From contig PNJQ01000010.1 in the NCBI GenBank assembly GCA_013821985.1, positions 1 through 64,000 of the forward strand: a stretch of DNA of 64,000 nucleotides, written 5' to 3'. Of the stretch, positions 1-64,000 are shown in pieces. The position numbers were made by a program, and so were the translations under genes. The stretch comes from Opitutus sp. (GTDB lineage Bacteria; Verrucomicrobiota; Verrucomicrobiia; Opitutales; Opitutaceae). The notes beneath the pieces were generated by a model. It had not been told where the DNA came from, did not search any database, and was given only the letters and a program-made list of their open reading frames with translations. The first letter of the stretch is position 1. Every line of letters begins with the position of its first letter.

Positions 1-726
1 CTCGCCGGGATGCTCGGCAACGTCGCCTATGCGCAATCGACCGACGAGACGCGCTACATCCTCAACGGCGTCTATTTCAACTTCAAGGACGGCAAGCTTG
101 CGCTCGTCGCCACCGACGGCCGCCGCCTCGCTCTCGTGTCGAAGGAAATGCCCGTGCCCGCCAACAGCTCCGGTGCGATCATCCTGCCGGCGAAGACCGT
201 TGCCGAACTGCTCCGCCTGCTCGGCAAGGGCGACAAGCTGAAGATCTCGTTCAACGAGCGCCGCGCCGCCTTCCAAATCGACACGAACAAGGACAACTCC
301 GGCCTGACCGACGCGATTTATCTCTTCTCGAAGGTCGTCGAGGGCAACTACCCGAACTATCAGCAGGTCATCCCGAAGGAGACGCATCAGCGCATCAAGC
401 TCGAGCGCGAGTTGTTCCTCCAGTGCGTGCACCGCGCGGCACTCGTCACGTCGGAGAAGTCGAATTCCGTGAAGATCAAGATGTCGTCCAACCTGCTCGA
501 GATCACGGCGTCGTCGCCGGACTTCGGCGAGTCGCACGAGTCGATGGCGATTTCCTACAGCGGCCCGGATCTGCAGGTCGCGTTCAACCCGCAATTCATC
601 ATGGACCCGCTCCGCGCGCTGACGAAGGACGAGGTGTTCTTCGAGGTGAAGGACGAGGTCAGCCCCGGTGTGTTCAAGACGCTCGAGAGTTTCGTGTGCG
701 TCATCATGCCGGTCCGCCTGAGTTGA
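1..726 (+). CDS. dnaN: DNA polymerase III beta sliding clamp, 3' part
   Basis: The beta clamp is a ring-shaped dimer that tethers the replicative polymerase to DNA. The reading frame is open from base 1 and the 5' end lies outside the window, so about 241 of a usual 365-375 residues are present. Visible family features are [23 protein letters not shown], split here as [12 protein letters not shown] and ATDGRRLA, and the C-terminal MPVRL-type end (VIMPVRLS) that closes bacterial clamps. The next gene is an unrelated membrane protein, so recF and gyrB do not follow directly. I see no DnaA-box cluster or origin in the window. Confidence 0.96.
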
Positions 727-781
727 GTCGGAGAATCCCCGGGCAACTGCGCGTGCGGCACGGTTGTCCCAGTGAAGCGCC

Positions 782-1663
782 ATGACGGAGATGCTCACGC
801 TCATCCTCGCGCCCGCCGCCGCCCTGCTGCTGGTGTTGTTCTACATCAACCTGCGCGTGGCATCGCCGCTGCTCGCCATCCCCATCCGCTGGCTGCGCTG
901 GATTTTGTTCGCCCTCTTCGTGGCGGAGACGAACGCGCGCTTCAGCTGGATCGACCGGTCCTACTGGGTGATCGCCGCGGGCGCGTTCCTTCTTTGGTTC
1001 CTGCTCGAGTCCGGTTTCAACTGGCTGCGCGTTTCCGCCATCAGCCTGAGTCCGTTGCCGCTGTTTCCGAAGTTCACCGCGAACACGACGGGCGATGAGT
1101 GGCCGGTGCAGGAACGGCTGCTGAAGGTGCGCGACTGGCTGCGCGATAATCGCTTCACGCCCGCGCAGGCACTGAAGGCCGAGGTCGGCGGCGGCATTTG
1201 GCTGCGCGTGTCGGTTTACCAGAATCACGATCACACGTTGCGTTTGCAGGTGGCGTTCCTGCCACAGGACAGCGGAGCCATCACGGTGTGTTACAGCCTC
1301 TCGACGGAAACGCAGAGCGGGCGGCGCTACGTGACGGATAATTTCTTTCTGCCCTTCGGCGGCTTCTATCCGGAGAATTGGTTCATCGAGCGCAATCCGT
1401 GGCGGCGTTCGCTGCCACGCATGGTCGCGCGCCATCTGCAGCGCATGGCCGACGCCGGCGAAACACCGGTCGCGTGGGAAACCGATCCGCTCGACGACCT
1501 CAATCGCCAGCAACAGAACATGGAGCAGGTGAACACCGAGCTCGGATTCCTGCTGCCGCACGCGGACCGCGAGGAGCACGGCAAGATTACACCCGAAGGC
1601 CGCTTCCGCATTTGGCAGGAAGCGTGGTTACTCGACTACCTCGGCATGGCGCGCCGCTACTGA
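782..1663 (+). CDS. membrane protein of unknown function, 293 aa
   Basis: I do not recognise this protein. Its first 80 residues hold three hydrophobic stretches (about 4-24, 30-48 and 60-78), followed by a soluble region of about 210 residues rich in Trp, Arg and Phe with no motif I can name. This suggests an inner-membrane anchor with a large soluble domain. It starts 55 nt after dnaN on the same strand and could share its transcript. The ATG at 782 lies just before the first hydrophobic stretch, which supports this start. The long reading frame opposite (704-1579) is Arg/His-rich and looks like an antisense shadow. Confidence 0.75.
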   Translation: MTEMLTLILAPAAALLLVLFYINLRVASPLLAIPIRWLRWILFALFVAETNARFSWIDRSYWVIAAGAFLLWFLLESGFNWLRVSAISLSPLPLFPKFTANTTGDEWPVQERLLKVRDWLRDNRFTPAQALKAEVGGGIWLRVSVYQNHDHTLRLQVAFLPQDSGAITVCYSLSTETQSGRRYVTDNFFLPFGGFYPENWFIERNPWRRSLPRMVARHLQRMADAGETPVAWETDPLDDLNRQQQNMEQVNTELGFLLPHADREEHGKITPEGRFRIWQEAWLLDYLGMARRY

Positions 1664-1739
1664 ACAGGTGGCGCGCAGGTCCTCTGCGCGTCAAAAAATT
1701 TCCCTACCCGGAAAATCCACCGTCAACCGTCTCAGTCAT

Positions 1740-2195
1740 ATGAAACTTCGCTCCCTGTTCGCTTTGGCTGCTCTCGTCTCGCTGTTTTCGCTGCCGCTCG
1801 CCGCCTACGACGGCTGGCTCACTGATCTCGATGCCGGCAAGGCCCGGGCCGCCGCCGAAAACAAGCAGCTCGTGGTCGAATTCACCGGCTCCACCTGGTG
1901 CCCGCCGTGCAAGGCGCTGCACGCCGAGGTGCTGACGTCCGCGGAGTTCGCGGCGTGGGCGAAGGACAAGGTGCTGGTGAAGCTCGATTATCCGACCTCG
2001 AAGGAGCGCACGCCGGAGAAGATCGCGGCGAACCCCGAGCTGGCAAAACTGATGCGCCTCAAGGAGCAGTATGCGATCCCGGGTTTCCCGACGTTGTTCG
2101 TGTTCGACGCGCACGGGAAGGAACTCGGCAAGGCGGTCGGTTATGGCAAGGGCTCCGGTCCGGCGGCCTACCTGGCGAAACTGGCGGTGAAGTGA
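1740..2195 (+). CDS. exported thioredoxin-like protein
   Basis: This 152-residue protein has a signal peptide (about residues 1-22, MKLRSLFALAALVSLF then a small-residue cleavage region) and a thioredoxin fold. The active-site motif is STWCPPCK with Cys54 and Cys57. The later IPGFPTLFVFDAHGKE stretch matches the cis-Pro strand of thioredoxins. The pattern fits DUF255/thioredoxin-7-like periplasmic reductases, which act as thiol-disulfide oxidoreductases. The frame is open further upstream, but the ATG at 1740 is preferred because the signal peptide begins there. No obvious partner gene sits next to it, so the substrate is unknown. Confidence 0.85.
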   Translation: MKLRSLFALAALVSLFSLPLAAYDGWLTDLDAGKARAAAENKQLVVEFTGSTWCPPCKALHAEVLTSAEFAAWAKDKVLVKLDYPTSKERTPEKIAANPELAKLMRLKEQYAIPGFPTLFVFDAHGKELGKAVGYGKGSGPAAYLAKLAVK

Positions 2196-2283
2196 CGCTC
2201 ACCCGGGTTGGCAAACGGTCGTGAATCTCGCGGCCATTCCAAATTCCGCTCGTGTCCCGCGCGGTTCCGTCTAGCGGTGTGCC

Positions 2284-2574
2284 ATGTTCCTCTTCGCCGC
2301 TTCCGCACTCGAAAAAGTGCAGACGATTCCGCCCGCCACGTGGCTGAAGCTCGGCATCGCCATCGCCGCCCTCATCGCGGTCGTCGTCATCCTCCGCACC
2401 GTCGCGAAGATGAACAAGATCCTTCTCGGCGTCGTCGTTTTCGTGGTCGTGACCGTTTTCTTTTTCTCGTGGGTCTATAACCGCAACGAGCCGCGGTGGA
2501 TGACGCCGATCGTTGAGAAGATCGCGCCGTTTTTCCCGAGTGCCGGTTCGTATTCGAACAAACAGTCGCGCTGA
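2284..2574 (+). CDS. small two-helix membrane protein
   Basis: This 96-residue protein has two strongly hydrophobic segments at about 21-40 and 45-65, separated by a short basic loop (RTVAKMNK), with a polar C-terminus. I recognise no family. The coding frame has normal GC-rich codon use and lies on the same strand as the genes on both sides. It is likely real, but its function cannot be named from sequence. The gap of about 130 nt before gnd contains nothing else convincing. Confidence 0.6.
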   Translation: MFLFAASALEKVQTIPPATWLKLGIAIAALIAVVVILRTVAKMNKILLGVVVFVVVTVFFFSWVYNRNEPRWMTPIVEKIAPFFPSAGSYSNKQSR

Positions 2575-2706
2575 AGTTCAGCAATGAACGAAGTGCCGTC
2601 CCCGACGACGGCAGCTTCAGGCGGAGTCCGGAGTCGGCTTATACCGCGTCATCGTCCGTGTTTAGTTTGGTCTTTCGGGCACCGCCGATTAGGTTGCGCG
2701 TCGCTT

Positions 2707-4212
2707 ATGGCCAAGACGCATTCTGATATCGGACTCATCGGCCTCGCCGTCATGGGTCAGAACCTCGCGCTGAATATCGCCGACCACGGCTTCCGGATCT
2801 CGGTTTACAACCGCACCACCGAGAAAACCGACAAGTTCGTAGCCGAAAACCCGGCCACGCCGGGCGGCCTTGTCGCCACGAAGACGTTGCAGGAATTCGC
2901 CGCGTCGCTCGCGAAGCCGCGCAAAGCGATCATCCTCGTCCAGGCCGGCAAGGCCACCGACGCCGTCATCGACGGCCTCGTCGCGGTCTTCGAGCCGGGC
3001 GACATCATCATCGACGGCGGCAACGCGCTGTGGACCGACACGATCCGCCGCGAAAAGGCGCTGCGTGAAAAGAATCTGCGCTTCATCGGCTCCGGCGTTT
3101 CCGGCGGCGAGGAAGGCGCGCGCTTCGGTCCGTCGCTCATGCCCGGCGGCGACGCGGCGGCGTTTGCGGAGCTGAAACCGATCTGGGAAGCCGTCGCCGC
3201 GAAGGTGGACGCGAAGACCGGCAAGCCGATCCCCGGCGCCAAGCCCGGCCAGCCTGTCACGGGGGGCGTGCCCTGCACGACCTACATCGGCGAAAACGGC
3301 GCGGGCCACTACGTGAAGATGGTCCACAACGGCATCGAGTATGGCGACATGCAGATGATTTGTGAGGCCTACGCGCTCATGTCCGGCCTGCTCGGCCTCA
3401 AGCCGGCGGAACAAGCGGAGATTTTTGGCGAGTGGAACCAGGGCGCGCTCGACAGCTTTCTGATCGAGATCACGGCCGACATTCTTCGCCAAAAAGATCC
3501 CGTGACCAAACGGAAGGCCTTCGTCGATGTCGTCCTCGACACCGCGGGCCAGAAAGGCACTGGCAAGTGGACCTCGACCAACGCCCTCGACATGGGCGTC
3601 CCCGCGCCGACGATTGCCGAGGCGGTGTTCGCCCGCTGCATCTCCGCGATTAAGGAAGAACGCGTCGCTGCATCGAAAATCCTGAAAGGCCCCGCGAAAA
3701 AATACCGCGGCTCGAAGAAGGCACTCATTCAGGCGATCCACGATGCGCTCTACTGCTCGAAGATCTGTTCCTACGCGCAGGGCTTCCAGCTCATGCGCAC
3801 CGCGCAACAGGAATACAACTGGAAGCTCAACTTCGGCGAGATCGCGCAGATCTGGCGCGGCGGGTGTATCATCCGCGCGGCGTTCCTCCAGAAAATCACC
3901 GAAGCCTACGCGCGGAAGCCCGACCTCGCGAACCTGCTCCTCGATCCGTATTTCAACAAGACGGTGAAGAACGCGCAGGCCAACTGGCGCAAGGTCGTCG
4001 CGCTTGCCGCCGAGTGCGGCGTGCCGGCGCCGACGTTCTCGTCCGCCCTCGCCTACTACGACAGCTACCGCTCCGCGCGCCTACCCGCGAATTTGCTGCA
4101 GGCGCAACGCGACTACTTCGGCGCGCACACCTACGAGCGCGTTGACCAGCCGCGCGGAAAATTCTTCCACGTCGATTGGCCGGAGCCGACGCGTCCGCAG
4201 CTCAACGCCTGA
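2707..4212 (+). CDS. gnd: 6-phosphogluconate dehydrogenase, decarboxylating
   Basis: Catalyses NADP-dependent oxidation and decarboxylation of 6-phosphogluconate to ribulose 5-phosphate in the oxidative pentose phosphate pathway. The 501-residue product has the N-terminal dinucleotide motif GLAVMGQN (about 12-19), the [20 protein letters not shown] substrate-binding region and the catalytic-lysine motif [13 protein letters not shown] near residue 204. A segment containing [16 protein letters not shown] before VPCTTYIG looks like the extra loop seen in some homologues. The ATG at 2707 immediately precedes the Rossmann fold; the open frame from 2584 is not needed. No other pentose-phosphate gene is adjacent. 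Confidence 0.96.
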
Positions 4213-4259
4213 GCGTGGTGGTGGACCCGCACCCGCGGGGCGCGGAGTGGGCTTGTCCG

Positions 4260-4880
4260 TCAGCGCGCGGGAGCCTTCGCCGACTGTGCCGCGGCGAGAA
4301 TTTCCTCGCCGCTCAACCGCAGCTTGTAGTCCGGGTTGACGTGGGCGAAGCGCGTCACGCCCGTCGCGTCGAAGAGAAAAACTGCCGGATGCGGCAGCAG
4401 GTGGTGCGATTCACCGGAGTCCGCTTCGAGATCGATGCCGTAGGAATTTTTATAGGTCGCCACGAGGGCATCCTCCACGCGAAACGCGATGCCGAACGCC
4501 CGCATCGCCTCCGCTTTGCTGTCTGAAAGCAAGGTGTAGTTGAGGCCGGCATGTGAGGGTTTCGCGCGCAATTTCTCCGGCCGATCCGGGCTCAATGCCA
4601 CCACTTGAAATCCCGTAGCGCGCAATTCTCCCTCGATCTCCGCCAGGGCGGCGAGGTGCTTTGTGCAATAAGGGCACCAACCGCCGCGATAAAAGATCAG
4701 CACCGTCGGTCGCCCGCCAAGCACCGTGCGCAATTCGACCTGCTCGCCCTCGACCGTGCGCACGAGCGCAGCCGGCACGGGCGCGCCGACACCCAGCGGC
4801 TCCGCCGCCGGACTGGCGACAGGAGAGAACACGAACGCCAAAAACCCGAGCAACCCCGCGGACAACGACAGTTTGAGCAT
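4260..4880 (-). CDS. exported peroxiredoxin-like (AhpC/TSA family) protein
   Basis: The 206-residue protein begins with a signal peptide (about 1-26) and then shows a peroxiredoxin-like fold. Its motif [14 protein letters not shown] has Cys69 and Cys72 and is typical of the AhpC/TSA-related PRX-like group. [10 protein letters not shown] and the Leu-rich [16 protein letters not shown] stretch also match that group. It probably reduces peroxides or acts as a thiol oxidoreductase outside the cytoplasm; the electron donor is not evident. It converges with gnd and is divergent from the RidA-like gene, 77 nt away. Confidence 0.85.
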
Positions 4881-4957
4881 GGCTGTAGGAGAAACGCTCC
4901 CGCGGCTTATTCCAAGGCGACGTTGCCAAACCCCGCCAGCCGCGCGAGCCTGCGCGC

Positions 4958-5476
4958 ATGAAGCCGCATTGCCTCCTCGCCCTGCTGATCCTCGTCACCG
5001 GCGCGCTCCACGCGGCCACACCGGAAGAAAATCTCGCCGCGCTCGATCTCGCGCTGCCTCCTACCTCCGCCCCGGTGGCGAACTACGTGCCGGCCGTGCG
5101 CACGGGGAATCTCCTTTTTCTCGCCGGCAACATCGGGCGCGACGCGGCGGGCCGGGTCATCGCCGGCAAAGTCGGCGGCGAGCTCACCGTCGAACATGGT
5201 GCCGAGGCGGCGAAACGCGCGGCGCTCTCGCTCATTGCGAATCTCAAGGCCGAACTCGGCGACTTGCGGCGCGTGAAGCGCATCGTGCGCGTCGGCGGCT
5301 TCGTCAATTCCGCGCCGGGCTTCACGCAGCAACCCGCCGTGATGAACGGCGCGTCGGACCTGTTTGTGGCCGTCTTCGGCGACGCCGGCCGGCACGCGCG
5401 CACCTCCGTCGGCGTTTCCGAATTGCCGCTGAACGCCGCCGTCGAAGCGGATCTCGTCGCCGAGATCGTCGATTGA
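4958..5476 (+). CDS. exported RidA-like (YjgF/UK114) protein
   Basis: RidA-family proteins hydrolyse reactive enamines and imines. This 172-residue member has a signal peptide (about 1-20, ending near LHAATPEE) followed by a complete RidA-like domain. The conserved segments VKRIVRVGGFVNSAPGF and GRHARTSVGVSELPLNAA match the subgroup with a longer N-terminus rather than E. coli RidA. It lies 89 nt upstream of the nadA-nadC-nadB operon on the same strand. NadB produces an imine (iminosuccinate), so the neighbourhood is suggestive. The predicted export argues against direct quenching of a cytoplasmic intermediate. Confidence 0.85.
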   Translation: MKPHCLLALLILVTGALHAATPEENLAALDLALPPTSAPVANYVPAVRTGNLLFLAGNIGRDAAGRVIAGKVGGELTVEHGAEAAKRAALSLIANLKAELGDLRRVKRIVRVGGFVNSAPGFTQQPAVMNGASDLFVAVFGDAGRHARTSVGVSELPLNAAVEADLVAEIVD

Positions 5477-5497
5477 GCGCGAACCCTCACGCGGTCC

Positions 5498-5513
5498 CAG
5501 GAAAAATTTCCTG
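5498..5513. promoter_or_regulatory. palindrome upstream of nadA, candidate operator
   Basis: The sequence reads CAGGAAA-AA-TTTCCTG, with perfect 7-bp arms around AA, 53 nt before the nadA start codon. It is AT-rich against a GC-rich background and lies where a repressor of the nad operon could bind. It does not match a site I can assign to a named NAD regulator. It could equally be chance or a weak hairpin. Confidence 0.3.
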
Positions 5514-5565
5514 CGGTCATGTCGGGTTTTGACGTGCCTCGGGTGAGGCGTAGGTTGCGCTGCCT

Positions 5566-6606
5566 ATGTTGACCGCTCCCACACCGGTGGATGCCGAAGC
5601 CGAACGCCTGTTTCGGCTGCTGCTGAACGTCGATTGCGAACCCGGCCGCACGTGGAACTTCGAGGCGTGCCGGCGGATTGCGCCGCTCACGCTCGAAATC
5701 AACCGCCTCAAGCAGGAGAAGGACGCCGTCATCCTCGCCCATTCCTACGTCGAGCCGGAAATCATCTACGGCGTCGCGGATTTCAAGGGCGACTCCTACT
5801 TTCTCAGCCTGAAGGCGCGCGAGGCGCGCGCGAAGACGATCGTGTTTGCCGGGGTCGTGTTCATGGCCGAGACCGCAAAAATCCTCTCGCCCGCCGCGAC
5901 CGTGCTGGTGCCCGATCGCGGCTCTGGTTGTTCGCTGGCGGACTCTCTCACCGGCGACCAGTTGCGTGAGCTCAAGGCCGCCTACCCCGACGCCGCGGTG
6001 GTCTGTTACATCAACAGCACGGCGGAGGTGAAGGCCGAGTCCGATGTCTGTGTCACGTCGGGCAACGTCCACCACATCATCGCGCATCTGCCGCAGCGGC
6101 GCATCCTCTTTGTGCCGGACCGTCTCATGGGCCAGAACGTCCGCGACGAATTGAAGCGCCGCGGCGTGGACAAGGAAATCATCACCTCCGATGGCACCTG
6201 CATCGTGCATGATGTCTTCGACGCGACGGCCGTCGCGGATGCGCGTGCGCGTTTTCCCGGTCTGAAAGTCGTCGCGCATCCGGAGTGCACGCCGGAAGTC
6301 GCCGCCGCGGCCGATTACGTCGGCAGCACTGGCGGCATGATGAACTACGTGCGCACGACCGCCGCGCCATATTTTCTCATGCTCACGGAATGCGGTCTTG
6401 TCGGCCGCCTCCAAGTCGAGGATCCGGAAAAGCGCTTCATCGGCGGCTGCCGGCTCTGTCCCTACATGAAGATGAACTCGCTCGAGAAAATCCGCGCCGC
6501 GCTCGTTGCGCCTCACCCGGAACAAATCATCACGCTCGACGAGGACATCCGCCACCGCGCTTTGCGCAGCATTGAACGTATGTTCGAGCTGGCGCCGAAG
6601 GACTGA
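5566..6606 (+). CDS. nadA: quinolinate synthase
   Basis: NadA condenses iminosuccinate (from NadB) with dihydroxyacetone phosphate to give quinolinate, using a [4Fe-4S] cluster. The 346-residue protein has the three expected cluster cysteines in context: Cys122 in GSGCSLAD, Cys276 in LTECGLVG and Cys298 in CRLCPYMKMNSLEKI. ILAHSYVEPEIIYGVADFKG near residues 57-75 is the substrate-binding strand of the first domain. It is the first gene of the nad operon, with nadC 32 nt downstream. Confidence 0.96.
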   Translation: MLTAPTPVDAEAERLFRLLLNVDCEPGRTWNFEACRRIAPLTLEINRLKQEKDAVILAHSYVEPEIIYGVADFKGDSYFLSLKAREARAKTIVFAGVVFMAETAKILSPAATVLVPDRGSGCSLADSLTGDQLRELKAAYPDAAVVCYINSTAEVKAESDVCVTSGNVHHIIAHLPQRRILFVPDRLMGQNVRDELKRRGVDKEIITSDGTCIVHDVFDATAVADARARFPGLKVVAHPECTPEVAAAADYVGSTGGMMNYVRTTAAPYFLMLTECGLVGRLQVEDPEKRFIGGCRLCPYMKMNSLEKIRAALVAPHPEQIITLDEDIRHRALRSIERMFELAPKD

Positions 6607-6624
6607 TCGCCCCCCCCAATCATG

Positions 6625-6645
6625 TTGTCATCTATTATATGACAA
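6625..6645. promoter_or_regulatory. 21-bp palindrome over the nadC start codon
   Basis: The sequence is TTGTCAT-CTATTAT-ATGACAA, with perfect 7-bp arms and a 7-nt AT-only-plus-C spacer. The right arm begins with the nadC ATG at 6639. No Shine-Dalgarno sequence is visible before that ATG. The site could be an operator, or a hairpin that hides the start codon and controls nadC translation. The regulator is unknown. Confidence 0.4.
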
Positions 6646-7493
6646 ACCCGCTGACGACTCCCCGCGCCGACCGACTCATCGCGCTCGCCCTCGCCGAGGA
6701 CGCCGTGAGCCACGACGTCACCAGCCGGGCAATTTTCCCTCGCGGACACCGCAGTCGAGCGGTGATCGATGCGAAGCAGGACCTGGTCGTCTGCGGGCTC
6801 GACATTGCCGCCGCGGTCTTCCGGCGCGTTGACCGGCGCCTCCAGACAACGCTCCTCGCGCGCGACGGCGACCGGGCGCACCGCGGCGCCGAAGTGATGC
6901 GGATCGAGGGACCGACGGCGGCGCTCTTGGGCGCGGAGCGCACCGCGCTGAATTTTCTCCAGCGCCTTTCGGGTATCGCGACGCAGACCCGCCGCTACGC
7001 CGACGCGGTGAAGCACACCAGTGTCCGCATCGTCGATACGCGCAAAACGACGCCGGGCTGGCGCGCGTTGGAAAAATACGCCGTGCGCACCGGTGGCGGG
7101 CACAATCACCGCATGTCGCTGCGGGATCTCGTGCTCATCAAGGACAATCACATTGCCGCCGCGGGCTCGCTGACCGCTGCCGTCGAACGCTGCCGCCGCG
7201 TCGCACCGCGTGGCATGAAGATCGAGGTGGAGGCCAAGTCGCTCGCCGAAGTGCGCGAAGCCGTCGCGGCACGCGCCGACATCATCCTGCTCGACAACAT
7301 GACGCCCGCCCGCATCCGCGCCGCGGTGAAACTCATCGCCGGCCGCGCGACGGTCGAAGTTTCCGGAGGCGTGCGTTACGAGACGCTGCGCCGGTTCGCC
7401 CTGCCGGGCGTGGATTTGATCAGCGTCGGCGCGCTGACACATTCGGTCGCGGCGGCCGACCTCAGTCTCGATTTGCGGGAGCGGCTCGCGTGA
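6639..7493 (+). CDS. nadC: nicotinate-nucleotide pyrophosphorylase (carboxylating), quinolinate phosphoribosyltransferase
   Basis: NadC converts quinolinate and PRPP to nicotinate mononucleotide, the third de novo NAD step. The 284 residues contain the family motifs AEDAVSHDVTS (N-terminal), LNFLQRLSGIAT, DTRKTTPGWR, RTGGGHNHRMSLRD and LIKDNHI, with a C-terminal SGGVRYETL and VDLISVGALTHS. The length is normal for the family. The start ATG lies inside a perfect inverted repeat. The stop overlaps the GTG start of nadB by 4 nt, so the two are probably translationally coupled. Confidence 0.96.
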   Translation: MTNPLTTPRADRLIALALAEDAVSHDVTSRAIFPRGHRSRAVIDAKQDLVVCGLDIAAAVFRRVDRRLQTTLLARDGDRAHRGAEVMRIEGPTAALLGAERTALNFLQRLSGIATQTRRYADAVKHTSVRIVDTRKTTPGWRALEKYAVRTGGGHNHRMSLRDLVLIKDNHIAAAGSLTAAVERCRRVAPRGMKIEVEAKSLAEVREAVAARADIILLDNMTPARIRAAVKLIAGRATVEVSGGVRYETLRRFALPGVDLISVGALTHSVAAADLSLDLRERLA

Positions 7494-9049
7494 AAATCAT
7501 CGCCACGGATTGTCTCGTGCTCGGCGCCGGGCTCGCCGGTTCGGCTTACGCGTTGCACGCGGCGCGGGCGGGTCTCGCGGTCGAGTTGCTTTCCCTCGGC
7601 GCGCCCCTCGACGCCAATAGCGATTGGGCGCAGGGCGGCATCATCTACGATCCGACCGGTGCCGCCGGCTCGCTCGCGGCGGACATCCTGGCGGCCAGCG
7701 ACGGCACGGCGAATCCCGCCGCGATCGACTTGCTCGTGGGCGAGGGCCCGGCGGCGGTGAAGGAAATGTTGCTCGATGAACTCGCCGTGCCGTTCGATCG
7801 CGAACGGTCGGGCGAACTCGATTTTACCCGCGAGGGCGGTCACCACGAGCGACGCATCATTCATCGCAAGGACGCGACCGGACACGCCATCCTTTCTGCC
7901 ATCGCCGCGCGCGTGGACGCGACGCGCGGCATCAAGCGGCGCACCGGCCACGTGGCGATTGATTTGCTCACGCTCTCGCACAATGCCGCGGATCCGCGCG
8001 ATCGCTACGAGCCACTGACGTGTTTCGGCTGCTACGCGCTCGACACGGCGAGTGGCGAAGTCGTCGCCTTTGTCGCGAAGAAGACGATTCTCGCCACCGG
8101 CGGGCTCGGCGGGGTTTTTCTGCACACGACGAATCAGCCCGGCAGTGTCGGACACGGCGTGGCGATGGCGTATCGCGTGGGTGCGCGCGTGATCGACCTC
8201 GAATACGTGCAGTTTCATCCGACGGTGTTTTTCCCGCGCGATGGTGCGCCGTTTCTCATCACGGAGGCGTTGCGCGGCGAAGGAGCGGTGCTGGTCGATG
8301 CCGCGGGGCGGCGCTTCATGGATCTGGCGCATCCGCTCGGTTCACTCGCGCCGCGCGATGTGGTGGCGCGCACCATCCGGCAACACCTCGCGACGACGGG
8401 CGAATCTCAGGTGTATCTCGACTTGTCCGCCCTGAAGGCCGGCTTCATCCGCGAGCGCTTTCCCGCCATCCACGAACGCTGCCTCGCGGCCGGGCTGGAC
8501 ATCACGCGGGAGCGCATTCCCGTCGTGCCCGCGGCGCACTTTGCCTGCGGCGGGGTGCACGCGGATTTGCAGGGGCGCACGAATGTCCGTCACTTGAACG
8601 CGATCGGCGAAACCGCCTGCACCGGTCTGCACGGGGCGAACCGTCTGGCGAGCACGTCGCTGTTGGAGTGCCTGGTCAGTGCGAAGATGACCGCGCGGGC
8701 CGATGTGGCGGAATTAGCAGGTGGCGGCGAATTTCGCCGGGCCGCGCCGCGCGAGTGGCAGAGCCCCGCCAAGCTCGCGGATCCGATGCTCGTGTTGCAG
8801 GACCTGCAGCAGATCCGGCAGACGATGTGGAATTATGCCGGCATCATTCGCTCGCCGCGGCGGCTCGCCCGTGCGCGGCGCGTGCTCGTGGAATTGCGCG
8901 AGGACATCCAGGCGTTTTATCGCGACTGCCGGCCGACGCGTGAGCTGATCGAATTGCGCAACGCCGTGCAGACCGCGCTGCTCATCGTGCATGCCGCCTC
9001 GCTCAACCCGGTGAGCAAAGGCTGTCACTCCGTCGCGGAAGAGCGTTGA
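7490..9049 (+). CDS. nadB: L-aspartate oxidase
   Basis: NadB is a flavoprotein that oxidises L-aspartate to iminosuccinate, the first step of de novo NAD synthesis. The 519-residue product starts with the FAD motif LVLGAGLAGSAYAL (GxGxxG at 12-17). It contains NSDWAQGGI, ATGGLGGVF, the substrate-region motif YVQFHPT and HFACGGVHAD, followed by TGLHGANRLASTSLLE. It starts with GTG inside the nadC stop (GTGA overlap). It converges with the SSS symporter gene, only 17 nt away, with no clear terminator between them. Confidence 0.96.
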   Translation: MKIIATDCLVLGAGLAGSAYALHAARAGLAVELLSLGAPLDANSDWAQGGIIYDPTGAAGSLAADILAASDGTANPAAIDLLVGEGPAAVKEMLLDELAVPFDRERSGELDFTREGGHHERRIIHRKDATGHAILSAIAARVDATRGIKRRTGHVAIDLLTLSHNAADPRDRYEPLTCFGCYALDTASGEVVAFVAKKTILATGGLGGVFLHTTNQPGSVGHGVAMAYRVGARVIDLEYVQFHPTVFFPRDGAPFLITEALRGEGAVLVDAAGRRFMDLAHPLGSLAPRDVVARTIRQHLATTGESQVYLDLSALKAGFIRERFPAIHERCLAAGLDITRERIPVVPAAHFACGGVHADLQGRTNVRHLNAIGETACTGLHGANRLASTSLLECLVSAKMTARADVAELAGGGEFRRAAPREWQSPAKLADPMLVLQDLQQIRQTMWNYAGIIRSPRRLARARRVLVELREDIQAFYRDCRPTRELIELRNAVQTALLIVHAASLNPVSKGCHSVAEER

Positions 9050-9066
9050 GCCGTTCGGCGGAGCGC

Positions 9067-10797
9067 TTACCAGAACCACACGTAGAGCAACACGGTCAGC
9101 CCGCAGACGAGCACCCCCCCGAGGCGCGCGCCGCGGGAGGTCTCGAGGGAGATCTGGTCATTGACCGGCATCTTCACCGGCTCGCGCAGCGGATGGAGCA
9201 GCGTGACGAAAACGCCGACCGAAATGACGAGGAAGAAGCAAACGGCCATGCGGTCGAGGAACGCCATTTCCGACGAGAACCACCAACCCCGGGCGACGAG
9301 TGCCGGGCCGAGGAACCACTTGAATGCGGCGTAGGCGACGGCGTTGACTACGATGCCGAGCCAGCCGAAGTAGCGGGGCGTGCGCGGCGAGAAGAAGCCG
9401 AAAATGAAGACGGCCAGGATGCCCGGGGAAATGAAGCCCTGGAATTCCTGGATGTAGGCAAAGATGCCGCCGAAGGCCTCCAGCTTCGGCGCGAGCAGCG
9501 CGGCGAGCACCACGAAGACGGTGACGAACAGCTTGCCGACGCGCACGAGCTTCGCCTCGGATTTCTCGCCGGTAATCTTTTGGTAGAGGTCGATCGTGGC
9601 GATGGTGGAGGCGGAATTGAGCATCGACGCGAGCGAGCTGATGACGGCGCCGGCGAGCGCCGCGAGGACGAACCACGAGATGAGCGGGTAAGGCTGCACG
9701 AGGTTGCGCACGAGCACGGGGAACGCGCTGTCGTAATCGTAGCCGCCGCCGGGCTGCACCATGTCCGCGCTGAACAGGTTGAAAGCGAGGATGCCGGGAA
9801 TCACCACGACGAACGGGATGATGAGCTTGAGCAGCGCGGCGAAGACGATGCCCTTCTGGCCCTCGGCGAGCGATTTCGACCCGAGCGTGCGCTGCACGAT
9901 GTATTGGTTGAGGCCCCAGTAGAAAAAATTCGGAATCCACAAGCCGACGAGCAGCGCGGTCCACGGAATGGAGCTGTCTGTGACCGGGCGGATCATGTGG
10001 AGTTTACCGCCGGTGCCGTTGGGGCCTTCGCGCACGGTGGCTTCGCCGTCCTTGCCGTCGTTGAGCAACATGAAGCGGTCCCACGCGTTCGCCTGCCGGA
10101 GCTCTTCGACCGTGGCGGTGGAGTTCTGGACCTTGGTGAGAATGAGCTTTTCCGGGTCGGCGTTGCCGAGGTGGGCGAACGCGAGCGCCATCACCACCAC
10201 GCCGCCGGCGATGAGTCCGGAGCCCCAAACGAGGTCGGTCCACGCGCACGCGCGCAGGCCGCCGACGTAAACATAAACGGCGGCGAAGAGGGCGATCAGC
10301 CAGCACACCGCCGTGAGACTGTTGAGCACCGGCACGGTGTGATAGTAAGCCGAGACGAACTTCGCCCCCGAGTAGATGACGGACGCGGTGGCGACGAACA
10401 CGAGTGTGACGAGCGCGGGGATGGCCATCGTCATGCGCGCGACGGTGCCGAATCGGTATTCGAGAAATTCGGGAATGGTGTAGAGGCCCGCGCGCAGGAA
10501 CTTCGGCAGGAACCAGAAGGCCACGATCACGAGCGTGATTGCCGCCATCCACTCGTAGGAGGCGATCGCCATGCCGAGCCAGTTCGCGGCGGAGCCGGAC
10601 ATGCCGACGAATTGCTCCGTCGAAATGTTGGCCGCAATGAGCGAGAAACCAACCAGCCACCAAGTCAGACCGCGTCCGGCGAGGAAGTAGTCGGCGGCGC
10701 TGCCGTCAGCGGATCGGCCGACGTTGCTTTTCCTGATGCCGAGCCAGATGACACCGACGACGGCGAAGACGAAGAGGCAAACCTCAAGAATCAGCAT
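9067..10797 (-). CDS. sodium:solute symporter (SSS/SGLT family)
   Basis: A 576-residue membrane protein with about 13-14 hydrophobic segments and the SSS signature region SADYFLAGRGLTWWLVGFSL near residues 32-55, preceded by an N-terminal helix. It has the family features GFSLIAANISTEQFVG and YTIPEFLEYRFG. It most resembles the glucose/galactose (SGLT-like) branch. It is the distal gene of the minus-strand carbohydrate locus, 98 nt after the GH16 gene, so a sugar released by the neighbouring glycosidases is the likely substrate. The 622-residue frame on the opposite strand is an antisense artefact. Confidence 0.92.
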   Translation of the reverse strand: MLILEVCLFVFAVVGVIWLGIRKSNVGRSADGSAADYFLAGRGLTWWLVGFSLIAANISTEQFVGMSGSAANWLGMAIASYEWMAAITLVIVAFWFLPKFLRAGLYTIPEFLEYRFGTVARMTMAIPALVTLVFVATASVIYSGAKFVSAYYHTVPVLNSLTAVCWLIALFAAVYVYVGGLRACAWTDLVWGSGLIAGGVVVMALAFAHLGNADPEKLILTKVQNSTATVEELRQANAWDRFMLLNDGKDGEATVREGPNGTGGKLHMIRPVTDSSIPWTALLVGLWIPNFFYWGLNQYIVQRTLGSKSLAEGQKGIVFAALLKLIIPFVVVIPGILAFNLFSADMVQPGGGYDYDSAFPVLVRNLVQPYPLISWFVLAALAGAVISSLASMLNSASTIATIDLYQKITGEKSEAKLVRVGKLFVTVFVVLAALLAPKLEAFGGIFAYIQEFQGFISPGILAVFIFGFFSPRTPRYFGWLGIVVNAVAYAAFKWFLGPALVARGWWFSSEMAFLDRMAVCFFLVISVGVFVTLLHPLREPVKMPVNDQISLETSRGARLGGVLVCGLTVLLYVWFW

Positions 10798-10895
10798 GAC
10801 GGGGGTTGTAGATTGAAAGGAGCGGAAGGTAGAGAAAGTTCTCCGCGCCCGCCGTCATCCCTGGGAGGGACTTGCTTTCGGCTGTCCGGTGGCCG

Positions 10896-11696
10896 TCAGG
10901 TTGCGCGGCGGTAGATGCGGACGAAATCGACTTCGAAGCGCTGGGGGAAAGCGGAGTCGTCCACGCCTTTCTCACCGCCCCAATCGCCGCCAACGGCGAG
11001 GTTGAGGATGAGATAAAACGGCCGCGTGAACGGCCAGCTTTCCCAGCCGCGGCCGTCGTCCTTGGCGGTGAAGTAGAGCTCGTTCTCGAGATACATGCGC
11101 ATCTCGCCCGGTTCCCACTCGAGCACGTGGGTGCGGAACGCGGTGGTGGCGTCGGAGACCTGCACCGTGCCGGTGCGCTGCGTGTTGTTCCGCCACTGGT
11201 GCAGGCGGCTGTGGAGCGAGCCGTGCACCACGCCGGCGTTGTGGCCGACGTGCTCCATGATATCGATCTCGCCGTTGTCGGGCCACTTGCCGTCGCCGAG
11301 ATTCCACACGGTCGGCAGCATCCACACCGCGGGCCAGGTGCCGCGCCCGGCGGGCACGCGCACGCGAATTTCGAAGCGCCCGTGCAGCCAATCGGCGCGG
11401 CCCTTCGTCACGAGACGTGCAGAGGTGAACTTGTTCTTTTCGAATTCCTCGCGGCGCGCCTCGATGATGAGATGGCCGTCCTCCACGCGCGCGTTTTCGG
11501 CGCGCGCCTCGGTGTAGTATTGGAGTTCGCGGTTGCCCCAGCCGTCGCCGCCGACGTCGTAGGCCCACTTCTTCGGGTCCGGCGCGCCGGGCTGGTCGAA
11601 TTCATCGGACCAGACGAGTTGCCAGCCGCTGGGCGCGGGGGTGGCGTGCGCAAGCAGCGCGCAGGAAACAGCGCAGAGGAAAAGGAAGGGTTTCAT
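10896..11696 (-). CDS. GH16 family endo-beta-glucanase (laminarinase-like)
   Basis: GH16 enzymes cleave internal beta-1,3 or beta-1,3/1,4 glucan bonds with retention. This 266-residue protein has a signal peptide (about 1-18), WQLVWSDEFDQPGAPD at the mature N-terminus and the catalytic motif GEIDIMEHVG. Glu143 is the predicted nucleophile, Asp145 the helper and Glu148 the acid/base. Trp residues around WLHGRFEIRVRVP and AVWMLP fit the substrate cleft. The ATG at 11696 is chosen because it starts the signal peptide; the open frame runs to 11840. The context with GH30 and a TonB receptor points to laminarin. Confidence 0.93.
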   Translation of the reverse strand: MKPFLFLCAVSCALLAHATPAPSGWQLVWSDEFDQPGAPDPKKWAYDVGGDGWGNRELQYYTEARAENARVEDGHLIIEARREEFEKNKFTSARLVTKGRADWLHGRFEIRVRVPAGRGTWPAVWMLPTVWNLGDGKWPDNGEIDIMEHVGHNAGVVHGSLHSRLHQWRNNTQRTGTVQVSDATTAFRTHVLEWEPGEMRMYLENELYFTAKDDGRGWESWPFTRPFYLILNLAVGGDWGGEKGVDDSAFPQRFEVDFVRIYRRAT

Positions 11697-11745
11697 GGGA
11701 GGATTCCAGAGGCGAAGCAGGGTGCCGGATCGGTCAGGGTGCCGC

Positions 11746-13146
11746 TCACGGCGCGCCGACGTAGGTTTGAATGCCGTGCGCGGGGATGGCGCACGCGAGG
11801 GTGGCGCCGGCGGCCGCGAGGGAGAAAGTGCGGGGTTCATCGCCGGCGTTCATCACGATGACGACGACGGAGCGGTCGGGATTTTGAAAGGCGATCGACG
11901 CCAAGCCATCCGGCGCGGCGCTGGACGCGATGCGATGCGCGCCGGGCTGGACGAATTTGCTGAAGTGGCCGAGGTAGTAGAACGCGGCGCTGTAACGAAT
12001 TTCCTTGGTGTTGGTATCGACGATCACGGGTGCGTCGCAGAAATTGCCGACGTGATTCGGGCCACCGCGCTGGTCGAGCACGATGTTCCAATCGATGAAG
12101 CCGCAGACCCAGTTGTTGAAGTCGCCGATCATCTGCCGGACGTAGGCTTCGCCGTGCTCCCAGACACCGAGGTTCTTGCCGCCTTCCCAGCAGCCTTCGG
12201 TGAAGAGGATGGGCTTGTCGGGATACTTGGCGTGGACGCGTGACGAGGCGGCGAAGTCGTCGCTGACATACCAGTGCACGCCGAGGCCCCAGACATATTT
12301 CGCGACGGCCGGGTCGCCGAGGATGGCGTCAGCGTGCGCCTCGAGGATGTCGCGGTTGTGGTCGTGGGCGAAGAGCTTGATGTCTTGCAGGCCCGCGCCG
12401 TGCAGGGCGGGCCCGAGGTGATCGCGGATGAAGGCCGCTTCCTGTTTTGGGTCGAACAGGCACGACTCCCACGTCTGATGGGCTTCGGGTTCGTTCTGCA
12501 CCGAGAACGCCCAGAGCGGGAGATTCTCCTCCTGGGCCATTGCGCGCGCGAACTTCACGTAGAGATTAGCCCAGGATGCGGCGTATTCGCGGCGCAACGA
12601 ACCGCCATCGTCCATCCGGAAATTCGTTTTCATCCACGCCGGCGGGCTCCACGGGGAAACAAGGAGCTTGAAGCGATCGGCGCCGGCTGCGCGCTGCGCG
12701 TCGTGCAGGAGCGGCATCACCCACTTGCGCATCGGCGCGAGCGTGAAGCTGTGCAGATCGTAGTCGCCGGGCGTCTCGGCCAACGACCACAGATTCAGCG
12801 AGAAGTCGCACGAGTTGAGGTGCGTGCGCGCGAGCGTGTAGCCGAGACCATCTTTGCCGTAATAGGCGCGGATGACTTCGAGGCGTTTCTCGGGCGGCAA
12901 CTGCGCGAGCACCCACGCAGAGGACTCGGTGAGCGCTCCGCCGAAGCCGAGCATTTCCTGGAAGCGCTGGGCGGGATCGACGGTGAGGGCGCCGCCGGCG
13001 GCCGGGCTGGCGACGGGCGCAGCGAGCGACGTGAGGCGATGACCGTTGTCGCGGGCGGTTTCGTAGAGGGACCAGGTGCCCGCGCGAAGCGGGAGGGACA
13101 GGGAGGACACGAAGAGACCGGAGACGAGGAGAGAACGGAGGTGCAT
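11746..13146 (-). CDS. GH30 family glycoside hydrolase (glucosylceramidase / beta-1,6-glucanase type)
   Basis: A 466-residue secreted enzyme: signal peptide about 1-22, then the GH30 opening FQEMLGFGGALTESSAW. The acid/base Glu219 lies in FSVQNEPEAHQTWE and the nucleophile Glu317 in ILFTEGCWEGG. SPWSPPAWMKTN is also characteristic. In GH30 these scaffolds act on beta-glucosides, and subfamily 3 cleaves beta-1,6-glucan. Beside a GH16 laminarinase, removal of beta-1,6 branches of laminarin is the best guess. The start at 13146 is taken from the signal peptide. It lies 11 nt after the GPH symporter gene, so the two are co-transcribed. Confidence 0.93.
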   Translation of the reverse strand: MHLRSLLVSGLFVSSLSLPLRAGTWSLYETARDNGHRLTSLAAPVASPAAGGALTVDPAQRFQEMLGFGGALTESSAWVLAQLPPEKRLEVIRAYYGKDGLGYTLARTHLNSCDFSLNLWSLAETPGDYDLHSFTLAPMRKWVMPLLHDAQRAAGADRFKLLVSPWSPPAWMKTNFRMDDGGSLRREYAASWANLYVKFARAMAQEENLPLWAFSVQNEPEAHQTWESCLFDPKQEAAFIRDHLGPALHGAGLQDIKLFAHDHNRDILEAHADAILGDPAVAKYVWGLGVHWYVSDDFAASSRVHAKYPDKPILFTEGCWEGGKNLGVWEHGEAYVRQMIGDFNNWVCGFIDWNIVLDQRGGPNHVGNFCDAPVIVDTNTKEIRYSAAFYYLGHFSKFVQPGAHRIASSAAPDGLASIAFQNPDRSVVVIVMNAGDEPRTFSLAAAGATLACAIPAHGIQTYVGAP

Positions 13147-13157
13147 AACAGAAAGGA

Positions 13158-14588
13158 TCAGACCGGCGCCGGAGCGCCGGCGGTTTTGCGCGCAGCGAGG
13201 TCGGACTCGATCTGCTTCACGTCCGGCTCCTCGAGCCGGTAGAAGAAGATCGCGAGGCCGCTGAGCAATGCGAAGGCGCCTGGGAGCACGCTGAACAGGA
13301 GCGTGATGCCAAAGAGGGCGCGCGGCGTTTGCACGGCCTCGGCGACATAGCCGTAATGCGCGAGCAGCCAGCCAATCATCGCGGAGCCGATGGCGAGGCC
13401 GACTTTTTGCACGAACACGGTGGCGGAAAACACGAGGCCGGTGGTGCGCCGGCCGAACTTCCATTCGCCGTAGTCCGCGGTGTCGGCATACATCGACCAG
13501 ACGATCGCCGGCGTCGGGCCGGCCAGGAAGCACGCGAGGATGTTCATCGCGTAAAGCACCGGCAGGTTGTGCGGATCGAGGAAATAAAACGACGCCATCG
13601 CGAGCGCGTTGCCGATGGTCAGCCCGATCATCAGTTTTCGGCGCGAGGCGAAGCGCGTGAAGAGCTTCGTGGCGAGCGAGCCGGCGATGAAGGCGAGGAA
13701 GCCCCAGAAGTTGAAAGAGCTCAGGCCCTCGAAATCACCGACCACGTATTTGAAATAATAGACGCCGGAGCCGCTGCGCAGGCCGGTGTTGGCAAGGGTG
13801 AGGAACGCCGCGAAAAAGAGCACGAGCCATGGGGCGTTGCGAAAGAGATCGCGCAAATCGGAACCGAGGGAGGATTTCTGTTCCGGCGGCGGGGTGACGC
13901 GCTCCTTCGTGTTGAAGAACGTGAAGAGAAACATCGCGACCGAGATCACGGCGAAGATTGCCATGGTGGTGCGGAAGCCGCCGGCCTCGCTGCCGCTGAC
14001 CTGCGCGAAGAACTTGCTCAGCTTCGGCACGAGCGAACCGATCAGCAACGCGCCGAGGAAGGCGCAGGCGAAACGATAGGTCGAGAGCGACGTGCGATCC
14101 TCGGATGAGGAAGACATGACGCCCATCAGCGCGGAGTAAGGAGTATTAATCGCCGCGTAGGCGACGAGCATCAGCGTGTAGGTCGCGTAGGCGAAGACCA
14201 GCTGACCGTCGGGTGAAAAGCCCGGGTTGGCGAACATGATGTAGCCGAGCACGCCGTAAGGCAGCGCGCCCCAGAGGATCCACGGCCGGAATTTTCCCCA
14301 GCGAGAATTCGTGCGGTCGGCGAGCATGCCGATGACGGGATTCAGCGCGGCGACGAGGATCGGGACGGTGCCGAGCAGCGTGCCGACGGCGGCCGTGTTC
14401 TTGATGCCGACGACGTCGGTGTAGTAATACGCCAGGAAGATGTTGAACGCCTGAAAAAAGAAATTCGAGGCGGTGTCGCCCAGACCGTAGGCGAGTTTTT
14501 CCCGGAGGGTCAGCCGAGCAGCGGTGCTGGACAAGGGAGGAAGCGGTTGGGGAGGTTGTGAGTGAAAGAAGCGGGCGGGGAAAGACAA
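13158..14588 (-). CDS. GPH-type sugar:cation symporter (MFS, MelB-like)
   Basis: A 476-residue, 12-helix transporter of the glycoside-pentoside-hexuronide group. The opening LREKLAYGLGDTASNFFFQ, the LADRTNSRWGKFRPWILW loop between helices 2 and 3, and IPTPYS-like NTPYSALMG are typical. It should import mono- or disaccharides released by the neighbouring GH16 and GH30 enzymes. The start is uncertain: the frame has no ATG, and the first possible start is TTG at 14588, inside the arm of the terminator hairpin after the TonB receptor. A second TTG at 14534 lies closer to the conserved region and may be the true start. Confidence 0.9.
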   Translation of the reverse strand: MSFPARFFHSQPPQPLPPLSSTAARLTLREKLAYGLGDTASNFFFQAFNIFLAYYYTDVVGIKNTAAVGTLLGTVPILVAALNPVIGMLADRTNSRWGKFRPWILWGALPYGVLGYIMFANPGFSPDGQLVFAYATYTLMLVAYAAINTPYSALMGVMSSSSEDRTSLSTYRFACAFLGALLIGSLVPKLSKFFAQVSGSEAGGFRTTMAIFAVISVAMFLFTFFNTKERVTPPPEQKSSLGSDLRDLFRNAPWLVLFFAAFLTLANTGLRSGSGVYYFKYVVGDFEGLSSFNFWGFLAFIAGSLATKLFTRFASRRKLMIGLTIGNALAMASFYFLDPHNLPVLYAMNILACFLAGPTPAIVWSMYADTADYGEWKFGRRTTGLVFSATVFVQKVGLAIGSAMIGWLLAHYGYVAEAVQTPRALFGITLLFSVLPGAFALLSGLAIFFYRLEEPDVKQIESDLAARKTAGAPAPV

Positions 14589-14622
14589 AGGCGCGCATCG
14601 GAAGTGAACCGGTGCGCGCCTT
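14588..14622 (-). terminator. hairpin terminator after the TonB-dependent receptor gene
   Basis: Reading the minus strand, 14-bp arms (14609-14622 and 14588-14601, one G-T type mismatch) enclose a 7-nt loop and run into a T-rich stretch (CCTTTGTCTTT). It begins 25 nt after the receptor stop codon. This fits an intrinsic terminator or attenuator that would lower transcription of the downstream symporter and glycosidase genes relative to the receptor. Confidence 0.65.
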
Positions 14623-14646
14623 GAGACCCCTAGTAGTGCACAAACC

Positions 14647-17562
14647 TTAGAATTGATAGCCGAATTCGAGGCGGGCGGAACGGCCGGGGGCGTAGATCAG
14701 GCCGTAGAGATCCTTGTCGTTTTGAACGTTGAACACGTTCAATTGCACGTAGGCGTCGCGCTCCCGGAGCTTGAACGGATACCGGACCATGAGGTCGAGG
14801 TTGAGACGAGCCTTGTGCTTGAGGATCGTGAGCTCGCCGCGGCCGTTGGTCTGCTTCTGGCCGGCGACGGTGATGCCCGAGAAGTATTCGCGCTCGGATT
14901 CCCACTGGCCGCCGAGGCCGACTTCGAGACCCTTAAGGCGATCGCCCTTCTGGAAGGTGTAGTGCGACCAGAAGCTGACGGAGTGTTTCGGCGTGTCATC
15001 GCGGCTCTGGCCCGCGCCCCAGCCGATGCCGGTCCACGTCGAGGTGTCGCTCGGGTCGGTATAGACCTCGTCGAGGTCGTAGCCGGTGAGGCCCCAGTTG
15101 CTATCCGGGAAATACCAGACTGCCCACCGATTTTCCGGGTGCGGGTAGCGGATGAATTTACCCGGGTTGGTGATGACCCGCTTGGTGTGCGCGTAGGAGG
15201 CGACGAACTGCAGGGAGTCGGTCGGGCTGAACATAATCTGCGCATCCCAGCCGTCGGACTCGTCCTCTTGTTGGACGAAGGCTTGGTAGCCGTTGCCGTC
15301 GCCGCGATCTTCCCAGCTGTTATTGGTGTGGCTGTCGGAGATGTAGAGCCAGCCGGGCCAACCAGGCTGCGTGGTCTTCGTGAGGTTGAATACGCGATCG
15401 AGGTAGGCGGCGCCGGAGGCGTTCGAGGCGTTCACATACCAATTACCGTTGAGCTGGTAAATCGAACCGGCCGAGACGCCGGCGTTCCACTCGGGCAGGG
15501 CCGCGTCGGCCGCGCCGTTGCCACCGTTGCTGCCGCCGGGGACGCTGCTCGGCGAGAAGTTGCCGACGTTGTAGATGATTGGCCGGCTGGCGTTGAAGGT
15601 GCCCTTGAGGGTCGGCATCCACCATTGGCCGAACGGCACGCCGCTGCGCTTGATCTTGAATTTGCTCACGGTGCCGGAAAGGCGGCCTTCCCAGAGATCG
15701 ACCTTGAGGCCGAACTCCTCGCTCTTGGCGATGGTCGGTCCGATCGGCTGGCCGGCGGCGTCGCGCAGGCCGTCGAAGTTCGGCTGCACGCCTTCCGCCC
15801 GCAGGGCGTAGAGGCTGACTTGGGGGATGATTTTCACCATCGCGCCGAGCTGAGTGGTTTCCTCGCTCTGTTCAGGACGCGTGACCGAGCTGGAGGACGC
15901 GGATGGATGGAAGGTGAGGGAATCGACCTTGTTGTCGTTCTTGTCCTTGCGTAGACCGCCGACGAAGATGAGCCGGTCATCGAGGAACTTGCCTTGATAG
16001 ACCGCATAATCGCCGGTGTTTTCCGCCTCCGTGCTGATACGGTTGATGCGCACCATTGCGGCGTCAGTCGAACCGTCGCCCTGGCGGCCGAAGCGGATGT
16101 AGGAGGTGTCCGTCGGACGCTTGTAATTGAAGGTATTGTTGGCGGTGCGCGTGAGGTCGGTTGTGCGTTCGGCTTTTTCCACCGAGCGGCCGACGAGGAA
16201 GCTGTTGTCGATGGCAAGCCACTTGCGCGATTCGAAGAGCTTGATCGAGTAGTTGAGCTCGACGCGGAACTGATCGCGGGTGTTTTCTTCCTGCGAGTTG
16301 CTCCAGTTGTATTCGAAGATCGTGTTGGGAGTCTGCGTGCGGGTGAACTCGCTGCTGCCGTTGGCTGAGTCGATCGGGATCACGGTGATCGTGTCGCGGA
16401 GGGCGACGGGACCGACGTTCTGGCGCATGGAGCCGTTGACGTCGCGCACATCGAACTGGACGTTGGAACGGTTGTAACCGGCGAGGATGTTCAGGCCCTC
16501 GAAGATGCCCTGCGTGAACTGCGCCCGCAGGTTGTTCTGCTCGGAGTTGCGGAAGGTGTCGGGGCCGGACCAGCGGAAGGTGCGGTTGTCCTTGCCGGCG
16601 AACTCCACGAAGCCGGAGCTCTGGAGGCGGTCGGCCTGGCCGATGCCGTCGATGTCGGAGCGGGCGCGCACGCTCTGGAAGCCGAGGCCCTTCTCGTTTT
16701 GCTCACCCAATTCGAAGTCGATGAGGATGTCGGTTTTCGGGAACGGTTTCCAATTGAAGCTCGGTGAGATGAACCAGTGATCCTCGTTGTAGAGTTCGGT
16801 GTGGTTGCCGGCGTCCTGCCAGGCGGCCGTCAGGCGGTAGCCCATGGTGCCGGAGGTGCCGAGCGGGCCGGTCGTATCGAGGGAGGCGCGCATGAAGTCG
16901 TTCGTCCCGTAAACGGCGGTGACGCGCGATTCCTGTTTCTTCAGGTCGGGAGTTTTCGGCAGGTAGTTCACGATGCCGCCGAAGTTGCCGATGCCGTAGA
17001 GCAGTGCGGCCGGTCCGCGAATAACTTCAATGCGGCCGATGTTGATGGAATCGGTCGCGCTTTGGCGACGGTAGCCATCGCGCAGGATGATGTCGGAAAT
17101 GTAGCCGCGAATCTTGTAGCTCGACTGCGTCTTGTTGGCCGTCACGCCTTCGGGATTGTGCACGCCGCCCGCGCCGTAGAAGGCGTTCGAGCCTTGGTCG
17201 TTTTGCGACTGCAGGATGATGCCGGAGCTGTAGCGGAGGGATTGGCGCAGATCGACCGACCCGGTGTCGCGCATGAAGGACTCCGTGATCACCTCGATCG
17301 GCATGGGCAGGTCCTTGATCGGCGTGTCCAGACGCGTGCCGGAAATCGAGTTGGTCGCGCGATAGCCCTTGTCCTTGTCGGTGGACACGGTGAACGGCGA
17401 CAACATGAACGGAGCGTCGTCTTCATTCGCCACGGTGGCGGCGTCGGATTGAGGGGCGTCGGTCGAGGTGCTGGTTTGCGCCTCCGATACGGTCGGCCAC
17501 AGCGCGAGGGCTGAGCCGGCGAGAAGTCCGGCCAGAAGCACGGAGCGGGGGTGGGTGTTCAT
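14647..17562 (-). CDS. TonB-dependent outer-membrane receptor
   Basis: A 971-residue outer-membrane receptor: signal peptide about 1-28, then FMLSPFTVSTDKDKGY (a TonB-box-proximal segment common in Opitutaceae receptors). The plug domain contains ISGTRLDTPIKDLPMPIEVI and IEVIRGPAALLYGIGNFGGI. A long beta-barrel ends in FGYQF with a terminal aromatic residue. It should import oligosaccharides or another bulky ligand with TonB-ExbBD energy. Its divergent placement from a LacI-type regulator and the GH16/GH30 genes downstream suggest beta-glucan oligomers. The ATG at 17562 starts the signal peptide; nine further codons upstream are open. Confidence 0.93.
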   Translation of the reverse strand: MNTHPRSVLLAGLLAGSALALWPTVSEAQTSTSTDAPQSDAATVANEDDAPFMLSPFTVSTDKDKGYRATNSISGTRLDTPIKDLPMPIEVITESFMRDTGSVDLRQSLRYSSGIILQSQNDQGSNAFYGAGGVHNPEGVTANKTQSSYKIRGYISDIILRDGYRRQSATDSINIGRIEVIRGPAALLYGIGNFGGIVNYLPKTPDLKKQESRVTAVYGTNDFMRASLDTTGPLGTSGTMGYRLTAAWQDAGNHTELYNEDHWFISPSFNWKPFPKTDILIDFELGEQNEKGLGFQSVRARSDIDGIGQADRLQSSGFVEFAGKDNRTFRWSGPDTFRNSEQNNLRAQFTQGIFEGLNILAGYNRSNVQFDVRDVNGSMRQNVGPVALRDTITVIPIDSANGSSEFTRTQTPNTIFEYNWSNSQEENTRDQFRVELNYSIKLFESRKWLAIDNSFLVGRSVEKAERTTDLTRTANNTFNYKRPTDTSYIRFGRQGDGSTDAAMVRINRISTEAENTGDYAVYQGKFLDDRLIFVGGLRKDKNDNKVDSLTFHPSASSSSVTRPEQSEETTQLGAMVKIIPQVSLYALRAEGVQPNFDGLRDAAGQPIGPTIAKSEEFGLKVDLWEGRLSGTVSKFKIKRSGVPFGQWWMPTLKGTFNASRPIIYNVGNFSPSSVPGGSNGGNGAADAALPEWNAGVSAGSIYQLNGNWYVNASNASGAAYLDRVFNLTKTTQPGWPGWLYISDSHTNNSWEDRGDGNGYQAFVQQEDESDGWDAQIMFSPTDSLQFVASYAHTKRVITNPGKFIRYPHPENRWAVWYFPDSNWGLTGYDLDEVYTDPSDTSTWTGIGWGAGQSRDDTPKHSVSFWSHYTFQKGDRLKGLEVGLGGQWESEREYFSGITVAGQKQTNGRGELTILKHKARLNLDLMVRYPFKLRERDAYVQLNVFNVQNDKDLYGLIYAPGRSARLEFGYQF

Positions 17563-17717
17563 CGGGTTGGGGGGACGGCGACGCCTCACAAAGACTGCGC
17601 GGGTTTGAGAGGCTTCGCGCGAACAACGGGTGTTAGGTAGAACGAGTTGGTCCCAAAGACGGGCGGCGACGCTGTCTTCAGGCTGCTACGACCTCACTTT
17701 TGTGCGACGATTATGTC

Positions 17718-17725
17718 AACGCGTT
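17718..17725. promoter_or_regulatory. AACGCGTT palindrome, candidate LacI-family operator core
   Basis: A perfect 8-bp palindrome with a central CG step, the usual centre of LacI-family operators, lies 156 nt before the receptor start and 220 nt before the regulator start. The flanking bases are only weakly symmetric, so this is a candidate only. Confidence 0.3.
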
Positions 17726-17726
17726 T

Positions 17727-17744
17727 GTGCATACTAAGTTGCAC
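17727..17744. promoter_or_regulatory. GTGCA-N8-TGCAC inverted repeat
   Basis: Perfect 5-bp arms separated by 8 nt, immediately beside the AACGCGTT palindrome in the divergent promoter region. It could be a second operator half-site pair or a binding site for another regulator; chance cannot be excluded. Confidence 0.25.
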
Positions 17745-17944
17745 TGAATAGTTCGCCTCTAGTTACATCTGAACCAGTTGATTAATAACAAAAAGAAAAC
17801 ACATATGCGTTTTTTGTTTGCGTAAAAATATGGTTGTGGCGCTGTTTGTTGCATTGGTAATTGCTTGCTTATGCCGATGCGTTTTGTAGCAAACGTCAAC
17901 GTCGGTGCGACAGCACCTTCCTCCCCTCCCTCCTGCGTCACGCC

Positions 17945-19003
17945 ATGGCCCGCATTAACCAGAATCTCATCGCCAAACGCTTAAATCTGTCCCGCGCCAC
18001 GGTCTCCCGCAGCCTCGCCAACCACCCGGCCATCAGCGCGGAAACTCGGGCGAAGGTCCACAGCATGGCCGAAGACATCGGTTATCGCATGAGTGCCGGT
18101 CGGATGTCCCGCCGCCATGCGAAGGGCGCGAAAAAGCTGACCATCGGGGTGCTGATCGGCATTCCGGCGGAGAACGTCGTGATGGCGACCTTTCCCTACA
18201 TCCTGAAAGGCATTCGCGACCGTGCGGAGATCGAGCGCGTGAAAATCGACGTCTATTATCAAGCGCCGGGCGATTTTCATCCGGAGAATACGCGCCAGCC
18301 GGCGTTCCGCCACATGCGCGAGGCCGACTGGCGCGGGACGATCCTCATCTATCCGTTCGCCGAAGACGCCGTGGAAATGATATCCAAGCGCCTTTCCACC
18401 GTCGCGGTGCTTGAGAGTTACAATCACGCGGGCATCGACATCATCGACACCGACGATGCGTCGGGCGTGCTCACGCTCGTCGAATGCCTGCGCGCTGCCG
18501 GCCACACGCGCATCGGTTTCGCCTCGTGGAATTATCCGATCGGCGGCCACTGGGTCGCGCGGCGCTTCAGCGGCTACGTCGAGGCGCTCTACCTGCACGG
18601 CATGGACTTCAACCCGGAGTGGGTGCTCAACGTGCACAAAAAAGGCCTGGCGCTAACGCCAACGCAGGTCTCCGACGCCGTGGCGCATCACGTCAAACAC
18701 TCCGGAGTGACCGCGTGGGTTTGCGCGGCGGACCATCAGGCTTACCCGCTCATCACCGACCTGCGTGCCCGCGGCATTCGTGTCCCCGAGGACTGCTCAG
18801 TCACGGGCTTCGACGGCTTGGAACAGCCCGCGGGCCTGCCCCGCGCCACGTCCATGCGCGTGCCGCACGAACACATCGGCGCTTCCGCGCTCACCCGTTT
18901 GATCAATCGCCTCGAACATCCCTCCTCCCCGCGCCGCAAGATCTTCGTCGAAGCCGACCTCGTTCCCGGAGAAACCATTGCGCCCGCCCGCCTCCTGAAG
19001 TGA
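17945..19003 (+). CDS. LacI-family transcriptional regulator
   Basis: A 352-residue regulator with an N-terminal LacI helix-turn-helix (IAKRLNLSRATVSRSLANHP, residues about 8-27, then AISAETRAKV and the hinge) and a periplasmic-binding-protein-like sensor domain (from about 60, LTIGVLIGIP). VPEDCSVTGFDGLEQPAG near the C-terminus matches the usual LacI/GalR core. It is divergent from the TonB receptor operon and overlaps the phosphorylase-like gene, so it probably senses a sugar from the locus. The ATG at 17945 is chosen because the HTH begins there; the frame is open from 17861. Confidence 0.93.
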   Translation: MARINQNLIAKRLNLSRATVSRSLANHPAISAETRAKVHSMAEDIGYRMSAGRMSRRHAKGAKKLTIGVLIGIPAENVVMATFPYILKGIRDRAEIERVKIDVYYQAPGDFHPENTRQPAFRHMREADWRGTILIYPFAEDAVEMISKRLSTVAVLESYNHAGIDIIDTDDASGVLTLVECLRAAGHTRIGFASWNYPIGGHWVARRFSGYVEALYLHGMDFNPEWVLNVHKKGLALTPTQVSDAVAHHVKHSGVTAWVCAADHQAYPLITDLRARGIRVPEDCSVTGFDGLEQPAGLPRATSMRVPHEHIGASALTRLINRLEHPSSPRRKIFVEADLVPGETIAPARLLK

Positions 19004-22000
19004 ACGCGTCCTCCCCGACCGCTTCGTCCGCCTGCGGAACGACGGCTTCCCGCCCTTCCCCTTCTCCCCGTGCGCCACAGGGCGCGCTCGTGGATGCCTT
19101 CGGCGGGCGCTATTACCGCATCACGGACGCCGACCGCATGCCGCCGTTCTTCATGAACGTCGTCAGCTCGTCCGACCTCTGGCTCTTCGTCGCGAGCAAC
19201 GGCGGCATGACCGCGGGCCGTCGCGACGCCGAGCAGGCACTGCTGCCTTACCACACCGTCGATCGCCTCTACGACAGCGCCGGTCAGCACGGTGCTTTCA
19301 CGGCGCTGTGGGTTGAAACCGCCGACGGTCCGGTGCTGTGGGAGCCGTTCGCGCGGCGCACCGCGGCACACGCCGACATTTCGCGCTCACTCTACAAAAG
19401 CGTCGAAGGCGACCGGCTCTGGTTTGAGGAAACGAATCCCGCGCTCGGCCTTGTGTTCCGCTCCGGCTGGTCCACGTCCGACGAACACGGCTTCATTCGC
19501 CGCTGCGAACTGGAAAATCTCTCCACCGCCCCCGTGGCGGTGCGCGTGCTCGACGGCCTGCGCAATATTTTGCCGGCCGGCGTCCCACTTCGCCTGCAAT
19601 CCCTCAGCAGCTGTCTCGCGGACGCCTACAAGACGGCGGAGCTGTTGCCCGACTCGCAACTCGCCGTCTTCGCGCTCGCGGCCGCGATCATCGACCGCGC
19701 CGTCGCGCTCGAATCGCTGCGCGCCAGCATCGCGTGGTCCGAAGGATTGCCGGAACCGACGATTCTTCTCTCTGACGCGCAGCTCGGCTGCTTCCTCGAA
19801 GGCGGCCTCCCGGCACCCGAACGCCACCGTCGTGGCATTCGCTGCAGCTACCTCGTGCACTCGGCGCTCACGCTGGCGCCGCAGGCCACGCAACGCTGGC
19901 TGCTCGTCGCTGACATCGGATTGAGCCAGGCAGACGTCGCCGCCCGCCGCGTCCTCGCCGACCGCGGCGAACTGGCGGCCGCCGCTCTCGCCGGGGCCGA
20001 TGCGTCCACGGCCAAGCTTCGCCAATTGGTGGCGCGCGCCGACGGCCTCCAATGCAGCGGTGACGAAACGACCGCCGCGCACCACTTCACCAACGTCCTG
20101 TTCAACATCATGCGCGGCGGCGTCTTCGTTGACGGCCATGCGATCCCGGGACGCGACTTCGCCGCCTTCCTCGCCACGCGCAACCGCGCCGTGGCCTCGC
20201 GCCACGCGGATTTTCTCGCGACGCTGCCCGCGGAGCTGCCGCGCGCCGAGTTGTTCGCGCGGGTCGAAGCGACCGGCGATGCGGATCTCGAACGGCTCGC
20301 CTGCGAGTATCTCCCGCTGACCTTCAGCCGCCGGCACGGCGACCCGAGTCGTCCCTGGAATCGTTTCAGCATCCGTCTGCGCGATTCACACGGTCGCCGC
20401 CTCCTCAACTACGAGGGCAATTGGCGCGACATTTTCCAAAACTGGGAGGCACTTTGCCTCAGTCATCCGGAATTTTTCCCGAACGTCGTTGCGAAGTTCC
20501 TCAACGCCTCGACGCTCGACGGCTACAATCCCTACCGGCTGACCAACGTCGGTCTCGATTGGGAAATTCCGGAGCACGACGACCCGTGGGCATCGATCGG
20601 CTACTGGGGCGATCACCAAGTCATCTACTTGTTGCGCCTTTGCGAGTGGCTCGAGCGCTTTTATCCGGGTCGCCTCGAGTCCTGGCTGCGGCGCGCACTT
20701 TTCACCTACGCGGACGTGCCGTATCGCATCGCGGATTATGCGGCCATGCGCCGCGATCCGCGTTCGACCATCCATTTCGACACCGCGAGCCACCGCGAGA
20801 TTCTCGCGCGCGCCGCCGCGGAGGGTTCGGACGCGCGTTTGCGGCGCAGTGCGGACGGCGGAGTGCATCACGTCAACCTCACGGAAAAACTGCTCGTGCT
20901 CGTCCTCACGCGCCTGACGAACTTCGTTCCGGGCGGCGGCATCTGGATGAACACGCAGCGCCCCGAGTGGAACGACGCCAACAATGCGCTCGTCGGCTAC
21001 GGCGTTTCAGTCGTCACGCTGGGCTACCTGCGCCGGTCGCTCGTCCATTTTCAAAGTGAACTGCTTCCCGCGCTCGGCCACGACAGCGTGCCGGTCTCGG
21101 GTGCCGTCGTCGCGCTGCTGCAACGCGTGCAACAGACCCTCTCCGCGCAACGCTCGCTGCTCGCTCACGCCGACATCTCCCCGACGCAACGTCGCGCCGT
21201 GATCGACGCGCTCGCGGCGGCCGGCAGCGATTATCGCGAGCGGATTTATTCCGCGGGCCCGGGCGCGGCGGAGCCGCTCGCGCCGGATGCCATTCGCGAG
21301 CTCTTCGCGACGGCGCTGGCGTTCATCGATCACAGCCTGCGCGCCAATCGCCGCGCCGACGGACTTTATCACGCCTACAATTTGCTCGAGTTCACGGAGA
21401 ACCCGCCCGCGTTGCAGGTTAATCGCCTCGGACCGATGCTCGAAGGCCAGGTGGCCATCCTCAGCAGCGGTCTGCTTTCATCGGCCGAAACGGTGGAACT
21501 GCTCACCGCCTTGCGCGCGAGTGCGCTCTTCCGGGCCGACCAACATAGCTACCTGCTCTATCCCGATCGCGAGCTGCCGGGCTTTCTCGAGCGCAACATC
21601 GTGCCGCCCGAACTCGTCGCCGGGACCGCCCTGTTGCGCGACCTCCTCGCGCACGGTGACCGACGCATCGTTGTGCGCGACGCGGCCGGCGCCGTGCGCT
21701 TTCAGGCCGATCTCGCCAATGCCGAAGCGTTGCAAGCCGCACTCGATGCGCTCGCGAGCGAGCCGGAGTGGTCCGCCGCCGTGCGCCGCGAGAGCGCGGC
21801 GGTGCACGAAGTTTACGAACAGGTTTTTCGTCACCGTCTATTCACCGGCCGCAGCGGCTCGATGTTCGGCTACGAAGGCCTTGGCTGCATCTACTGGCAC
21901 ATGGTCGCGAAACTGCTCGTCGCCGTGCAGGAAAACGCCACGCACGCCGCCGATGCGGGCGCGGCCGAAGCGCCGCGGCTGGCCGAACTTTATCACGAGG

Positions 22001-22500
22001 TGCGCGCCGGGCTCGGCTTCCACAAGACGCCCGAAAATTACGGCGCGTTCCCCACGGACCCCTATTCGCATACTCCCGGCCACAGCGGAGCACAGCAGCC
22101 CGGCATGACGGGACAGGTGAAGGAGGAAATCATCACGCGCCTCGCCGAACTCGGCGTTGCCATCGCGCACGGCCGCGTGACGTTCGCGCCGACCTTGCTG
22201 CATGCGCAGGAATTTTCCGCGAATCCCGTCGTCTTCGCGCCCGTCGGCGCCGATGGCGTGCCGGACCCGCGAACACTGCCGGCCCAAGCGCTCGGCTTCA
22301 CGTTCTGCGGCACGCCGGTTGTCTATCGACGCACCCCGGGTCCCGCGCAGCTGCGGGTTCGCCTGACGGACGGCACGGAGCGCACGTTTGCGGGTTCGAC
22401 GCTCGACCAGCCGACGAGCGCACTGCTCTTCGCGCGTCGCGGGAAAGTCGCGCAGGTCACGGTCGAACTCGGTTCCGCCTACCGACCGCTGGAGGCCTGA
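19000..22500 (+). CDS. very large GH94-like glycoside phosphorylase candidate, 1166 aa
   Basis: This protein carries no signal peptide and is probably cytoplasmic. The overall plan (N-terminal beta-rich part with SDLWLFVASNGGMTAGRRDA, then an alpha-helical barrel-like part) resembles cellobiose-phosphorylase relatives. The segment PEWNDANNALVGYG has Glu656-Trp-Asn-Asp659 where GH94 enzymes carry a D-W-N-D catalytic motif. GYNPYRLTNVG, SIGYWGDHQVIYLL and a C-terminal QQPGMTGQVKEE block are other striking conserved-looking motifs. Size and locus fit the large beta-1,3-oligoglucan phosphorylases (GH149/GH161 type). That assignment is inference. It starts with GTG overlapping the LacI-type gene by 4 nt. 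Confidence 0.75.
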   Translation: MNASSPTASSACGTTASRPSPSPRAPQGALVDAFGGRYYRITDADRMPPFFMNVVSSSDLWLFVASNGGMTAGRRDAEQALLPYHTVDRLYDSAGQHGAFTALWVETADGPVLWEPFARRTAAHADISRSLYKSVEGDRLWFEETNPALGLVFRSGWSTSDEHGFIRRCELENLSTAPVAVRVLDGLRNILPAGVPLRLQSLSSCLADAYKTAELLPDSQLAVFALAAAIIDRAVALESLRASIAWSEGLPEPTILLSDAQLGCFLEGGLPAPERHRRGIRCSYLVHSALTLAPQATQRWLLVADIGLSQADVAARRVLADRGELAAAALAGADASTAKLRQLVARADGLQCSGDETTAAHHFTNVLFNIMRGGVFVDGHAIPGRDFAAFLATRNRAVASRHADFLATLPAELPRAELFARVEATGDADLERLACEYLPLTFSRRHGDPSRPWNRFSIRLRDSHGRRLLNYEGNWRDIFQNWEALCLSHPEFFPNVVAKFLNASTLDGYNPYRLTNVGLDWEIPEHDDPWASIGYWGDHQVIYLLRLCEWLERFYPGRLESWLRRALFTYADVPYRIADYAAMRRDPRSTIHFDTASHREILARAAAEGSDARLRRSADGGVHHVNLTEKLLVLVLTRLTNFVPGGGIWMNTQRPEWNDANNALVGYGVSVVTLGYLRRSLVHFQSELLPALGHDSVPVSGAVVALLQRVQQTLSAQRSLLAHADISPTQRRAVIDALAAAGSDYRERIYSAGPGAAEPLAPDAIRELFATALAFIDHSLRANRRADGLYHAYNLLEFTENPPALQVNRLGPMLEGQVAILSSGLLSSAETVELLTALRASALFRADQHSYLLYPDRELPGFLERNIVPPELVAGTALLRDLLAHGDRRIVVRDAAGAVRFQADLANAEALQAALDALASEPEWSAAVRRESAAVHEVYEQVFRHRLFTGRSGSMFGYEGLGCIYWHMVAKLLVAVQENATHAADAGAAEAPRLAELYHEVRAGLGFHKTPENYGAFPTDPYSHTPGHSGAQQPGMTGQVKEEIITRLAELGVAIAHGRVTFAPTLLHAQEFSANPVVFAPVGADGVPDPRTLPAQALGFTFCGTPVVYRRTPGPAQLRVRLTDGTERTFAGSTLDQPTSALLFARRGKVAQVTVELGSAYRPLEA

Positions 22501-22582
22501 GAGGCGGCATCCGGGCCGAAAGTAGGCTCCGCTGGGGTCGGGCGGAGTTGAATATTTTCGCCGGGTCCGGCGTCCTACCCAC

Positions 22583-23419
22583 ATGAACTTCCGCCGCTCC
22601 GCCGCCCTGCTCGTGTTGCTGCCGCTCGCCGCGCTGGCCGATCCGCGCGACGATTTCCGCCGCGGCGGGCCGCGCGTCATTCTCTACGAGCACGCGAATT
22701 TCCAGGGTGGCGCCATCGTGCTGCGTCCGGGTGAAAGCGCCGAAAACCTCGCGCGCTGGGACTTCGACAACGGGCGCCGCTCGAACGATCGCATCTCCTC
22801 GATCCGCGTGGAAGGCGGCGCGGAAGTGATGATTTACAGCGAAGCGAATTTCCGCGGCGAGGCCCTCCGCGTCACGGACGATCTCCGCGACCTCGAGCGC
22901 GGCGACCGGCGCGGACCGCGCTTCAACGACCGCATCTCTTCCGTGCGCGTGAGCTTTGACCGCGCCCCGCGCCCCGGCCCGGGTCCCGGTCGTCCGTTGC
23001 CGGTTCCGCCCGTGACCATCGATCCCGAGAAAGCAATCCGCCGCGCGTATCAGGACGTGCTCGAACGCGAGCCCGACCCCGCTGGCCTCCGGCACTACCG
23101 CAGCCTGATGATTGAGCGCGGCTGGACGGAAGTGCAGGTGCGCGATCATCTCCGGCGCAGCGACGAATATCGCGGACCCTACATGACCGCGCGCCTCAAC
23201 CGGATTTACCGCGAGCTGCTCGGCCGCGACGTGGACGCGCGCGGCTTCGACCACTACCGCAACAAGATCATCGAACACGGTTGGAGCGACGCCGACATCC
23301 GCCGCGATATCATGGGTGGCACCGAATATCGCAACCGCCCGCGTTCATCCGCGCCGCAACCCGAGCGTCCACGCCGACAGGATGTCGAGCTTGTGACCGC
23401 ACCCGAAAAGCAAACCTGA
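22583..23419 (+). CDS. secreted beta/gamma-crystallin plus DUF4214 protein
   Basis: The 278-residue product has a signal peptide (about 1-19). Two Greek-key beta/gamma-crystallin motifs follow (about 29-75, VILYEHANFQGGA; about 79-128, VMIYSEANFRGEA), each ending in NDRISSIRV/NDRISSVRV. After a Pro-rich linker (130-147) comes a DUF4214 region (about 148-250) with two helical repeats (RRAYQDVLEREPDPAG and NRIYRELLGRDVDARG). Crystallin motifs often bind Ca2+; DUF4214 is common in secreted and S-layer-associated proteins. A role in envelope or extracellular binding is likely but unproven. It lies alone between the sugar locus and the paralogue cluster. Confidence 0.85.
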   Translation: MNFRRSAALLVLLPLAALADPRDDFRRGGPRVILYEHANFQGGAIVLRPGESAENLARWDFDNGRRSNDRISSIRVEGGAEVMIYSEANFRGEALRVTDDLRDLERGDRRGPRFNDRISSVRVSFDRAPRPGPGPGRPLPVPPVTIDPEKAIRRAYQDVLEREPDPAGLRHYRSLMIERGWTEVQVRDHLRRSDEYRGPYMTARLNRIYRELLGRDVDARGFDHYRNKIIEHGWSDADIRRDIMGGTEYRNRPRSSAPQPERPRRQDVELVTAPEKQT

Positions 23420-23422
23420 CGC

Positions 23423-24670
23423 TCAGCCGCCGCCGCCGGGCAGGCGCACGGCGGGCATGCCGACGGCACCGCTGCCCAGACTGCGCGGCAATGAGACGAT
23501 GTTGCGCGTTAGGAGCTCCCGGGCCACGTCTGCCCCGACGAGTTGCGTGAGGGCGTCCTGATGGCGTTGCGTGATGGCGGCGGCGCGAGCGCGGCGCTCC
23601 TCGCCGCTCAGGCCGGGCGCATTGAGTTCGCGCAGCATCTCGGCGGGCGCCGAATTGTTGAGGCGAGCGATCGCCTGGATCTGGTCGACGGTGATGGCGG
23701 GATGCGCGGCGAAAAACTGGTCGGCGCCGCGGCCAGCCAGCTGCGCAGTGAGAAGATATTGTTTATACCGTTCGTCTCCGAGCGTGCCGCGGGCCTGCGC
23801 CTGCAATTCGTCCCAGCGCGCAACATCGCCTTGTGACTGTTCCGCGGTGCGCGGTCCGGTGGTTGCTCGTCCGTTGTCGTAGGTCTTTTGCGCGGTGAAG
23901 AGCGCGCGGTATTCCGGTTCGGTGAGGTCGAGTGAACGCAGCTGCTCGCGCAAGCGGTTGGCGGTTTCGGACGAGCGCAGCTCGTATTCCAACTTCTCCT
24001 GCGGATTCAGCAGCGCGTCGATGTCGCGCTGCATCTCGTCATTCAGGAGTTTTTGCTGCGCGGCGATGTCGCGTCCGTCTCGTGGAGTGTTGCGAGATTG
24101 TTCATACATCTCCGTCCGCAGTTCATTGTAGTCCTGCTGGATTTTCTCGATCGCGGAGATTTTTGTCTCGGACAGGTTGCCGTATTGCCGCTGGCGGGCC
24201 GCCGGTTCCGTCCCCTGCGGTGGCAGGCCGAGATCGGCGAGCAAGGCGCGCCGATCCTTTTCCAGCGCGCGCATCGCCTGCTGCTGCTCCTTGCTCGGCG
24301 CCGGATTTTTCCAATACGGCACGGCCGTCCAGTCAAAGATCTCGCGCTGGCGCCGCCCGATTTCCTGATGGACGAGCGATTGTATCACCGAGCGGATGAG
24401 ATTTTCCGGCAATCCAAGCGCGCGCAGTTCCGCGACGACGGCGCGGAGTTCGCCGGTGCTGCGGGCGCTGGAAAACTTTTCCGCCAGAGCCGCCGCGGAG
24501 GCCGAGACGGAAGGCTTCTCCGCGTTTGCGCTGGAAGCACGGGAGGATTTCGCATCTGCGACCGTGGACCCCGGCGGAGAAGCGGCGGTTGTGCGCGAAC
24601 TGCGCACCGCGAGCCACAGGTTGGCAGCCAGCGAGAGCACGAGCAGGAATGGGAGAGCGAAGCGAGTCAT
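23423..24670 (-). CDS. membrane-anchored protein, member 1 of a four-paralogue family
   Basis: This 415-residue protein has an N-terminal signal anchor (about 5-22, ALPFLLVLSLAANLWLAV), an Ala/Ser-rich linker, and an alpha-helical region. The shared pattern is ELRALGLPENLIRSVIQSL, PYWK, QYGNLSETKISAIEKIQQDY, LNPQEKLEYELRSS and GDERYKQYLL, with a Gly-rich tail (PGGGG). The same order of motifs recurs in the genes at 25572, 26959 and 28197. The helical LxPxE/Q repeats faintly resemble CpxP/Spy-type periplasmic proteins, but I would not assign that function. It is the outlying member, separated from the others by the divergent Rnk-like gene. Confidence 0.75.
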   Translation of the reverse strand: MTRFALPFLLVLSLAANLWLAVRSSRTTAASPPGSTVADAKSSRASSANAEKPSVSASAAALAEKFSSARSTGELRAVVAELRALGLPENLIRSVIQSLVHQEIGRRQREIFDWTAVPYWKNPAPSKEQQQAMRALEKDRRALLADLGLPPQGTEPAARQRQYGNLSETKISAIEKIQQDYNELRTEMYEQSRNTPRDGRDIAAQQKLLNDEMQRDIDALLNPQEKLEYELRSSETANRLREQLRSLDLTEPEYRALFTAQKTYDNGRATTGPRTAEQSQGDVARWDELQAQARGTLGDERYKQYLLTAQLAGRGADQFFAAHPAITVDQIQAIARLNNSAPAEMLRELNAPGLSGEERRARAAAITQRHQDALTQLVGADVARELLTRNIVSLPRSLGSGAVGMPAVRLPGGGG

Positions 24671-25084
24671 AGGAAGCAGGCGCCCGCCGGCCCGTAATGC
24701 GGGGTGTTGCGTCTGCTTTATTGCGCCGCTCCGGACCGAAGTCGAGTGCGCGACTCGTGATCGGCGACACGCGTTGAGCCGCGCGACTTGACAGACGCGC
24801 CGACGAGACCGAGGTTCCGCGCCGATGGTCTTACACCGCATTCTGCTTCAACGCCCCAGCCATGGGTCACCCGCGATCTTTCCGGGTGGGCCCGGTGCGG
24901 CGCGCGTTTGCGGTTGAGGGAGAAGTCCCCGCGCAGACGGGGCCGACACCGGGGTTGGTATTCCGTGTTCCGCGCGCGGCCCGGCTGCGGCGCGTTTTTG
25001 TCCGTTCATATTTGTCCGCGAAAACCTCAGCTGCCGTTGCGCACCGGGGCTTTGCCTCCTGCTCATCCTTCACTCCTTCCTTAC
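24671..25084. other. intergenic region between paralogue 1 and the Rnk-like gene
   Basis: This 414-nt divergent spacer holds no convincing gene. A TTGACA hexamer at 24788-24793 could be a plus-strand -35 element, but no good -10 box lies 16-18 nt after it. The reading frame continuing upstream from the Rnk-like gene has unnatural composition, so I treat it as non-coding. Promoters for both neighbours must be here. Confidence 0.5.
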
Positions 25085-25516
25085 ATGAAATTGTCTGAAA
25101 TCCATCTCTCCTCTCACGATTACGAAGTTTTCCACCTGTTGTTGAAGTCGCTCGAGCGCCAAGCTGGCGCCGCCGACAAGCTGCGCGGCGAAATCGCGCG
25201 CGCCATCGTGTGCGATGCGGCGACGCTGCCGCGCGGCACCGTCGGCATTAACAGCCGCGTGCGTCTTCAGGATCTCGGCAGTGGCGAAATCGAGGAATAC
25301 GTCCTCACTCTCCCCGCCGGCGCCGATCCGGCGCGCCAGCGTCTCTCGGTGCTCGCGCCGATCGGCACGGCGTTGCTCGGCTACCACGAAGGCGACGAAG
25401 TCACCTGGCCCACTCCGGGCGGCGAGCGCCGCTTTCGCATTCTCCACGTGCAACCCGAGCCGCCCGCGCCAGCGTGGCCGTTTTCGGCCCTCAGCGGTGC
25501 GGGACGAACGGGCTGA
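25085..25516 (+). CDS. Rnk-like / GreA-GreB C-terminal domain transcription factor
   Basis: The 143-residue protein has an N-terminal coiled region (HLSSHDYEVFHLLLKSLERQ) and a C-terminal GreA/GreB-like FKBP fold (VGINSRVRLQDLGSGEIEEY ... VLAPIGTALLGYHEGDEV ... RFRILHVQPEP). This is the Rnk arrangement: Rnk binds RNA polymerase near the secondary channel without Gre cleavage activity and was named as a regulator of nucleoside diphosphate kinase. The ATG at 25085 begins the conserved region. It lies alone, divergent from paralogue 1 and convergent with paralogue 2. Confidence 0.85.
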   Translation: MKLSEIHLSSHDYEVFHLLLKSLERQAGAADKLRGEIARAIVCDAATLPRGTVGINSRVRLQDLGSGEIEEYVLTLPAGADPARQRLSVLAPIGTALLGYHEGDEVTWPTPGGERRFRILHVQPEPPAPAWPFSALSGAGRTG

Positions 25517-25571
25517 GCACAATTTCGTTTCAGAACCCGCGCACCGCGTTGAGCGTTGGACGCACGCGATC

Positions 25572-26825
25572 TCAGCCTCCGCCCGGACCGCTCGTTCGCG
25601 GCGGAGTTAAGAACATCCGGCCGTTGCCTTGTTTCTTGTCGGCCGCGGCGGCGGTCGGCCCGATAATTTCCACGAGACGTGTTTCGTAGCTCCGGATATC
25701 TGGCGGCGCCGCATTCGAGGATTTCCCCGTCACGGTCAATGCAGCCTGCAGCTCGGTTTGAAGTTGGTAAACGCGATACGTCTGCTCTGGGGTCATCGTC
25801 GGTTGCTGGGCGGCGAAACGTGCGAGTGCGGAATAGTTGGGGTCGGCGTTTTCCAGGTAGCGGTAAAAGCGATCGTCGGGCAGCACGGCCCGGAGCTCTG
25901 CGTGCCGCTTCAACTGGCCGGCCTGTCGGGCGAGATAGGCGTCGATGTCCGTCTGGTTGGATGGTGTGGCAGGAACCGGGAAATCCGCCTCGAGCTGCTT
26001 TTGCAGACGATGCAGGGCGGCAAACTCCCCGGCGCTCACCGTAATGCTGCTGACGTGACGCATGACCGTATTTGCGAGTAGCGTGTTGCGGAGCTCGTAT
26101 TGCTCCAGCTCCTCGGGCGACAGGATGGTGGCGAGATCTCGCAGCTTTTCCTCATCCATCAGGCGTTGCTGCTGGATCGTCGAACCAATGCGGCCGACCC
26201 CGGCGCCAGTCTCGGCAAATGCTTTGGCGCGCAGTTCGTCGTAGTCGCGTTCGATGCGGACAATGGCGTTCAGTTTTTCGTCACTCACCGGGCCGTAACG
26301 CAGGTCGCGCTGTCGCGGATCCATCGTCGCCGCGGGCGTGCCGTCGGGGCCGAGGAGGTTCTCGAGCAACGCGCGTCGTTCGGCGGCCAGCGCCTGCGTG
26401 GCGGCCACGAATTCCGGCGTCGGACTGTTGCGCCGCCAGAACGGCATCGTCGGCTCGCGCGCGGCGAAGCGGACGCGCAGTAGCTCGCTCACCATCGCGC
26501 GGATGACATTGCTCGGCACGCCGGCCGCCTGGAGATCGGCAATCGTGGCGCGGATCTCGTCGTCCGTGCGCGCCGTGCGCAGACGGGTCGCGAGGCCGGC
26601 CACGGTGGTGGTCGATGCAGTTACCGGCGCCGTGGTCTCTTTTGCCGCGCTTTGGCCGGCGGCCGCGGCGGAGCTGAGTGCGGACTTCGCTGCCGCGGCT
26701 GCTACGGGGTCGCGTGAATCGACGCGGGTTGAAGATGCGGCTGGCGGCGGCCGCAGGAGCAATAATGCGAGCACAACGTTCGCGCCGACGGACATGCCGA
26801 GGAACCAAAACACGGGATTTTTCAT
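25572..26825 (-). CDS. membrane-anchored protein, member 2 of a four-paralogue family
   Basis: 417 residues with a signal anchor (about 5-24, VFWFLGMSVGANVVLALLLL) and the family motifs in order: DLQAAGVPSNVIRAMVSELL, PFWRR, RYGPVSDEKLNAIVRIERDY, LSPEELEQYELRN, PDDRFYRYLENADP and MTPEQTYRVYQLQ. The tail is SGPGGG. The helical domain should lie outside the cytoplasmic membrane. The function is unknown. The 45 nt just upstream of its start end in the relic of an MBL-fold gene, mirroring the arrangement of paralogue 4 with the intact MBL-fold gene. Confidence 0.75.
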   Translation of the reverse strand: MKNPVFWFLGMSVGANVVLALLLLRPPPAASSTRVDSRDPVAAAAAKSALSSAAAAGQSAAKETTAPVTASTTTVAGLATRLRTARTDDEIRATIADLQAAGVPSNVIRAMVSELLRVRFAAREPTMPFWRRNSPTPEFVAATQALAAERRALLENLLGPDGTPAATMDPRQRDLRYGPVSDEKLNAIVRIERDYDELRAKAFAETGAGVGRIGSTIQQQRLMDEEKLRDLATILSPEELEQYELRNTLLANTVMRHVSSITVSAGEFAALHRLQKQLEADFPVPATPSNQTDIDAYLARQAGQLKRHAELRAVLPDDRFYRYLENADPNYSALARFAAQQPTMTPEQTYRVYQLQTELQAALTVTGKSSNAAPPDIRSYETRLVEIIGPTAAAADKKQGNGRMFLTPPRTSGPGGG

Positions 26826-26870
26826 GATCGGAGTTCGCGCACTCCTCCCGACCCGTAAGGAGGAGTCGCT

Positions 26871-26951
26871 TTAGCGGATTTTTATGGTCCGCGTCTCGCC
26901 GAAGTCGAGCGTGTCGAATTCCTGCGGGCTCACGCGGTGCGCGGCGCGCCT
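26871..26951 (-). pseudogene. relic of the 3' end of the MBL-fold hydrolase gene
   Basis: About 27 codons in the minus frame read ...ARRAAHRVSPQEFDTLDFG then ETRTIKIR and stop, closely matching the C-terminus of the intact gene at 29562-30545 (ATHGVSEADFRTLDFG, ETQTVAMR, stop). At the DNA level 26 of 27 bases are identical over the shared block that begins at 26886. There is no upstream domain, so this is a fragment, probably left by a segmental duplication that carried an MBL tail plus a paralogue gene. Confidence 0.7.
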
Positions 26952-26958
26952 AGCGTGC

Positions 26959-28185
26959 TCAGCCCTTCGGCGGTGTGCCCGGCACCGGAGGCGGTGTTCG
27001 GAACGCGTTGAAAATCGATCCGGTCGCTTGGGCGCGATAGGCGGCGGCGGCCTCCGCGCCGAGCAGCGCTTCCAGCCGCGCATTCAGATCGGCCATCGTG
27101 GCCTGAAGCTTTTCCGGCTCGCGCGCCGCAGCCCGGGAAACCGAAAGCGTGGCGGCTTGGGCTTCGTTTTGCAGTTTGTAGAGCTCGAAAGTTTTCGTGG
27201 CCGACATACCCGGCAGCTTCTCGGCGGCGCGGGCGGCGAGGCCGTAGGCAAAATCCGCGGACCTCAGGTAGGAGCTTGCGCGCTCGTCGCCGAGGGCGGA
27301 GCGGACTTGGTCCAGGTAGGCGAGTTGCTCCGGCTTCGCCGGGCCGAACGAGCTGACCGGCGCGCGCTGGTAAGGATTCCTCATTTTCTCGGCCGCGAAA
27401 AGCGCGAGGTATTCGTCCTCGGTGATGGTGGAGTCGCGCAAAGCAAAGCCCGTGCGCTCCGCCGCGGGCGACTTGCGGCGTTCCCAGTCGGCGAATTCCT
27501 CCGACGATAACGCGGCGGCGACGTCGGCGATCCGTTCCCTTTCGAGCTCTTCATATGCTTTGCCCCGACTTTCCATCTCCTCGCGCGAAGAGACGCTTTG
27601 GGGGCCGGCCAAATCGCTGCGCAGCTCATCGTAATCGCGGTCGATGCGGAGCAGTGCCGCCACCTTGGCATCGCCGAGCGTGCCATACTCGTGTCGGCGC
27701 TGCAGCGGATCGAGTGTCGCCACCGCCGAACCGGCCGGTCCGAGAATCTCCTCCTGCAGACGCAGCAACTCACGCGCCGCGCTGGCTTGCAGCTGGCGAG
27801 TCGCCCTACTTGGAGCGATGAGCTGCCAATACGGAAGCTGCGCGACTTCGGCGAACGTGCGCTCGCGCAGCATCTCGCCGATGAAACGAACGATGATTTC
27901 CGGTGGAAAGCCCGCGGCCCGCAATTCGGCGGCGAGAGTGCGCAACTCGGCTTCGCTCGCACCGGACTTTCGCCAGACGAAGGGCGCGGTCCCGGCCGCT
28001 TCGGTCGTGAGGGCGTTTTGGTCCGTTCGCGCGGCCGCCGGCGGCTTAGCCGCGGTGGAACGTGACGAGGAAGACAGCGCTGGTTGGGTCGACGGACGCT
28101 TTTCAAAGCGCGGACGCCCGAAAAACAACCAGGCGTTGGCGCCCACTGAAATCGTGAGGAGCACGAGGAGAAAATTGTTTCGCAT
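26959..28185 (-). CDS. membrane-anchored protein, member 3 of a four-paralogue family
   Basis: 408 residues: signal anchor about 4-21 (NFLLVLLTISVGANAWLF), then AELRAAGFPPEIIVRFIGEM, PYWQ, EYGTLGDAKVAALLRIDRDY, ALSSEEFADWERRKS, GDERASSYLRSADFAYG and a Pro-rich tail ending PGTPPKG. The motif order matches paralogues 1, 2 and 4 but overall identity looks low. It starts 11 nt after paralogue 4 ends on the same strand, so these two are probably co-transcribed. No enzymatic motif is visible. Confidence 0.75.
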   Translation of the reverse strand: MRNNFLLVLLTISVGANAWLFFGRPRFEKRPSTQPALSSSSRSTAAKPPAAARTDQNALTTEAAGTAPFVWRKSGASEAELRTLAAELRAAGFPPEIIVRFIGEMLRERTFAEVAQLPYWQLIAPSRATRQLQASAARELLRLQEEILGPAGSAVATLDPLQRRHEYGTLGDAKVAALLRIDRDYDELRSDLAGPQSVSSREEMESRGKAYEELERERIADVAAALSSEEFADWERRKSPAAERTGFALRDSTITEDEYLALFAAEKMRNPYQRAPVSSFGPAKPEQLAYLDQVRSALGDERASSYLRSADFAYGLAARAAEKLPGMSATKTFELYKLQNEAQAATLSVSRAAAREPEKLQATMADLNARLEALLGAEAAAAYRAQATGSIFNAFRTPPPVPGTPPKG

Positions 28186-28196
28186 GGCAGGTAGCG

Positions 28197-29459
28197 TCAG
28201 CCTCGCGGCGGAGTGGGAGCAGAGGTCGGCGGCGCGCGGCGGATCGGCGGAGCATTGAAGCTTCGGCCCACGGGGGTTTGGCGATACGCGTCGCTCGCCG
28301 CCTTGCCGATCAGGTTTTCCAGCTGGGCATTCCAGTCAGCATACGCGGATTGAATCGCCTCCGCGCTCGGGCGCGAACGCAGCAGCGCGCTCCGCGCTTG
28401 ATCAAACTGGTTCTTCAATTGCCACACCTGATAGGCCGTCGCCGGCGTCACCTGGGCGAACTGCGCCCCGAGGGCGGCGATCGTGCGGTAGTCGCTTTCG
28501 TTGGCCGCGATGAACGGGTAAAACGAATCGTCCGGCAGAATGCCGCGCGCCGTCTCGATGTAGGCGGCTTGCGCGGCCCGGCGTTGGGCGAACTGGTCGA
28601 GCGAGTTCGTCGGAGAGGAAGCAGTCGCCGTCTCGAATGCTTGGCGAGCCGCGTAGAGTGCGCTGAACGCATCCGCCGAAAGCGGCACCTCGCGCACCGT
28701 GGCGGCGAGCTGACGGGCGATGTCGGAATTGCGCAGCTCGAAGCTGTTCAGTTCAGCCGGAGTGAGAAACTTCGCGAGATCGGCGCGCATCTCGGCTTTA
28801 AGCAGATCGGTTTTTTTCCGGTGTTCGGTCATCTCCTCGCTGCTGTAAGCTCCGGGCGCGATGGCGCTGAACACGTCGACCTGCATTTCCTGATAGTCGC
28901 GCTCCACGCGCGCAATTTGGTCGATCTTCGCATCAGGCAAATCGCCGTAGCGCCGCGCGCGCGCCACGCTGCCGAGCCGCTCCGCCGGACTCGCGACCGC
29001 GCCGATCAGTTCCTCCACCTGCCTCTCCGTTTGCCGGTAGATTTCCCGCATCTCCTTTAACGCTTCGACCGCGCGCCGCTTCCAATATGGAGCGGTGGCC
29101 AGCGGGCTGTTCGCGAGTTTCTGCTGCCGATAAAGATCGCGCAGCGCCGCGTAGATGAGCCGGGGCGGCACTCCGGCCGCGCGCAGATCAAGCGCGAGGG
29201 TGCGAAAGTCGGCGTCAGTTTGAGGCGGGCGCCAAAGAACGCCTTTCGGCGAAGCGCTTTCCTTCTTCGTGCCACCCGCGGCGGTCGAAACTGGATCATT
29301 AGCGACGGCGCCCGTCGATGGAGCACCCGTAGCAGCTGCGGTCGTCGGGACCGTGGAGGCGAGCGAAGGCGCCGACTGCAACTCGGGCGAGGAGCGCAGC
29401 AGCCAGAGATTACCTGCCGCCGACAAGACGAGGAGAACGGGCAAGACCAAGCGTTTCAT
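28197..29459 (-). CDS. membrane-anchored protein, member 4 of a four-paralogue family
   Basis: 420 residues: signal anchor about 4-20 (LVLPVLLVLSAAGNLWLL), a low-complexity Ala/Thr linker, then DLRAAGVPPRLIYAALRDLY, PYWKR, RYGDLPDAKIDQIARVERDY, LTPAELNSFELRNSDIAR, PDDSFYPFIAANESDY and tail PTPPRG. The ATG at 29459 sits right before the anchor; 12 upstream codons are open but not needed. It is 102 nt downstream of the intact MBL-fold gene and likely heads the paralogue transcript or follows gmk-MBL read-through. Confidence 0.75.
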   Translation of the reverse strand: MKRLVLPVLLVLSAAGNLWLLRSSPELQSAPSLASTVPTTAAATGAPSTGAVANDPVSTAAGGTKKESASPKGVLWRPPQTDADFRTLALDLRAAGVPPRLIYAALRDLYRQQKLANSPLATAPYWKRRAVEALKEMREIYRQTERQVEELIGAVASPAERLGSVARARRYGDLPDAKIDQIARVERDYQEMQVDVFSAIAPGAYSSEEMTEHRKKTDLLKAEMRADLAKFLTPAELNSFELRNSDIARQLAATVREVPLSADAFSALYAARQAFETATASSPTNSLDQFAQRRAAQAAYIETARGILPDDSFYPFIAANESDYRTIAALGAQFAQVTPATAYQVWQLKNQFDQARSALLRSRPSAEAIQSAYADWNAQLENLIGKAASDAYRQTPVGRSFNAPPIRRAPPTSAPTPPRG

Positions 29460-29561
29460 AAGACTAGCCACTGGCGTGGCCCGGTGCCGTGGCAAAGTGA
29501 AGGATGGCGGTCGACCGCTCGCTGTCGAGTCGTGGATTGCCGGAGCTTCGCGGTGTCTTCT

Positions 29562-30545
29562 TCAGCGCATCGCCACGGTCTGCGTCTCGCCGAAGTCGAG
29601 CGTGCGGAAGTCCGCTTCACTCACGCCATGCGTCGCGCGCGCGGCGGCGAGGTCGTGCAACGGGGTGTCGATGTTTTCGTTTGTGAGCTGAAACGTGCCG
29701 AAATGCATCCCGAGGCTGCGCGTCGCACCGAGGGCGAGATGCGCACGGACGGCTTCGTCGGGGTTCATGTGCACCGGGATCATGAACCAGCGCGGCTCGT
29801 AGGCGCCGATCGGCAACAGCGCGAGGGCGGGCGCGCTGAGTTTTTCCCGGATGTGAGCGAAGTGCGGCGCCCAACCGGAGTCGCCGCAGAAAAACACGTC
29901 GCCATGAGCCGTGTGCAGCATGAAGCCATTCCACAATGTCCGGCAGCGATCCCACGGCGCGCGCGCGGCGAAGTGTTGCGCGGGCGTCGCGGTGACGCGG
30001 AGTGCGGGCGTGACGTCCGCGCTTTGCCACCAGTCGAACTCCGCGACGTTTGTCACGCCACGCGCCTCGAGCCACGCACGGTTGCCGAGCGACGTGACGA
30101 TCTTCGGCCGACGCTCGCGCGCGAGCCAGCGCAGCGTCGCGAGATCGAGGTGGTCGTAGTGGTTGTGCGTGACGAGGACGACGTCGATCGCGGGCATTTC
30201 CTCGAGGCGCAGCGCGGGTGGGCGCGCGCGTTTCGGTCCGAGGCGGCCGAACGGTCCGGCGTAGTCCGCGAAGATCGGATCGGTGAGGATCGTGAGTCCG
30301 TCGAATTGCAGTAGGAACGTCGCGTGCCCGATGAACGTCGCCGCGACCTCCCCCGGCGCGACGCGCGGCGGCAACTGCACCCGCCGCGGCGGCGGCACGC
30401 TTCTCGGCCAACGGTGAAAATCGCCGCGGAAGGCCTGTTGCCACCACCACCGCGGCAGCGCCGTAAAGGAAAGAGCCTGCGGTTGCGGCGCCGGATTGAA
30501 AAACCGTTCGCCGTCGCAGTGATCGCTGACCGAAAAGCGCGCCAT
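29562..30545 (-). CDS. MBL-fold metallo-hydrolase (RomA/UlaG-like)
   Basis: A 327-residue metallo-beta-lactamase-fold protein with the metal motif VTHNHYDHLD (His127, His129, Asp131, His132), FIGHATFLLQFDGLTILTDP before it, and later FFCGDSGWAPHF plus a C-terminal MHFGTFQLT. This layout matches COG2220 (RomA, UlaG, NAPE-PLD relatives), which hydrolyse phosphoesters or lactones. The substrate is not predictable. The N-terminal PRWWWQQAFRGDFHRWPRS is typical of the RomA group. It starts 1 nt after the gmk stop codon and is probably in its operon. A fragment of the same gene survives at 26871-26951. Confidence 0.88.
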   Translation of the reverse strand: MARFSVSDHCDGERFFNPAPQPQALSFTALPRWWWQQAFRGDFHRWPRSVPPPRRVQLPPRVAPGEVAATFIGHATFLLQFDGLTILTDPIFADYAGPFGRLGPKRARPPALRLEEMPAIDVVLVTHNHYDHLDLATLRWLARERRPKIVTSLGNRAWLEARGVTNVAEFDWWQSADVTPALRVTATPAQHFAARAPWDRCRTLWNGFMLHTAHGDVFFCGDSGWAPHFAHIREKLSAPALALLPIGAYEPRWFMIPVHMNPDEAVRAHLALGATRSLGMHFGTFQLTNENIDTPLHDLAAARATHGVSEADFRTLDFGETQTVAMR

Positions 30546-30546
30546 C

Positions 30547-31152
30547 TCAGCAGCCGTGGCCGAGCTTGGCTTTGGCCTGATCCCAGAAGTCGAGCAGCGC
30601 GCGGAAGTCCTGTTCCTTCGTCTTGCTGTGGATGACGAAGTCATAGGACGCGCGGTCGGCCATTTCAAACTCGGCGCTCTGGAGGCGGCGGGTCAATTCG
30701 TCGTCGCTCACGGGTCCGCGGCCGAGCAGTCGCTCGCGCAGGACGTCCATCGAATCGGGCGACACGAACATCGTGACGAGCCGCCGCTTCAGGTCCGGCA
30801 TGTGCTCAGCGGCGGCGCGGATGTTGCGCACACCCTGCACGTCGATGTTCATGACGAGGCAGGTGTGCTTCAGGCGCTCGAGCACGGTGGATTTCGGCGT
30901 GCCGTAGCGGTATTTGCGGTGCACCCACGCCCACTCGAGGAAATCCCCCGCGGCGAGCTTGGCGTCGAACTCCGCTTCCGAGAGAAAGTGATAATCGCGG
31001 CCATCGACTTCATTCGGCCGCGGCGGCCGCGTGGTGGCGGTGATGACACGTTCGAAGCCGGGCACTTCGCGCACGAGGCGGTCGCAGAGCGTGCTTTTGC
31101 CCACGCCCGCGGGTCCGGCGAGAATGAGCAGCACGGTCGGCGAGTCGGCCAT
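30547..31152 (-). CDS. gmk: guanylate kinase
   Basis: Phosphorylates GMP to GDP using ATP. The 201 residues show the P-loop GPAGVGKST (13-21), the GMP-binding segment TATTRPPRPNEVDGRDYHFL, and GDFLEWAWVHRKYRYGTPKS. The length is normal. It sits between a membrane protein gene (3 nt upstream) and the MBL-fold gene (1 nt downstream), all on the minus strand and apparently one operon. Confidence 0.96.
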   Translation of the reverse strand: MADSPTVLLILAGPAGVGKSTLCDRLVREVPGFERVITATTRPPRPNEVDGRDYHFLSEAEFDAKLAAGDFLEWAWVHRKYRYGTPKSTVLERLKHTCLVMNIDVQGVRNIRAAAEHMPDLKRRLVTMFVSPDSMDVLRERLLGRGPVSDDELTRRLQSAEFEMADRASYDFVIHSKTKEQDFRALLDFWDQAKAKLGHGC

Positions 31153-31155
31153 GGC

Positions 31156-31701
31156 TCAGTAGGTAAACGCCGAGGCGGTCGTGGCGAGCCCGTAGCCGAG
31201 CAGCAGCGCGCCGAGCAGGCGCGCGCGGGCCGGTTGTTTGAATAACCACTCGAAGAAATCGCGCAGCCGATAGGGCGCGGCGGCGAGGTAGAGTGCGAGC
31301 GCGACGCCGACGTAAACCGCCGACACCATCAGCAACCGCTGCGGGTGCTGCCACTCCATGTAAGCGGCGTAGAGCAGCGGCTCCGCGGCCAGCAGCATGA
31401 GGACGCTCAGCCCGCGCACGGCGAGGAAGTCGGGCGCGTAGATGAATGCCAGCACGGCGAGCACGCCGAAGCCGATCATCACCGGCAGCGGATTTTGAAA
31501 AAAGATCAGGTCCGCCTCGCCGAGCCGCGAAAGCCGCCAGAGAAACCACAGCGCGCCGGCGCCAAAAAAGAGCCACGCACCGCGCTGGGAGCGCGGCAGC
31601 GCCTTCGCCGTCGAGCTGACGCGCGTGCCGCCGACCGCGAGCAGCACGCCCAGTAGCACGAGAAACAGGCCCGGCAGGAGGGTGGCGAGGAAAAGAGACA
31701 T
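31156..31701 (-). CDS. membrane protein of unknown function, 181 aa
   Basis: An integral membrane protein with about five hydrophobic segments (near 3-23, 41-55, 68-85, 92-110 and 121-140) and a last one at the C-terminus. I recognise no family. It lies 3 nt upstream of gmk and downstream of miaB with about 117 nt of repeat-bearing spacer. The ATG at 31701 is preferred over an upstream GTG at 31722 because the first helix starts there. Confidence 0.7.
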   Translation of the reverse strand: MSLFLATLLPGLFLVLLGVLLAVGGTRVSSTAKALPRSQRGAWLFFGAGALWFLWRLSRLGEADLIFFQNPLPVMIGFGVLAVLAFIYAPDFLAVRGLSVLMLLAAEPLLYAAYMEWQHPQRLLMVSAVYVGVALALYLAAAPYRLRDFFEWLFKQPARARLLGALLLGYGLATTASAFTY

Positions 31702-31708
31702 CAGAGGG

Positions 31709-31740
31709 AAACCACGAAACACACGAAAGACACGAAAAGG
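31709..31740. repeat. CACGAAA short-period repeat
   Basis: Three CACGAAA units lie in the spacer between miaB and the membrane protein gene, spaced about 10 nt apart (ACCACGAAACACACGAAAG and onwards). The same unit type recurs at 54580-54600, and related CACGGAT units form the inverted repeats near 51.4 and 52.7 kb. It is a degenerate intergenic repeat of unknown role. Confidence 0.55.
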
Positions 31741-31818
31741 GGAAGATTCATTTTCAGCGCGATGGGGTGATCGAGATGCGCGGGGGTTCTTGCGGGTCTT
31801 CGGTGGATTGCGCGGTGC

Positions 31819-33180
31819 TCACCTCTCCACTCCCGCCAATTCCAGCTCGCCGTAGAGCACCGCCGTGGACACGCGTTTGATCGTCACCGGGACGAGCTCG
31901 CCGATCAGCCGTTCGTTGGCCGCGAAGTGCACGATGCGGTTGCCGCGCGTGCGGCCCATGTAACCCACGCCCTTCTTGTCCGGACCTTCGACGAGCACCT
32001 CCTGCGTGGTGCCAACGAGTGTGGCATTGCGGCGGTCGGAATTTTGCTCGAGCAGGCGCAACAGGACTTGGTTGCGTTCCTCCTTCAGGTCGTCGGGCAC
32101 CTGATCGGCCAGCTCGGCGGCGGGCGTGCCGGTGCGGATCGAGTATTTGAAGACGTAAGCCATGTCGTAGTTGCACGCGTCGAACAGCTCGCGCGTCTGC
32201 TCAAAATCCTCCGTCGTCTCGCCAGGGAAGCCGACGATGATGTCGGTGGAAAAATACATGTCGGGCCGCACGCGCCGCAGGTCGTCCACGATTTGCCGGT
32301 AACGCTCGCGTGTGTAGGGCCGGTTCATCGCGCGCAGAATGCGATCGCTGCCGGACTGCAGTGGCAGGTGCACGTATTCGCAGAGTTTCTCGAGCCGGCC
32401 GTAGGCGGCGATGAGGTCGTCCTTGAAACCGCGCGGGTGCGGCGAAGTGAAGCGGATGCGCTTGATCCCCGGAATGGCGTTCACGCGCTCGAGCAGTTGC
32501 ACGAACGGCGTCACGCCGCCGGTGTGCGTGTAGTCGCGCCGGCCGTAACTCGTCACGATCTGGCCGAGCAACGTGATTTCGCGCACGCCGCGGTCGGCGA
32601 GCTCCTCGCATTCGCGCACGATTTGATCCATCGGCCGCGAGCGTTCGTCGCCGCGCGTCTTCGGGACGATGCAGAATGCGCAATCCATGTTGCAGCCCTG
32701 CTGGATCGAGACGAACGCCGTGACCTGCCGCTCTTCGAGCACGTGTTCGCGAATCGTGTTCTGCGAACCGGCTTCTTCGGCGATATCGACGATGCGCGTG
32801 GGCAACACCGTGCCGGCTTCTTGGGCGGCGCGGAGGTTGTCGAGGTAGTCGGGGACCTGGTGAAATTTCTGCGTCCCGACGATGAGATCGACATCCGGCA
32901 GCGCGTCGAGGAGCTGCGCCCCGCGGTTTTGCGCCATGCAGCCGAGGATGCCCAAGATGAAACGCGGGTTGCGCTTCTTCTTCTGCGCCACGTGGCCGGC
33001 CTTGCCGATGGCTTTCTGCTCGGCCATGTCGCGCACGCTGCACGTGTTGAGCAGCATGACGTCGCAAGTGTTCTCGTCGTTCACGATCCGGTAACCCCGC
33101 GCGCGCAACATCGCCGCGACCGCCTCACTGTCGCGCTCGTTCATCTGGCACCCGTAGGTCTTGATAAAGACTCGATTCAT
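31819..33180 (-). CDS. miaB: tRNA-2-methylthio-N6-dimethylallyladenosine synthase
   Basis: Radical-SAM methylthiotransferase that adds the 2-methylthio group to i6A37 of tRNA. The 453-residue protein has the N-terminal cluster cysteines Cys11 (KTYGCQMNERDS), Cys47 and Cys81, the radical-SAM motif CNMDCAFC (Cys163, 167, 170), and a C-terminal TRAM-like region (VLVEGPDKKGVGYMGRTRGN). YMGRTRGNRIVHF is typical of MiaB rather than RimO or MtaB. The first 11 codons are duplicated in diverged form 86 nt upstream. Confidence 0.95.
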   Translation of the reverse strand: MNRVFIKTYGCQMNERDSEAVAAMLRARGYRIVNDENTCDVMLLNTCSVRDMAEQKAIGKAGHVAQKKKRNPRFILGILGCMAQNRGAQLLDALPDVDLIVGTQKFHQVPDYLDNLRAAQEAGTVLPTRIVDIAEEAGSQNTIREHVLEERQVTAFVSIQQGCNMDCAFCIVPKTRGDERSRPMDQIVRECEELADRGVREITLLGQIVTSYGRRDYTHTGGVTPFVQLLERVNAIPGIKRIRFTSPHPRGFKDDLIAAYGRLEKLCEYVHLPLQSGSDRILRAMNRPYTRERYRQIVDDLRRVRPDMYFSTDIIVGFPGETTEDFEQTRELFDACNYDMAYVFKYSIRTGTPAAELADQVPDDLKEERNQVLLRLLEQNSDRRNATLVGTTQEVLVEGPDKKGVGYMGRTRGNRIVHFAANERLIGELVPVTIKRVSTAVLYGELELAGVER

Positions 33181-33207
33181 GCCGATGTGCCGGCGCGGCG
33201 CCGCCAG

Positions 33208-33233
33208 CCTTGCCGAAGCTTTGGCGAAGGCGG
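33208..33233. repeat. palindromic repeat between miaB and its duplicated start
   Basis: The sequence GCCTTGCC-GAAGCTT-TGGCGAAGGC is nearly self-complementary (one bulged base) and separates the true miaB start from the duplicated start fragment. A related stretch with GCGGAGCTTTGGCGAG lies in the RlmD-like gene around 54282-54302. It looks like a mobile intergenic palindrome. Confidence 0.45.
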
Positions 33234-33266
33234 ACAGCCGTAGGTTTTGCTGAAGACGCGGTTCAT
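33234..33266 (-). pseudogene. duplicated 5' end of miaB (11 codons)
   Basis: In the minus frame this reads MNRVFSKTYGC, against MNRVFIKTYGC at the real miaB start. The bases differ at about 7 of 34 positions, mostly third codon positions, after which the copy runs into an unrelated palindromic repeat. It is out of frame with miaB. It looks like a fragment of a second methylthiotransferase gene or an old duplication. Confidence 0.6.
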
Positions 33267-33365
33267 CCGGTGGAGGGCTCTACCTACCCACGGGCGGAGC
33301 CCGGTCAACGCGGGAAACGTGATTCGCCTTGCGCAACCCCGCGGGATTGGTGCGGTCGGAGTCGC

Positions 33366-34319
33366 ATGCGCTTGTTTCTCTGCTCCACCCTGATGCTTGC
33401 GCTGCTTGGCCCGGCGTTGATCGCCCAGCCGAAATCGCCGCCGGCGAATCCCGCTCCGCCCCCGGCCGAACCCGCGCTCGATCTCGACGCCCTCATGGAA
33501 CAGGGCAAGGAACTGTTCGACGAATTCGCGCCGCCCGAGGTGAAGGAACATTTCGAATTTCCGCGGCGCGAGCAGTGGAACGAGTTTGCCCGGCGCTTCC
33601 AGCGCGCGCTCGAGAGCAACGATCTCGACGCCCTCGCCTCGTATGCGCCCGAGGCGCGGGCGGCGCTGACGGCGTTGCGCGCGTTTCCGGGTTACGACGT
33701 GTATGCCGACTGGCTGGCGGAGCGGCTCGACTACGCGGAAGTGGCCGAGCAGGCGCGCCAGGTGCCGGCGCCGCGCCCCGTGCCGCGATCCGTGCGCGGC
33801 CACATCCCGCATTACGAGCTGTGGCTCGCGCGCATGAAGACGCGGCCGGTGCCGGCGCGCGCGGCGGAGTTGCTGCCGCGGGTGCGCGCGGTGTTTGCGG
33901 CCGAGGGCGTGCCGGCGGACCTCGCCTGGCTCGCCGAAGCGGAATCGACGTTTAATCCCGCGGCGCTCAGCCCGGTGGGAGCGAAGGGACTTTTCCAACT
34001 CATGCCCGCCACCGCGCGTGAACTCGGGCTCAGCACGATGCTGCCCGACGAACGCGGCGATGCGGAAAAAAATGCGCGCGCCGCCGCGCGTTACCTGAAG
34101 CAACTGCACGCGCGCTTCGGCGACTGGCCGCTCGTGCTCGCCGCCTACAACGCCGGCCCGGGCCGCGTGCGGCGCACGCTAAATCAACGACAGGCGAAAA
34201 CGTTTTCGGAAATCGCGGCGGCACTGCCGGCGGAAACCCGAATGTATGTGCCGAAGGTGCTGGCGACGCTCGCCGTGCGCGCCGGCGTGGGTTTGGAGGA
34301 ATTGCCGCCGCCCAAGTAA
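33366..34319 (+). CDS. lytic transglycosylase (SLT family)
   Basis: A 317-residue periplasmic enzyme that cleaves the glycan strands of peptidoglycan non-hydrolytically. Signal peptide about 1-21; a Pro-rich linker; then the catalytic SLT domain. Glu193 lies in AEAESTFNP, followed by SPVGAKGLFQLMPATARELG and the C-terminal VLAAYNAGPGRVRR. All SLT hallmark blocks are present in order. The ATG at 33366 opens the signal peptide. It is transcribed divergently from miaB. Confidence 0.93.
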   Translation: MRLFLCSTLMLALLGPALIAQPKSPPANPAPPPAEPALDLDALMEQGKELFDEFAPPEVKEHFEFPRREQWNEFARRFQRALESNDLDALASYAPEARAALTALRAFPGYDVYADWLAERLDYAEVAEQARQVPAPRPVPRSVRGHIPHYELWLARMKTRPVPARAAELLPRVRAVFAAEGVPADLAWLAEAESTFNPAALSPVGAKGLFQLMPATARELGLSTMLPDERGDAEKNARAAARYLKQLHARFGDWPLVLAAYNAGPGRVRRTLNQRQAKTFSEIAAALPAETRMYVPKVLATLAVRAGVGLEELPPPK

Positions 34320-34335
34320 GCCTCGCCCGCGCGCC

Positions 34336-34974
34336 TCAGATCGTGTCCACGTAACCGTGCTTCATCGCGTAGCGGACGAGTTCGGCCGGTTCGCGAATGC
34401 TGAGTTTGTCCTTCAGCGTCGTGAGGTGATTCTGCACGGTCTTCACGTTCATGCCGAGGCGGGCGGCGAGCAGCTTGGTGTTCTCACCGCGGGCGAAGCC
34501 GCGGAGCACATCGCGTTCGCGCGTGGTGAGACGCGGCCGGCCGGCGGCATCGGAGACGACCTGTTGCGTGAGCAGGCGCGAGCTGAAGGGGCAGTAGAAC
34601 ACTTCGCCGCCGAGCACGCGTTTGATGCCCTCGATGAACACGCCGAGGCTGGAACGCTTCGAGATGACACCCTGCACGCCGAGGAGCGCGGCTTCGCGGA
34701 CAAGCGGGCCGTGTTCCTTCGAGGCCAGCAGGAGCCAACGGGTGGTTTGCAACTCCGGCGCAAGGGCGCGGATGATGTCGGTCCCCGGCGCGTCAGGTAG
34801 CGTCCAGTCGATGATGACCAGGTCGGGCCGGTGTTTCGGCAACAGTTTACCCGCGTCGGCCGCCGTTCCGGCTTGGCCGACCAGGTTGTAGCCCAGCTCT
34901 TCCGAGAGGAGGCGGACAAATAGTTGCCGCACCATCTCGTGGCCTTCGATCAAGGCGACACGTGGAGAAGACAT
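34336..34974 (-). CDS. NarL/FixJ-type response regulator
   Basis: 212 residues: a receiver domain with Glu10 in VALIEGHE, the phosphoacceptor Asp56 in LVIIDWTLPD, and Lys in VISKRSS; then a LuxR-type HTH (about 148-208, LTTRERDVLRGFARGENTKL then LGMNVKTVQNHL). The domain order is that of two-component transcription factors. No sensor kinase is adjacent; the orphan hybrid kinase at 45551 is 10 kb away. The ATG at 34974 starts the receiver fold. A 551-nt gene-free region lies upstream. Confidence 0.92.
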   Translation of the reverse strand: MSSPRVALIEGHEMVRQLFVRLLSEELGYNLVGQAGTAADAGKLLPKHRPDLVIIDWTLPDAPGTDIIRALAPELQTTRWLLLASKEHGPLVREAALLGVQGVISKRSSLGVFIEGIKRVLGGEVFYCPFSSRLLTQQVVSDAAGRPRLTTRERDVLRGFARGENTKLLAARLGMNVKTVQNHLTTLKDKLSIREPAELVRYAMKHGYVDTI

Positions 34975-35525
34975 CGTTCGTGGAAACCGCCATCGCCTCC
35001 CGACGATCACGGTCGGCGTAGCGGAAATGAGCCCGCCCTTCATTCCCAGCTTCAACGTCTCAGACAGGGCTTACGGCCCTGAAGTTTCCCGGGAAATAAT
35101 CCCGGATATTGTTCCCCTGCTCCTTGGTCGATTCCCCGATGAGCGCCACAATGGTCTTTTCCGGGCTCGGCTGGATTTTGCCTGCTCCGGGCCTGCAACC
35201 AAACCCAGAGTGAAAACTGCCGTTTGGGGCCTCGCGCGGGTCCTGTAGCCACCGGGACCTGCTGACGTAGCCGGTCAGTCTCGTCGGAGTGTGCGAGGGG
35301 GCGCGAACTCCCGACCGAGCTTCCTCGCCCCACCGCCAGAGCAGGACAACGGCCGGCTTGGGTCAGGAGTAAGCTCATTGAGTATGGGGCCATTGAGCCC
35401 TGGCGTTACAATGCAAAAAAATATTACAGATGAAATACTTACAGCTAGCTTTTGGCCATCGGTCCTGTTCTTTGTGAGGGAGAAGTCACTACGGGCTTCT
35501 GGTCACAACTCCTCGCTCACGAACC
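34975..35525. other. 551-nt gene-free region with hairpin potential
   Basis: No credible gene is seen. The interval contains short perfect hairpins: CAGGGC-TTACG-GCCCTG (35065-35081), an ATCCGGGATTATTTCCCGGG-type stem on the minus strand, and CTGAC-GTAGCC-GGTCAG near 35261-35277. A local AT-rich stretch lies at about 35407-35445. It could contain a leader RNA for the PEP-CTERM gene, an sRNA, or the promoter of the response regulator. I cannot match it to a named riboswitch. Confidence 0.4.
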
Positions 35526-36452
35526 ATGAAATACCTCCCACTCCCGGCGGCGTTAGCCGCCGTTTTTACTTTTGCGCTGCTCGTTCCGAGCACGTCCGCA
35601 CAAGTGTTTATCGGCTCCGACAACTTCAACGATAACACGCTCACGCTGCAGACTTTTCCCAACAACGTGCCCGGTCCGCAGTTGGCGGGCCAGTGGCGCT
35701 TCAGCTCGCCGAACCAGACTGGGACTGGCGGCGCGTGGACCGAAACCAACGGTCGCATGCAATGGACCACGACTTCAACGACCGGCTTCAACCGCGGTCA
35801 GCTCGGCTGGAGTTCGCCGAGTTCGAGCATCACGGCCGACGGGTCCGTCGGGCTTTCCGGCGGCACGCCCTACAACTCGAGTTGGAGCGCGCAGGTGCAG
35901 ACCACGAATTTGATGTCGCTGACCGCCGGCGTCGCCGCCGTGGGTTTTGAGATCTACACGCTCTCTTCGGGCAACGCGAACAACGGTTTCTACAGCATCG
36001 CGCTCAACCTCAACACCGCGGGCATGGGCATCTGGAACGAGTGGGGCATGTGGAACCCGACGACGTCCACGTTCGCCCAGGGCAACGCGTTTCGAAACAC
36101 GGACATGGCTGGCGTGACCAGCGCCGTTCTCCGGATGAATTTCGACAGTTTGTCCAAAAACCTCCAGTTTTCCTACAGCATCGATGCAGGGGCGACATTC
36201 ATCACCATCTCGACGCTCGACCTCGACGGGGCGCACGCCGGGCCGGAAGCGCCGCTCAACGGCGGCATGGGATTGCGGCTCTACGCCGTGACGGATGGCG
36301 GCGCCGGCGCCGTGGGGGCGGGCATGCTTTCCTACGACAACTTCAGCGTGATCCCCGAACCCTCGACCTATGCCGCGCTCTTCGGTCTCGGCGCGCTCGG
36401 TTTCGTGATGTGGCGTCGGCGCCGGGCCGCCACGCCAGCCAGCGCGGCCTGA
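35526..36452 (+). CDS. PEP-CTERM sorted secreted protein, 308 aa
   Basis: A signal peptide (about 1-25) is followed by a Gly/Asn/Thr-rich beta-type region and a C-terminal sorting signal: VIPEPSTYAALFGLGALGF, then an Arg cluster (WRRRRAA). This tripartite tail is recognised by exosortase in PEP-CTERM systems, which cleave and probably deliver the protein to the envelope or extracellular matrix. The N-terminal DNFNDNTLT motif is common in such proteins. No exosortase gene is present in this window. An intrinsic terminator follows at 36487. Confidence 0.88.
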   Translation: MKYLPLPAALAAVFTFALLVPSTSAQVFIGSDNFNDNTLTLQTFPNNVPGPQLAGQWRFSSPNQTGTGGAWTETNGRMQWTTTSTTGFNRGQLGWSSPSSSITADGSVGLSGGTPYNSSWSAQVQTTNLMSLTAGVAAVGFEIYTLSSGNANNGFYSIALNLNTAGMGIWNEWGMWNPTTSTFAQGNAFRNTDMAGVTSAVLRMNFDSLSKNLQFSYSIDAGATFITISTLDLDGAHAGPEAPLNGGMGLRLYAVTDGGAGAVGAGMLSYDNFSVIPEPSTYAALFGLGALGFVMWRRRRAATPASAA

Positions 36453-36486
36453 GTCGCGCGTCTTCCGCTCTGGCATTGCCTTTCCG

Positions 36487-36518
36487 ATCCCGGCCCCGGG
36501 TGGGCCGGGATTTTTATT
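36487..36518 (+). terminator. intrinsic terminator after the PEP-CTERM gene
   Basis: A perfect 10-bp stem ATCCCGGCCC/GGGCCGGGAT with a 5-nt loop is followed by TTTTATT, 35 nt after the stop codon. This is the cleanest rho-independent terminator in the window. Confidence 0.85.
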
Positions 36519-36551
36519 GGCGGGCGTCGCACGCACCGGCATGGCTGGCGC

Positions 36552-37916
36552 ATGGGATTTTTCGATCGCTTCAGCGCCAAGAAACCCGCGGCGACCCCGC
36601 GCGCGTCCGAGCCCGCCCCGGTTCCGGTGTCGGAACCCTCACCGGAAAAACCCGCCGCCGCCGGGGGCGTGCTGCCCCAACTCGCCGCCGCCCGCGCCAA
36701 ACTCGTCGCGAAGGATCTCCCCGCAGCCATGGCAATCTACGAAGGCGTCCTCGCTGCGGCCGGCGACCGCGCCGACATCCTCCTCACCGCGTCCGCCGAC
36801 CTTGGGACCAATGGCTACGTGCGCGAACTGGTCGAACTCATCGCGCCGCGCTACGACGCTGAGCGCCACGGCCCCGGCCCTGGTCTCAACCTCCTCCAAG
36901 CCTACCTCGCCGTCCGCCAGCCCGAAGCCGCGCAACACCTGCTCGACCTCCTCTTCTCCCTCAATCGAGCCGAACTCGAGGAACGACTCATCGGTTTTTC
37001 GCGGGCCATCGCCGAGATGAGCGTGGCCGACGCCGCCGCACCGGACGTCGCGCCCGAAGAGGGCCGGATCAGCCTCGTCAGCATCAGCAAGCCGGTCTGG
37101 TTCTACGGCCTCGAATCGCACGCCGACCGCTTGCTCCCGCGCGCTGAAGGACGGCAGCGCCGCCTGGCATTCGCGCAATGCGCGTTACTCGGCGAACAAA
37201 ACCTGATGGAGCGCGCGACCAAACCGGAGGACGTCGTCGGACGCTTCACGCGCGGACTCGCGCTGTGGCTGGCCGACACCTTTTCCGCCAGCGCCGGCTA
37301 CGAAGCCATCGCGGGCATCGGCACGTTCGCGCCAAAGCATTTTGCGCTCTTCCCCGTCGAGTGGACGGCGGACAACATCCGCCAACTCAACGAATCGGTC
37401 GAAGGCGGCCTCGACTACGTCGTCACCACCGCGCTGCGCAACCGCAACGCCGACTACGAACTCGTCGCGCGCATCTGGGAGGTGAAAAAGTTCCGCGAGC
37501 TGAAAACCTTCACCGCGCGCTGGACGCCCGCCAACGCCGACGAGGCGCTCGGCCAGTTCCATCAGCAGCTTCGCACCTACATGGAATGGAAGCCGCGCGC
37601 CGAAGGCGACGGCCTCGCCTATACCGCGCCGGCCACGCCCCTCCCCTACATTCTTGCGCTCGGCGGTTCCTTGGGACTTTTCCTCTCCGAAAAGGAGGTC
37701 ATCCCCGCCGACCACGCCGTGAACAGCGCGGAAATCTTCCTCAAAGCCGCGCAGACGAACCCCGCCGACGCGCGCGCGCAACTCGCGCTCGTCACCGCCA
37801 TCCCGCGCCTGCGGACTCGCGGCGCCAACGTTGACGACGCAGCGCTGACCCACGCGCGCACCTGGCTGGCCTCGGACGCGGCGAAATCTGCCGGGGTGGG
37901 CGAAATCGTGCTCTGA
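36552..37916 (+). CDS. unknown 454-aa protein, possibly TPR-like
   Basis: Not recognised. The N-terminus (MGFFDRFSAKKPA, Pro/Ala-rich to about 40) is unstructured-looking. Residues about 45-140 have helix-turn-helix repeat character (LAAARAKLVAKDLPAAMAIYEG), suggestive of TPR-like packing. The rest is helical with WFYGLESHADRLLPR. No signal peptide or membrane segment is evident, so it is probably cytoplasmic. It starts soon after the terminator at 36487 and is followed 2 nt later by a lipoprotein gene. Confidence 0.7.
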   Translation: MGFFDRFSAKKPAATPRASEPAPVPVSEPSPEKPAAAGGVLPQLAAARAKLVAKDLPAAMAIYEGVLAAAGDRADILLTASADLGTNGYVRELVELIAPRYDAERHGPGPGLNLLQAYLAVRQPEAAQHLLDLLFSLNRAELEERLIGFSRAIAEMSVADAAAPDVAPEEGRISLVSISKPVWFYGLESHADRLLPRAEGRQRRLAFAQCALLGEQNLMERATKPEDVVGRFTRGLALWLADTFSASAGYEAIAGIGTFAPKHFALFPVEWTADNIRQLNESVEGGLDYVVTTALRNRNADYELVARIWEVKKFRELKTFTARWTPANADEALGQFHQQLRTYMEWKPRAEGDGLAYTAPATPLPYILALGGSLGLFLSEKEVIPADHAVNSAEIFLKAAQTNPADARAQLALVTAIPRLRTRGANVDDAALTHARTWLASDAAKSAGVGEIVL

Positions 37917-37918
37917 GA

Positions 37919-38338
37919 ATGCAAACCGTCCGGAGGTTCACGCAAAAGATCGTCTCCGTCTCGGTCTACTTGTTCGTGGCGTTTTGGGCTGCAGGGTGTG
38001 GCCGCCAGTCACTGCCCAAACTCGATGTATTGATTCGAGAAAGTCGTGCGGTCTACCGTGCGGAGTTCGGCGCAGAGGGTTACTTCGTAGTCGAAATTCT
38101 GAAGCGCCCGCCAGACCAGGGAAAATGGCCAAAGGTAGGTGATCCGTTTTCAACCGGACTTGCCACACTTCAAGGCGACCGCGCGAAGGAAATCATAATT
38201 TTCGTCACGCGCGATGACCCAAAAATTCAGGATTGGACACACCTTGGGCAGGACGAAATTCCGCTCGATGCGCAGGGTCGACTCTCAGTTTATCGCACGT
38301 CACTCCCGGAACTCCGTCTTGCCATTAGAGGCAAGTGA
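37919..38338 (+). CDS. putative lipoprotein, 139 aa
   Basis: The N-terminus has basic residues (MQTVRRFTQK), a hydrophobic stretch and a lipobox FWAAGC with Cys27 as the predicted lipidated residue. The mature part has no motif I recognise. Its codons are less GC-rich than those of neighbouring genes (for example GAATTCGG and AATCATAATTTTC stretches), which may mean later acquisition. It starts 2 nt after the 454-aa gene stop, but the gap of 162 nt to rlmN is non-coding apart from a weak hairpin. Confidence 0.6.
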   Translation: MQTVRRFTQKIVSVSVYLFVAFWAAGCGRQSLPKLDVLIRESRAVYRAEFGAEGYFVVEILKRPPDQGKWPKVGDPFSTGLATLQGDRAKEIIIFVTRDDPKIQDWTHLGQDEIPLDAQGRLSVYRTSLPELRLAIRGK

Positions 38339-38500
38339 AAGGCCCATGAAGAGGGACCTGCCCGACCACCCACGATTTCGGCTTCGGCGGAATTGAATGC
38401 AAAAGGCGGGCGGCCAGGTTCTTCTGGCTGCCGAAGCGCGGCCGCTCGCGAATTGCTGCTTGGGAGTTCTTATCGCTCGAATCGTGTCCCGCGCCCGGTG

Positions 38501-39643
<1,143 letters not shown>

Positions 39644-39708
39644 GGGCGGACACTTGTGGGCGGCGACGCGCAGTTTGCCAAGCCCGCGTCCGCGCCTAAC
39701 GTCGGCGC

Positions 39709-40623
39709 ATGGCCCACAAGATTGTCCTCGCCGGCGGCTCCGGTTTCCTCGGCGGAGCGCTGGCGCGGCGGTTTCGCGAACGCGGCGGCGAAGTCGTCGT
39801 GCTCACGCGCTCGGCGCCGCGCCGCCGCGGCGACGGCATTCGCGAAGTCCAGTGGGACGGCCGCACCGCGGGTGCTTGGGCGGGCGAGTTGGAAGGGGCG
39901 CGGGCGCTGATCAATCTGGCGGGTGCGACAATCAACACCGTGCACAATGCGGAAAACCGCCGACTGATCGTCGAGTCGCGGGTGAACTCCGTGCGCGCGC
40001 TCGGTGCTGCCGTGCGGGCGTGCGCGCAGCCGCCGCAGGCCTGGGTGCAGACGAGTGCCGTCGGAGTTTATGGCACCGGGCCCGAGCGACGCGACGAGAG
40101 CGCGCCGTTCGGCCCGGGCTTCAAAGCGGAGGTGTGTGCCCAATGGGAGGCGGCGTTCCGCGCGGAGTGTCCGCCGAATGTGCGCGGCGTGGTCCTGCGC
40201 GTCGGCGTGGTGCTCGGCGCGAAGGGCGGCGCGTATCCGACGCTGGCGCGCGTGACGCGGTTGTTTCTCGGCGGGGCCGCGGGCGACGGACGCCAGGGCA
40301 TCAGCTGGATTCTGCTCGATGACTTGGAAGCGATTTTTCTGCGCGCCGTGGAAGACGAGGCAACGCGCGGCATCTACAACGCGTGCGCGCCGGCGCCGGT
40401 TTCAAATGCGGAATTTATGCGCGAGTTGCGGCTCTCGTTGCGCCGGCCGTGGGCGCCGCCCGCGCCGGCGTGGGTGATCAAGCTGGTCGCGCCGCTCGTC
40501 ATGCGCACGGACGCGAGCCTGGTGTTACAGGGACAGTTCGTCGTGCCGACGCGCCTGCAGGCGGAGGATTTTCGCTTTCGCGCGCCGCGGTTGACGGATG
40601 CGTTGCGCGCGCTCGCGCAGTGA
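39709..40623 (+). CDS. TIGR01777 family NAD(P)-dependent epimerase-like protein (YfcH type)
   Basis: 304 residues of an extended SDR fold: IVLAGGSGFLGGALARRF (GxxGxxG, about 4-21), LINLAGATINTVHNAENR, ESRVNSVRALG and TSAVGVYGTGPERRDES with the family active-site region. The C-terminal DUF1731-type end (VPTRLQAEDFRFRAPRLTDAL) is typical of TIGR01777. The substrate is unknown for the family. It is divergent from rlmN with a 65-nt gap. A GC-rich hairpin 63 nt after the stop may terminate it. Confidence 0.92.
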   Translation: MAHKIVLAGGSGFLGGALARRFRERGGEVVVLTRSAPRRRGDGIREVQWDGRTAGAWAGELEGARALINLAGATINTVHNAENRRLIVESRVNSVRALGAAVRACAQPPQAWVQTSAVGVYGTGPERRDESAPFGPGFKAEVCAQWEAAFRAECPPNVRGVVLRVGVVLGAKGGAYPTLARVTRLFLGGAAGDGRQGISWILLDDLEAIFLRAVEDEATRGIYNACAPAPVSNAEFMRELRLSLRRPWAPPAPAWVIKLVAPLVMRTDASLVLQGQFVVPTRLQAEDFRFRAPRLTDALRALAQ

Positions 40624-40686
40624 GCACCCGACCAAACGCGCACGTCGCGCGCCTCCGTGAAGCGCGCGGCGCAACGCAACCTGGAG

Positions 40687-40707
40687 CCGGGGGGCGGTGC
40701 CCCCCGG
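40687..40707. terminator. GC-rich hairpin between convergent genes
   Basis: A perfect 9-bp stem CCGGGGGGC/GCCCCCCGG with a 3-nt loop lies between the TIGR01777 gene and the convergent small gene at 40730. There is no U-tract, so its terminator role is uncertain. Confidence 0.4.
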
Positions 40708-40729
40708 GCGGCAAAACGTCGAAGCGACC

Positions 40730-40999
40730 CTAGACGGAATACTTGCTCTTCTCGGGCTCGCAGTCGCGCATGCCTTCGTAGGCGTGAACGGAGCCGGCGG
40801 TGTCGGCCCACAGCGGGAGGTTGTTCTCCTTGGAGCGGGCGAGGTTGATGATTTCGGCCTGCACCGCGGGATCGCGCGCCTCGAGCATGAGGCGGTTGAG
40901 GGCGGCATAGGCGATGTCCTCGGGCTGCACATGCAGCGCGCGGGCGAGGCGGTTGACCGGGTGCATCTCGGCTTCGTCGAGACGGATCTTGATGGACAT
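40730..40999 (-). CDS. small protein of unknown function, 89 aa
   Basis: No family is recognised. The middle (VNRLARALHVQPEDIAYAAL) is helical and reminiscent of ribbon-helix-helix or antitoxin-like proteins, but no toxin gene is adjacent. It is preceded by a strong Shine-Dalgarno site, AGGAGG ending 5 nt before the ATG, which is rare among the genes of this window. This supports it being a real, well-translated gene. Confidence 0.65.
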   Translation of the reverse strand: MSIKIRLDEAEMHPVNRLARALHVQPEDIAYAALNRLMLEARDPAVQAEIINLARSKENNLPLWADTAGSVHAYEGMRDCEPEKSKYSV

Positions 41000-41004
41000 G
41001 GCGT

Positions 41005-41010
41005 CCTCCT
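41005..41010 (-). promoter_or_regulatory. strong ribosome binding site of the 89-aa gene
   Basis: On the minus strand the sequence AAAAAGGAGGACGCC precedes the ATG, giving a perfect AGGAGG at good spacing. Most genes here show weak or no Shine-Dalgarno sequence, so this site settles the start. Confidence 0.6.
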
Positions 41011-41143
41011 TTTTGGGGTGTTGCGGCAGAGTTTACGCCCGGGGCCCCCGGGGTGCTGCGCACGGATTGGCTTTAGCTCGCGGTCGGTCGGCGAGGCTCC
41101 CGCAACGCGTTGCGTTTTCAGACGGTGTTGTCAGCGTGGCGCG

Positions 41144-41728
41144 ATGCTCGAGTGGGGTTCCAAATTTCTCCAAGCGTTCATTCCGCTGTTCGTGGCGATT
41201 GACCCGATCGGGCTGGCCGCGATTTTCCTCGGACTGGGCCAGAACGTCGCGCGCGAGCGCCGGCAAAAAATCGCCGATCAGGCGGTGTGGACGGGCGGAC
41301 TTGTGGCGCTTGGTTTTCTTTTTCTGGGCAAGTCGATTTTTTCCGCGCTGGGCATTTCGGTCGGCGACTTCCAGATCGCAGGCGGGCTGATCCTTTTCAT
41401 CCTCGCGGCGAAGGATCTCATTTCCTCGGCGGCGGAGAGCGAGAAACTGCCGGAGGATTTTGGCGTTGTGCCGCTCGGCATGCCGCTCATCGCCGGTCCG
41501 GCGTCGATCACGACGCTCCTGGTGCTGGCGCAGAACGAGTCCATCGGACTCGTGGTGACGCTCGCGGCGCTGGTGGTGAATCTCGTGCTCGTGGTGCTCG
41601 CGTTGCATTATAGCGAGGCGCTCGGGCGCAAGGTGGGCGCGACCGGCATGCGCGCGATCTCAAAGATCATCGCCATGCTGCTGGCCGCGATCGCGGTGGC
41701 AATGATCCGCCAGGGCCTTCGTTCCTGA
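41144..41728 (+). CDS. MarC/UPF0056 family membrane protein
   Basis: 194 residues with about six membrane segments and the MarC signature IPLFVAIDPIGLAAIFLGL near the N-terminus, followed by AGGLILFILAAKDL and GMPLIAGPASITTLLVL. The family function is unresolved; the old link to multiple antibiotic resistance is not supported for E. coli MarC. The ATG at 41144 begins the family homology. The next gene starts immediately (TGAATG), so the two form an operon. Confidence 0.92.
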   Translation: MLEWGSKFLQAFIPLFVAIDPIGLAAIFLGLGQNVARERRQKIADQAVWTGGLVALGFLFLGKSIFSALGISVGDFQIAGGLILFILAAKDLISSAAESEKLPEDFGVVPLGMPLIAGPASITTLLVLAQNESIGLVVTLAALVVNLVLVVLALHYSEALGRKVGATGMRAISKIIAMLLAAIAVAMIRQGLRS

Positions 41729-42643
41729 ATGAAATCCATCTTCTCCTTCGCGCTGCTGCTCGCCGCGCCTTTCGCCATGGCCCACACCGCCGAATCGCTC
41801 CAAGCCATCGTTGACCGCGCCGTTGCGGAGACGCGCGCCGAATTTACCGCGCCCGAGCTGCAGGCCGATCAGCTGGCGGTGACGGTGATCGATTTGCGCG
41901 GCACCGAACCCGTGCGCGCACACTCCCGGGGCGACGCGCGGCATTATCCCGCCAGCGTGATCAAGTTGTTCTACCTCGCCTACGCGCAGCACTTGATGGA
42001 GACCGGCCAACTTGCCGACACGCCGGAGCTGCAACGCGCATTGTGCGACATGATCGTCGATTCCGCGAATGACGCCACGGCGACCGTGGTCGATTACGTC
42101 ACCGGCACGACGGCCGGTCCGGAACTGCCGCCGGCGGAACTCGCCGCGTGGCACGAACGCCGCATGGCCGTTACGCGGTGGTTTGAGACGCAGGGCTACC
42201 GCGACGTGCTCGCGGTGCGCAAGACGTGGGCCGAGGGCCCTTACGGACGCGAGAAGCAGGATGCGGTGGTGAATCTCCCGGCGCGGAATTTTCTTTCGAC
42301 CAACGACACCGCGCGTCTGCTGCTCGAGATCGTGCAAGGACGTTGTGTGTCACCCGAGCGCTCGGCGCGGATGCTCGCGCTGTTAAAACGCGACCCGTTC
42401 ACGCCGAAGGAGGACGCGGACAGCCAGGACACGGCATTCACGGCGGCCGCGCTCTCGCCCGGCATGAAGCTCTGGTCGAAGGCCGGCTGGACGAGCTGGA
42501 CGCGGCATGACGCGGCCTTGATTGAACTGCCAAGCGGCGGACGCGTGATCGTGGTGGTCTTCACGGAATCGCGCGACCACGCGAACAACCGCAAAATCAT
42601 CCCGGCAGTGGTGCGGCGGATCCTCGCGAACTTGCCCGCGTAA
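41729..42643 (+). CDS. exported serine hydrolase of the class A beta-lactamase type
   Basis: 304 residues: signal peptide about 1-18, then the serine beta-lactamase/transpeptidase motifs SVIK (Ser76, Lys79), SAN (in IVDSANDAT) and KAGW (in WSKAGWTSW). This set marks a beta-lactamase-related serine hydrolase. It could be a true beta-lactamase or a peptidoglycan/other amide hydrolase; the E166 region of class A enzymes is not clear to me. Its start directly abuts the marC stop codon. Confidence 0.85.
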   Translation: MKSIFSFALLLAAPFAMAHTAESLQAIVDRAVAETRAEFTAPELQADQLAVTVIDLRGTEPVRAHSRGDARHYPASVIKLFYLAYAQHLMETGQLADTPELQRALCDMIVDSANDATATVVDYVTGTTAGPELPPAELAAWHERRMAVTRWFETQGYRDVLAVRKTWAEGPYGREKQDAVVNLPARNFLSTNDTARLLLEIVQGRCVSPERSARMLALLKRDPFTPKEDADSQDTAFTAAALSPGMKLWSKAGWTSWTRHDAALIELPSGGRVIVVVFTESRDHANNRKIIPAVVRRILANLPA

Positions 42644-42751
42644 GGGCGCCGCTCTCCATCGGCGCTACAGCGTGGGTCGGCGGAAACGCCCACGACAATT
42701 CAGGCGGTGCACCCGATGGCGCGCCGCAGCTTCGCGAGGTAATTTGCGCAC

Positions 42752-43219
42752 ATGGAAGCTGAATCTCCGCTCGAATCCGAACGCGTCCGCCGCCACACCG
42801 CGCCCGAAATCAACGCGCGCATCGACGAGTGCATCGCGCGCAACATCCGTCTCTACACCGGCCAGCCGGCCGAGGTGATCAACGCCCGTCTCGAGGAACT
42901 CGATCGCGAGTGGGACGTCGAGCGCGTGCTCGAAGCCAACGCCTCGACTCTCGCGCTCACGGGCGTCGTCCTCGGCGCGGCGGTCGATCGCCGCTGGCTG
43001 CTGCTTTCCGCGGGCGTGCTCGGCTTTCTTTTCATGCACAGCACGCAGGGGTGGTGTCCACCGCTGCCGGCGCTGCGGCGCTCGGGCGTGCGCACGAAGG
43101 ACGAAATCAACCGCGAGCGGTTCGCGTTGAAACATCTGCGCGGAGATTTCGATTCCCTCGGCGCCGACGGCGAGCACCCCGAGCCGGAGCGGCTCGCGGA
43201 AATGGCCGCGGCGAACTGA
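42752..43219 (+). CDS. YgaP-like membrane protein (DUF2892 type)
   Basis: 155 residues. The N-terminal half is charged and helical (RRHTAPEINARIDECIARNI). The middle holds two membrane helices (about 70-85 and 90-105, LALTGVVLGAAVDRRWLLLS) in the style of DUF2892 transmembrane domains, with WCPPLPALRRSGVRT after them. No rhodanese domain is fused. The role is unknown. It converges with the M20 peptidase gene. Confidence 0.7.
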   Translation: MEAESPLESERVRRHTAPEINARIDECIARNIRLYTGQPAEVINARLEELDREWDVERVLEANASTLALTGVVLGAAVDRRWLLLSAGVLGFLFMHSTQGWCPPLPALRRSGVRTKDEINRERFALKHLRGDFDSLGADGEHPEPERLAEMAAAN

Positions 43220-43240
43220 TCGTAATGGCTGCAGGCGGTA

Positions 43241-43267
43241 GCGAGTGGTCGCGACTGGTCCGCTCGC
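43241..43267. repeat. inverted repeat between convergent genes
   Basis: GCGAG ... CTCGC arms flank an inner GTCGCGAC palindrome in the 97-nt gap between the DUF2892-type and M20 genes. It may act as a bidirectional terminator or be one of the interspersed palindromes of this genome. Confidence 0.3.
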
Positions 43268-43316
43268 CGACGTTCGGAGGGACGCGGATCACAAGCGGAG
43301 CGGGCGCGATGAAGCC

Positions 43317-44552
43317 CTACCCCGCGAACGTCGTGAGCAGGCCCGTGTAGATCTTCGCGGAGTTCACCAAGTCCTTCACGCGCGCGCGCTCGTCCACGGC
43401 GTGAAAGTTTACGCCGCTGGGACCGTAGCCGAGCGTGGGAATCCTGAGGTGGTGCGCGAAGAAATGCATGTCGTTGAATCCGGTTGAGACGCCGGCCTTC
43501 GACGGCCGGCGGCGCACCTGCGCGACGCTGGCCTGCATCGCTTGGAAGAACGGCGACGTCGGCGCCGTGTAGCAGGAGAAATTTTCCGAGACTTTTTCGA
43601 TCGTGATTCGGCACTGCGGGATTTTCTTCGCTGCGGTCGTGAGGAAGGCGCGCAGCTCCCGCTCGGCGTCCCTGGGGTTTTCGATCGCCAGCACGCGGCG
43701 GTCGATGCTGAAGCTCGCGCGGGCCGGCACGGTGTTGATCTTGCCGCCTTCGCCGGGGGCGAAAACTCCGCCGACATTGATCGTTGGACGCATCACGCGG
43801 CCGTCCGGCGAGCGGAACTTCCGACGCGCGAGCCGGCGCTTGTAGTCCTCGAGCGCGAGGACGAGCGCCGCCATTTTTTCCAGCGCGTTGATGCCGCGCT
43901 CCGGCGTGGAGCCGTGCGCCGCCTTGCCATGGACGACGACGTTGAGCCACACGACACCGTTGTGGCCGCAGCAAACCGTGTCGGCCTCGCCACCTTCGCC
44001 GACGACCGCGTAGTCAGCGCGGAGCTTGCCATGTTCGACGGCCCAGCCGGTGCCGAGGAGGCTGTCGGTTTCCTCATCGGCCGTGAATGAGACCTCCACG
44101 TTGCAAAGCGGGCGGGTGTCGGTGGCGCGCAGCGCTTGCAGTGCGAATAGGATGCTGGCGATTGCGCCCTTCATGTCGGCCGTGCCGCGGCCATAAACCC
44201 AGGGGCCGTCCACCGCGCCGCTAAACGCATCGCCGTGTTTCCAGGTGCCGGAGACCGGCACGACGTCGTAGTGCGCGTTGAAGTGCACGGTTTTTTTCGC
44301 GCCGGCGTCCCAAAACGCGATGACGTTGGAGCGCGGGTAATCGAGCAGCTCCGGCTGCGTCTTTTTCTGCCGCGCGCGCGGGATCTCCACGCGCCGGACC
44401 TGCAGGCCAAGGGCACGCAGTTCGTCGGCGAGCAAAGTGGTGCAGGCGCCGTAGTTTTCGCCCGGCGGATTGACCGTCCGTAGCCGCACGAGCTTTTGCA
44501 CGAGCGCAACGAGTTCGGCGGAGTGGCGGTCGAGGTAGGCGGCGGGAGTCAT
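43317..44552 (-). CDS. M20 family metallopeptidase (ArgE/DapE/carboxypeptidase-like)
   Basis: 411 residues of the di-zinc M20 fold: HFNAHYDVVPV (first metal His), WVYGRGTADMKG (bridging Asp), FTADEETDS (general base Glu followed by metal Glu), a dimerisation domain (VVHGKAAHGSTPERGINAL), and the C-terminal GYGPSGVNFHAVDE metal His. The substrate is an N-acyl or peptide amide; ArgE/DapE assignment is not possible from sequence alone. It overlaps the upstream TauE-type gene by 4 nt (ATGA) and is probably translationally coupled. Confidence 0.92.
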   Translation of the reverse strand: MTPAAYLDRHSAELVALVQKLVRLRTVNPPGENYGACTTLLADELRALGLQVRRVEIPRARQKKTQPELLDYPRSNVIAFWDAGAKKTVHFNAHYDVVPVSGTWKHGDAFSGAVDGPWVYGRGTADMKGAIASILFALQALRATDTRPLCNVEVSFTADEETDSLLGTGWAVEHGKLRADYAVVGEGGEADTVCCGHNGVVWLNVVVHGKAAHGSTPERGINALEKMAALVLALEDYKRRLARRKFRSPDGRVMRPTINVGGVFAPGEGGKINTVPARASFSIDRRVLAIENPRDAERELRAFLTTAAKKIPQCRITIEKVSENFSCYTAPTSPFFQAMQASVAQVRRRPSKAGVSTGFNDMHFFAHHLRIPTLGYGPSGVNFHAVDERARVKDLVNSAKIYTGLLTTFAG

Positions 44553-45316
44553 GCGCGGAAGTAGTATTGATAGACGAGCTTGGCGACGGTGAGCGTCGCC
44601 ATGACGAGAAAGATGGGCCGCACGAAGCGTGCGCCGCGCGTCATCGCGAGGTGCGCTCCGAGGCGGGCGCCGAGCAGTTGTCCCGCGCCGATCGCGAGCC
44701 CGGGCAGCGGCAGCACCGCGCCGGCGGCGGCGAAGAACGCGAGCGAGGCGGCGTTGCTGGCGAGGTTCATCACTTTGGTGTGCGCGGCGGCTTTGACGAA
44801 ATTGTGTCCGAGCACCATGACGAACGCGATGGTCCAGAACGAGCCGACGCCCGGGCCGAAAAACCCGTCGTAGAAACCGAACGCGAGTCCGAAGAGCGCG
44901 TAGAAGCCGCCGCGTTCCATCCGGTGGTGCCGGTCGGTGTCGCCGAGTTGCGGGCGGAACATCAGATAGACGATCAGCGCGGCGAGCAGCCACGGGATCG
45001 CGCGCGCGAGGAATTCCGGGTCGAGCCGGCGCACGGTGAACGCACCGGCGACGGCCCCGGCTGCCGTCCACGCGATGCCCGCGACGCATTCCCGCAGATC
45101 GACGGCGCCCTGGCGCGCGAAGCTCCAGGTCGCCGACGCGGTGCCGAAGACGGAGCCGAGTTTGTTGGTTCCGAGTGCGAGCGGCACCGGCATCCCGGTG
45201 CTGAGCAGCGCGGGCAAGGTAATCAATCCGCCCCCGCCCGCGATCGCATCGACGGTTCCGGCCACGAGCCCGGCGGCGAACAACAGCAGATAATGAAGTG
45301 CGCTCAGCTCGGGCAT
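44549..45316 (-). CDS. TSUP/TauE-SafE family permease
   Basis: 255 residues, about eight membrane segments, opening with YLLLFAAGLVAGTVDAIAGG and GGLITLPALLSTG, the TauE/SafE signature; the second half repeats it (GFYDGFFGPGVGSFW). These permeases export or import sulfonates, sulfite or other small anions. The ATG at 45316 precedes the first helix; the much longer open frame upstream is antisense to the kinase gene. It is coupled to the M20 peptidase by an ATGA overlap. Confidence 0.93.
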   Translation of the reverse strand: MPELSALHYLLLFAAGLVAGTVDAIAGGGGLITLPALLSTGMPVPLALGTNKLGSVFGTASATWSFARQGAVDLRECVAGIAWTAAGAVAGAFTVRRLDPEFLARAIPWLLAALIVYLMFRPQLGDTDRHHRMERGGFYALFGLAFGFYDGFFGPGVGSFWTIAFVMVLGHNFVKAAAHTKVMNLASNAASLAFFAAAGAVLPLPGLAIGAGQLLGARLGAHLAMTRGARFVRPIFLVMATLTVAKLVYQYYFRA

Positions 45317-45550
45317 GCCGGTGTTATTTCCCTGGCGCGTGCGCAGGGGAAGAGCAAACCAGCCGCGACCGGCGCAGCTCGATTCAAACGAAGCCCGGGC
45401 GCCCTCGCCCCGGGTGAGCAATGGCGCAGCGAGAGCGCCGCATCCCCCGGGAAGCGGACGGCGAACCCCGAGCCCCCGCGAACGCGGCTTTGACACGCCC
45501 CGGCCGGACCTCGCACGCTCTGTTTGCCGTGCCCATGTGCGGCTCGCCCG

Positions 45551-47077
45551 ATGCCCCGCCCCCGCCCCGCCCCGTCTGCATCCGCCGCCCCCGTGCTTTC
45601 GCGCGAGGCGGCGCAACATTTCCTGGCGGCGCTGCCCGAGGCGGCCGTGCTCACCCGGAGCAAGAGTGAAGGCGGGGGCGTGGAAATCCTGTTTGCGAAC
45701 GAGCGTTTTGCCGCCCTCACCGGCTACGACGCCGCGGCGCTGACCGGGCAGAACACGCGCGTGCTGCACGGGCCGAAAACGGATTTGCTCGCCGGCCGGC
45801 CGAACTCCGCGTCGCCGTGGCCGATCGAGGCGGGTGAAAACTGGCTGCACCGCAGGGATGGCGCGCCGTTTTTCTGCAGCTGGGAATTCCGCCCGCTCGC
45901 GCCCGATCTGCTCATCGGCGTCTATCGCGACATCTCGGAGGTGCGGCGCTTTCAGGAGGCGATGATCCACTCGCAGAAGCTCGACACCGTCGGCCAGCTC
46001 GCGGGTGGCGTCGCGCACGACTTCAACAACCTGCTCTCGATCATCAACGGCTACTGCGAAATCCTCGCCGGCAAACTGGCCGCGCTGCCCGCCGCGCAGA
46101 AGGACCTGCAGGAAATCCACCGTGCCGGGCTCAAGGCCGCCGGCATCGCCCGCCAGATCCTCGAGTTCAGCCGCCGCCAGGAAACCGAGGCGCGCGCGGT
46201 GAACCCCAACACGCTGATCCGCGAGATCGGCGACATCCTGCGTCGCGTCATGGGCGATGGCGTGAAAGTCGAGCTGCGCCTCGCGTCGGACCTCGGCAAC
46301 ACGCGCATTGACCCGACGCAGTTTCAACAGGTGCTGCTCAATCTCTGTTTTAACGCCCGCGACGCGATGCCGCAGGGGGGGAAGCTTACCGTGCGCACGT
46401 TCAACCACAACGCTGATGCCGCCAGCGGCCGGTTGGCCGGCGGCAGCTATGTGGGCATTGAGGTGCGGGACACCGGCGAAGGCATGGACGAGGAGACGCG
46501 CGCGCGCGTGTTCGAACCGTTCTTCACGACCAAGCCGCACGGCACCGGCCTTGGCCTTTCGATGGCGTTGAGTGTCATCCGCGGCGCCGGCGGCGAACTC
46601 AGCCTGCGCAGCAAACGTGGCACGGGCACGACGTTCGAAATCTTCCTGCCCGAGACCGCCGAGCCCGAGCAGGTGTTCAGCACGGCCCTCCCCACCTTGC
46701 ACGGCAATCGCGGCACGGAGACGCTCTGGCTCGTCGAACCCGACGAGGTGCTGCGCAAGATGGTCAGCGGCATCCTCGCAGTCGATGGCTACCGCGTGCA
46801 CGAGCACGCGAGCATCGGCAACGCGCTCGCCTTTGCGGCCAAGGCGCCGCCGCCGCAACTCGTGTTAATGGACTGTGGCGCCACCGACGCCGGGAAGCTC
46901 GTCCACGTGCTCCTCGCCCGCAATGCGCGCCTCAAGGTGCTCGCGGTTTCAGTCGAATCGCCGGCGGCGGCTTTGGGCGAGATGTCGCCCCGCGCGCTCG
47001 GTCATTTGCCGAAGCCCTTTGCGTTGAGCACGCTCTTGCGGGCCGTGCGCGGGTTGTTGGATAATGCGGGGCGTTGA
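45551..47077 (+). CDS. hybrid sensor histidine kinase (PAS-HisKA-HATPase-receiver)
   Basis: 508 residues without membrane segments. A PAS-like sensor (about 18-130, EILFANERFAALTGYDAAAL) is followed by a HisKA domain with His156 in GGVAHDFNNLLS. The HATPase follows (NLCFNARDAM, DTGEGMDEETRARVFEPFF, TGLGLSMAL). A C-terminal receiver (about 395-505) has acidic VEPDE, the Asp in LVLMDCGA, and LPKPF. It is a cytosolic hybrid kinase with no adjacent response regulator. The ATG at 45551 is used; a TTG at 45524 is possible. It overlaps the next gene by 4 nt. Confidence 0.92.
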   Translation: MPRPRPAPSASAAPVLSREAAQHFLAALPEAAVLTRSKSEGGGVEILFANERFAALTGYDAAALTGQNTRVLHGPKTDLLAGRPNSASPWPIEAGENWLHRRDGAPFFCSWEFRPLAPDLLIGVYRDISEVRRFQEAMIHSQKLDTVGQLAGGVAHDFNNLLSIINGYCEILAGKLAALPAAQKDLQEIHRAGLKAAGIARQILEFSRRQETEARAVNPNTLIREIGDILRRVMGDGVKVELRLASDLGNTRIDPTQFQQVLLNLCFNARDAMPQGGKLTVRTFNHNADAASGRLAGGSYVGIEVRDTGEGMDEETRARVFEPFFTTKPHGTGLGLSMALSVIRGAGGELSLRSKRGTGTTFEIFLPETAEPEQVFSTALPTLHGNRGTETLWLVEPDEVLRKMVSGILAVDGYRVHEHASIGNALAFAAKAPPPQLVLMDCGATDAGKLVHVLLARNARLKVLAVSVESPAAALGEMSPRALGHLPKPFALSTLLRAVRGLLDNAGR

Positions 47078-47985
47078 AGATCCTGCTGACAGGCGCGTCG
47101 GGGTTGGTCGGCTCGGCGTTCGCGCGACTCGCGTCCGCGTCCGGCCATGAAGTGTTCGGCGTCGTGGGACGCTGGAGCGAAATTGTGTTCGGCGTCACCG
47201 GCCTGCTCGCACGCGACCTGAGCGATCCCGCGCAGGCGCAAGCGCTCGTCCAGGGCATCCACCCCGCATGCATCATTAACGCTGCGGCGATTTCCGAACC
47301 GGCCGCCTGCGAGGCCGATCCCGCGCGCTCGCAGCAGGTGAATGTGGACTTTCCCGTCGCCCTCGCCGTCGTGGCGGCGCAGGCACGCGTGCGGTTGATT
47401 CATTTGTCCTCGGAGCAGGTGTTCGATGGCGAAAGTGCGCCGTATCGACCGGGCGACGCGGTTCGGCCGCTGAACCTCTACGGCCGGCAAAAGGCGGAAG
47501 CGGAGGCGCGGGTGCTCGCGGCCGACAAACACGCCGCCGTGGTGCGGTTGCCGCTGCTCTTCGGCAACAGCCTCACCGGCCGGCGCAGCGTCCACGAGAA
47601 ATTCTTCGAGCTATGGGCCGCCGGAAAGACCGCCGGCCTCTTCGTCGATGAGCGTCGCCAAGTCTGCTCGGCAGCAAGCGTCGCCGCGATGCTGCTGGCG
47701 TTGGCGGCGCGCCGCGATTTGCACGGGATCTTTCACTGGGCGGGCGCAGAAAGTGTGTCGCGCCATGAGATGGGACAGGCGATCTGCCGCCAATTCGGCG
47801 TGGACGAAAAATGGATCCGCGCGCAACGCCGCGCGGAGTTGCCGGAGTTTGCCGCCAAGCGTCCGCGCGATCTCTCGCTCGACTGCGCGCCGCTCGACCG
47901 CGAACTCGGCCTGCCGCGGGAAAAATTCGCGGAGGCGATCACGCAGCTCGTGCGCCCCGCGTGGGCGCGGGAGCTGGAGTTGTAG
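47074..47985 (+). CDS. RmlD-like NAD(P)-dependent sugar reductase (dTDP-4-dehydrorhamnose reductase family)
   Basis: 303 residues of an extended SDR fold with LLTGASGLVGSAFARL (about 4-19), NAAAISEPAACEADP, LSSEQVFDGESAPYRP, LYGRQKAEAEARVL (Y-x-x-x-K active-site pair) and a RmlD-type C-terminus. The TTG start at 47074 lies in the stop of the kinase gene (TTGA overlap) and is supported because the GxxGxxG motif begins only 6 residues later. No other dTDP-rhamnose gene is nearby, so the substrate is open. Its stop codon lies inside a REP-like repeat. Confidence 0.88.
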   Translation: MKILLTGASGLVGSAFARLASASGHEVFGVVGRWSEIVFGVTGLLARDLSDPAQAQALVQGIHPACIINAAAISEPAACEADPARSQQVNVDFPVALAVVAAQARVRLIHLSSEQVFDGESAPYRPGDAVRPLNLYGRQKAEAEARVLAADKHAAVVRLPLLFGNSLTGRRSVHEKFFELWAAGKTAGLFVDERRQVCSAASVAAMLLALAARRDLHGIFHWAGAESVSRHEMGQAICRQFGVDEKWIRAQRRAELPEFAAKRPRDLSLDCAPLDRELGLPREKFAEAITQLVRPAWARELEL

Positions 47986-48003
47986 GAGCCGACTTGCAGG
48001 CGA
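47982..48003 (+). repeat. REP-like unit (GTAGGAGCC type)
   Basis: This 22-nt unit differs by only two bases from the unit at 48835-48856, with the same GTAGGAGCC and CTTGCAGGCGA parts. It overlaps the stop codon of the RmlD-like gene: the TAG at 47983-47985 is the TAG of GTAGGAGCC. Confidence 0.6.
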
Positions 48004-48092
48004 GGCGAAGCGAGAGCCGCGCCTCCGCCTGGCCCGGCCTCTTCACCTCACGCCTTGCCGTTCGACGCCTGGCGTGGTTTCGCTGTCGGACG

Positions 48093-48815
48093 ATGAATCT
48101 GCACGTCTTGCCCGTCCGCACCGCCGGGGCCGCTGAGAACATGGCGATCGATTTTCTGCTGCTGCAGCGTTACCCGGACGCGGGCGCGCCGCGGTTTCGG
48201 CATTATGAGTGGCGCGGGCCGGCCTTCACGTTTGGATTTTCGCAGAAGATCGCGTTCGTGCGCGAGAAACTCGCCGCGGACTTACCCGTGGACCTGTGCC
48301 GGCGTCCGACGGGCGGGGGCATCGTCGATCATCGCAACGACTGGACCTACGCGCTCGTCATCCCGCGCGGTCACGCGCTCGAGGAGGCGCGCGCGACGCA
48401 GTCATATCGCTCCGTGCATGAGGCGTTGACCGACACGCTCGTCGCGTTCGGTCAGCCGGCGGAATTGAAGGCAGCATGCGAGCCGCCGGCCGAGGGCGAG
48501 GAGTGTGCGCCGGTCGGGCCGGGCGTGTGTTTTCAACGCGCGGAATTATTCGACGTCGTGAACCGGACCACCGGCGCGAAGATCGCGGGCGCGGCGCAGA
48601 AGCGGAACAAGCACGGCCTGCTCTTCCAGGGTTCGATCGAGAAAGGCAGCGTCGCTGCGCTCGATTGGGATGAATTCGGCGTGCGCTTCGCCGCGGCGCT
48701 CGCGCGCTCACTCGGTGGGGAATCGACGGAGACGCCGTGGCCGGAATTGCACGAGGACGAGCTCAGCGGGTTGATTGAGCGTTATTCGTCGCCGGAGTGG
48801 ATCGAGTATCGGTGA
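48093..48815 (+). CDS. lipoate-protein ligase / octanoyltransferase family protein
   Basis: 240 residues of the biotin/lipoate A/B ligase fold: NMAIDFLLLQRYPDAGAPR, the hallmark RPTGGGIVDHRNDWTYALV and GAKIAGAAQKRNKHGLLFQG with the conserved Lys in the acyl-binding loop. Such enzymes attach lipoyl or octanoyl groups to E2/GcvH domains. It is shorter than full LplA and lacks the accessory domain, so an LipM/LipL-type transferase is possible. The ATG at 48093 is the first start consistent with the family. REP-like units flank it on both sides. Confidence 0.85.
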   Translation: MNLHVLPVRTAGAAENMAIDFLLLQRYPDAGAPRFRHYEWRGPAFTFGFSQKIAFVREKLAADLPVDLCRRPTGGGIVDHRNDWTYALVIPRGHALEEARATQSYRSVHEALTDTLVAFGQPAELKAACEPPAEGEECAPVGPGVCFQRAELFDVVNRTTGAKIAGAAQKRNKHGLLFQGSIEKGSVAALDWDEFGVRFAAALARSLGGESTETPWPELHEDELSGLIERYSSPEWIEYR

Positions 48816-48834
48816 GGGCGGCTCGCACCGTGTT

Positions 48835-48908
48835 GTAGGAGCCTGCTTGCAGGCGAAAAAAATGGGCAGCCGCGGCACACGCTTCGTATCGCCTGCAAGC
48901 AGGCTCCT
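48835..48908. repeat. inverted pair of REP-like units (BIME-like)
   Basis: A unit at 48835-48856 (GTAGGAGCCTGCTTGCAGGC + GA) and its inverse at 48889-48908 are complementary over 20 bp and enclose 32 nt. Each unit contains a small hairpin GCCTGC-TT-GCAGGC. The layout is that of bacterial interspersed mosaic elements; the sequence resembles the Pseudomonas REP consensus in form. No RAYT transposase is in the window. Confidence 0.7.
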
Positions 48909-49062
48909 CCAAAAATCACCGGCCGCATCGCGCGCCGCCCGCGCGGTCCCCTTCCCGCGCGTCGTGCCCGCTGCGCGGCTCGCCGGAGTTTGCGCTGACT
49001 TCGTCGCTTTCGGCCGAGCCGGGCTTTGACTCCCACGCGGGCTTCCGTTGTGCTCGTCGGTC

Positions 49063-51210
49063 ATGACACCCCGTCGCGTTGTTGCGTTCTTCGTTACGCT
49101 GGCGCTCGCCTTGGCCGCTTTCGCGGCCGATAAGCGCCCCATCACCCCGCAGGACCTCTGGGCCATCAAGCGCCTCGGCAGTCCCGAGCTTTCGCCCGAC
49201 GGCAAAACCGTCGTCTTCACCGTTCAGGAATGGTCGATCGAGAAAAACAAAAGCACGCAAAATCTCTGGCTCGCCGACGTCGCGAGCGGTGAGGTGCGCC
49301 GCCTGACGACCGCGCTCACAAGCGACGGCTCGCCGACGTGGAGCCCCGACGGCTCCCGCATCGCGTTCACGTCGAAACGCGGCGAGGACGAAGTCGGCGC
49401 GCTCTACGTCATCCCCGTCGGTGGCGGTGAAGCTGAGAAAGTCCTCGAGCTGCCCTACTCCGTCGGTAACCCGAAGTGGATGCCGGATGGCAAGAGTCTC
49501 GTCGTCTCCACCACGGTCATCCCCGAACTCGCGGGCAAAATGGGCGCGGACGATCTCGCGGCGATGAAGAAGGAGATCAAGCGCCGCAAAGATTCGAAGA
49601 TGACCGCGAAGGTCACCGAGGATCGCCAATACCGCTACTTCGACCAGTGGCTGACCGACAACCTCGCGCACCGCTTGTTGCTCGTCGATGTTGCCGCGAA
49701 GAGCTTCAAGGACCTCACCCCCGAGCAGAAGGAACTGTTCCAGACCAGCGGCTCGGTGAACTACGACATCGCACCCGACGGCAAGACGATCGTGCTCGGC
49801 GTGAACAACACGCCGCGCCCCTACTCGTCCTTCCTTAATGTCGATTTGATGCTCATCACCGTCGATGGTTCGGCCCCGATCAAGAACCTCACGCCGGAAA
49901 ACAAGGCCGACGACGACAACCCGAAGTTCACGCCCGACGGCCAGGCGATCGTCTATAGCCGGCAAGACATCCCCTACGGCAACGGCGAATTCGAGAAACT
50001 CTGGCGCCACGATCTTGCGACCGGAAAAAATTCCCCGATCAACGAATCGCTCGACTACGCGCTCGGCAACCCGGAGTTTTCCGCCGACGGCAAAACGCTC
50101 TGGCTCACGGCCGAGGAGCGCGGCGTCGTCCCGGTGTTCAAGCTCAACGCCGACGGCACGGGCATGACGGCGGTCTATAAGCAGGGCTCGTCCTCGCAGC
50201 TCAACGTGCGCGGCAACACCGCCGTGTTTCTCAACGACACGACCAGCCGCCCGAATGAAGTCTTCGTCCTCGACGTCGCGACGGGCCAGGCCCGCCAGCT
50301 CACGAAGATCAACGACGCCTTCATCGCGCAACTCGATCTCGGCAAGGTCGAGAGCTACACCTTCAAGGGCGCGGCCGGCGACGACGTGCAGGGCTGGCTC
50401 GTGTTGCCCCCCGGCTACGACGCCTCGAAGCAATACCCGTTGCTGCAACTCCTCCACGGCGGCCCGCACACGATGATCTCCGACAGCTGGAGCTACCGCT
50501 GGAACATCCACGTCTTCGCCGCGCCCGGCTACATCACCACGTGGGTGAACCGCCACGGCTCGACCGGCTTCGGCGAAAAATTCTCGCAGAGCATCCTCAA
50601 CGAGTGGGGCGTCAAGCCGCTCGAGGACATTCTCAAGGCGACCGACCACCTGATGCAGCGCTTCCCGAACATTGACGGCAAGCGTCTCGCTGCCGCGGGC
50701 GGCAGTTACGGCGGCTACATGGCCGCGTGGATCGCGGGCCACACCGACCGCTTTGCCGCGCTGATTAACCACGCCGGCGTGAACGATTTCATCACGCAAT
50801 ACGGCGCGGACGTCACGCCGTTCGGCTTCACGCAGGTGCTCGGCGGCACGCCGTGGGAAAATCCGGAAGGTATGCAGAAGAACAACCCGACCTTCTACGC
50901 CAAGAACTTCAAGACGCCGATGTTGATCATCCACGGTCAGCTCGACTACCGCGTCCCCTACGTCAACGGCACCGCGCTCTACGCGATCTATCAGGCGATG
51001 GGCATTCCCTCGCGCCTCGTGATTTTCCCGAACGAAAACCACTGGGTCCTCACGCCGCAGAACGCGATCTACTGGCACTGGGAAATGCAGAGTTGGCTCG
51101 AACGCTACCTCGGCGGCAAGCCGGCGCTGGAAAAGCCGGACTTCGAAAACTGGGGGAAGAAGAAGGACGACAAAAAGACCGACGAAGCCAAGCCCGAGGA
51201 GAAAAAGTGA
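49063..51210 (+). CDS. S9 family (prolyl oligopeptidase/acylaminoacyl-type) serine peptidase
   Basis: A 715-residue exported enzyme: signal peptide about 1-21, then a beta-propeller with TolB/DPP-type repeats (SPDGKTVVFTVQEW, SPDGSRIAFTSKRGEDEV, TPDGQAIVYSR). The C-terminal alpha/beta hydrolase domain has Ser548 in GGSYGGYMAAW, Asp628 in HGQLDYRVPY and His660 in NENHWV. The Lys/Glu-rich tail (KKKDDKKTDEAKPEEKK) is unusual. It probably degrades peptides outside the cytoplasm. The ATG at 49063 starts the signal peptide. Confidence 0.93.
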   Translation: MTPRRVVAFFVTLALALAAFAADKRPITPQDLWAIKRLGSPELSPDGKTVVFTVQEWSIEKNKSTQNLWLADVASGEVRRLTTALTSDGSPTWSPDGSRIAFTSKRGEDEVGALYVIPVGGGEAEKVLELPYSVGNPKWMPDGKSLVVSTTVIPELAGKMGADDLAAMKKEIKRRKDSKMTAKVTEDRQYRYFDQWLTDNLAHRLLLVDVAAKSFKDLTPEQKELFQTSGSVNYDIAPDGKTIVLGVNNTPRPYSSFLNVDLMLITVDGSAPIKNLTPENKADDDNPKFTPDGQAIVYSRQDIPYGNGEFEKLWRHDLATGKNSPINESLDYALGNPEFSADGKTLWLTAEERGVVPVFKLNADGTGMTAVYKQGSSSQLNVRGNTAVFLNDTTSRPNEVFVLDVATGQARQLTKINDAFIAQLDLGKVESYTFKGAAGDDVQGWLVLPPGYDASKQYPLLQLLHGGPHTMISDSWSYRWNIHVFAAPGYITTWVNRHGSTGFGEKFSQSILNEWGVKPLEDILKATDHLMQRFPNIDGKRLAAAGGSYGGYMAAWIAGHTDRFAALINHAGVNDFITQYGADVTPFGFTQVLGGTPWENPEGMQKNNPTFYAKNFKTPMLIIHGQLDYRVPYVNGTALYAIYQAMGIPSRLVIFPNENHWVLTPQNAIYWHWEMQSWLERYLGGKPALEKPDFENWGKKKDDKKTDEAKPEEKK

Positions 51211-51382
51211 AGGTAGGGCGCGCACGGAGTGCGCGCCGCTTCCTCACCGGCTCAATCCGGAGCGACCACGAAAGAAAGCCCAGAGCGCTCTTAAGTTTCC
51301 CGAAGCTGCGGCCGAAACGCCGCGGCTTTTTTGTCGGCTGCATCCACGCGAATGCTGCGGATGCCGCACGCGGACACTCTTC

Positions 51383-51524
51383 TTTTCGCCACGGATTACA
51401 CGGATGGCACGGATGACTCGGATAAACAGAAGGAGTGGAAAACTCGAACTGAGCCCGTCTTCAGTTCAAGCCCGCGAGCGCGGCGCGGCCATCCGTGATC
51501 ATCCGTGCCATTCGTGGCGAAAAA
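51383..51524. repeat. CACGGAT-unit inverted repeat
   Basis: The left arm (51383-51416) begins TTTTCGCCACGGATTACACG and contains two more GGCACGGATG-type units. The right arm (51490-51524), read on the other strand, begins TTTTCGCCACGAATGGCACG. The arms are mostly complementary and enclose about 73 nt. Each arm is itself a short tandem of CACGGAT-like units about 10 nt apart. Confidence 0.6.
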
Positions 51525-51568
51525 TTCCGGCCCGAACGCCGCACTGCCTTCGCCTCCGCCAACAAAGC

Positions 51569-51600
51569 GGCACCGGCGGTTGGCACCGGTGCCTTTCTTT
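51569..51600. terminator. hairpin terminator upstream of the PEP-CTERM gene end
   Basis: GGCACCGG ... CCGGTGCC, 8-bp perfect stem with a 9-nt loop, followed on the plus strand by TTTCTTT. It lies between the convergent S9 peptidase and PEP-CTERM genes and could serve both directions. Confidence 0.6.
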
Positions 51601-51633
51601 AGCGTCCGAACGGCGCGCGTTCGCGCCGGGGAG

Positions 51634-52638
51634 TTAGCGCATAGTTGCGTTGTTTAATGCGCGGCGCCGCCACAGGGCGGTGAGCAGCGCAAGGGAGCCG
51701 AAAGTGAGCGCCACCGTCGCGGGCTCGGGCACGGCCACGAGGCCGAGGTTTGCGTCCGACCACGAGGAGTTGGTGTAGGTCGCGAGGACGAAGTCGTCGT
51801 TGCCGGCCGCGCCGTCGAAGTTGAAGCCGGACGGCCCGATGTAGCTCCACGTCGTGCTCTGGCCGGTGAAACCGGGATTCGCGGGCGAATAGATGTCAAC
51901 CGTGAGATTGCTCAACACCGCGCCGGAGCCCGCGCTCTTTTGCACGATGGCCTGCGCGTCGTCGGGTTCCGTGACGCCGTTGGCCTGGAGGAATGCCATC
52001 GGCAGATAGGCGTAGAACGACGCGGTCTGGCCGTTGATGCCGTCGGCGTTCACGCCCGCGAAAAAGTTGGTGCCGGAGTAATTCGCCAGCGGACTGACAT
52101 CATCCCAAAACATGCCCGTCTGAAAGACCGTGCCCTGAAAGTTGTGCGACGAGCCGGTGACGATCATCAGGCCGAACGAACTGAGCAGCGTGCTGCTCGT
52201 CGGATCCGAGGCGGAAGCGCCGGGGTTCACGAGGTTGGTCGTGAGCGAGAGCGTGCCGGTGCTGGAGTTGTAGGCGTAGGCCGTGAGCGGGCCACCGGTG
52301 TAGGCAATGTAGTCCGGTCGCGCGGTGAGGCCGGTGAATGCGAGCGTGATCGACGTGCCCGCGGCCATGGCGGACGAAAGGTTGTATTGCGAAGTCGCGC
52401 CGGTGGGCGTGGACGTATTGACGAGGCCGAAGACGAACGTGTTCGAGTCGGGCTGCGCGGTGCCGTAGTAAATGCCGTTCGGGGAGCCGCTCGCGAGCAG
52501 CGAGCCGGCCGAGGCTGTGCCGGCAAAGCTGCCGCCACTGCCCCAGAGCGAGCTGCCCACGTTGAACGTTTGCGCGCCCAATCCGCCAACCAGCGCCAAC
52601 GCGGAGAGGAGTCCCGTCACCGCACGAAGGATCTTCAT
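51634..52638 (-). CDS. PEP-CTERM sorted secreted protein, 334 aa
   Basis: Signal peptide about 1-22, then a Ser/Thr/Gly/Asn-rich beta-type region without recognised domains. The sorting tail is VAVPEPATVALTFGSLALLTA followed by LWRRRALNNATMR. This is the standard PEP motif, hydrophobic helix and Arg cluster recognised by exosortase. It shares no evident domain with the PEP-CTERM protein at 35526 apart from the tail. The function is unknown; extracellular-matrix or surface delivery is the general role of such proteins. Confidence 0.87.
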   Translation of the reverse strand: MKILRAVTGLLSALALVGGLGAQTFNVGSSLWGSGGSFAGTASAGSLLASGSPNGIYYGTAQPDSNTFVFGLVNTSTPTGATSQYNLSSAMAAGTSITLAFTGLTARPDYIAYTGGPLTAYAYNSSTGTLSLTTNLVNPGASASDPTSSTLLSSFGLMIVTGSSHNFQGTVFQTGMFWDDVSPLANYSGTNFFAGVNADGINGQTASFYAYLPMAFLQANGVTEPDDAQAIVQKSAGSGAVLSNLTVDIYSPANPGFTGQSTTWSYIGPSGFNFDGAAGNDDFVLATYTNSSWSDANLGLVAVPEPATVALTFGSLALLTALWRRRALNNATMR

Positions 52639-52731
52639 GGGCCGATTATCCTCCCGTTTTCGCTCCCGGCTACGCGCCCATTGCCATGAAATTTTCAGCG
52701 CAACCGATGCGCAGCCCGGCGAAGGACTTTG

Positions 52732-52849
52732 TCACCACGATTCCACGGAGGGCACGGATAACGGGAAGAAACCGGAATCGAGACGGCCCAGCCCGGAATG
52801 CACGGACAGGCGGCACCCCTCCGTGATCACCCCGTGCAATCAGGGGCAA
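52732..52849. repeat. degenerate CACGGA-unit inverted repeat
   Basis: Upstream of the second PEP-CTERM gene, the left arm (CACGATTCCACGGAGGGCAC and on, 52734-52758) and the right arm (CCCCTCCGTGATCACCCCGT region, 52816-52846) are partly complementary and share the CACGGA unit with the element at 51.4 kb. The match is weaker than in the other two copies. Confidence 0.4.
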
Positions 52850-52924
52850 ATAATCGGTTGTGTGGTCGCGTGGCTCCGCCGACGCGAGCCGATCGATCGA
52901 TTCGTCGCCGACCGGTCTGACTCG

Positions 52925-54577
52925 TCAGCCGATGCCTCGCCGCAAGCTGATGACGCACTCCAGGTGGCGCGTTTGCGGAAACAGGTCGAACGGCTGCACC
53001 GCGGTGAGCTCGTATCCGGCCGCGAGGAAACGCTTCAGGTCGCGCATCTGCGTGGCCGGATCGCAGGAGACATAAACGACCGCGCGCGGACCGAACGCGA
53101 AGAGCTGCGCGAGAAACGATTCGTCGCACCCTTTGCGCGGCGGATCGATCACGACGACGGTCTCCGTCGGCGCAAACGTCGCGTCGAGTCCGGCAAAGAT
53201 CGTCGCGGCATCGCCCGCGGAAAACGTGGCATTTGCGATGCCGTTGGCGGCGGCGTTTTCGCGCGCGAACTGCACCGAGGTCGCGCTCACCTCGACGCCT
53301 GCGACGCGCTCGAACGCCGGCGCGCAACTCAGCGCGAACAACCCGCTGCCGCAGTATGCATCGACGAGGAAACGCGCCCCCGCCGCCGCCGCCTGGTCGC
53401 GCACGTAGCCCGTGAACGCCGGCAGGATGAACGGATTGTTCTGAAAGAAGTCGCGCGCCAGAAAATGCAGCCGCAGCGGCGGGCGAGGCGCCGCCGCTGT
53501 TGTTGTCGCCGGGGACGCCGCCGCCGTTGTCGCCGGCCTCGCTGAGGCCGGGCCGGGGTCAGCGACCCCGGCTACATCTGCAGCAACAGAACTGGCCGCC
53601 GGCCCGATGACTTCGTGAATGATGGCGTCGTAGTCGGTCACGACACCTTCCTGGGCGTGGCGGAGGAGCAGCGTGGCACCGCGGTCGTAGGCGCCGGCGG
53701 CGAGCTTGGCGCGGGTGGCGGCGCGGACTTCGGTGAGCTTCGTGTTGATCTCGGGCGTTGCGATCGGGCACGCGGGCACATCGATCAGATCGAAACGCGA
53801 ACCTTGTTTTAAAAAGCCGATCGGTGGGACAAATTCGCCGCCGGTTCCAGTGGCGGGTTGAGGTGAAGCAGCAGCCGGCGAGGACGTGTCCTCGGGTGTT
53901 CCGCTTTCCGCGTTCTGTGTTCCGCGCATTTCACTCCGCCGCGGCGCCGCGAAGTGCGGCGTGATCTTCGAGCGATAGCCGTAATCACGCGGCGACGGAA
54001 TCGTCGATGCGACGGGGAACGCGACGCCAGCCATGTGTTGCAACAGCTCCTCCACCTGCCGCCGCTTCCACGCGAGTTGCTCGGCGTAGGTGAGGTGCTG
54101 GTATTGGCAGCCGCCACAGCAGCCGAAGAGCGGGCACGGCGCCGTGATGCGGTGCGGTGACGGCGTGAGGACTTCGAGCAGGTCGGCTTCGGAGAAATTC
54201 TTGTGATTGCGATAGACCCGGGCGCGCACCCGTTCGCCGGGCAACGTGAAGGGGACCATTACGACCCATCCGCCGTCGCTCCGCCCCGCGGAGCTTTGGC
54301 GAGACTCTGGTCCCGAAGAATTTTGGATTCTCGATTTTGGATTTGGCTGAGGCTCTTCGAGCTGGACGATTTCCGGATCCGTTGCCGCGGGTTCAGCTGC
54401 GGGCGTCTGGGGCGGTTCGCCGGTTGTGGCAGGCCGACCGCTCACTGCGGACTGCTCACCGCTCACGATCTTCACCCGCCCCAGGCCCACGCCGTGGTTC
54501 GTGAGCGTGGAAATCTCCAGCTCGATCTCGGTGCGATACGGGAAGGGATGGTCGTTGAATTTTTTCTTTCGGCCCAC
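52925..54577 (-). CDS. RlmD/TrmA-type 23S rRNA or tRNA m5U methyltransferase with inserted repeats
   Basis: SAM-dependent uridine-C5 methyltransferase. Visible are an N-terminal TRAM-like strand (TEIELEISTLTNHGVGLGRV), the Fe-S cysteine set CPLFGCCGGCQYQH plus a Cys in VPACPIATPE, the SAM motif DAYCGSGLFAL, IDPPRKGCDE and catalytic Cys in VYVSCDPATQ. So the enzyme core is complete. Three segments (about 54200-54475, 53830-53945 and 53495-53580) do not belong to the family and hold repeat-like or palindromic DNA, all in frame. The start is uncertain: GTG at 54577 is used; the frame is open to an ATG at 54670 through another repeat. Confidence 0.85.
   Translation of the reverse strand: MGRKKKFNDHPFPYRTEIELEISTLTNHGVGLGRVKIVSGEQSAVSGRPATTGEPPQTPAAEPAATDPEIVQLEEPQPNPKSRIQNSSGPESRQSSAGRSDGGWVVMVPFTLPGERVRARVYRNHKNFSEADLLEVLTPSPHRITAPCPLFGCCGGCQYQHLTYAEQLAWKRRQVEELLQHMAGVAFPVASTIPSPRDYGYRSKITPHFAAPRRSEMRGTQNAESGTPEDTSSPAAASPQPATGTGGEFVPPIGFLKQGSRFDLIDVPACPIATPEINTKLTEVRAATRAKLAAGAYDRGATLLLRHAQEGVVTDYDAIIHEVIGPAASSVAADVAGVADPGPASARPATTAAASPATTTAAAPRPPLRLHFLARDFFQNNPFILPAFTGYVRDQAAAAGARFLVDAYCGSGLFALSCAPAFERVAGVEVSATSVQFARENAAANGIANATFSAGDAATIFAGLDATFAPTETVVVIDPPRKGCDESFLAQLFAFGPRAVVYVSCDPATQMRDLKRFLAAGYELTAVQPFDLFPQTRHLECVISLRRGIG
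53528..53576. repeat. 49-nt palindromic element inside the RlmD-like gene
   Basis: The element has ends TGTCGCCGG and CCGGCTACA and two internal hairpins (CCGGCCTC/GAGGCCGG and GCCGGGG/CCCCGGC). It differs at 3 of 49 bases from the copy at 55141-55189. In the gene it encodes VAGVADPGPASARPAT, so its reading orientation is opposite to that of the other copy. Confidence 0.75.
53879..53926. repeat. palindrome and TTCCGC repeats inside the RlmD-like gene
   Basis: CGAGGAC-GT-GTCCTCG is a perfect palindrome, followed by TTCCGC-type units (GTGTTCCGC, TTTCCGCG, TGTGTTCCGCGC). It lies in the second non-family insertion (RGTQNAESGTPEDTSS) and has intergenic-repeat character. Confidence 0.5.
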
Positions 54578-54579
54578 GG

Positions 54580-54600
54580 ACACCACGAAAGACACGAAAC
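54580..54600. repeat. CACGAAA repeat at the 5' end of the RlmD-like gene
   Basis: Units CACGAAAGACACGAAAC match the repeat at 31709-31740. It lies at the unclear 5' end of the RlmD-like gene, so the real start may be downstream of it. Confidence 0.5.
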
Positions 54601-54626
54601 CGGCCGACGGAAGCTCTTTCGGAGTG

Positions 54627-54750
54627 GCCCGCCAATTGCGCGAATTCACGCGAATCATCGCCTGGCACATTGCTGAAATGAGGGCGCGCGGAAGGTTCGG
54701 AAAGGCGGTTCACGGACTCACATTCGCGTCCATTCGCGCAATTCGCGGGC
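54627..54750. repeat. CGCGAAT-unit inverted repeat
   Basis: The left arm 54627-54656 (GCCCGCCAATTGCGCGAATT and onward) and the right arm 54721-54750 are complementary at about 26 of 30 positions and enclose 64 nt. It is built of GCGAAT-type units at 9-10-nt spacing and sits between the divergent RlmD-like and TrmH-like genes, probably overlapping their promoters. Confidence 0.6.
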
Positions 54751-54802
54751 AAAGTTTGGTTTGGCACTTTCGAATGATTTCGTGTGTTTGGTGGTCTCCC
54801 CC

Positions 54803-55648
54803 GTGACCGAAAAAATCACCAGTCTCCAAAATCCCCGCGTGAAGCAGCTCGTGCGGTTGCGCGAGCGGCGGGAGCGTGACGAGCTCAGCCTGTTTCTCGT
54901 CGAGGGCTACCGCGAGGTGCGGCGGGCGCTGGAGAAAAACATCGCGCTGCGGGAACTCTATTTTTGCCCGGACTGGTTTCTCGGCGAAAACGAACCGGCG
55001 CTAATCGAGCAGGCGCGGGCTGCGGGCGCGCAACTGTTCGAATTGTCGAAGGACGCGTTTGCGAAGGTCGCCTACCGCGAGCGGCCGGACGGTCTGCTTG
55101 CCGTCGTGCCGCAGTGGAAGCGCTCGCTGGCGGATTTGGCTGTAGCCGGCCTCGGTGAGGCCGGGCCGGGGCCAGCGACCCCGGCTACAGGGAAAGCGCC
55201 GTTCCTCCTTGTCTGCGAGTCGATCGAAAAACCCGGCAACCTCGGCACGATCCTGCGCAGCGCGGACGCGGCTGGCTGCGACGCACTCATTCTCTGCGAC
55301 GCCGTCACGGATCTCTTCAACCCCAACGTCGTGCGCGCCTCCACCGGCGTGCTCTTTTCGGTTCCGGTCGTCGTTTCCGACACCGCGACGGTCCACGCGT
55401 GGTTGAAACAAAAGGGCATCCGCACCGCCGCGACGACTCCGCACACGCCGAATCTCTACACGCAAACTGACCTCCGCGGCCCGCTGGCGGTGGTCATGGG
55501 CAGCGAGCAATACGGCTTGAGCGCCTTCTGGATGAAGAACGCCGACGTGCTCGTCCGCATTCCGATGGCCGGCCAGGCCGACTCGCTCAACGTCGCGATG
55601 GCGACGATCATCACGCTCTTCGAAGCGGTGCGCCAGCGGAACGGCTGA
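54803..55648 (+). CDS. TrmH/SpoU family RNA 2'-O-methyltransferase
   Basis: 281 residues: an RNA-binding N-terminal part (KITSLQNPRVKQLVRLRERR, FLVEGYREVRRALE) and the SPOUT knot with CESIEKPGNLGTILRSADAA (motif 1), VVMGSEQYGLS (motif 2) and IPMAGQADSLNVAMA (motif 3). Family members methylate 23S rRNA or tRNA. Between LADLA and KAPFLLV lies an extra stretch VAGLGEAGPGPATPATG encoded by the 49-nt palindrome. The start is GTG at 54803, matching the family N-terminus (TEKITSLQNP). Confidence 0.93.
   Translation: MTEKITSLQNPRVKQLVRLRERRERDELSLFLVEGYREVRRALEKNIALRELYFCPDWFLGENEPALIEQARAAGAQLFELSKDAFAKVAYRERPDGLLAVVPQWKRSLADLAVAGLGEAGPGPATPATGKAPFLLVCESIEKPGNLGTILRSADAAGCDALILCDAVTDLFNPNVVRASTGVLFSVPVVVSDTATVHAWLKQKGIRTAATTPHTPNLYTQTDLRGPLAVVMGSEQYGLSAFWMKNADVLVRIPMAGQADSLNVAMATIITLFEAVRQRNG
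55141..55189. repeat. 49-nt palindromic element inside the TrmH-like gene
   Basis: Starts TGTAGCCGGCC and ends CCGGCTACA, with two hairpins (8-bp stem with GGT loop, and a 7-bp GCCGGGG/CCCCGGC stem). It encodes VAGLGEAGPGPATPAT within a loop of the TrmH domain. The only other copy in the window is in the RlmD-like gene. Confidence 0.75.
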
Positions 55649-55669
55649 CACGCAGCGGTTCGCCACCGC

Positions 55670-55885
55670 TCAGGCGCGGAACATCGCGATGAGTTGCAGG
55701 CGGCGTTTGACGCGGAGTTTTCGATAGACGGCGGTCAATTGGTTTTTAACGGTCAGGTCGGATTTGCGCAGCGCCTGCCCGACTTCCTTGTTGGTCAGCC
55801 CGCGGGCCACGAGCGTAACGACTTCGACTTCGGCCGGGGTCAGCTTGACCACGCCGCCACTGCTGATTCCGGAAATTGAACGCAT
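55670..55885 (-). CDS. stand-alone LuxR-type HTH protein, 71 aa
   Basis: The protein is almost entirely a LuxR/GerE HTH (LTPAEVEVVTLVARGLTNKE, VKNQLTAVYRKLRV), with no receiver or sensor domain. GerE of Bacillus is a similar stand-alone type. It lies 5 nt after the second HTH gene on the minus strand and ends the TonB-receptor operon. It could bind DNA as a dimer or modulate the larger LuxR-type protein encoded at 60304. Confidence 0.8.
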   Translation of the reverse strand: MRSISGISSGGVVKLTPAEVEVVTLVARGLTNKEVGQALRKSDLTVKNQLTAVYRKLRVKRRLQLIAMFRA

Positions 55886-55890
55886 CGGGG

Positions 55891-56142
55891 TCAGCGCAGC
55901 GCGGCGATCAGCCGCGCGCGCGTGGGCTGGCCGAGCTTGTGCAGGATGGACGCCACTTGATTCTTCACGGTCGGTTCCGCTTTACCGAGTCGCTCGGCAA
56001 TCTCCTTGTTGCTGTAACCGGCGCCGAGGTGTTCGAGCACCTGGCACTCGGCGGGCGTCAGCAGGGCGCGGGGCTCGGCGGGAAAAAGCTGCCGGCGGTT
56101 CGTCACCGGTTCCGGCAGCAGGCAATAGCGTTCGGCCACCAT
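55891..56142 (-). CDS. stand-alone LuxR-type HTH protein, 83 aa
   Basis: The first 27 residues are non-conserved; the rest is a LuxR/GerE HTH (LTPAECQVLEHLGAGYSNKE, VKNQVASILHKLG). It starts 1 nt after the stop codon of the TlpA-like gene. The two small HTH proteins share the same core as the C-terminus of the regulator at 60304, which suggests descent from one HTH and cross-interaction. Confidence 0.8.
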   Translation of the reverse strand: MVAERYCLLPEPVTNRRQLFPAEPRALLTPAECQVLEHLGAGYSNKEIAERLGKAEPTVKNQVASILHKLGQPTRARLIAALR

Positions 56143-56143
56143 G

Positions 56144-57376
56144 TCAGAGGGCGAGCAGGCGTTTCACTTCCGACTCGAGCTTTTCGCCGCGCGCTTCGGT
56201 GGAAGCGATGCGACCTTCCTTATCCAAGAGGAACATCGCGGGAATCATGCTGACGTCGAACTGCACCGCGTAGTCGTTTTTCCACCACTTGCCGTCGAAA
56301 TGCTGGGGCCAGGGCATCTCGTTCTTCACGGTGAAATCGAGCATCTTCTTCTTGGCGGCCTCGAGCTTGGCCGCGGTCTGCTCGGGCGTGTCGCCGGGAC
56401 GCGCGTTGGGATTTTCCAGCGTGATGCCGATGATCTCAAAACCCTTTTCGTGATACTGGGCGTAAACCTTCTTCACGTTGGGCAGCTCGGCAATGCACGG
56501 TCCGCACCACGTGGCCCAGAAGTCCACGAGCACAACCTTGCCGCGCAGTTTCTGCAGATCGACCGCGCGGCCGTCGGCGGCGGTGAATTTCATTTCGGCG
56601 AGCGACGTGAGCTTCTGCGCCTTTGCCGCGGCGTCGGCCTCGCGCTTCGCCTTCTGGTCGGCGACGAGGACGGCGATTTTCGGGTAGGCCTGGATCTTGG
56701 CTTCGAAGGCTTGCCCGGCGGCAGTGCGGTTCGCGCGTTCCAGGGCCCCGAGGTAAACATCCACCACCGCGAGCACGGACTCATCGGAATCGTTGGCGAG
56801 CGCCCGTTCGGCGAGCGGACCGGCGGACTCGATGTCGAAAGTGGTGCCGCGCAGTCGCGCGAGGGCACCGCTGTCGGTGAGGTAGGCGACCATCGCACCG
56901 CCGCGCTGACGCGTGCTCGTTCCCGGCGCCGAAATGACTTCCGCGAGGAACTTCAACTGCGCGTCCCAGAACGACGCCAAGGCCGCTTCGTCGGCAGCGA
57001 GGTTGGTGTCGCGCGGCGCGGTATCGAACTCGGGTTTGAAGCCGGTGATAAAATACGGACGCGTGTAACTCAATTGAATGAGCGCGTTGTAGCGGCGCGG
57101 ATCGTTCGGGTATTTCGCGGCGTAGGCGCGGCCCGCCTCGACGAAGCGGCGCATTTTGGCGTCGTAGGCGAGGAACCACGCTTTCGGATCGTTTTTCCGG
57201 AGATCAGGGTCGCCCTGCTCTTCGCGGTAGATGGCCCAGACGGCGTCGTGGTCCGCGTCCATCTGGGATTGCGGCGCGGCGGGGGCGCTTTCGGGCGCCT
57301 GGGCCCGCGCCGGTGGCGGCGCGAGCACGGCACCGCCGACGAGGCCGAGCGCGAGACAAAGGGAAGAAAACTTCAT
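56144..57376 (-). CDS. TlpA/ResA-like periplasmic thioredoxin with long N-terminal domain
   Basis: 410 residues: signal peptide about 1-25; a helical N-terminal region of about 230 residues without motif; then a TlpA-type thioredoxin domain (GKVVLVDFWATWCGPCIAEL with Cys291 and Cys294; IPAMFLLDKEGRI). The domain should reduce disulfides outside the cytoplasm. It is the second gene after the TonB receptor, 9 nt from its stop codon. Thioredoxin-like proteins beside receptors are frequent in Verrucomicrobia and Bacteroidota-type loci, but the link is not understood. Confidence 0.9.
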   Translation of the reverse strand: MKFSSLCLALGLVGGAVLAPPPARAQAPESAPAAPQSQMDADHDAVWAIYREEQGDPDLRKNDPKAWFLAYDAKMRRFVEAGRAYAAKYPNDPRRYNALIQLSYTRPYFITGFKPEFDTAPRDTNLAADEAALASFWDAQLKFLAEVISAPGTSTRQRGGAMVAYLTDSGALARLRGTTFDIESAGPLAERALANDSDESVLAVVDVYLGALERANRTAAGQAFEAKIQAYPKIAVLVADQKAKREADAAAKAQKLTSLAEMKFTAADGRAVDLQKLRGKVVLVDFWATWCGPCIAELPNVKKVYAQYHEKGFEIIGITLENPNARPGDTPEQTAAKLEAAKKKMLDFTVKNEMPWPQHFDGKWWKNDYAVQFDVSMIPAMFLLDKEGRIASTEARGEKLESEVKRLLAL

Positions 57377-57385
57377 GGCAGCGGC

Positions 57386-60175
57386 TCAGAACTTTTTCGC
57401 GAAGCTCAGGATGTAGCGGCGCAGGCGAGGATCGCCGGCGAAGCGCGGAGAACCGGCGATGATTTCCGGCTCCTTGTTCAAAGCATTGATCACCGTGACG
57501 GTGAACTTGCTGCCGCTCAGCGCGCGGGCCCACCAGTCCGTCGCGTCTTTCGAGAAGCGCGCGTCGCGTCCGAAGTTATAGGAGACCTGCGGGTTGAGTT
57601 CGAGATACTCCGGATAAGGGATGCCGGTGAGCGAACCGGTGTAATAGGGAGCCTGGTAGTTGGCAGCGATGCCCGCGTCCCACGCGCCGCGGGTCCAGAA
57701 AGCGGAGCCGCTCAGCTTGCGCGGCTGGTGGCCGAAGGTGGAAGTCGGCGTCGCGGCGGGAGTGGACTGCGTGTAAGTGACGTTCGGATCCGACATCGCG
57801 GCGGTGAGCGTGAGTTCACCGAAATCGAAATTGCGGCGGTAGCTGGCGCGGTAGTCCCAGCCCTTGGTTTTCACGCCGGCGAGGTTGATGTTGCTGGAGT
57901 CCCACGTTGTCACCGGTCCGAGGTAACCGGCGGCGGTGTCGGCCGCGCTCGGAGTGCCGCGGGTGACGCGTTCGGGGAAGTAATTCAACAGCACCTGCAG
58001 GCCGGTGGAGCCGGAGCGGTCGGTGTAATTCAGTTCGTAGTAGTCGGCCGAGAACGACAGGCCTTTGAACCAGCGGCCCGGCACGTCGATGATGACGCCG
58101 GCGTTGCGCGACACGGACTCCTCCGAGTTCAGCGCGGGATTGCCGCCCGAGCGGTAGGTGTAGGTGCCGAGCACGAGCTCGTTGCCGCGTTGCGGATCGC
58201 GGACGTTGCTCGTGGTGGTGAGGTTTTGCGTGAAGGTCGTCACGGGCGCGAGCAGGTCGTAGAGGCGCACGGGCTTGAAGCCTTCGGCGCGTGAGGCGCG
58301 GAACGTGACCCACTTCGCCGGCTGGAAGAGCGCGCGATACGTCGGGGTCGTGACGCCGCCGGCGTCCGAGTAATCGGTGGCGCGCACGGCACCGCCGACT
58401 TCAAAGCGGTGGACGAACGGGATGTTTTGCTCCGGCGAAAGGAGCGGAAAATTAACTTCGGCAAACGCGGCGGTGAGCTCGCGCTGGAACGGCCGGGTCA
58501 GGACGTAAGTCGGCGTCGCGATGCTCGGCTCGCGCCAAAACCGCACCTTTTCCACGCCGGCTTCGGCGCCGACGGCGAGATTCACCGGGCCCGCCCAGCC
58601 CTGCCAGACGGGGCCATCGGCGATGGCGAGATACTGATAGACGTCGGAGGTATCCTTGTGGTCCGCGAACGGCATCAGCGAGGCGAGCCGGCCGGCGGCG
58701 TTGGGATCCGCGGTCGTCGTGCTGTCGTAGGCCAGAATGGGGCGGAGCGACGGGTCGGCGTTGTTGATCGCGGCCGAGAGCAGGCCGAAGTTGAACGACG
58801 AAGCGGAGAGCGCGTCATCGCTCACGATGTTGCGCGCGAACGAGGCGCTCGCGTCGTAGCGCCAGTTTTCCAGAAAGTCGCCGCGGAGACCGAGGACGAG
58901 GCCTTGGTTTTCCTGCGTGGAAATCGTGCGCGGCAGCGGGAGATCGAAGAATACTTTGCGCAGCCACACGGCGGTGCTGAACGGGTTGCCGGGATAACCG
59001 ACGGGCAGCTGGGTGGAAACCGTCACCGGCGTGCCGACGGAATCGTTTTCGAACTTGGAGGCGCGGCCCTCGAAATAGACGGTGGCCCACGGGGCGAAGG
59101 CGTAATCCGCCTTGAACACGACGCTGCGCCGCGAGGCCGGGTCGATGGAATGCGCGTAGGGTGCGGCATCGAAGGGGCCTGGGACATTCGTGAGCAAGTA
59201 ACCGTTGTTCGCGGCGGTGGTGCCCGTGGAACCAGCCGGAATGCCCACGATGTTCGTCGTCAGGGTCGGGAGATTCGGCGTGGTGGTGAGATAGGGGGAC
59301 GAGCCGCTCGAGAGCGTGCCTGCGCCCGACGCGACGCCGAAGAGAAAATTCGTGCTCGTGCTGCCGAACACGCGCTGGTCGTTCGTGCGCGTCCACCAGC
59401 GGTCGATCGACTTCATGCCATTCTGTTCCTCGGCCGACAGGGTGAGGAACGTGCTCAGCTTTCCGGTGCGATAGCCGGCGGTGAGGCTGACCGTCGTTTG
59501 CGCGACGTCGGTATCGAAGGTGTTGTCGTAGGTGACGCTGAGTTCCGCGCCGGTGTAGTTCTTTTTCAGGATGACGTTGATCACGCCCGCGATGGCTTCG
59601 GAGCCGTAGATTGCGCCGGCGCCTTGCGGCAGGATGTCGATGCGCTCGATGGCGGAGACGGGAATGCCGTCGATGCTGAAGTCCTCGCGGCCGCCCGCGC
59701 CGCCGGGCGCTTCCTGGCCGGTGCGCGAAATGCGCCGGCCGTCCACGAGCACGAGCGTCGAGTTGCCGCCGACGCCGCGGAGATTGAAGGACGTGCTGAC
59801 GGTTTGCGCGCGCGACGTGCCGCTGTTGACGAGGTTGTCGTTGAAACCAACCGCGCCCGCGAGCTGTGGGATTGCCCAGCGGATGTCAGCGACGCGCGTG
59901 ACGCCGCGGCGCTCGAGCTCGATCTGGGGCAGCGAGAAGACGGGAATGGCTCCCTGCTCCTGACCCAGCGTGCGGATGCGCGTGCCCGTGACGTCGAACG
60001 AGTCGAGTTTGACCGGCGCGTTTTGCTCATCGGTTTTCTCCTCGAGGGCCACGACGGCGGGCGCGGTTTCGGCAGGACGCGGCGGTTCCACGGGCTTGGG
60101 CGCAACTTGCGCGAGAGCAAAAACGGGCAGCAAGAGAACGGCCGCCGGGAAGTGACGCAGGGTAAGGCGAGTCAT
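57386..60175 (-). CDS. TonB-dependent outer-membrane receptor
   Basis: 929 residues: signal peptide about 1-22, Pro-rich linker, plug domain (VTGTRIRTLGQEQGAIPVFS, LRGVGGNSTLVLVDGRRISR, IERIDILPQGAGAIYGSEAI), and a beta-barrel ending LSFAKKF. The plug sequence differs from the receptor at 14647 and lacks the SPFTVSTDKD element, so it is a different type. The ligand is unknown; with the thioredoxin and LuxR genes the locus does not resemble a carbohydrate locus. It is divergent from the LuxR-type regulator at 60304. Confidence 0.92.
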   Translation of the reverse strand: MTRLTLRHFPAAVLLLPVFALAQVAPKPVEPPRPAETAPAVVALEEKTDEQNAPVKLDSFDVTGTRIRTLGQEQGAIPVFSLPQIELERRGVTRVADIRWAIPQLAGAVGFNDNLVNSGTSRAQTVSTSFNLRGVGGNSTLVLVDGRRISRTGQEAPGGAGGREDFSIDGIPVSAIERIDILPQGAGAIYGSEAIAGVINVILKKNYTGAELSVTYDNTFDTDVAQTTVSLTAGYRTGKLSTFLTLSAEEQNGMKSIDRWWTRTNDQRVFGSTSTNFLFGVASGAGTLSSGSSPYLTTTPNLPTLTTNIVGIPAGSTGTTAANNGYLLTNVPGPFDAAPYAHSIDPASRRSVVFKADYAFAPWATVYFEGRASKFENDSVGTPVTVSTQLPVGYPGNPFSTAVWLRKVFFDLPLPRTISTQENQGLVLGLRGDFLENWRYDASASFARNIVSDDALSASSFNFGLLSAAINNADPSLRPILAYDSTTTADPNAAGRLASLMPFADHKDTSDVYQYLAIADGPVWQGWAGPVNLAVGAEAGVEKVRFWREPSIATPTYVLTRPFQRELTAAFAEVNFPLLSPEQNIPFVHRFEVGGAVRATDYSDAGGVTTPTYRALFQPAKWVTFRASRAEGFKPVRLYDLLAPVTTFTQNLTTTSNVRDPQRGNELVLGTYTYRSGGNPALNSEESVSRNAGVIIDVPGRWFKGLSFSADYYELNYTDRSGSTGLQVLLNYFPERVTRGTPSAADTAAGYLGPVTTWDSSNINLAGVKTKGWDYRASYRRNFDFGELTLTAAMSDPNVTYTQSTPAATPTSTFGHQPRKLSGSAFWTRGAWDAGIAANYQAPYYTGSLTGIPYPEYLELNPQVSYNFGRDARFSKDATDWWARALSGSKFTVTVINALNKEPEIIAGSPRFAGDPRLRRYILSFAKKF

Positions 60176-60224
60176 AGGTGTGTTAGGGCTGTGATCGCAC
60201 AGTCTCCGGGTCGGCCGCCGTCAC

Positions 60225-60239
60225 AACCTTACTTAGGTT
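60225..60239. promoter_or_regulatory. AACCT-N5-AGGTT inverted repeat in the divergent promoter
   Basis: Perfect 5-bp arms separated by TACTT lie 50 nt before the receptor start codon and 65 nt before the regulator start. An AT-rich TTAATAAAG follows. LuxR-type HTH proteins commonly bind short palindromes, so this is the candidate site for one of the three HTH proteins encoded beside it. Confidence 0.35.
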
Positions 60240-60303
60240 AATAAAGTGCGTCACTTGTCATCGGGAGGGATTCGCACTCGCGGAATCGTCAACCTGGCGT
60301 AGC

Positions 60304-61491
60304 TTGCCCGCGTTGAGTCACACGGCATCAGTTCGAGGCGTAGCGGCATTGGCCGCGCCGCCGGGCCAGTCTGCGCTGCTGAATTTGCATCGCGCGCTGG
60401 AGTTCGATGAGTTGTGGGGCGCGTTGCAGGGCTTGTTCGAGGAACTCGTGCCGCACGACACGCTGGTGATGTCGGTCAATTACCTCGATTGGAAGAAGGA
60501 GACTTCGACCAAACGTTTCTCGTCGGAGAAATCGCGCCGGCCGCACGACAACGAGGCGGACCGGCTCGTGGCACTCGAGGGGCGCTCGTTCTTCCAGCCG
60601 TTTCTCGATCTGCACACCGGGATCGGCGCCTACCAGCACAGCCAGCTCGTGTCCGATCCGCGCAAGATCGACCGCACGCCGTATTACCGGCGCTACATGC
60701 GCCACTACGACTGGCGCTACTCGGCGCACCTGTTGTTCTGGCACGGGCGCGGCGTCGAAACGTCCTTCGCGCTCCGCCGTCGCGGCGATCAGGGTGACTT
60801 CACCCCGCACGAAATGGACGTGCTCAACGCCGTGCACCCGCACATCAAGGTCGCGTTCGATCGCATGAAGACGTTCGAGCAGGAGCGGCAGCGCCGGCGC
60901 TTGCTCGAAGGTTTTTATCGGGCGAAGCCTGATGCGGTGCTGTTTCTCGATTGGAATCTCGAGCCGATCTACGTCTCGCAGGACGCGCTCGCACTGTGCG
61001 CCGCCTGGAATTTGGGCCACGAGCGCGCGCGCAATTACACGCCGCAGGCCGTGTTCGCGATCCCGCCGGAAATTCACGCGGCCTGTGACGAGCTCCGGCG
61101 CGAGTGGCAATCCCGCCCGCCCGGCTCGCTCGCCGTCGAAGGCAACGCCCCCACCCGGCAAGTGATCGCCCCAGAGATCGGACATGAGGCGCTTGTTTCG
61201 CTGCGTCCGGAAAAAGGCGGCACGCTCATCAAGCCGGTTTTTGTCGTGCGCCTGCGGGTGAGCGCATCGGTTGGGACGCCAGCGTTGCACGAGGAATCCT
61301 CCGACCGCCTGCTGCATCAGCTCTCTCCGTCGGAACGCGAACTCGCCCAACTCGTCTGCGCCGGCCTGACGAACAAGGAAATCGCGGCGCAGCTTCGGAA
61401 GACCGAGGGCAGCGTGAAAGTGCAGCTCAGCGGCGTGTTCCAAAAACTGCGCGTGAACAGCCGCGCGAAACTAATCGTCGCGCTGCGTTGA
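60304..61491 (+). CDS. LuxR-family transcriptional regulator with N-terminal sensor-like region
   Basis: 395 residues: a non-receiver N-terminal region of about 330 residues (YYRRYMRHYDWRYSAHLL, ALRRRGDQGDFTPHEMDVL), reminiscent of GAF/PAS-like sensor parts but not named with confidence, followed by a LuxR HTH (about 338-393, LSPSERELAQLVCAGLTNKE, VKVQLSGVFQKLRV). It faces away from the TonB-receptor operon, whose last two genes encode HTH domains alike to its own. The TTG start at 60304 is uncertain. Confidence 0.85.
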   Translation: MPALSHTASVRGVAALAAPPGQSALLNLHRALEFDELWGALQGLFEELVPHDTLVMSVNYLDWKKETSTKRFSSEKSRRPHDNEADRLVALEGRSFFQPFLDLHTGIGAYQHSQLVSDPRKIDRTPYYRRYMRHYDWRYSAHLLFWHGRGVETSFALRRRGDQGDFTPHEMDVLNAVHPHIKVAFDRMKTFEQERQRRRLLEGFYRAKPDAVLFLDWNLEPIYVSQDALALCAAWNLGHERARNYTPQAVFAIPPEIHAACDELRREWQSRPPGSLAVEGNAPTRQVIAPEIGHEALVSLRPEKGGTLIKPVFVVRLRVSASVGTPALHEESSDRLLHQLSPSERELAQLVCAGLTNKEIAAQLRKTEGSVKVQLSGVFQKLRVNSRAKLIVALR

Positions 61492-61591
61492 GCCGGGCGG
61501 AAGCGGGAGACGAGGAAGCGGGAGACGAGGGAGCGCCGCGAGCCGCCCCCGCAGGGTTGCGCGCCACGGAACAGCGTGCTCCACTCCGCTC

Positions 61592-62776
61592 GTGCCGGAC
61601 CTGCCCCCGTCCTCCTCCTCCCCGCTCGGTGACGCGCTCGCGGCTGACGCCGTCGTGGCGCAGGCCACGGATTCGCCCGGCCACCACGGCCCGGTGCACA
61701 CGCATTGCGAAAACTGCGGCACGAAACTCGACGGTCCCTTCTGCCACAAGTGCGGCCAGCACGACTTCGATGTGCACCGCTCGTTTGGACACATGTTCCT
61801 CGAGGCGCTGGAGAACATTTTCCACTTCGATGGCAAATTTTTCACCAACCTCGTTACGCTGCTCTTCCGCCCCGGCCGGCTGACCGCCGCGTTCAATGCC
61901 GGCAAGCGCGCGTCCCAGGTCCCGCCGTTCCGCCTCTATATCTTCACCGCGTTCTTTTTCTTCTTCTACGTTTTCAGCACGACGAAGACGCCGGACTTGG
62001 TGAAGATGGACCTGTCACCGGACCGGGCGTTGAATGCGGGACTCACGATCGACGGCCAACCCGCGACGCTGGAGCAGGTCCTCAAGGCGCGCAACGATCC
62101 GGTCTACGCCGAGGAGTTGAAGCGCAAACTCGCCGCCGATCTCGCCCAACGCGGCGCGGACGCAGCGGAGCAAGGGAAGCACGACTCGCGTGCCGTGGAC
62201 CGGCTGCGCGAGTTCAGTGATAAACTCGCCGCCGAAGCGCGCGCCAAGCGGGCGGCCGAGGCGAACCAGCCGCACCTGAGCATCAAGCCGCTGGACAAAC
62301 CCGCCGCCGAGCAGACCGACCTCGAAAGGTGGCTGGAGGAGCGGGGCCGCCACGCCATGGATCCGGAGGTGCAGCGCGAAATCGCCCACGCGTTCATCGT
62401 CGCCCTGCCGAAGATGATGCTGTTCTGCCTGCCGTTCTTCGCGCTCTACACCCGCGTTCTCTTCCGCAAATCCGGCCAAGTCTATTTGCAGCATCTCATC
62501 ACCGCGCTGCATTTCCACACGTTCATCTTTTTGTGGGTGATGTTCCGCGACGGCTGGGTGTTCCTTGCGCGATTCGCCGGAATCGGACTGCAAGGCTGGG
62601 TGCAGCTGGCGTGCAACGCCTGGCTTGCCGTCTATCCGCTGCTCATGTTGCGCCGCCTCTTCGCGAATTCGTGGCCATGGACGTTCGCAAAGACCTTCAC
62701 GCTCGCCCTCTGTTATGTTGTGACGCTCGGAGCGGCGTTTTTCGTAACGGCGATCATTTTGTTCGTCCTGCTGTGA
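61592..62776 (+). CDS. DUF3667-type zinc-ribbon membrane protein
   Basis: 394 residues: an N-terminal zinc ribbon CENCGTKLDGPFCHKCGQ (Cys39, 42, 51, 54), then FEALENIFHFDGKF-like LEALENIFHFDGKFFTNL, an internal charged coiled region, and about five membrane segments in the C-terminal half (LPKMMLFCLPFFALYTRVLF and onward). The architecture matches DUF3667, of unknown function. GTG at 61592 is used as the start. The coiled region between membrane parts is longer than I would expect. Confidence 0.82.
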   Translation: MPDLPPSSSSPLGDALAADAVVAQATDSPGHHGPVHTHCENCGTKLDGPFCHKCGQHDFDVHRSFGHMFLEALENIFHFDGKFFTNLVTLLFRPGRLTAAFNAGKRASQVPPFRLYIFTAFFFFFYVFSTTKTPDLVKMDLSPDRALNAGLTIDGQPATLEQVLKARNDPVYAEELKRKLAADLAQRGADAAEQGKHDSRAVDRLREFSDKLAAEARAKRAAEANQPHLSIKPLDKPAAEQTDLERWLEERGRHAMDPEVQREIAHAFIVALPKMMLFCLPFFALYTRVLFRKSGQVYLQHLITALHFHTFIFLWVMFRDGWVFLARFAGIGLQGWVQLACNAWLAVYPLLMLRRLFANSWPWTFAKTFTLALCYVVTLGAAFFVTAIILFVLL

Positions 62777-62877
62777 GTCCCCATTGGTCGCGGACGGCAC
62801 GCGAGTGATGCGGCAGCCGTGGGGAAGCATCGCACCGCCGTTGCGCCGCCCTGTCTCCGTCCAAACCTTCCCCCCGC

Positions 62878-63915
62878 ATGAATGCCCTCCGCCTCGTCGC
62901 TCCGCATCAACCGCTGGAAATGCACCGCGTGCCCGTGCCGGAACCGGGTGCGGACGACGTGCTCATCCGCGTGCGCGCGGCGGGCATCTGTCATTCGGAT
63001 GCGCATTATCGCGCCGGCACGACGCGTTTCGACGAACTGCTCCCGCTCACGCTCGGTCATGAAGTCTCGGGCACGATCGAAAAGACCGGCGCCAACGTCA
63101 CGCGACTCAGCAGCGGCCAGCGCGTGTGCGTGCACTACCTCGCGACGTGCGGCACCTGCGGTTGGTGCGCGAGCGGACACGAACAATTTTGCGGCACCGG
63201 CCAGATGATCGGCCGGCACCGCGACGGCGGGTTCGCGGAATTCATGGTGATGCCCGCCGCAAGCGTGTTTCCGTTGCCGGACTCCATCTCCTTCGCGCAC
63301 GGCGCCGTGATGATGTGTTCTTCCGCGACCGCGCTGCATGCGTTGCGCAAGGCGCGGATCCAGCCGGGCGAAACCGTTGCGGTGTTCGGCATCGGCGGCC
63401 TGGGCGCGTCGGCCGTGCAACTCGCGCGCGCCCTCGGGGCAGCCAAGGTCTTCGCGGTTGATCTCAATCCCGACAAGCTGGCGCTCGCCGAGCGGTTCGA
63501 CGCACAACCGGTCAATGCCCGCAGCACCGACGCGGTGGCGGAGATCCGCCGCCTCACTGGCGGGCGCGGGGTGGATGTTGCGCTCGAGCTGATCGGTCTC
63601 CCGCAGACGATGCAGCAGGCGGTGCGCGTGCTGAACAAAATGGGCCGCGCTGCGCTGGCCGGCCTCACGCGGCAGCCGCTGGTCATCGATCCCTACTCGG
63701 AGTTGCTCTGTCCCGAGGCGGAGATCATCGGCGTGTCCGATCACCTCGGCAGCGAAATCGCCGAGCTGCTCCGTTTCGCGGCCGACGCAAAACTCGATCT
63801 CGGTCCGATCGTCACGCGCACGGTGCCGCTCGACGCTGCGGCGATCAACGGCGTGCTTGATGAACTCGAGCGCTTCGGCGGTGCGACGCGCACGGTGGTT
63901 GAACTCGGCGGCTGA
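62878..63915 (+). CDS. zinc-dependent alcohol dehydrogenase (MDR superfamily)
   Basis: 345 residues: catalytic-zinc ligands Cys38 (AGICHSDAHY) and His61-Glu62 (GHEVSG), the structural-zinc loop CGTCGWCASGHEQFC (Cys91, 94, 97, 105), and the Rossmann motif VFGIGGLGASAVQLA. The best match is the NAD-dependent alcohol dehydrogenase/threonine-dehydrogenase-like group; substrate not predictable. A symmetric terminator-like hairpin follows 1 nt after the stop codon. Confidence 0.93.
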   Translation: MNALRLVAPHQPLEMHRVPVPEPGADDVLIRVRAAGICHSDAHYRAGTTRFDELLPLTLGHEVSGTIEKTGANVTRLSSGQRVCVHYLATCGTCGWCASGHEQFCGTGQMIGRHRDGGFAEFMVMPAASVFPLPDSISFAHGAVMMCSSATALHALRKARIQPGETVAVFGIGGLGASAVQLARALGAAKVFAVDLNPDKLALAERFDAQPVNARSTDAVAEIRRLTGGRGVDVALELIGLPQTMQQAVRVLNKMGRAALAGLTRQPLVIDPYSELLCPEAEIIGVSDHLGSEIAELLRFAADAKLDLGPIVTRTVPLDAAAINGVLDELERFGGATRTVVELGG

Positions 63916-63941
63916 TTTTCCGGCGCGCGTGGGCCGGAAAA
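63916..63941. terminator. bidirectional terminator-like hairpin
   Basis: TTTTCCGGC and GCCGGAAAA form a 9-bp stem with an 8-nt loop. The A/T ends can give a U-run in either direction. It lies between the alcohol dehydrogenase gene and a probable convergent gene at the right edge. Confidence 0.65.
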
Positions 63942-63962
63942 GCCCCGGCATCGGGGACGTTG

Positions 63963-64000
63963 TCAGGCGGCGAGATTGGTGCCACGGTCGCGACAGTCTC
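63963..64000 (-). CDS. possible 3' end of a gene running off the right edge
   Basis: On the minus strand the last bases read DCRDRGTNLAA then stop (TGA, plus-strand TCA at 63963). Only about 12 codons are visible, so neither the gene nor its product can be named. The hairpin just inside supports a gene end here. Confidence 0.25.
   Translation of the reverse strand, partial: DCRDRGTNLAA

Follow-up and report, generated by a model that had tools for sequence, protein, structure and literature searches.

Two genes for RNA methyltransferases in an Opitutus genome each contain, in frame, a nearly identical palindromic stretch of 49 nt. What are these stretches, and how did they come to lie inside conserved coding sequence? 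We analysed 64,000 nucleotides of DNA from this organism (the window; contig PNJQ01000010.1, positions 1 to 64,000), for which a sequence-only reading had proposed a mobile or gene-converted repeat able to sit within coding sequence in both orientations. The features concerned are as follows:

52925..54670, - strand: host gene 1, rlmD, 23S rRNA (uracil-1939-C5)-methyltransferase (TIGR00479, 254.8 bits, above the cut-off of 183.55)
53528..53576, no strand assigned: 49-nt element in rlmD, read below as a REP dimer; units 53528-53551 (+) and 53553-53576 (-), spacer base 53552
54761..55648, + strand: host gene 2, SpoU/TrmH-family RNA methyltransferase (start codon tentative)
55141..55189, no strand assigned: 49-nt element in the TrmH/SpoU-type gene, read below as a REP dimer; units 55141-55164 (+) and 55166-55189 (-), spacer base 55165

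Structure of the two elements

Both elements are built from the 24-nt unit TGTAGCCGGNNTCNNTGANNCCGG, present twice in inverted orientation about a 1-base spacer, and on the + strand they differ at 3 of 49 bases (46/49 identical), as the sequence-only reading had found. Their right ends are both CCGGCTACA; the left ends, which had also been taken as shared, are off by one base (TGTAGCCGG at 55141 and TGTCGCCGG at 53528), since the rlmD copy reads GTCG, not GTAG, in its left unit (TGTCG for TGTAG). Folding as single-stranded DNA gives the two hairpins per element that had been described (z of -4.6 and -3.7). It is also correct that the elements stand in opposite orientation relative to their genes and that both leave the frame open: the rlmD copy is read on the - strand as VAGVADPGPASARPAT and the TrmH-type copy on the + strand as VAGLGEAGPGPATPAT. 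In RlmD the element makes up residues 366-381, between the TRAM (126-165) and methyltransferase (409-578) matches, and in the TrmH-type protein it makes up approximately residues 118-134 (numbered from 54788), between the substrate-binding match (which ends at 105-108) and SpoU_methylase (139-277).

Copy number and identity

The 24-nt unit is repeated far beyond chance in the window's own genome (called G000 here; 3.74 Mb in 117 contigs, 79% complete), because 43 exact copies (22 forward and 21 reverse) are present there and the reversed-pattern control gives 0. When one mismatch is allowed the number rises to 81 (39 on the + strand and 42 on the -), scattered over many contigs, and units of this quality are present in 11 of 29 relatives: 98 in G001, a congener of G000; 177 in G015, which belongs to another genus and is one contig of 5,957,605 bases; and at most 9 in each of the remaining nine. 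Inverted doublets prevail at the loci fetched from G000 and G001 (95 pairs and 15 single units). When public genomes were scanned for the dimer, at least 118 stretches were found, and the 80 loci listed from that scan are Verrucomicrobia, Planctomycetes, Lentisphaerae and Kiritimatiellaeota records, Opitutaceae and Gemmataceae among them. Absence from the rest of the genome had been named as an argument against an element origin, and the search shows the element to be abundant there.

We have very little doubt that the window elements are non-autonomous GTAG-type REP dimers (REPINs) of the RAYT type, because GTAG lies directly 5' of a hairpin (TGTAG followed by CCGGNNTC..GANNCCGG, the hairpin being found by folding), the units form inverted doublets and the copies are numerous and dispersed. 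In two relatives, moreover, a gene for a REP-associated tyrosine transposase (RAYT) stands beside the identical REP: at locus L143 of G001 a RAYT of 153 aa has a doublet on one side and, on the other, a unit beginning immediately after the RAYT stop codon, and at locus L144 of G015 a RAYT has a 24-nt unit on both sides, in a layout like that of L143 and among different neighbour genes. Both proteins score above the cut-off of 80 for NCBIfam NF047646 REP_Tyr_transpos (113.9 bits in G001 and 101.1 bits in G015), and the G001 protein matches E. coli TnpAREP 4er8 with an E of 6.7e-10. These are the 2 of 30 RAYT loci of relatives that are flanked by this 24-nt unit; 12 of the 28 others have at least two nearby GTAG hairpins of differing sequence, a count made without a control.

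A close RAYT was not found in the 79% complete assembly of G000 (best match 37% over 98 aa), which may lack a RAYT of the L143 type. It does have a divergent RAYT-like gene (contig C29, locus L054), with a pair of the longer form described below 73 nt downstream; this gene was rejected as the mobiliser, its own ends being a different inverted repeat, GGGTCAGGCTTTGTAG, and its score of 61.9 bits lying below the NCBIfam cut-off of 80. The dinucleotide CT immediately precedes GTAG at 43 of 84 short-pair ends and 46 of 106 long-pair ends, C making up 33% of all bases (no significance test was applied). This modest excess agrees, as weak support, with cleavage by TnpAREP at the dinucleotide CT, as given in the sections of PMC8266576 cited here. 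By eye, the TrmH-type site shows no target-site duplication, and the other sites are too variable to judge.

Size classes, reading frame and host genes

REPs are extragenic by name, so where do these pairs lie? All units listed for G000 and G001 were fetched with their flanks (the two window copies were taken from the window), and gene context was called by our own codon model with no gene finder. The size counts omit the 15 single units (9 in G000 and 6 in G001). Genes enclose 34 of the 42 pairs shorter than 70 nt but not one of the 53 pairs of 74-86 nt (Fisher p 1.7e-18); the 34 include one doubtful match (L224:5622, with 5 and 2 mismatches), without which the fraction is 33/41. Eight short pairs were not scored as internal, yet six of these abut or overlap a likely gene, namely the C-termini of nuoC (L190, L231), a PDH E1/E2 ORF (L222), a PDH E2 gene with a degenerate copy (L239) and the starts of ORFs (L178, L217); L206 flanks a RAYT and L205 has no gene call. 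The extragenic location that is a trait of GTAG REPs and REPINs is thus kept by the long pairs and not by the short ones. This is no ground for excluding the latter, because the GTAG family features in Table 1 of PMC3733652, the part of that paper that bears on this point, include intragenic units.

Does size predict location in general? Among the 80 listed loci of other lineages (2 edge pairs excluded), internal pairs number 8 of 27 at 58 nt or less and 7 of 52 above that length (p = 0.13; in these mixed lineages the codon model may overlook genes, so "not internal" is not the same as proven intergenic), and 3 of the 22 pairs longer than 70 nt at these loci are internal. A general rule of short genic and long intergenic pairs was therefore rejected. 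The split seems specific to the genus of G000 and G001, and 49-nt pairs seem not to be bound to genes in all lineages.

All 34 internal pairs are in phase 1, read xxT GTA GCC GGx, in both orientations of the dimer, and most of them encode peptides of the VAG...PAT type. Of the 34, 12 have an open phase 0, which none of them uses, and 32 have a closed phase 2. The same phase 1 is used by 15 of 15 internal copies among the listed loci of other lineages. The proposal of a mobile repeat tolerated within coding sequence fits this evidence, and both orientations do occur as had been suggested, but only one of the three frames is used in each (34/34).

Near-identical repeats occupy about 26 different host genes and also lie between genes. 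The hosts, by best NCBIfam name (some below cut-off), include gcvP, sucB, lpd, PDH E2, ileS, murF, purK, uvrA, nuoG and nuoM, with further copies in purL and recD2 (two copies each), monomeric isocitrate dehydrogenase, an RND permease and ABC-F proteins; nuoC is struck near its C-terminus, and one of 30 scanned ORFs (L157) has no NCBIfam match at E 1e-20. Most are conserved enzymes, with no single common pathway. In the genus of G000 and G001, one size class of the element is thus housed in genes for isoleucyl-tRNA synthetase, UvrA, MurF, PurL, RecD2 and subunits of NADH dehydrogenase and 2-oxoglutarate dehydrogenase, always in the same frame and with some copies inherited from a common ancestor (below). 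The genus thereby offers a natural experiment that shows at which positions a protein accepts an insert, and lets two forms of a single mobile element be compared.

Homologues and sharing by descent

Are the inserted residues a regular part of the two methyltransferases? Twelve of 16 aligned relatives of the TrmH-type protein have nothing at the element site; G001 has the same element, the linker of G015 holds a dimer of different and degenerate sequence, likewise in that frame, and other extensions are present in G014 and G017. Among 17 relatives of RlmD, 7 are without any linker, and in G001, G002, G003, G007 and G008 the site carries instead a different palindrome once or twice, TGTAACCTATTAGGTTACA or close variants of it, which encodes NLLGY or similar residues. 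That most homologues of both genes would carry the inserted residues, the other argument named against an element origin, is not borne out. Gene conversion between the two window copies, the other origin that had been offered, is not needed, because many similar copies exist elsewhere and the TrmH-type copy is shared with the congener G001 while the rlmD copy is not.

A tidy difference of +45 nt is seen at the TrmH-type site only, and clean empty sites are rare. We tried the idea that every insertion adds a net 45 nt (the 49 nt less one retained GTAG), and it failed: the values read from alignments are +63 for IleS, +54 for MurF and +42 for monomeric isocitrate dehydrogenase. The net difference in seven comparisons of G000 with G001 ranges from -27 to +66, the multiples of three being a consequence of how codon alignments are constructed. 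Because the net length differences vary between sites, as they do because the host loops themselves vary, we claim no exact target site.

Short copies are shared in place between G000 and G001 more often than long ones, 6 of 10 short G000 copies against at most 3 of 35 long copies (for these, in the same intergenic region; p 0.0016), in a comparison that used only G001 loci having a unit with at most one mismatch and so missed decayed copies. Four of the shared short sites are tight on both sides (the TrmH-type gene, sucB, lpd and an ABC-F gene) and two are looser (nuoC, L190, and PDH E2, L239). The RND permease gene is a further site common to both genomes, at which the G000 copy is degenerate.

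Relation to known elements

The sequence-only reading knew of no named equivalent, but one exists: GTAG-tagged REP dimers have been named, among them the GTAG-17 family of O. terrae, whose head-to-head dimers are 1-2 bp apart (Di Nocera et al. 2013, PMC3733652, which we cite for parts of its main text). The same sections describe GTAG families in the PVC group, give O. terrae as the species richest in intragenic GTAG REPs, and suggest that insertions may occupy flexible linkers or loops. The elements described here are like the O. terrae GTAG REPs of that paper in the GTAG tag, the stem-loop, the head-to-head dimers 1-2 bp apart, the occurrence in Verrucomicrobia and the presence of copies within conserved genes including uvrA; with GTAG-17 in particular the comparison covers the 1-2 bp spacer, which matches, and they may belong to that family. 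The kind of element is thus already known, in-gene GTAG dimers having been described in 2013 in Opitutus terrae (PMC3733652, main text). New, as far as could be read, are the short/long genic split, the single reading frame and the sharing by descent in G000 and G001, which are absent from the main-text sections of PMC3733652 (its supplementary gene list aside); a literature search found no paper on the size split or the single-frame rule for GTAG REPs, supplementary files aside.

The REPINs of Pseudomonas fluorescens SBW25 are likewise inverted REP doublets that replicate as a unit and consist of RAYT-associated REPs (Bertels and Rainey 2011, PMC3116915), but in the sections of that paper cited here they are treated as extragenic, whereas the short form here lies within genes. 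The likeness to Rickettsia palindromic elements (RPE) drawn in the sequence-only reading is good in behaviour, these being palindromic repeats in frame inside conserved genes (PMC2229807 and PMC3733652, in part). In identity two of them, RPE-4 and RPE-6, fall in a sister class with a CGTC tag: they are equated with the intragenic CGTC repeats of R. conorii, and no transposase association was found for CGTC REPs (PMC3733652, main text). The window elements have neither that tag nor the RPE length of 105-146 bp (given in the relevant section of PMC2229807), but are 49 nt long and GTAG-tagged, with a RAYT adjoining in relatives. The Correia/NEMIS elements of Neisseria, an unrelated family, show a similar division, with a 107 bp class abundant in genes and a 155 bp class almost only intergenic; in the account given in PMC2229807, as far as cited here, stop codons in their longer form go with the split, whereas the long form here is mostly open.

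Proposed history and alternatives

How might such a distribution have arisen? A RAYT, which is an HUH/Y1 enzyme, would recognise the GTAG-plus-hairpin unit as single-stranded DNA and move the elements. In an earlier wave the short form would have inserted widely, and copies in coding sequence would survive only where a loop or linker could accommodate them and the frame was the single one giving a small flexible peptide (of the VAGVADPGPGSTSPAT type). Such copies would then be kept by descent, because clean removal needs an in-frame deletion, and intergenic copies would turn over and in this genus now be of the longer form (74-86 nt). We read the in-gene copies, accordingly to be seen as old insertions, as kept in the manner of harmless in-frame linkers. 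The account as a whole, RAYT-moved REP dimers with an earlier short wave and survival in permissive in-frame sites, we consider probable; its historical part, that the spreading form is now long and intergenic and that the short in-gene copies are survivors, we regard as evenly poised. We infer that the RAYT found beside these units is the one that moves them, and also the order of the waves and the loss of intergenic short copies. The size split would need such an undated lineage history because 19 of the 27 pairs of 58 nt or less at the listed loci of other lineages are not internal.

Selection on length alone might account for the split with no difference in age, if both forms insert everywhere and proteins reject the longer peptide of the 79-nt form. 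Stop codons do not bar the long form from genes, because its phase-1 frame is open in 51 of 53 pairs on the + strand and 47 of 53 on the -, and L227, the sole long copy folded, forms one long hairpin where both folded short copies form two each; both observations favour length as the cause. We nevertheless hold this explanation to be possible rather than likely, since it leaves the near-absence of intergenic short pairs in G000 and G001 and the more frequent sharing of short copies by descent unexplained, and since internal pairs longer than 70 nt do occur among the listed loci of other lineages (above). That the short form is instead a distinct subfamily that prefers coding sequence, for example by using transcribed or replicating single strands or another transposase, is suggested by the 34 in-gene short copies (one doubtful) in two genomes and by small differences, seen by eye, between its loops and the loops of the long form. 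The two forms have, however, the same GTAG unit and a similar preceding base, most 49-nt copies at the listed loci of other lineages are not called internal, and survival by descent suffices; we judge such a preference unlikely.

Recruitment of the insert for a protein function, such as that of a regulatory linker, in place of mere tolerance could be argued from the mostly conserved host enzymes, the six copies common to G000 and G001 and the different degenerate dimer of G015 in the same TrmH-type linker. It appears quite improbable given that the TrmH-type protein lacks the insert in 12 of 16 relatives, that the same loops carry quite different inserts in other species and that the hosts have no single common pathway. 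Ala/Gly/Pro-rich linkers are common in proteins, and the stretches might be conserved cellular linker peptides in which the palindrome arose by chance or codon bias. We give this virtually no chance: such a linker is refuted by the 43 exact units in G000 (control 0) and the TrmH-type homologues without insert, as well as by absence from most homologues and near-identical repeats in about 26 genes and between genes.

In the history of RAYT-moved dimers that we prefer, the loops themselves deserve a comment. Loops that hold a REP dimer in one species hold apparent seven-base repeats (judged by eye) in another, as in Lpd and SucB of G003; the loop of an mmdA-like carboxylase (L211) likewise has apparent seven-base repeats in G008, also by eye, and a similar repeat is present in Lpd of G008. 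We tentatively suggest, as a possibility that we would not call likely, that the REPINs of this genus have divided into a short form adapted to coding sequence, inherited in conserved enzymes as a harmless linker of 15-16 residues in a single frame, and a long form confined between genes, and that, as the same loops accept unrelated in-frame repeats in sister species, permissive loops may be a habitat for several repeat families.

RAYT-like genes, GTAG hairpins and dimers

Two genes resembling REP-associated tyrosine transposases (RAYTs) in the genome that contains the window are each bounded by perfect 24-nt inverted repeats that start with GGGTCAGGC, as follows (L numbers denote fetched DNA stretches, with positions inside each):

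L054:1407-1430 and 2425-2448, 24-nt inverted repeats, RAYT-like gene
L056:910-933 and 1903-1926, 24-nt inverted repeats, RAYT-like gene

This arrangement is reminiscent of TIRYT, the TIR-flanked transposases of PMC3733652, and in L054 a long REP pair lies 73 nt downstream of the RAYT-like gene's stop. GTAG hairpins of other sequence are found near further RAYT loci of the family (L404, L405, L406, L413, L414 and L425-L431), several of which have hairpins on both sides of the gene. Dimers of TGTAGCCGGCCTC, 69-70 nt long, are numerous in one Gemmataceae genome, that of isolate CJuql4 (L243, L251, L254, L256, L264, L273, L282, L303, L315 and L316), and at none of these 10 listed loci was the dimer called internal to a gene by our codon model.

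Other repeats in the window and in reading frames

The CCCCCCGGCTCCA end of a strong GC hairpin elsewhere in the window is close in sequence to the REP terminus, and this hairpin is perhaps a decayed REP unit or a terminator. The rlmD ORF that holds a REP dimer also includes three low-scoring arrays of 7-base units, and apparently similar arrays lie in loops of Lpd, SucB and one other protein in sister species.

about 40680-40740, - strand, GC hairpin
53898-53926, 7-base-unit array, rlmD ORF
54320-54344, 7-base-unit array, rlmD ORF
54437-54466, 7-base-unit array, rlmD ORF

Apart from the REP dimers, GTAACCYAWTRGGTTAC constitutes a second family of in-frame palindromes, with 41 matches at ≤1 mismatch in the 431 loci searched (overlapping loci being counted apart); the window itself contains none, even with 3 mismatches allowed. 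Examples are:

L082:1062-1132 and 3159-3229
L080:1062-1144 and 3149-3231
L083:414-496 and 2673-2755
L190:12106-12176

Copies are frequently paired at spacings of 54 or 66 nt, both multiples of three, and some are single; the palindromes encode CNLLGY/SNPIGY within long ORFs, RlmD among them.
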